Part shown: positions 1-13,049 of the stretch, piece after piece
Layout: the number at the start of each line of letters is the position of its first letter
Numbering within the stretch: the first letter of the stretch is position 1
Source: a bacterium
Lineage (GTDB): Bacteria; Blakebacterota; Blakebacteria; Blakebacterales; Blakebacteraceae
Assembly (NCBI GenBank): GCA_025774205.1
Contig: JALGWK010000017.1
Coordinates: forward strand, 1 to 13,049
Direction of reading: 5' to 3'
Length of the DNA stretch: 13,049 nt
The notes under the pieces: generated by a model
Database searches by the model: none
What the model was told of the DNA's origin: nothing
The model's input: the letters and a program-made list of their open reading frames with translations, nothing else
Translations under genes and position numbers: made by a program

Positions 1-25
1 ACCTGAAGAAGTACCGGTACGCCGG

Positions 26-54
26 TTGTACCAGTCAAAGACCCTCGATAGAAT
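26..54 (+). promoter_or_regulatory. Possible sigma70-type promoter of the M28 peptidase gene
   Basis: A -10-like hexamer TAGAAT (49-54, five of six consensus bases) lies 17 bp downstream of TTGTAC (26-31, three of six bases in a -35 position). The start codon follows about 58 bp later. The TTGTACCAG core at 26-34 also occurs in the 22-bp repeats at 3842-3907. The spacing is right but the -35 is poor, so this is a tentative call. Confidence 0.3.
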
Positions 55-112
55 GAGCTGAGTTCGCAGAAGTGATCCGGCTCGCACGACCTGACCCCCC
101 GGGAGGTTCAAC

Positions 113-2227
113 ATGCCCCGACGTTCGCTCTTTCTTCTGACCGCCTGCCTCTTCCTCATCGGTTCCACCGCCAGCGCCCAGATGACGCCCTGGTACCAGT
201 GGACCTTCGTGGATGCCGATGTCATGGACGAGATCATCGGTGAAGCCTCCGGTGAGACCGCCTGGAACACCATCATGGAGACCGGCGGCTACAACAAGGA
301 CCGCCTGGCTCCCGAGTGGGAAGGCACCTTCTACGAGACCCAGTACATCTACGACCAGCTGGTGCTCTATGGACTGCCCGGCGCTGAGATCGTCAGATTC
401 CCGGGCGGTTCCGCCTGGGACGGCATGAAGGGGGAGCTGTGGGAATTGACCCCGATGCGCCAGAAGCTCTCCTCCTTCCAGGACCAGCGGGCCATGCTCG
501 CCAGCGGCAGCCAGAACGCCGACGTCACTGCCGAACTGGTCTGGGTCGGCATGGGCACCGAGGAGGAATGCGAGCGGGCCGGGGTGGCGGGCAAGATCGT
601 GGTGACCGAGGGATCGATGAGCGGCACCCACCGGATCGCCTGCCAGCAGATGGGCGCCGAAGGCGTGATCTGCATCGCCAACGGTCGACCCTTCTTCGAC
701 CCCCTGCAGATCCCCTGGAGCGGGGTTGGCGGACGGGGCCGGGGTGGTGGAGAATCAGTAACGAAGTTCGGCTTCTACATCCCGCCGCGGGACGCCTATT
801 CCCTGAAGCGTCGCCTGATGGCCGATCAGACCATCACCGTTCACGCCGTGGTGGAAGCGACCACCCGCGAATACGACCTGGAGGACGTGACCTGCTACAT
901 CCCGGGGACCGATCCGGACGCCGGGGAGATCATCCTCTCGGCCCACCTCTTCGAGGGGTATACCAAGCAGGGCGCCAACGACAACAAGTCAGGGAGTGCC
1001 GGAATCCTCGAGGTAGCCCGCACCCTCCATACCCTGATCCAGGAAGGCCGGATCCCCCCGCCGAAGCGGACGATCCGTTTCCTCTGGGGACCGGAATTCT
1101 CCGGTACCGGACCGTGGGTCAAGGCCAACAAGGACCTGATGGAGGAGACCCTCTGCAATATCAACATGGACATGGTGGGTGAGTCACTGCAGCTGAACAA
1201 GGCCTTCACCTGCCTGATGCGCACCAGCTACGGCAACGCCCACTACATCAACGACGTGATGGAGAACTACTACCGCTTCGTGGGCGAGGGCAACCGGGAG
1301 CGGATCCAGAACCGGAGCGGGTTCTACAAAGTGCCCCGACCGATCTACGCCTCGACCGGTCAGGAGGAGCCATTCTACTACAGCATCGAGACCCACTACG
1401 GCGCCTCCGACCACATGGTCTTCAACAACTGGGGCGTCCAGGTGCCGGGCATCATGATCATCGTCTGGCCCGACCAGTGGTACCACACTTCGGGTGACCG
1501 GATCGACAAGGCCGATCCGACCCAGATGAAGCGGATCGCCATCATCGGCGCGGCCGGGGCCTACACGGTCGCCAGCGCCGACGATGACATGGCCATCAGG
1601 ATCGCCAGTGAGACCGCCAGCAACGCCACCCGGCGGCTCGGTCACCAGTTCGTCATAGGGCAGGAACGGCTGAACGGGGCGACCGCTGGTGACTTCGGCG
1701 ACATGTACGCCTGGGCCCGGGCCCACGTCGAGGGTACCGTGCTGGCCGAGAAGGCTACTCTCCAGTCGATCCTCGAACTGGCCGATGACACCGGCCGGGT
1801 GGGGGCGCACGTCGAGCAGATGATCGAATCGGTCGAAGCGATCGGTGAGGCGCACCTGGAAGCGCTGGAAGCGCACATGACCGCGACGGCCGCCAGGCTG
1901 GGCACCCAGCCCATTCGAGTCCAGCTTACCGACCTGGAGCGGCGCGCCGCGCGGATGATCCCCTCGCAGACCTCGCGGGTGAAGGAGAACGGTTACAACG
2001 GTTACGGCGTCTTCATGAACGAGGTGACCGACGAGGAGAGTGCCCGTTTCCCATACGGCCGTGGTGATATCGCCAACACCGGTGAGATCAACCTGCTCAT
2101 CAACGGCGAGTTCAGCGTCCTCGACATCAAGAAGATGCTCGACGCCCAGAACCGTTCGACCTCCGACCTGCAGGCGATCATCAACTACATCGAGATCCTG
2201 AAGCTGGCGGGGCTGGTCGACATGTAG
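113..2227 (+). CDS. Secreted M28-family zinc metallopeptidase with PA-like insert
   Basis: A 704-residue exported protein resembling M28 aminopeptidases, which use a two-zinc site to release N-terminal residues. Residues 1-22 form a Sec signal peptide (RR, hydrophobic core, cleavage likely after ASA before Gln23). Residues about 140-200 resemble a protease-associated (PA) domain. The M28 metal-site motifs are visible: His278 in AHLFEGY, Asp290 in GANDNKSG, Glu328 in WGPEFSGTG, Asp353 in NMDMVG and His458 in YHTSGD. The usual catalytic Glu before the metal-binding Glu is replaced by Pro327, so this may be a divergent or DUF4910-like subfamily with altered chemistry. Residues about 490-640 look helical; the last 60 residues look like a small winged-helix module (INGEFSVLDIKKML). 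The start is supported by GGGAGG at 101-106. It is probably monocistronic, because a terminator follows. The fold call is strong; substrate is unknown. Confidence 0.85.
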   Translation: MPRRSLFLLTACLFLIGSTASAQMTPWYQWTFVDADVMDEIIGEASGETAWNTIMETGGYNKDRLAPEWEGTFYETQYIYDQLVLYGLPGAEIVRFPGGSAWDGMKGELWELTPMRQKLSSFQDQRAMLASGSQNADVTAELVWVGMGTEEECERAGVAGKIVVTEGSMSGTHRIACQQMGAEGVICIANGRPFFDPLQIPWSGVGGRGRGGGESVTKFGFYIPPRDAYSLKRRLMADQTITVHAVVEATTREYDLEDVTCYIPGTDPDAGEIILSAHLFEGYTKQGANDNKSGSAGILEVARTLHTLIQEGRIPPPKRTIRFLWGPEFSGTGPWVKANKDLMEETLCNINMDMVGESLQLNKAFTCLMRTSYGNAHYINDVMENYYRFVGEGNRERIQNRSGFYKVPRPIYASTGQEEPFYYSIETHYGASDHMVFNNWGVQVPGIMIIVWPDQWYHTSGDRIDKADPTQMKRIAIIGAAGAYTVASADDDMAIRIASETASNATRRLGHQFVIGQERLNGATAGDFGDMYAWARAHVEGTVLAEKATLQSILELADDTGRVGAHVEQMIESVEAIGEAHLEALEAHMTATAARLGTQPIRVQLTDLERRAARMIPSQTSRVKENGYNGYGVFMNEVTDEESARFPYGRGDIANTGEINLLINGEFSVLDIKKMLDAQNRSTSDLQAIINYIEILKLAGLVDM

Positions 2228-2253
2228 ACGATCTCTGAAAGGGAGTCAGATCA

Positions 2254-2283
2254 GGAAGAGGGCGGGGAAACCCGCCCTCTTCC
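2254..2283 (+). terminator. Intrinsic terminator after the M28 peptidase gene
   Basis: A perfect 13-bp GC-rich stem (2254-2266 pairing with 2271-2283) closes a GAAA tetraloop, followed on the + strand by ATTTTC. It lies 26 bp after the peptidase stop and just beyond the sulfatase stop on the other strand. It should end the + transcript and may also stop the - transcript, although the T-run on that side is weak. Confidence 0.85.
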
Positions 2284-2287
2284 ATTT

Positions 2288-3817
2288 TCACCTGATGATC
2301 GGGGCGCTGCGACCCGCATTCCGGATATGCTCAAGGAGAACGCCCAGGCGGGCCACCACCTCCGGACGCTCCCCGTACAGGTTCCGCTTCTCCTCCAGGT
2401 CGGCGGTCATGTCGTAGAGCTGCCCGGGAGCGGGATCATCCTCTCCACCGCCGGTCCATCCGCCCGATCCCCGCCCCTCGATCATTTTCCACCGGCCGGC
2501 CCGGATCGCGAACATGCCTTCGATCGAATGGTGAATGGTCGCCTCCCTGATCGGTGACCCTCCGGCCGAACCTCTCAGGGCGGGCAGCATGTCATAGCTA
2601 TCCTCACCGGTGTCTTCCGGCAGGGTCGTGCCCGTGATCGCGGCGCAGGTCGCCATCAGATCGGTGAGGCAGAGGGTTTCATCAGATTCTGTGCCCGCCC
2701 CAATGACCTCCGGCCAGCGCGCGAGAAAGGGGATCCGGTGCCCCCCGTCCCAGACATCCGACTTGCGGCCGCGGAGATCGTCATTGGGCAGGTGATCGTA
2801 GTCGGTCATCGGCGTCATGGTGGAACCGTTGTCACTGGTGAAGATGATCAGGGTGTTCTCCGTCAGACCGTGACGGTCGAGAGCCTCAATGATCTCCCCG
2901 ACCGTTCCGTCGACCTGGGCCACAAAATCTCCGTACTCACCAGCACCACTGACGCCCCTGTACTCATCTATCGGCAGGACCGGTGTATGAGGAGCGGGAA
3001 GGGGGAAATAGAGGAAGAAGGGATCGAGCGAACGGGTTTCGGCATGGCGGTCGATCCAGGCTGTCGCCCGCTCTGTCAGCAGGGGCAGGGTCTGCTCATG
3101 ATCGAAGCCCGGCGCGGCGGGGCCGGCCCGGTAAAAGGCCAGGCCTCCCCGTCCCTCGATGCGTCCGATCCGCGGATCTGTCACCCGGTCGTTCTCGAGG
3201 TAGACATAGGGAACCATGTCGAGCGAGGCCGGTATCCCGAAGAAGTAATCGAAGCCGTGATCGCATGGCCCATCGGTCACCGGCCGACGGTAGTCAACTG
3301 TTTCCCCGGTTTCGTCCGACCGGTCACTGAACCGGTAGCCGTCGGTTGTTTGCCAACCAAGGCCGAGGTGCCACTTGCCCACGCAGGCGGTCGCGTACCC
3401 CTCATCATGCAGCAGGGAGGCCACAGTCGGTCGGCTCGGTTCGAGCAGGGGTGGGGAGTACCCCCAGAGGACATGTCCCTTAAGCCGGGTCCGCCAGCAG
3501 TAACGGCCGGTGAGCACTCCGTACCGGGTCGGCGTGCAGACGGCCGAACCGCTGTGGGCGTCGGTGAACCGCATCCCCTCCCGGGCCAGTTGGTCGAGGT
3601 GGGGGGTCGGGATCTTCGAGTCGGGATTGTTGCATCCGGGATCGCCGTACCCGAGGTCATCAGCCAGGATGAAGATGATGTTGGGCCGCTGTCCGGTCCA
3701 GGAACGCCCGCCCGCGCCGCATCCCTCCAGCAGGGCGGGGATGATTCCAGCGCCGGTAATCCCGGCGGCTCCGACACCCACCTTCTTCAGGAATTCCCGC
3801 CGGTTCCGTTCGCTCAT
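2288..3817 (-). CDS. Tat-exported type I (formylglycine) sulfatase
   Basis: A 509-residue arylsulfatase-family (S1) enzyme that hydrolyses sulfate esters, here probably from glycans, outside the cytoplasm. The N-terminus carries a twin-arginine leader (RNRREFLKK) followed by a hydrophobic stretch and LLEGC, so Cys33 may be a lipobox cysteine, though Glu at -2 is not ideal. The catalytic domain starts at RPNIIFILADD (metal ligands Asp53 and Asp54). The C-x-P-x-R signature is CTPTR, with Cys94 the residue oxidised to formylglycine. Other family motifs are PAPHTP, FTSDNGS and LRGRKSDVWDGG (Lys near 350). The start is fixed by GGAGG (CCTCC at 3825-3829 on the + strand). The length is normal. It is divergent from a GH29 fucosidase, which hints at sulfated fucose glycans, but the substrate cannot be read from sequence alone. 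A maturation enzyme must be encoded elsewhere. Confidence 0.93.
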   Translation of the reverse strand: MSERNRREFLKKVGVGAAGITGAGIIPALLEGCGAGGRSWTGQRPNIIFILADDLGYGDPGCNNPDSKIPTPHLDQLAREGMRFTDAHSGSAVCTPTRYGVLTGRYCWRTRLKGHVLWGYSPPLLEPSRPTVASLLHDEGYATACVGKWHLGLGWQTTDGYRFSDRSDETGETVDYRRPVTDGPCDHGFDYFFGIPASLDMVPYVYLENDRVTDPRIGRIEGRGGLAFYRAGPAAPGFDHEQTLPLLTERATAWIDRHAETRSLDPFFLYFPLPAPHTPVLPIDEYRGVSGAGEYGDFVAQVDGTVGEIIEALDRHGLTENTLIIFTSDNGSTMTPMTDYDHLPNDDLRGRKSDVWDGGHRIPFLARWPEVIGAGTESDETLCLTDLMATCAAITGTTLPEDTGEDSYDMLPALRGSAGGSPIREATIHHSIEGMFAIRAGRWKMIEGRGSGGWTGGGEDDPAPGQLYDMTADLEEKRNLYGERPEVVARLGVLLEHIRNAGRSAPIIR

Positions 3818-3841
3818 CTGATTGCCTCCGGTGTCTCGCTT

Positions 3842-3907
3842 CAGGGATCAGGGCGGATTGTACCAGGGATCGGGGCGGATTGTACCAGGGATCGGGGCGG
3901 ATTGTAC
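3842..3907. repeat. Three tandem 22-bp direct repeats in a divergent promoter region
   Basis: Three head-to-tail copies occupy 3842-3863, 3864-3885 and 3886-3907. Each reads CAGGGATC, then RGGGCGG, then ATTGTAC. Copies 2 and 3 are identical and copy 1 differs only by A for G at unit position 9; a decayed fragment (CACGGCAGATC) follows. The array sits 25-90 bp upstream of the sulfatase start. On the - strand each unit contains TGGTACAAT, which resembles an extended -10 element. The 22-bp period is close to two helical turns, so repeated regulator sites are possible. Function is inferred. Confidence 0.9.
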
Positions 3908-3947
3908 CACGGCAGATCACCCTTCGCCCACTCTGCACCGGTCGGTA

Positions 3948-3976
3948 TTCACTTCACCGCTTCAGTGGGATAAGAT
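3948..3976 (+). promoter_or_regulatory. Possible promoter of the GH29 fucosidase gene
   Basis: TTCACT (3948-3953) and TAAGAT (3971-3976) each match four of six sigma70 consensus bases and are exactly 17 bp apart, 39 bp upstream of the fucosidase start and just downstream of the 22-bp repeat array. A weak match in GC-rich DNA, credible mainly by position. Confidence 0.35.
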
Positions 3977-4014
3977 GGGACCTGACCAGCACGATCCCCT
4001 GACCGGAGGTTCCG

Positions 4015-6072
4015 ATGTCCCGCTTTCGCACACTCTTCTCCTACGGAATGGTATTCATCCTCATGCTCACCATGGCGGCGTGTTCCGGCGGGGCTGGCCG
4101 GTTCGAGACCGACAAGGACCGGCGGATGGAGTGGTGGCGAGAGGCCCGCTTCGGCCTCTTCCTCCACTGGGGACTCTACTCGGTCCCGGCCGGGGAGTGG
4201 GGCGAGGATACCCATCACGCCGAATGGATTCTGACAACGGCCCAGATTCCGGTGGATACGTACGAACAATTCCTCGGAGAGTTCAATCCGGTCGAGTTCG
4301 ACGCCGACGATTGGGTGCGGATGGCGAAGGACGCCGGGATGAAGTACATCGTCATCACCTCGAAGCACCACGACGGCTTCGCGCTCTTCGATTCAGAGGT
4401 CAGCGATTACGACGTCATGGCGACTCCCTTTCAGCGGGACATCATGGCCGAACTGGCCGAGGCCTGCCGCCGTGAAGGACTGAAGATGTGCTGGTACCAT
4501 TCGATCATGGACTGGCACCACCCCGACTACCTCCCCCGGCGGGGCTGGGAGTCGAGATCGGCCGAAGGAGCCGACTTTGACCGCTACGTGGAATACCTTC
4601 GCGGGCAGGTGACCGAGCTTCTTACAAACTACGGTGATATCGGGATCATGTGGTTTGACGGGGAGTGGGAGAGCACCTGGAGCCACGACTACGGCCAGCC
4701 CCTCTACGACCTCTGCCTCGAGCTGCAGCCCGACGTGATCGTGAATAACCGGGTCGACGTGAACCGGGGCGGGATGGCCGGGATCTCCACCGATGACCGG
4801 TCGGCCGGTGACTACGGAACCCCGGAACAGCAGATCCCGGAAACAGGTCTGCCCGGCACCGATTGGGAGACATGCATGACCATGAACCGGTACTGGGGGT
4901 ACAACCGGGCCGACACCCAGTACAAGTCCACCCGTCAGCTGATACGCATGCTGGTCGACATCGCCTCGAAAGGCGGTAACTACCTGCTCAATGTCGGTCC
5001 CACGGCTGAGGGCACCTTTCCGCAGGAGAGCATCGATCGCCTGGCGGAGATCGGCGACTGGATGGATGTGAACGGAGAGGCGATCTACGGCACTTCGGCT
5101 AGTCCCCTGGCCGGGATCCCCTGGGGGCGGATCACCGTGAAGCCCTCCGGGCGGAAGACGAAACTCTACCTGCACGTCTTTGACTGGCCCGCCGACGGAA
5201 TGCTCACCCTGCCGGGGATCGGCAACGATCCGGTCCGGGCGCGCCTGCTGGCAGATCCTGGAGTACGGATCCCGATCGAACGGGTCGAGTCCGACCTGCG
5301 TCTCGCGCTGCCCGCAGGGGCGCCCGACGAAGATTGCACGGTGGTAGTGCTCGAGGTGAAGGGTGAGCCGATCGTCTACGAGGCTCCGACCATCGAAGCG
5401 GCCGCGACGATCCTGGTGAACCCGATATCGGTCTCCCTCGTGACCCGGTCGACCGCACTCGAGCTCCGTTACACCCTCGATGGTACCGTTCCGGACGCGG
5501 ATTCGAATCCGTACATCGGTCCATTCACCATCTCCTCCACGACGACGGTGAAGGCCCGGGTCTTCCATGAAGGGGAACCGGTGAGCGGTGTGACGGAGAA
5601 GTTATTCACCCGGGTTGAGCCGGCTTCTGCCCGAGAGGTCGGGAATCTCCGGGAGGGACTCAGTCTGGAGGAATATCACGGCACCTGGGAGCTCCTTCCC
5701 GACTTCGACCGGTTGCAGCGGATATCGAGACGGACGGTCGAAGACATCTCCCTGCCCGCCGATCCGACGCGGGTCGAGTATGTCGGTTACCGGTACTCAG
5801 GCTATATCGACCTCCTCCAGGATGACGTCTACCTCTTCACCCTGGTCTCCGATGACGGCTCCCGGCTCCTGCTGGATGGTGATGTCGTGGTGGACAACGA
5901 CGGTCTGCATGGATCACAGGGTCTGACGGGCACGGTCGCGCTGGCGGAGGGGATGCACGAAATATCAGTCGAGTGGTTCAATCAGACCGGGGGCGCCGAC
6001 CTCGACCTGCTCTACGCACCGGTGGGGCAGCCAGCGGCGCGGATTCCGGCTGCCATGCTCAGGCATCGCTGA
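4015..6072 (+). CDS. Exported GH29 alpha-L-fucosidase with CHB_HEX_C-like and PA14 domains
   Basis: A 685-residue retaining alpha-L-fucosidase that removes terminal fucose from glycans. The leader ends in LTMAAC, so Cys23 is a likely lipoprotein cysteine. The GH29 barrel spans about residues 30-360: EARFGLFLHWG (His51), KHHDGF, and IMWFDGEW with Asp215 as the expected nucleophile. DYGTPEQ (Glu271) and DWETCMTMNRYWGY follow; the acid/base residue varies in GH29 and I do not assign it. Residues about 360-450 form a C-terminal beta-sandwich. About 460-535 (LRYTLDGTVPD, TTTVKARVF) resembles the chitobiase C-terminal/fn3-like domain. About 545-685 is a PA14 domain (YSGYIDLLQDDVYLFTLVSDDGSRLLLDG), often carbohydrate-binding. 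The start is supported by GGAGG at 4005-4009. The divergent sulfatase suggests a sulfated fucan or fucosylated glycan as substrate (inference). Confidence 0.95.
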   Translation: MSRFRTLFSYGMVFILMLTMAACSGGAGRFETDKDRRMEWWREARFGLFLHWGLYSVPAGEWGEDTHHAEWILTTAQIPVDTYEQFLGEFNPVEFDADDWVRMAKDAGMKYIVITSKHHDGFALFDSEVSDYDVMATPFQRDIMAELAEACRREGLKMCWYHSIMDWHHPDYLPRRGWESRSAEGADFDRYVEYLRGQVTELLTNYGDIGIMWFDGEWESTWSHDYGQPLYDLCLELQPDVIVNNRVDVNRGGMAGISTDDRSAGDYGTPEQQIPETGLPGTDWETCMTMNRYWGYNRADTQYKSTRQLIRMLVDIASKGGNYLLNVGPTAEGTFPQESIDRLAEIGDWMDVNGEAIYGTSASPLAGIPWGRITVKPSGRKTKLYLHVFDWPADGMLTLPGIGNDPVRARLLADPGVRIPIERVESDLRLALPAGAPDEDCTVVVLEVKGEPIVYEAPTIEAAATILVNPISVSLVTRSTALELRYTLDGTVPDADSNPYIGPFTISSTTTVKARVFHEGEPVSGVTEKLFTRVEPASAREVGNLREGLSLEEYHGTWELLPDFDRLQRISRRTVEDISLPADPTRVEYVGYRYSGYIDLLQDDVYLFTLVSDDGSRLLLDGDVVVDNDGLHGSQGLTGTVALAEGMHEISVEWFNQTGGADLDLLYAPVGQPAARIPAAMLRHR

Positions 6073-6089
6073 GATCAGGTCCAGATGTT

Positions 6090-7172
6090 TCAGTTCCGGC
6101 GCGGGCAGGGGGGAAGTTCAGCTTCTTCCTGATAGTCCAGAGCCCCGCATTCCAGACAGGTCACTGGATCACAGCAGGTCTTGCAGACCCGCTTGTATGA
6201 TCCGAATCTGCTGAATTCAACCTCCGGCGACAGGAATCCATCCTTCACCGGTTCTTCCCGCAGAAGATCGGTGCTGAGGTATTTCTTGTTGTCATCCGGG
6301 AAGACCGTGACCACGATCGCTTCTTCTCCTATCTCATTCTGCACCATCAGGGCACCGAGAAAATTGGCCCCCGATGATATTCCAACGCCCAGCCCCAGTT
6401 CCATAGCCAGTTTCTGGGCCATGATGATCGCGTCACCATCATCGACGATGGCGGGAATGAACTCATCGGAGATACCCTGGATGCGATGGGTCCCGATCTT
6501 GTGGCCGGTCGACAGGGTGGGTGAATTCGATGGTTCGAGCGGATGTATCTTCATCCCGGGCTGCATCTCCCTGAGATAGCGGCCGACACCCATGACGGTT
6601 CCACCGGTCCCCACTCCAGCCACGAAGGCGTCCGGCGTCAGGGAACGGAAGCGCAGCTGCCACCAGATCTCCGGACCGGTCGTCTCGTAGTGCGCATCGC
6701 AGTTGTCCTCATTGGAGAACTGACTGGGCAGAAAGGTATTCTCCCGGCTTTTGGCCAGTTCCTCGGCCTGATCGATGCTTCCGAGGAAGCCACCTTCATC
6801 CTTGCTGACGAGATTGATCTGCGCGCCGAGACTGCTGATGAGATTGATCCGTTCAGAACTCATCCAGCCGGGCATGAAGATGGCGACCGGATGTCCCATT
6901 GCCCGCCCGATCGCCGAAAAAGCGATACCGGTGTTCCCACTGGTTGCCTCAATGATGAGATCACCCGGGTGGAGTTCCCCTCTTTCGTACGACTGCCTGA
7001 TGATATGAAGAGCCATACGGTCCTTGATGCTTCCAGTGAGATTCAGGTTCTCCGCCTTGGCGTGAATCACCCTCTTTTTTCCCTGGAATGTGAACCTGAG
7101 TTCCAACAGTGGCGAGTTCCCGATCAGAGTGTTCAGTCCATTCAAACGGTGTTGGATTACAGCATCAAGCAT
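6090..7172 (-). CDS. PLP-dependent cysteine synthase-family enzyme with Cys-rich C-terminal tail
   Basis: A 360-residue cytosolic fold-type II PLP enzyme of the CysK/CysM/CBS family, which does beta-replacement on O-activated serine, for example making cysteine. Lys50 in [10 protein letters not shown] is the Schiff-base lysine; TSGNTG (77-82) binds the substrate and [12 protein letters not shown] binds the PLP phosphate. The core ends near residue 300. An extension then carries six cysteines (330, 333, 334, 339, 342, 356) arranged as CxxCC-x4-CxxC and a late Cys, which could bind zinc or an Fe-S cluster or act as a thiol switch. The start is supported by GAGGGGGG just upstream of the ATG. It converges with the fucosidase, with 17 bp between stops. 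Exact reaction uncertain: cysteine synthase, or a relative using another nucleophile. Confidence 0.85.
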
Positions 7173-7218
7173 GTCGTTCCCCCCTCATCTCATCGGTTCA
7201 ATCCCGGCTGTTCAATAG

Positions 7219-7231
7219 TGCCTCTCAGGCA
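7219..7231. promoter_or_regulatory. Small inverted repeat in the divergent PLP-enzyme/oxidoreductase intergenic region
   Basis: TGCCT and AGGCA flank a 3-bp centre, a perfect 5-3-5 inverted repeat about 47 bp upstream of the PLP enzyme start. On the - strand it falls between TTTACG and TATTGA, a weak -35/-10 pair 17 bp apart, so it could be an operator. Such short repeats arise by chance. Confidence 0.2.
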
Positions 7232-7317
7232 TGACGTAAATCATCGAGTTGGTCTCGTTCGCCGGTAGTGAGTAGAGTGATCATTGATCTTCGGGATTCA
7301 GAATCGCGGAGGAGAAC

Positions 7318-8322
7318 ATGGTCCGCTTTGGAGTCATCGGTTTCGGCCTGCACGCGGTGAGACGCCTGATGCCGGGCTTCGCGGGATCGGATCGCTGTGA
7401 GGTCACGGCCCTCTCCCGGCGCGATCCGGAGAAGTCCGCTGCCTCGGCCCGGGAGCACGGGATTCCGCATGCCTTCACCACCCCTGAGGAACTGTGCGCT
7501 TCCGGGGAGGTGGACGCGGTCTTCGTGACATCCCCTGACGCCCTCCATCTCCCCGATGTGCTGACCGCGATCGAACACGGTCTCCCGGTCCTGTGCGAGA
7601 AACCGCTGGCGATGAATGGAACCGAAGCCCGCCGTATGGTGGAGGCTGCTGACCGGGCCGGTGTTCTCTTCGGGGTGGCGCATATCTTCCGGTTCGAGAA
7701 GAGCGTGGCGCTCTTCCGGGAACGGACAGGGCGGGGGGATCTCGGACGGCCAATTTTAGCCCGGGCAGAGTTCCACTATCCCGGTCTGAACCATCCCAGG
7801 GCATGGCTGAAGGATCCGACCATGGCGTGCGGAGGGCCGATCGCCGATGTGGGAGTTCATTGCTTTGATGCCCTGCGCTACATCCTCCAGGATGAGATCG
7901 TGGAGGTCTCGACTGCGGTATTCGAAGATGAGCGCTCCGCGCCCTTCGAAGCCGCAGCTCTGCTGACACTTACTTTCTCTGAGGGGACACTTGCCACTAT
8001 CGCCGTTTCAACCCGTCGTGACTATCTGACCCTGCTGGAATTGGCAGGCGACAGAGGGATCATCTCCGCGGTCGATGCGCTGAACGTCGAACGGCCGATC
8101 ACGGTCGAATACCGGCCGGAGGCAGGCACACCCTCCCTCGAACGGGAAGAGGTCTCCAATCTCGGTGTCTACACCAGGCAGGTCGACGCCTTCGCTGAAG
8201 CGGTCGAAGTAGGAGGGGAGTTCACGATCCCCGGGGTGGAGGGACTGAAGAACCAGCTCGTCCTGGATGCCCTCTTCAGGAGTCGGGACTCAGGCCGGGC
8301 CGAGCCGGTTCAACAGGTCTGA
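7318..8322 (+). CDS. Gfo/Idh/MocA-family NAD(P)-dependent oxidoreductase
   Basis: A 334-residue cytosolic dehydrogenase of the family that oxidises or reduces sugars, inositols and related polyols. The N-terminal Rossmann fold has MVRFGVIGFGLHA (GxGxxA-like nucleotide loop, residues 6-13) and the family signature CEKPLAM with Glu94, Lys95 and Pro96. The C-terminal alpha/beta domain has GGPIADVGVHCFDALRY, with Asp177 and His181 at the usual catalytic positions. Length is typical and there is no export signal. GGAGGAG at 7308-7314, 3 bp before the ATG, supports the start. The gene converges with the selenoprotein gene, 11 bp between stops. It might act on sugars released by the nearby glycan hydrolases, but the family is too broad to name a substrate. 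Confidence 0.92.
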   Translation: MVRFGVIGFGLHAVRRLMPGFAGSDRCEVTALSRRDPEKSAASAREHGIPHAFTTPEELCASGEVDAVFVTSPDALHLPDVLTAIEHGLPVLCEKPLAMNGTEARRMVEAADRAGVLFGVAHIFRFEKSVALFRERTGRGDLGRPILARAEFHYPGLNHPRAWLKDPTMACGGPIADVGVHCFDALRYILQDEIVEVSTAVFEDERSAPFEAAALLTLTFSEGTLATIAVSTRRDYLTLLELAGDRGIISAVDALNVERPITVEYRPEAGTPSLEREEVSNLGVYTRQVDAFAEAVEVGGEFTIPGVEGLKNQLVLDALFRSRDSGRAEPVQQV

Positions 8323-8333
8323 GAAAACGGTGG

Positions 8334-8867
8334 CTACCTGCCGTCGTTCTGGAGTTCCTCAAGGATAGCTTCTCTGACGACTTCTTCCTCACCCTCCGTG
8401 AACCCAACCCAATGCTGCTTGATCCTGCTGTCTTTACCGATGAGGAAGCTGTTGGGATAGTAGGCGGTGTTGAACTTCGTCTCCACGAAGTTGCGATCCG
8501 CCTCAGTGAAGATGAAGGTGAGGCCGTTCTCTTCGATAAAGGTGTCGGCGCCATCCCGGTCATCGTTGATTTCGACCGCCAGCACCTGGAAATTCTCGTT
8601 CTCTTTCAGTTCCGCGTACAACTCCTGGACGTGTGGCAACTCCACACGGCAGCCCCCTCAGGTAGGGAACCAGAAGACGATCAGAGTGACCTTCTTTTCC
8701 AGGTCCTCATGGGTAAAGGTCTCCCCTTCGTAGGTGGGCAGACTGAATTCCTCGACGCTGGCACCGATCGCTCCTATTTCCTGCTCCTGCGTTCCCATGC
8801 CTGTCACCAGGAACAGGGCGGGCAGGATGATCAGAGCCAGAGCCGGACGGACACGGTTCCGTTTCAT
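8334..8867 (-). CDS. Exported TlpA/thioredoxin-like redoxin, predicted selenoprotein (UGA read as Sec70)
   Basis: I read this as one 177-residue protein with an in-frame TGA at 8658-8660 decoded as selenocysteine. Residues 1-25 are a signal peptide or anchor (MKRNR then ALALIILPALFLV). Then comes a redoxin/AhpC-TSA-like start (GASVEEFSLPTYEGETFT), strand VTLIVFWFPT, the active site U70-G-G-C73, and RVELPHVQELYAEL, the typical helix after a TlpA CxxC. AYYPNSFLIGKDSRI supplies the cis-Pro (Pro138) and a normal C-terminus follows. The TGA exactly replaces the first, nucleophilic Cys of CxxC; no other disruption exists and both halves share a frame. A SECIS-like hairpin lies directly downstream. 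Likely role: thiol-disulfide or peroxide chemistry in the periplasm. ATGAGG, 6 bp before the ATG, supports the start, and TATAAT lies upstream. The alternative is a nonsense-mutated pseudogene, which I think is much less likely. Confidence 0.88.
8625..8652 (-). promoter_or_regulatory. Bacterial SECIS-like stem-loop downstream of the Sec UGA
   Basis: In the - strand mRNA a perfect 7-bp helix pairs CGUGUGG (8648-8642) with CCACACG (8636-8630), closing the five-base loop AGUUG (8641-8637). Three more pairs (CUG 8652-8650 with CAG 8627-8625) extend it below a small internal loop. The apical loop starts 16 nt after the UGA and has G at its second position followed by U. Bacterial SECIS elements, bound by SelB, lie inside the reading frame with similar spacing and a G/U loop; the E. 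coli fdhF element has AGGUCU about 17 nt after its UGA. Confidence 0.8.
8658..8660 (-). other. Predicted selenocysteine codon (in-frame TGA)
   Basis: The + strand TCA here is TGA in the redoxin reading frame. It follows ACC (Thr69) and precedes GGG GGC TGC (Gly-Gly-Cys73), giving UxxC in place of the usual CxxC. It is the only in-frame stop in the 178-codon reading frame before the TGA or TAA-type terminus at 8334-8336. Confidence 0.87.
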
Positions 8868-8887
8868 GACGCAACCTCATCTCATGA

Positions 8888-8902
8888 GCTGTTGGCGACA
8901 GC
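8888..8902 (-). other. Small hairpin in the selenoprotein mRNA leader
   Basis: GCTGT and ACAGC form a 5-bp stem with a 5-base loop, 20 bp upstream of the start codon and downstream of the predicted -10. It could tune translation, but a 5-bp stem is marginal. Confidence 0.25.
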
Positions 8903-8924
8903 CCGGTTAAAAGGACTCCTGAGT

Positions 8925-8930
8925 ATTATA
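8925..8930 (-). promoter_or_regulatory. -10 element of the selenoprotein gene promoter
   Basis: A perfect TATAAT lies on the - strand within an AT-rich patch (GCGATATATAATACTC), the most AT-rich spot in this region. Transcription would start near 8918, leaving a leader of about 50 nt. No good -35 is seen: GTTTCT sits at 17 bp spacing. This promoter suggests expression independent of the upstream kinase gene. Confidence 0.6.
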
Positions 8931-8977
8931 TATCGCAGGTCGGATGAAGAAACCGGCGATATCGGTGTCCGGCGCTG

Positions 8978-11275
8978 TCAGGTCAGGTTGCTGTCGAGTG
9001 CCTGTCGGATCCTCTGCAGCAGGTCGATGAATTGATACGGCTTCTGGATGACGTCCGCGACACCATCCCTGATCAGCGTTGAATGCAGATCCGCATCCAG
9101 ATAACCACTGGCCAGGACCACCTTTATCTCCGGCTTGATCTTCCTGATCGCGCGGAACACCTCTTCACCACTCAGCCCCGGGAGACCGACATCGGTAAAG
9201 ACCAGGTCGATCGAATCCTTCTGTTCGGTGAATAACGATACCGCGCTTGTCCCGTCCACCGCGGTCAGGACACTGTATCCTTTTTCGTGAAAGAGATTCT
9301 CCAGCAGGTCCAGGATCGCCTTCTCATCCTCCACGACGAGGATGGTCTCCTCACCGTGAGTAGAAAGTCCATCATCGGATTGCGTCACAGACGCGATTTC
9401 TTCAGCATCACGGTCGAGAGCCGGCAGGTACATCCGGAAGGTGGTACCACTGCCCGGTTCGCTCCGGACATTCATGAAACCATTGTGATCCTGGATGATG
9501 CCGTAGACGACCGCCAGGCCGAGACCGGTTCCCTGTCCTGTCTCCTTGGTGGTAAAGAACGGTTCGAATATCCGTCGTCGGGTGTCGGCATCCATGCCGA
9601 TGCCGGTGTCCCTGATATCGATGAACAGATATTCCTCGCGTTCGGCCTCCGGATGGCGACTCCGGACCGACTTCCGGTCTTCCAGTCCTGTTGAGAGGGA
9701 GACCTCACCGCCGCCGGACATCGCGTCGCGGGCGTTCACGCATAAGTTGAGGAGGACCTGGTGGATCTGGGTAACGTCACCACGGACAAGCGGCAGGTTG
9801 TCGGCCATCGAAACGCTGACGCTGATCGTCTTGGGAAAGGTGGAGGTGATGATATCCCGGATCTCACCGATACTGCGATTTATGTCGATCGGTTCGAAGA
9901 CCGCCTCCGTCTGGCGGGCGAAAGTCAGGAGCTGTTGTACGATCCGCGCCCCCCGCTCGCCTGCCCTGGTGATCGCTTCGATACTGTTCCGCAGGTGAAT
10001 CGGATCGTAATCGGAGCGTGAGATGAGCTGGGTATGGGCGAGCACGATGTTCAGCATATTGTTGAAGTCGTGGGCGATACCACCCGCGAGGGTGCCGATG
10101 CTCTCCAGTTTCTGGGCCTGACGGAGCTGGTCCTCCAGGTTCTTCCGGTAGGTGATGTCCCGGGCGATTCCGAGGATGCCGACCGGAATACCATCCACCG
10201 ATCTCGGGGCCGAGGCGAATTCCCCGATTACATATTCGCCTGATTTGCACAGGATCCTGAGTTCGCTTAGCGGCGGCATGGAACCTGACATCAGGTCGGT
10301 TACCAGCTGGATTGCCGGCTCCCTATCCCCCGGGTGGAGGATCTCCAGGAACGGTCGGCCGATCCACTCCTCCCGGGACCAGCCGGTGATCTTCTCAAAG
10401 GCATGGTTCAGAGTGAGCAGCTGGCCATCATCCGAGAGCGTGAAGATCGCGTCCCGGGCGCTCTCCACCACGTTCCGATACTGCGCCTCGCTGACCTTAA
10501 GGGCTTCTTCGGTGCGTTTCCAGTCGGTGATATCTCGAGCAACCGAGAGGTTGCACGGTTCACCATGCAGATCGATGACCTCGACTGAGAGCAGACAGGT
10601 ACGGGGAGTACCCGCCTTGTCACGGAACAGGTACTCCTGATTTCTGATGCGTCCCGTGGACTGGAGCGTCTTCATCATCCGCTCCCGGTCAGCAGGATCG
10701 GGCCAGAGTTCAAGTTCCAGCGCCGACTTCCCTATAATCTCATCCCGGCTGTAGCCGCTCAGGTGGAGGAAACCGTCGTTTACTTCATACATTTCACTGG
10801 TGGCCAGGGAGCTGATGGTGATGGAGTCGGGACTGGCGAAGAAGGCCCTCGAGAATTTGGATTCCGATAACCGGAGTGCCTCTTCGGAGTTCTTCCGCCC
10901 GGTGATATCACGGACCATCGCCAGCAGGATGTCTCTTTCGAGTATGGTCGCTGTTTTCAGGTTCACCTCGACCCAGAAGAGTTCGCCCGACTTCTTCCGG
11001 CAGTGCCATTCGAACAGGTTCTCGCCCTCTTCGATGGCCAGGCGTATCTTCTCGGCGGCCCCTTCCTGGGTGAATCCCGCCGTACCGGAACTGATATCAC
11101 CGATTTCAAACTGCCTGAACTCCTCGACCGAATATCCGAACATCTCGCACGTCTTCTGATTCACATCGAGGATCTCGCCGGTTCCGGCGTCGTGGATGAA
11201 GATCGCGTCGTTGGCGGCGTTGAATATCTCCCGCCAGGAGGCATCGGGATTCTGCCAGGGGGACTGACTGCTCAT
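8978..11275 (-). CDS. Cytosolic hybrid histidine kinase, PAS-PAS-PAS-HisKA-HATPase-REC
   Basis: A 765-residue signalling kinase with its own receiver domain. It has three PAS sensory domains at about residues 12-130, 135-257 and 262-380, each ending in a DIT motif (RDITGRK, RDITDWK, RDITYRK). HisKA follows with the phospho-accepting His402 in GGIAHDFNNML. The ATPase domain shows the N box (LLNLCVNARDAM), G1 (DTGIGM), the F box (FEPFFTTK) and G2 (GQGTGLGLAVV). The C-terminal receiver (about 645-760) has VVEDE, phospho-acceptor Asp695 in FTDVGLPG, and IQKPYQ. There is no signal peptide or membrane helix, so it senses a cytoplasmic cue such as redox state, a ligand or energy state. GAGG lies 5 bp before the ATG. 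It starts 30 bp after the NhaC stop, so the two are probably cotranscribed. No DNA-binding partner is encoded in the window. Confidence 0.95.
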   Translation of the reverse strand: MSSQSPWQNPDASWREIFNAANDAIFIHDAGTGEILDVNQKTCEMFGYSVEEFRQFEIGDISSGTAGFTQEGAAEKIRLAIEEGENLFEWHCRKKSGELFWVEVNLKTATILERDILLAMVRDITGRKNSEEALRLSESKFSRAFFASPDSITISSLATSEMYEVNDGFLHLSGYSRDEIIGKSALELELWPDPADRERMMKTLQSTGRIRNQEYLFRDKAGTPRTCLLSVEVIDLHGEPCNLSVARDITDWKRTEEALKVSEAQYRNVVESARDAIFTLSDDGQLLTLNHAFEKITGWSREEWIGRPFLEILHPGDREPAIQLVTDLMSGSMPPLSELRILCKSGEYVIGEFASAPRSVDGIPVGILGIARDITYRKNLEDQLRQAQKLESIGTLAGGIAHDFNNMLNIVLAHTQLISRSDYDPIHLRNSIEAITRAGERGARIVQQLLTFARQTEAVFEPIDINRSIGEIRDIITSTFPKTISVSVSMADNLPLVRGDVTQIHQVLLNLCVNARDAMSGGGEVSLSTGLEDRKSVRSRHPEAEREEYLFIDIRDTGIGMDADTRRRIFEPFFTTKETGQGTGLGLAVVYGIIQDHNGFMNVRSEPGSGTTFRMYLPALDRDAEEIASVTQSDDGLSTHGEETILVVEDEKAILDLLENLFHEKGYSVLTAVDGTSAVSLFTEQKDSIDLVFTDVGLPGLSGEEVFRAIRKIKPEIKVVLASGYLDADLHSTLIRDGVADVIQKPYQFIDLLQRIRQALDSNLT

Positions 11276-11305
11276 TCAGGCCTCATTCTGAATTTCCGGC
11301 AACGG

Positions 11306-12706
11306 TCAGCTGCCGGGGATGGTTTCGTCCTCACGGATCTTCTCCGCGATCCCGATACCCGTGGCCCCGCAGATGAGGGCGAAGATGAAGCCGGTGTAGT
11401 TCATGATTGCCCAGGGCAGGTAGTGGAGGGTGGGGACCCCCAGGGTGGAGGCCATGAAGACGCCGGCCGCGCTCCACGGTATGAGAGGTACCACCACCGT
11501 GCCCGAGTCCTCGGTCGTCCGGGAGAGGTTCTTGGCCGCCAGACCCCGTTCGCTGAATGCCCTGGCGAAGAGTTCTCCCGGCACGATGATCGATAGGTAA
11601 CTCGAACCGGTCACGAAGGCGGTGGTCACACCGGTCGCCACGGTCGAGGCGATCAGGCCGAAGGTACGCTTCACCCGGCTCATCAGCGCCTCCAGAATTC
11701 GTTCCAGGATCCCGCAGCCGCTCATGATGCCGGCGAATCCGAAGGCGCAGAAGACGATCAGGGTCACATCCATCATCGCCATCATCCCGCCGCGGGCAAG
11801 CAGACTGTCGAGATCGGCGATGCCGGTGGCCGGCTGGTAGCCGAGGATGGTGGCCTCCATCACCACCTTCAGTGACACTCCCTGGAAAACAAGCGCCAGG
11901 ATCGCCGCCACGAGGCTCGCCAGCAGGATGCCGGGAAGTGTGGGCAGTTTCTTTGCCGCGAACCAGAGGATGACCACGAGGGGCAGGAGAAGGAGGATAT
12001 TGAACCGGAACGCCTCCCGCAGACCGTTCTGGAGTGGTCCGATATCGGGCAGGGTCGTGGGATTCGAGCCGAGTCCGACGATCAGGTATACGACCAGCCC
12101 CAGGGTCCAGGCGGGGAATGTGGTCCAGAGCATCCATTTGATATGGTCGAAGAGATTGGCCCGGGCCACCACCGGCGCCAGGTTGGTGGTATCGCTGAAG
12201 GGACTCAGCTTGTCACCGAAGTAGGCCCCCGAGACCACCGCGCCGGCCGCCGCGCCCATGGGGATCCCGAGCCCCTGGGCTACCCCGATGAGGGCCACTC
12301 CTACCGTACCAACCGTGCCCCACGAGGTGCCGGTCGAGATCGATACGATCGAACAGATCACACAGGCCGTGACGAGATAGAGCTTCGGGGAGATAAGCTG
12401 CAGCCCGTACCAGATGAGCATGGGGATCGTGCCGGCCGCGATCCAGGAGGCGATAAGGGCGCCGACCGTGATCAGGATGAGCATGGCCGGCATCGCCTTG
12501 GCGAGCGCTGAGACGATACCCTGTTCCATCTCTTTCCAGCTGTAGCCGAGTCGCCGGGCGATGAAACCGGCCACGGCGGCCGAGGCCAGGAGGACGACCT
12601 CGATCCGGAAGCCCTGCCAGGCGTAGCCGAGTCCGAGGAAGAGCCCCATGGCGATGAGGGGCGTCAGTGCCTCTCCGAGGGTCGGTCTGCGGTGAGTGGT
12701 CTCCAT
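11306..12706 (-). CDS. nhaC: NhaC-family Na+/H+ antiporter
   Basis: A 466-residue inner-membrane antiporter of the NhaC family, which exchanges sodium (or another substrate) for protons. About eleven or more hydrophobic segments run through it, beginning at LTPLIAMGLFLGLGYAW. The conserved blocks are STGTSWGTVGTVG (124-136) and SGAYFGDKLSPFSDTTNL (159-176), both hallmark motifs of the NhaC/ion transporter superfamily, and TGSSYLSIIVPGELFARAF near residue 375. Length is normal for the family. The ATG has no clear Shine-Dalgarno sequence, but the preceding in-frame codons offer no other ATG, GTG or TTG nearby, so I keep it. The hybrid kinase gene follows in the same direction. Some NhaC relatives exchange malate/lactate or other solutes, so substrate is not certain. 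Confidence 0.92.
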   Translation of the reverse strand: METTHRRPTLGEALTPLIAMGLFLGLGYAWQGFRIEVVLLASAAVAGFIARRLGYSWKEMEQGIVSALAKAMPAMLILITVGALIASWIAAGTIPMLIWYGLQLISPKLYLVTACVICSIVSISTGTSWGTVGTVGVALIGVAQGLGIPMGAAAGAVVSGAYFGDKLSPFSDTTNLAPVVARANLFDHIKWMLWTTFPAWTLGLVVYLIVGLGSNPTTLPDIGPLQNGLREAFRFNILLLLPLVVILWFAAKKLPTLPGILLASLVAAILALVFQGVSLKVVMEATILGYQPATGIADLDSLLARGGMMAMMDVTLIVFCAFGFAGIMSGCGILERILEALMSRVKRTFGLIASTVATGVTTAFVTGSSYLSIIVPGELFARAFSERGLAAKNLSRTTEDSGTVVVPLIPWSAAGVFMASTLGVPTLHYLPWAIMNYTGFIFALICGATGIGIAEKIREDETIPGS

Positions 12707-12747
12707 AGGCGAGCCAGAGTAGTGAATGCGTTCATTTGATCTCTGGT

Positions 12748-12759
12748 TCCCGATCGGGA
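12748..12759. promoter_or_regulatory. Perfect 12-bp palindrome upstream of nhaC
   Basis: TCCCGATCGGGA is a perfect palindrome about 42 bp upstream of the nhaC start and 168 bp upstream of the divergent gene. Its position in a 220-bp divergent intergenic region fits a dimeric regulator site, but no regulator is identifiable. Confidence 0.35.
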
Positions 12760-12827
12760 CACGGCGCCGCTCGAATGCACCAGTTGTTGCGTGACAGGGC
12801 GCTTAAATGCTTGGCGACCGGAAATGG

Positions 12828-12833
12828 TATAAA
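12828..12833 (+). promoter_or_regulatory. Possible -10 element of the last gene
   Basis: TATAAA, five of six consensus bases, lies 93 bp upstream of the final start codon, in GGTATAAAGTAATGG. No convincing -35 is present at 16-18 bp. Transcription would begin about where the hairpin at 12841 starts. Confidence 0.4.
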
Positions 12834-12840
12834 GTAATGG

Positions 12841-12858
12841 TGCCTCCTGATGGAGGCA
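12841..12858 (+). other. Stem-loop at the predicted 5' end of the last transcript
   Basis: TGCCTCC and GGAGGCA form a perfect 7-bp stem around TGAT. It lies about 8 bp after the TATAAA -10, so it would be at the extreme 5' end of the mRNA, where hairpins can protect against decay. No T-run follows, so it is not a terminator. The GGAGG inside the stem is far from any start. Confidence 0.45.
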
Positions 12859-12926
12859 GTGATGTTAACGGGATCGAGCAATGCCGGACGGCGGACAGTG
12901 AGAGAACAGACAGGGGAGCAGCAACC

Positions 12927-13049
12927 ATGAGGCGAGTAGCAGCGGCAGCGGCGGTAGCGGCAGGTTTCCTTTTCGGAATCATGGTGATCACGGTCAGCGC
13001 GAACGCCCAGGAGCAGGTCGATCTCGAGATGTTCGGGAAGATCCGTGCC
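12927..13049 (+). CDS. Partial CDS: N-terminus of a secreted protein, possibly a second M28 peptidase
   Basis: An open frame of 41 codons runs off the window end. GGGGAG at 12913-12918, 8 bp before the ATG, supports the start. Residues 1-27 are a Sec signal peptide: RR, an Ala-rich hydrophobic core, and ANA before Gln28. The Ala run is encoded by a GCA/GCG-rich stretch. The mature start QEQVDLEMFGKIRA resembles the opening helix of some M28 peptidases (VDL, then a KIR segment before the catalytic domain). That family call rests on a dozen residues and is weak; export is well supported. Confidence 0.75.
   Translation, partial: MRRVAAAAAVAAGFLFGIMVITVSANAQEQVDLEMFGKIRA

Follow-up and report, generated by a model that had tools for sequence, protein, structure and literature searches.

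A probable selenocysteine-containing TlpA/ResA-type redoxin with a covarying SECIS hairpin in a Blakebacterota genome

The locus considered here lies on the minus strand of a 13,049-nucleotide bacterial contig, analysed over its whole length and referred to below as the window. Translation with table 11 yields two open reading frames in the same frame, 8867-8658 (69 aa) and 8645-8334 (103 aa), separated by a TGA. Are they the remains of a broken gene, or a single gene in which UGA is read as selenocysteine (Sec)? The second reading had been put forward in a first-pass annotation made from the letters alone, which joined the two fragments into one frame across a single TGA and placed that TGA at the first Cys of a CxxC motif in a TlpA-like redoxin. 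Both the joining and the placement are borne out by the analysis, and the selenoprotein reading is supported by a conserved TGA, by Sec factors of the host and by a covarying SECIS hairpin, the last of which was absent from that annotation and adds independent evidence. Related genes from more than one phylum share this UGA and this hairpin, which makes it most likely that the apparently broken gene is an intact selenoprotein gene. Judging from sequence, we put the probability that 8867-8334 (minus strand) encodes a Sec-containing TlpA/ResA-type redoxin at about 95%; the product would be exported or membrane-anchored. The locus comprises the following features.

8334-8867, minus strand: probable selenoprotein gene for a TlpA/ResA-type redoxin of 177 residues (ATG at 8867, TAG at 8334-8336; predicted UGA-encoded Sec at residue 70)
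8796-8849, minus strand: hydrophobic N-terminal segment, residues 7-24, which probably acts as a signal peptide or as a membrane anchor (mean Kyte-Doolittle value in 15-residue stretches 2.2-2.5; model confidence low at residues 1-26)
8658-8660, minus strand: in-frame TGA, codon 70, putatively read as selenocysteine, at the first position of UxxC (U70-G-G-C73); TGA in that column in 11/11 subfamily members, Cys in Cys homologues
8649-8651, minus strand: codon of Cys73, the predicted resolving Cys of UxxC, invariant in a six-member alignment
8630-8648, minus strand: candidate SECIS hairpin (CGUGUGG-AGUUG-CCACACG) that begins 9 nt downstream of the UGA; UGA-loop distance 16 nt

Domain identity and active site

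Read from 8867 to 8334 with TGA as U, the frame gives a product of 177 residues (MKRNRVRP...VFWFPT-U70-GGCRVELPHVQ...LQNDGR), in which codon 70 is the sole internal TGA and a TAG terminates translation. Pfam matches above cut-off are AhpC-TSA (best, E 5e-15), Redoxin (second) and Thioredoxin_8. The best NCBIfam model is a ResA model, and the window protein reaches no curated cut-off, scoring 70.4 bits with the ResA model NF002854 (170 required) and 36.3 bits with the DsbE model TIGR00385 (123.15 required). The predicted structure, for which six Sec members served as input, is confident except at the N-terminus (mean pLDDT 83.6), and its best solved structural matches are DsbE-like and ResA proteins (3gl3, 4nmu, ResA 1st9/1su9). 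A sequence profile search of solved structures concurs, with ResA, DsbE and StoA at the top of the list and peroxiredoxins well below them; identity to the best solved structures is 19-26%. The CxxC redox pair of TlpA/ResA-type oxidoreductases is present as UxxC, formed by U70 and C73. Glu76 occupies what we take to be the place of ResA Glu80, and Pro138 presumably that of the thioredoxin cis-Pro. In the Cys homologues the first Cys of CxxC aligns with the TGA column, so that homologues carry Cys or U there, as the first-pass annotation had anticipated. The Pfam matches, the structure matches and the Cys homologues thus agree that the window gene is a TlpA/ResA-type redoxin in which TGA takes the place of the first CxxC Cys. 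Such a redoxin is easily missed, because table 11 splits genes of this kind and all curated NCBIfam models score this one below their cut-offs.

Comparison with known redoxins and the question of a peroxidase role

With ResA, TlpA and DsbE (CcmG) the window protein shares the thioredoxin fold, a CxxC-type site with xxE[LMF]P after it and an N-terminal hydrophobic segment, but it has a predicted Sec for the first Cys and sits below every curated NCBIfam cut-off. Compared by listed families and motifs, it belongs to a known kind, the UxxC TlpA/redoxin-type selenoproteins: Table 1 of PMC13188914 gives UxxC selenoproteins under PF00578, PF08534 and cd02966, plus a UGC form of TlpA, and these have fold class and UxxC site in common with the window protein. 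Two NCBIfam models of redoxins with Sec in the active site show detectable similarity to it, but differ in score and motif. NF041054 (WAxxUGC_long; E 5.7e-9) gives 35.7 bits vs 300 required and has UGC rather than UGGC, whereas NF053656 (redoxin_TUGYCR; E 6.9e-6) gives 26 bits vs 100 required and has UGYC. A literature search of open-licence papers found none that names the UGGC-RVELP group.

A reductase role is the one we favour, with reasonable confidence. That the Sec protein acts instead as a peroxiredoxin-like peroxidase, Sec70 reducing peroxides and Cys73 resolving, appears unlikely, even though Sec favours peroxidase chemistry and AhpC-TSA and Redoxin are the two best Pfam matches. A 'Prx-like thiol:disulfide oxidoreductase' with UxxC is also listed under PF00578 (PMC13188914). 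However, it is ResA, DsbE and StoA that lead both the sequence and the fold searches of solved structures, far ahead of peroxiredoxins, and the UxxC stands at a helix start as in TlpA/ResA. The peroxidatic site listed for peroxiredoxins is TxxC/TxxU (PMC13188914), whereas the window site is FPT-U-GG-C, a UxxC with T directly before U.

Conservation of the TGA and constraint on both sides

Orthologues of the redoxin gene are found in a genus-mate (G001; 74% identity) and in another genus of the same family (G003; about 58% identity), and each contains exactly one TGA, in the column shared with the window gene. Among the three genes, dN/dS values, where computable, are 0.10–0.20 upstream of the TGA and 0.06–0.15 downstream, with silent sites near saturation and one downstream pair not computable. 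These values indicate purifying selection on both sides of the TGA. Separate translation of the two pieces, the second from an internal GTG at 8645 with the UGA as a regulatory stop, is very improbable: each piece is an open frame by itself, but the second begins after Cys73 and would be devoid of the active site and of the first strands of the fold, and both the constraint and the hairpin described below favour read-through.

A pseudogene, or a Cys codon turned into TGA by a mistake of sequencing or assembly, would fit a TGA seen in one genome alone, and the assembly is a draft metagenome in 527 contigs. Both are extremely improbable in view of the single TGA in the same column of two other genomes, the constraint that continues beyond it and its presence in eight more distant relatives with U-GGC-xVELP, mostly Acidobacteriota. 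Sequencing error in particular, raised as a concern in the first-pass annotation, is very unlikely because the TGA is repeated in two separately assembled orthologues as well as in these eight relatives.

Among the distant relatives, U-GGCRVELPH occurs in three metagenome-assembled genomes, two from Holophagae and one from Acidobacteria; pattern searches yielded four further genes (L081–L084) from the phylum of the Holophagae genome, and a long protein with U-GGCTVELP in G004. The degenerate pattern U-G-G-C-x-V-E-L-P matched 5 of 386 spread genomes, four of the matches being redoxins whose single TGA occupies the Cys position; the reversed pattern, used as a control, gave 0 matches in the 386. 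The fifth match, in G305 (L071), was discarded as a chance site with many stops. Across 396 genomes of Acidobacteriota, the TGA pattern is present in six genomes and the Cys-codon pattern in one, counts that give no unbiased Sec/Cys ratio, since the patterns fix the neighbouring residues. A scan of viral contigs returned no viral copies of the gene.

Two further observations concern these genomes. In G004 (L063, G004:C35, minus strand) the U-GGC-TVELP redoxin domain is fused to a long C-terminal region ending NYPNPFNP...KVFDILGREV, which we take to resemble a type IX secretion sorting domain; the product could be a secreted or surface-bound selenoprotein. Redoxin frames with a TGA at the first Cys are also seen with WGDW-U-GPC in L086 (G001:C51) and WGVW-U-GSC in L087 (G003:C47), and these are probable additional UxxC selenoproteins of the related genomes.

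A covarying hairpin downstream of the UGA

Published constraints on bacterial SECIS elements comprise a loop of 3–9 nt with G within its first two positions, mostly followed by G or U, an upper stem of 4–16 bp, a UGA-loop distance of 16–37 nt and an energy of at most −7.5 kcal/mol (PMC13188914). The window hairpin falls within all of them, with a 5-nt loop starting A-G-U, a 7-bp stem, a spacing of 16 nt and −10.8 kcal/mol. The alignment of 11 sequences has standard pairs in 92.2% of its pair cells, and three of the seven pairs are changed on both sides. The covariation score is 0.218 vs 0.085 in shuffles, and 0 of 500 shuffles reach the real score, although the alignment rows are related and the shuffle counts are not probabilities; slid partners give at most one third of the score. 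In the stem of G004, C-G and G-C are replaced by A-U and C-G, while in four Acidobacteriota genes a U-A pair has become C-G, with a silent Arg codon change on one side of the stem and a His-to-Arg change on the other. Six of the 11 sequences do not form the outermost pair, so the conserved core amounts to six pairs.

Codon choice within the hairpin is in keeping with such an element. In the other long genes of the window CCA makes up 5.9% of Pro codons, and TTG and TTA 1.4% each of Leu codons; the hairpin codons are CCA together with TTG or TTA in 11/11 sequences. A Cys homologue whose residues here are almost identical (G637; CGGCKVELP) carries CTC and CCC at the hairpin codons, and the hairpin is absent from it. 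Hairpin stability by itself was dropped as weak evidence: in the single window sequence it is unremarkable for composition (z −0.29), and about 22% of synonymous recodings form a hairpin of at least six pairs, against 0.035% that form a rule-meeting one of seven. Rfam at gathering thresholds gave no matches across the window, and no promoter or terminator came up when the surroundings of the gene were scanned.

Selenium machinery of the host

The host genome is a 3.09 Mb draft metagenome assembly of 527 contigs, 86% complete. Encoding of tRNA-Sec, SelA, SelB and SelD by the host serves as one criterion for a bacterial selenoprotein and had been proposed as a check in the first-pass annotation; all four are present, SelA and SelD in split form and the SelD pieces below cut-off. 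As the Rfam tRNA-Sec model gives weak matches to other tRNAs in every genome, all 14 controls included, a tRNA-Sec was called on a score over cut-off together with ARAGORN. The host tRNA-Sec, of 94 nt, scores 65.9 bits with the Rfam model and has the anticodon UCA by ARAGORN. SelB is over its cut-off, with a frame open through to the C-terminal part. SelA consists of two contig-end fragments, one of them over cut-off, and SelD of contig-end-split fragments, each below cut-off. The N-terminal SelD fragment likewise contains a TGA in frame; in G001 and G003 SelD is full-length, with one TGA each. The tRNA-Sec is over the Rfam cut-off in 7/7 Acidobacteriota genomes checked that have the TGA form (six pattern genomes and G387); the score in G388 is just 49.8 bits vs a cut-off of 47. 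The chance that the host has reassigned TGA to an ordinary amino acid is negligible, since TGA is the stop codon of all but one of the window's seven other long genes. An open frame through the TGA would also be expected under a changed code, but the genome has tRNA-Sec (UCA) and Sec factors, and homologues have Cys rather than Trp or Gly in the TGA column.

Export, proposed catalysis and subfamily

The first-pass annotation had gone on to propose an envelope selenoenzyme. Its Sec component is supported as described above, and the envelope location is likely, as suggested by the hydrophobic residues 7-24 and by the lipoprotein-like starts of two Acidobacteriota members. In the latter (L060 and L083) the redoxin domain is preceded by a long additional N-terminal stretch, and we read their starts, LVGC and LLQC, as lipoprotein-like.

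For a Sec-containing reductase the following sequence of events can be envisaged. SelB with Sec-tRNA would recognise the hairpin, which begins 9 nt downstream of codon 70, and this UGA would be decoded as Sec, a step to which the observed factors and conserved hairpin point. By analogy with the CxxC chemistry of ResA, TlpA and DsbE, Sec70 would act as the nucleophile and, within the cell envelope, attack a disulfide or an oxidised substrate, Cys73 would resolve the selenenyl-sulfide and an upstream thiol donor would re-reduce the protein. Should Sec indeed be inserted, selenium would serve these bacteria in a thiol-disulfide step of the envelope.

With somewhat less than even confidence, we suggest that the UGGC-RVELP redoxins constitute a distinct envelope selenoprotein subfamily shared by the window's small candidate lineage and Acidobacteriota, which may have spread between phyla together with its SECIS hairpin, protein and RNA constraints being coupled. 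Such coupling would be illustrated by the His-to-Arg change in the protein, which goes with the silent Arg-codon change on the opposite side of the stem. A family model could be seeded directly from the 11 sequences and their covarying hairpin, which also offer a basis for asking how one SECIS design persists across phyla.

Genomic neighbourhood

Neighbouring genes encode a peptidase M28, a sulfatase, a fucosidase, a PLP enzyme, a GFO/IDH/MocA oxidoreductase, a PAS histidine kinase and a Na+/H+ antiporter, and within the window they point to no particular substrate of the redoxin. By eye, a GFO/IDH/MocA-like oxidoreductase gene adjoins the redoxin in G001 and G003 too, with a different orientation in G003. 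The PLP-dependent (cysteine synthase-like) enzyme at 6090-7172 (minus strand) has a Cys-rich tail at its end. An alpha-L-fucosidase with a PA14 domain at 4015-6072 (plus strand) lies beside the sulfatase at 2288-3817, a pair that suggests the use of sulfated, fucose-containing polysaccharides. Between these two divergent genes, at 3842-3909, a 22-base unit is repeated in tandem, in 3.1 copies that match at 97%.
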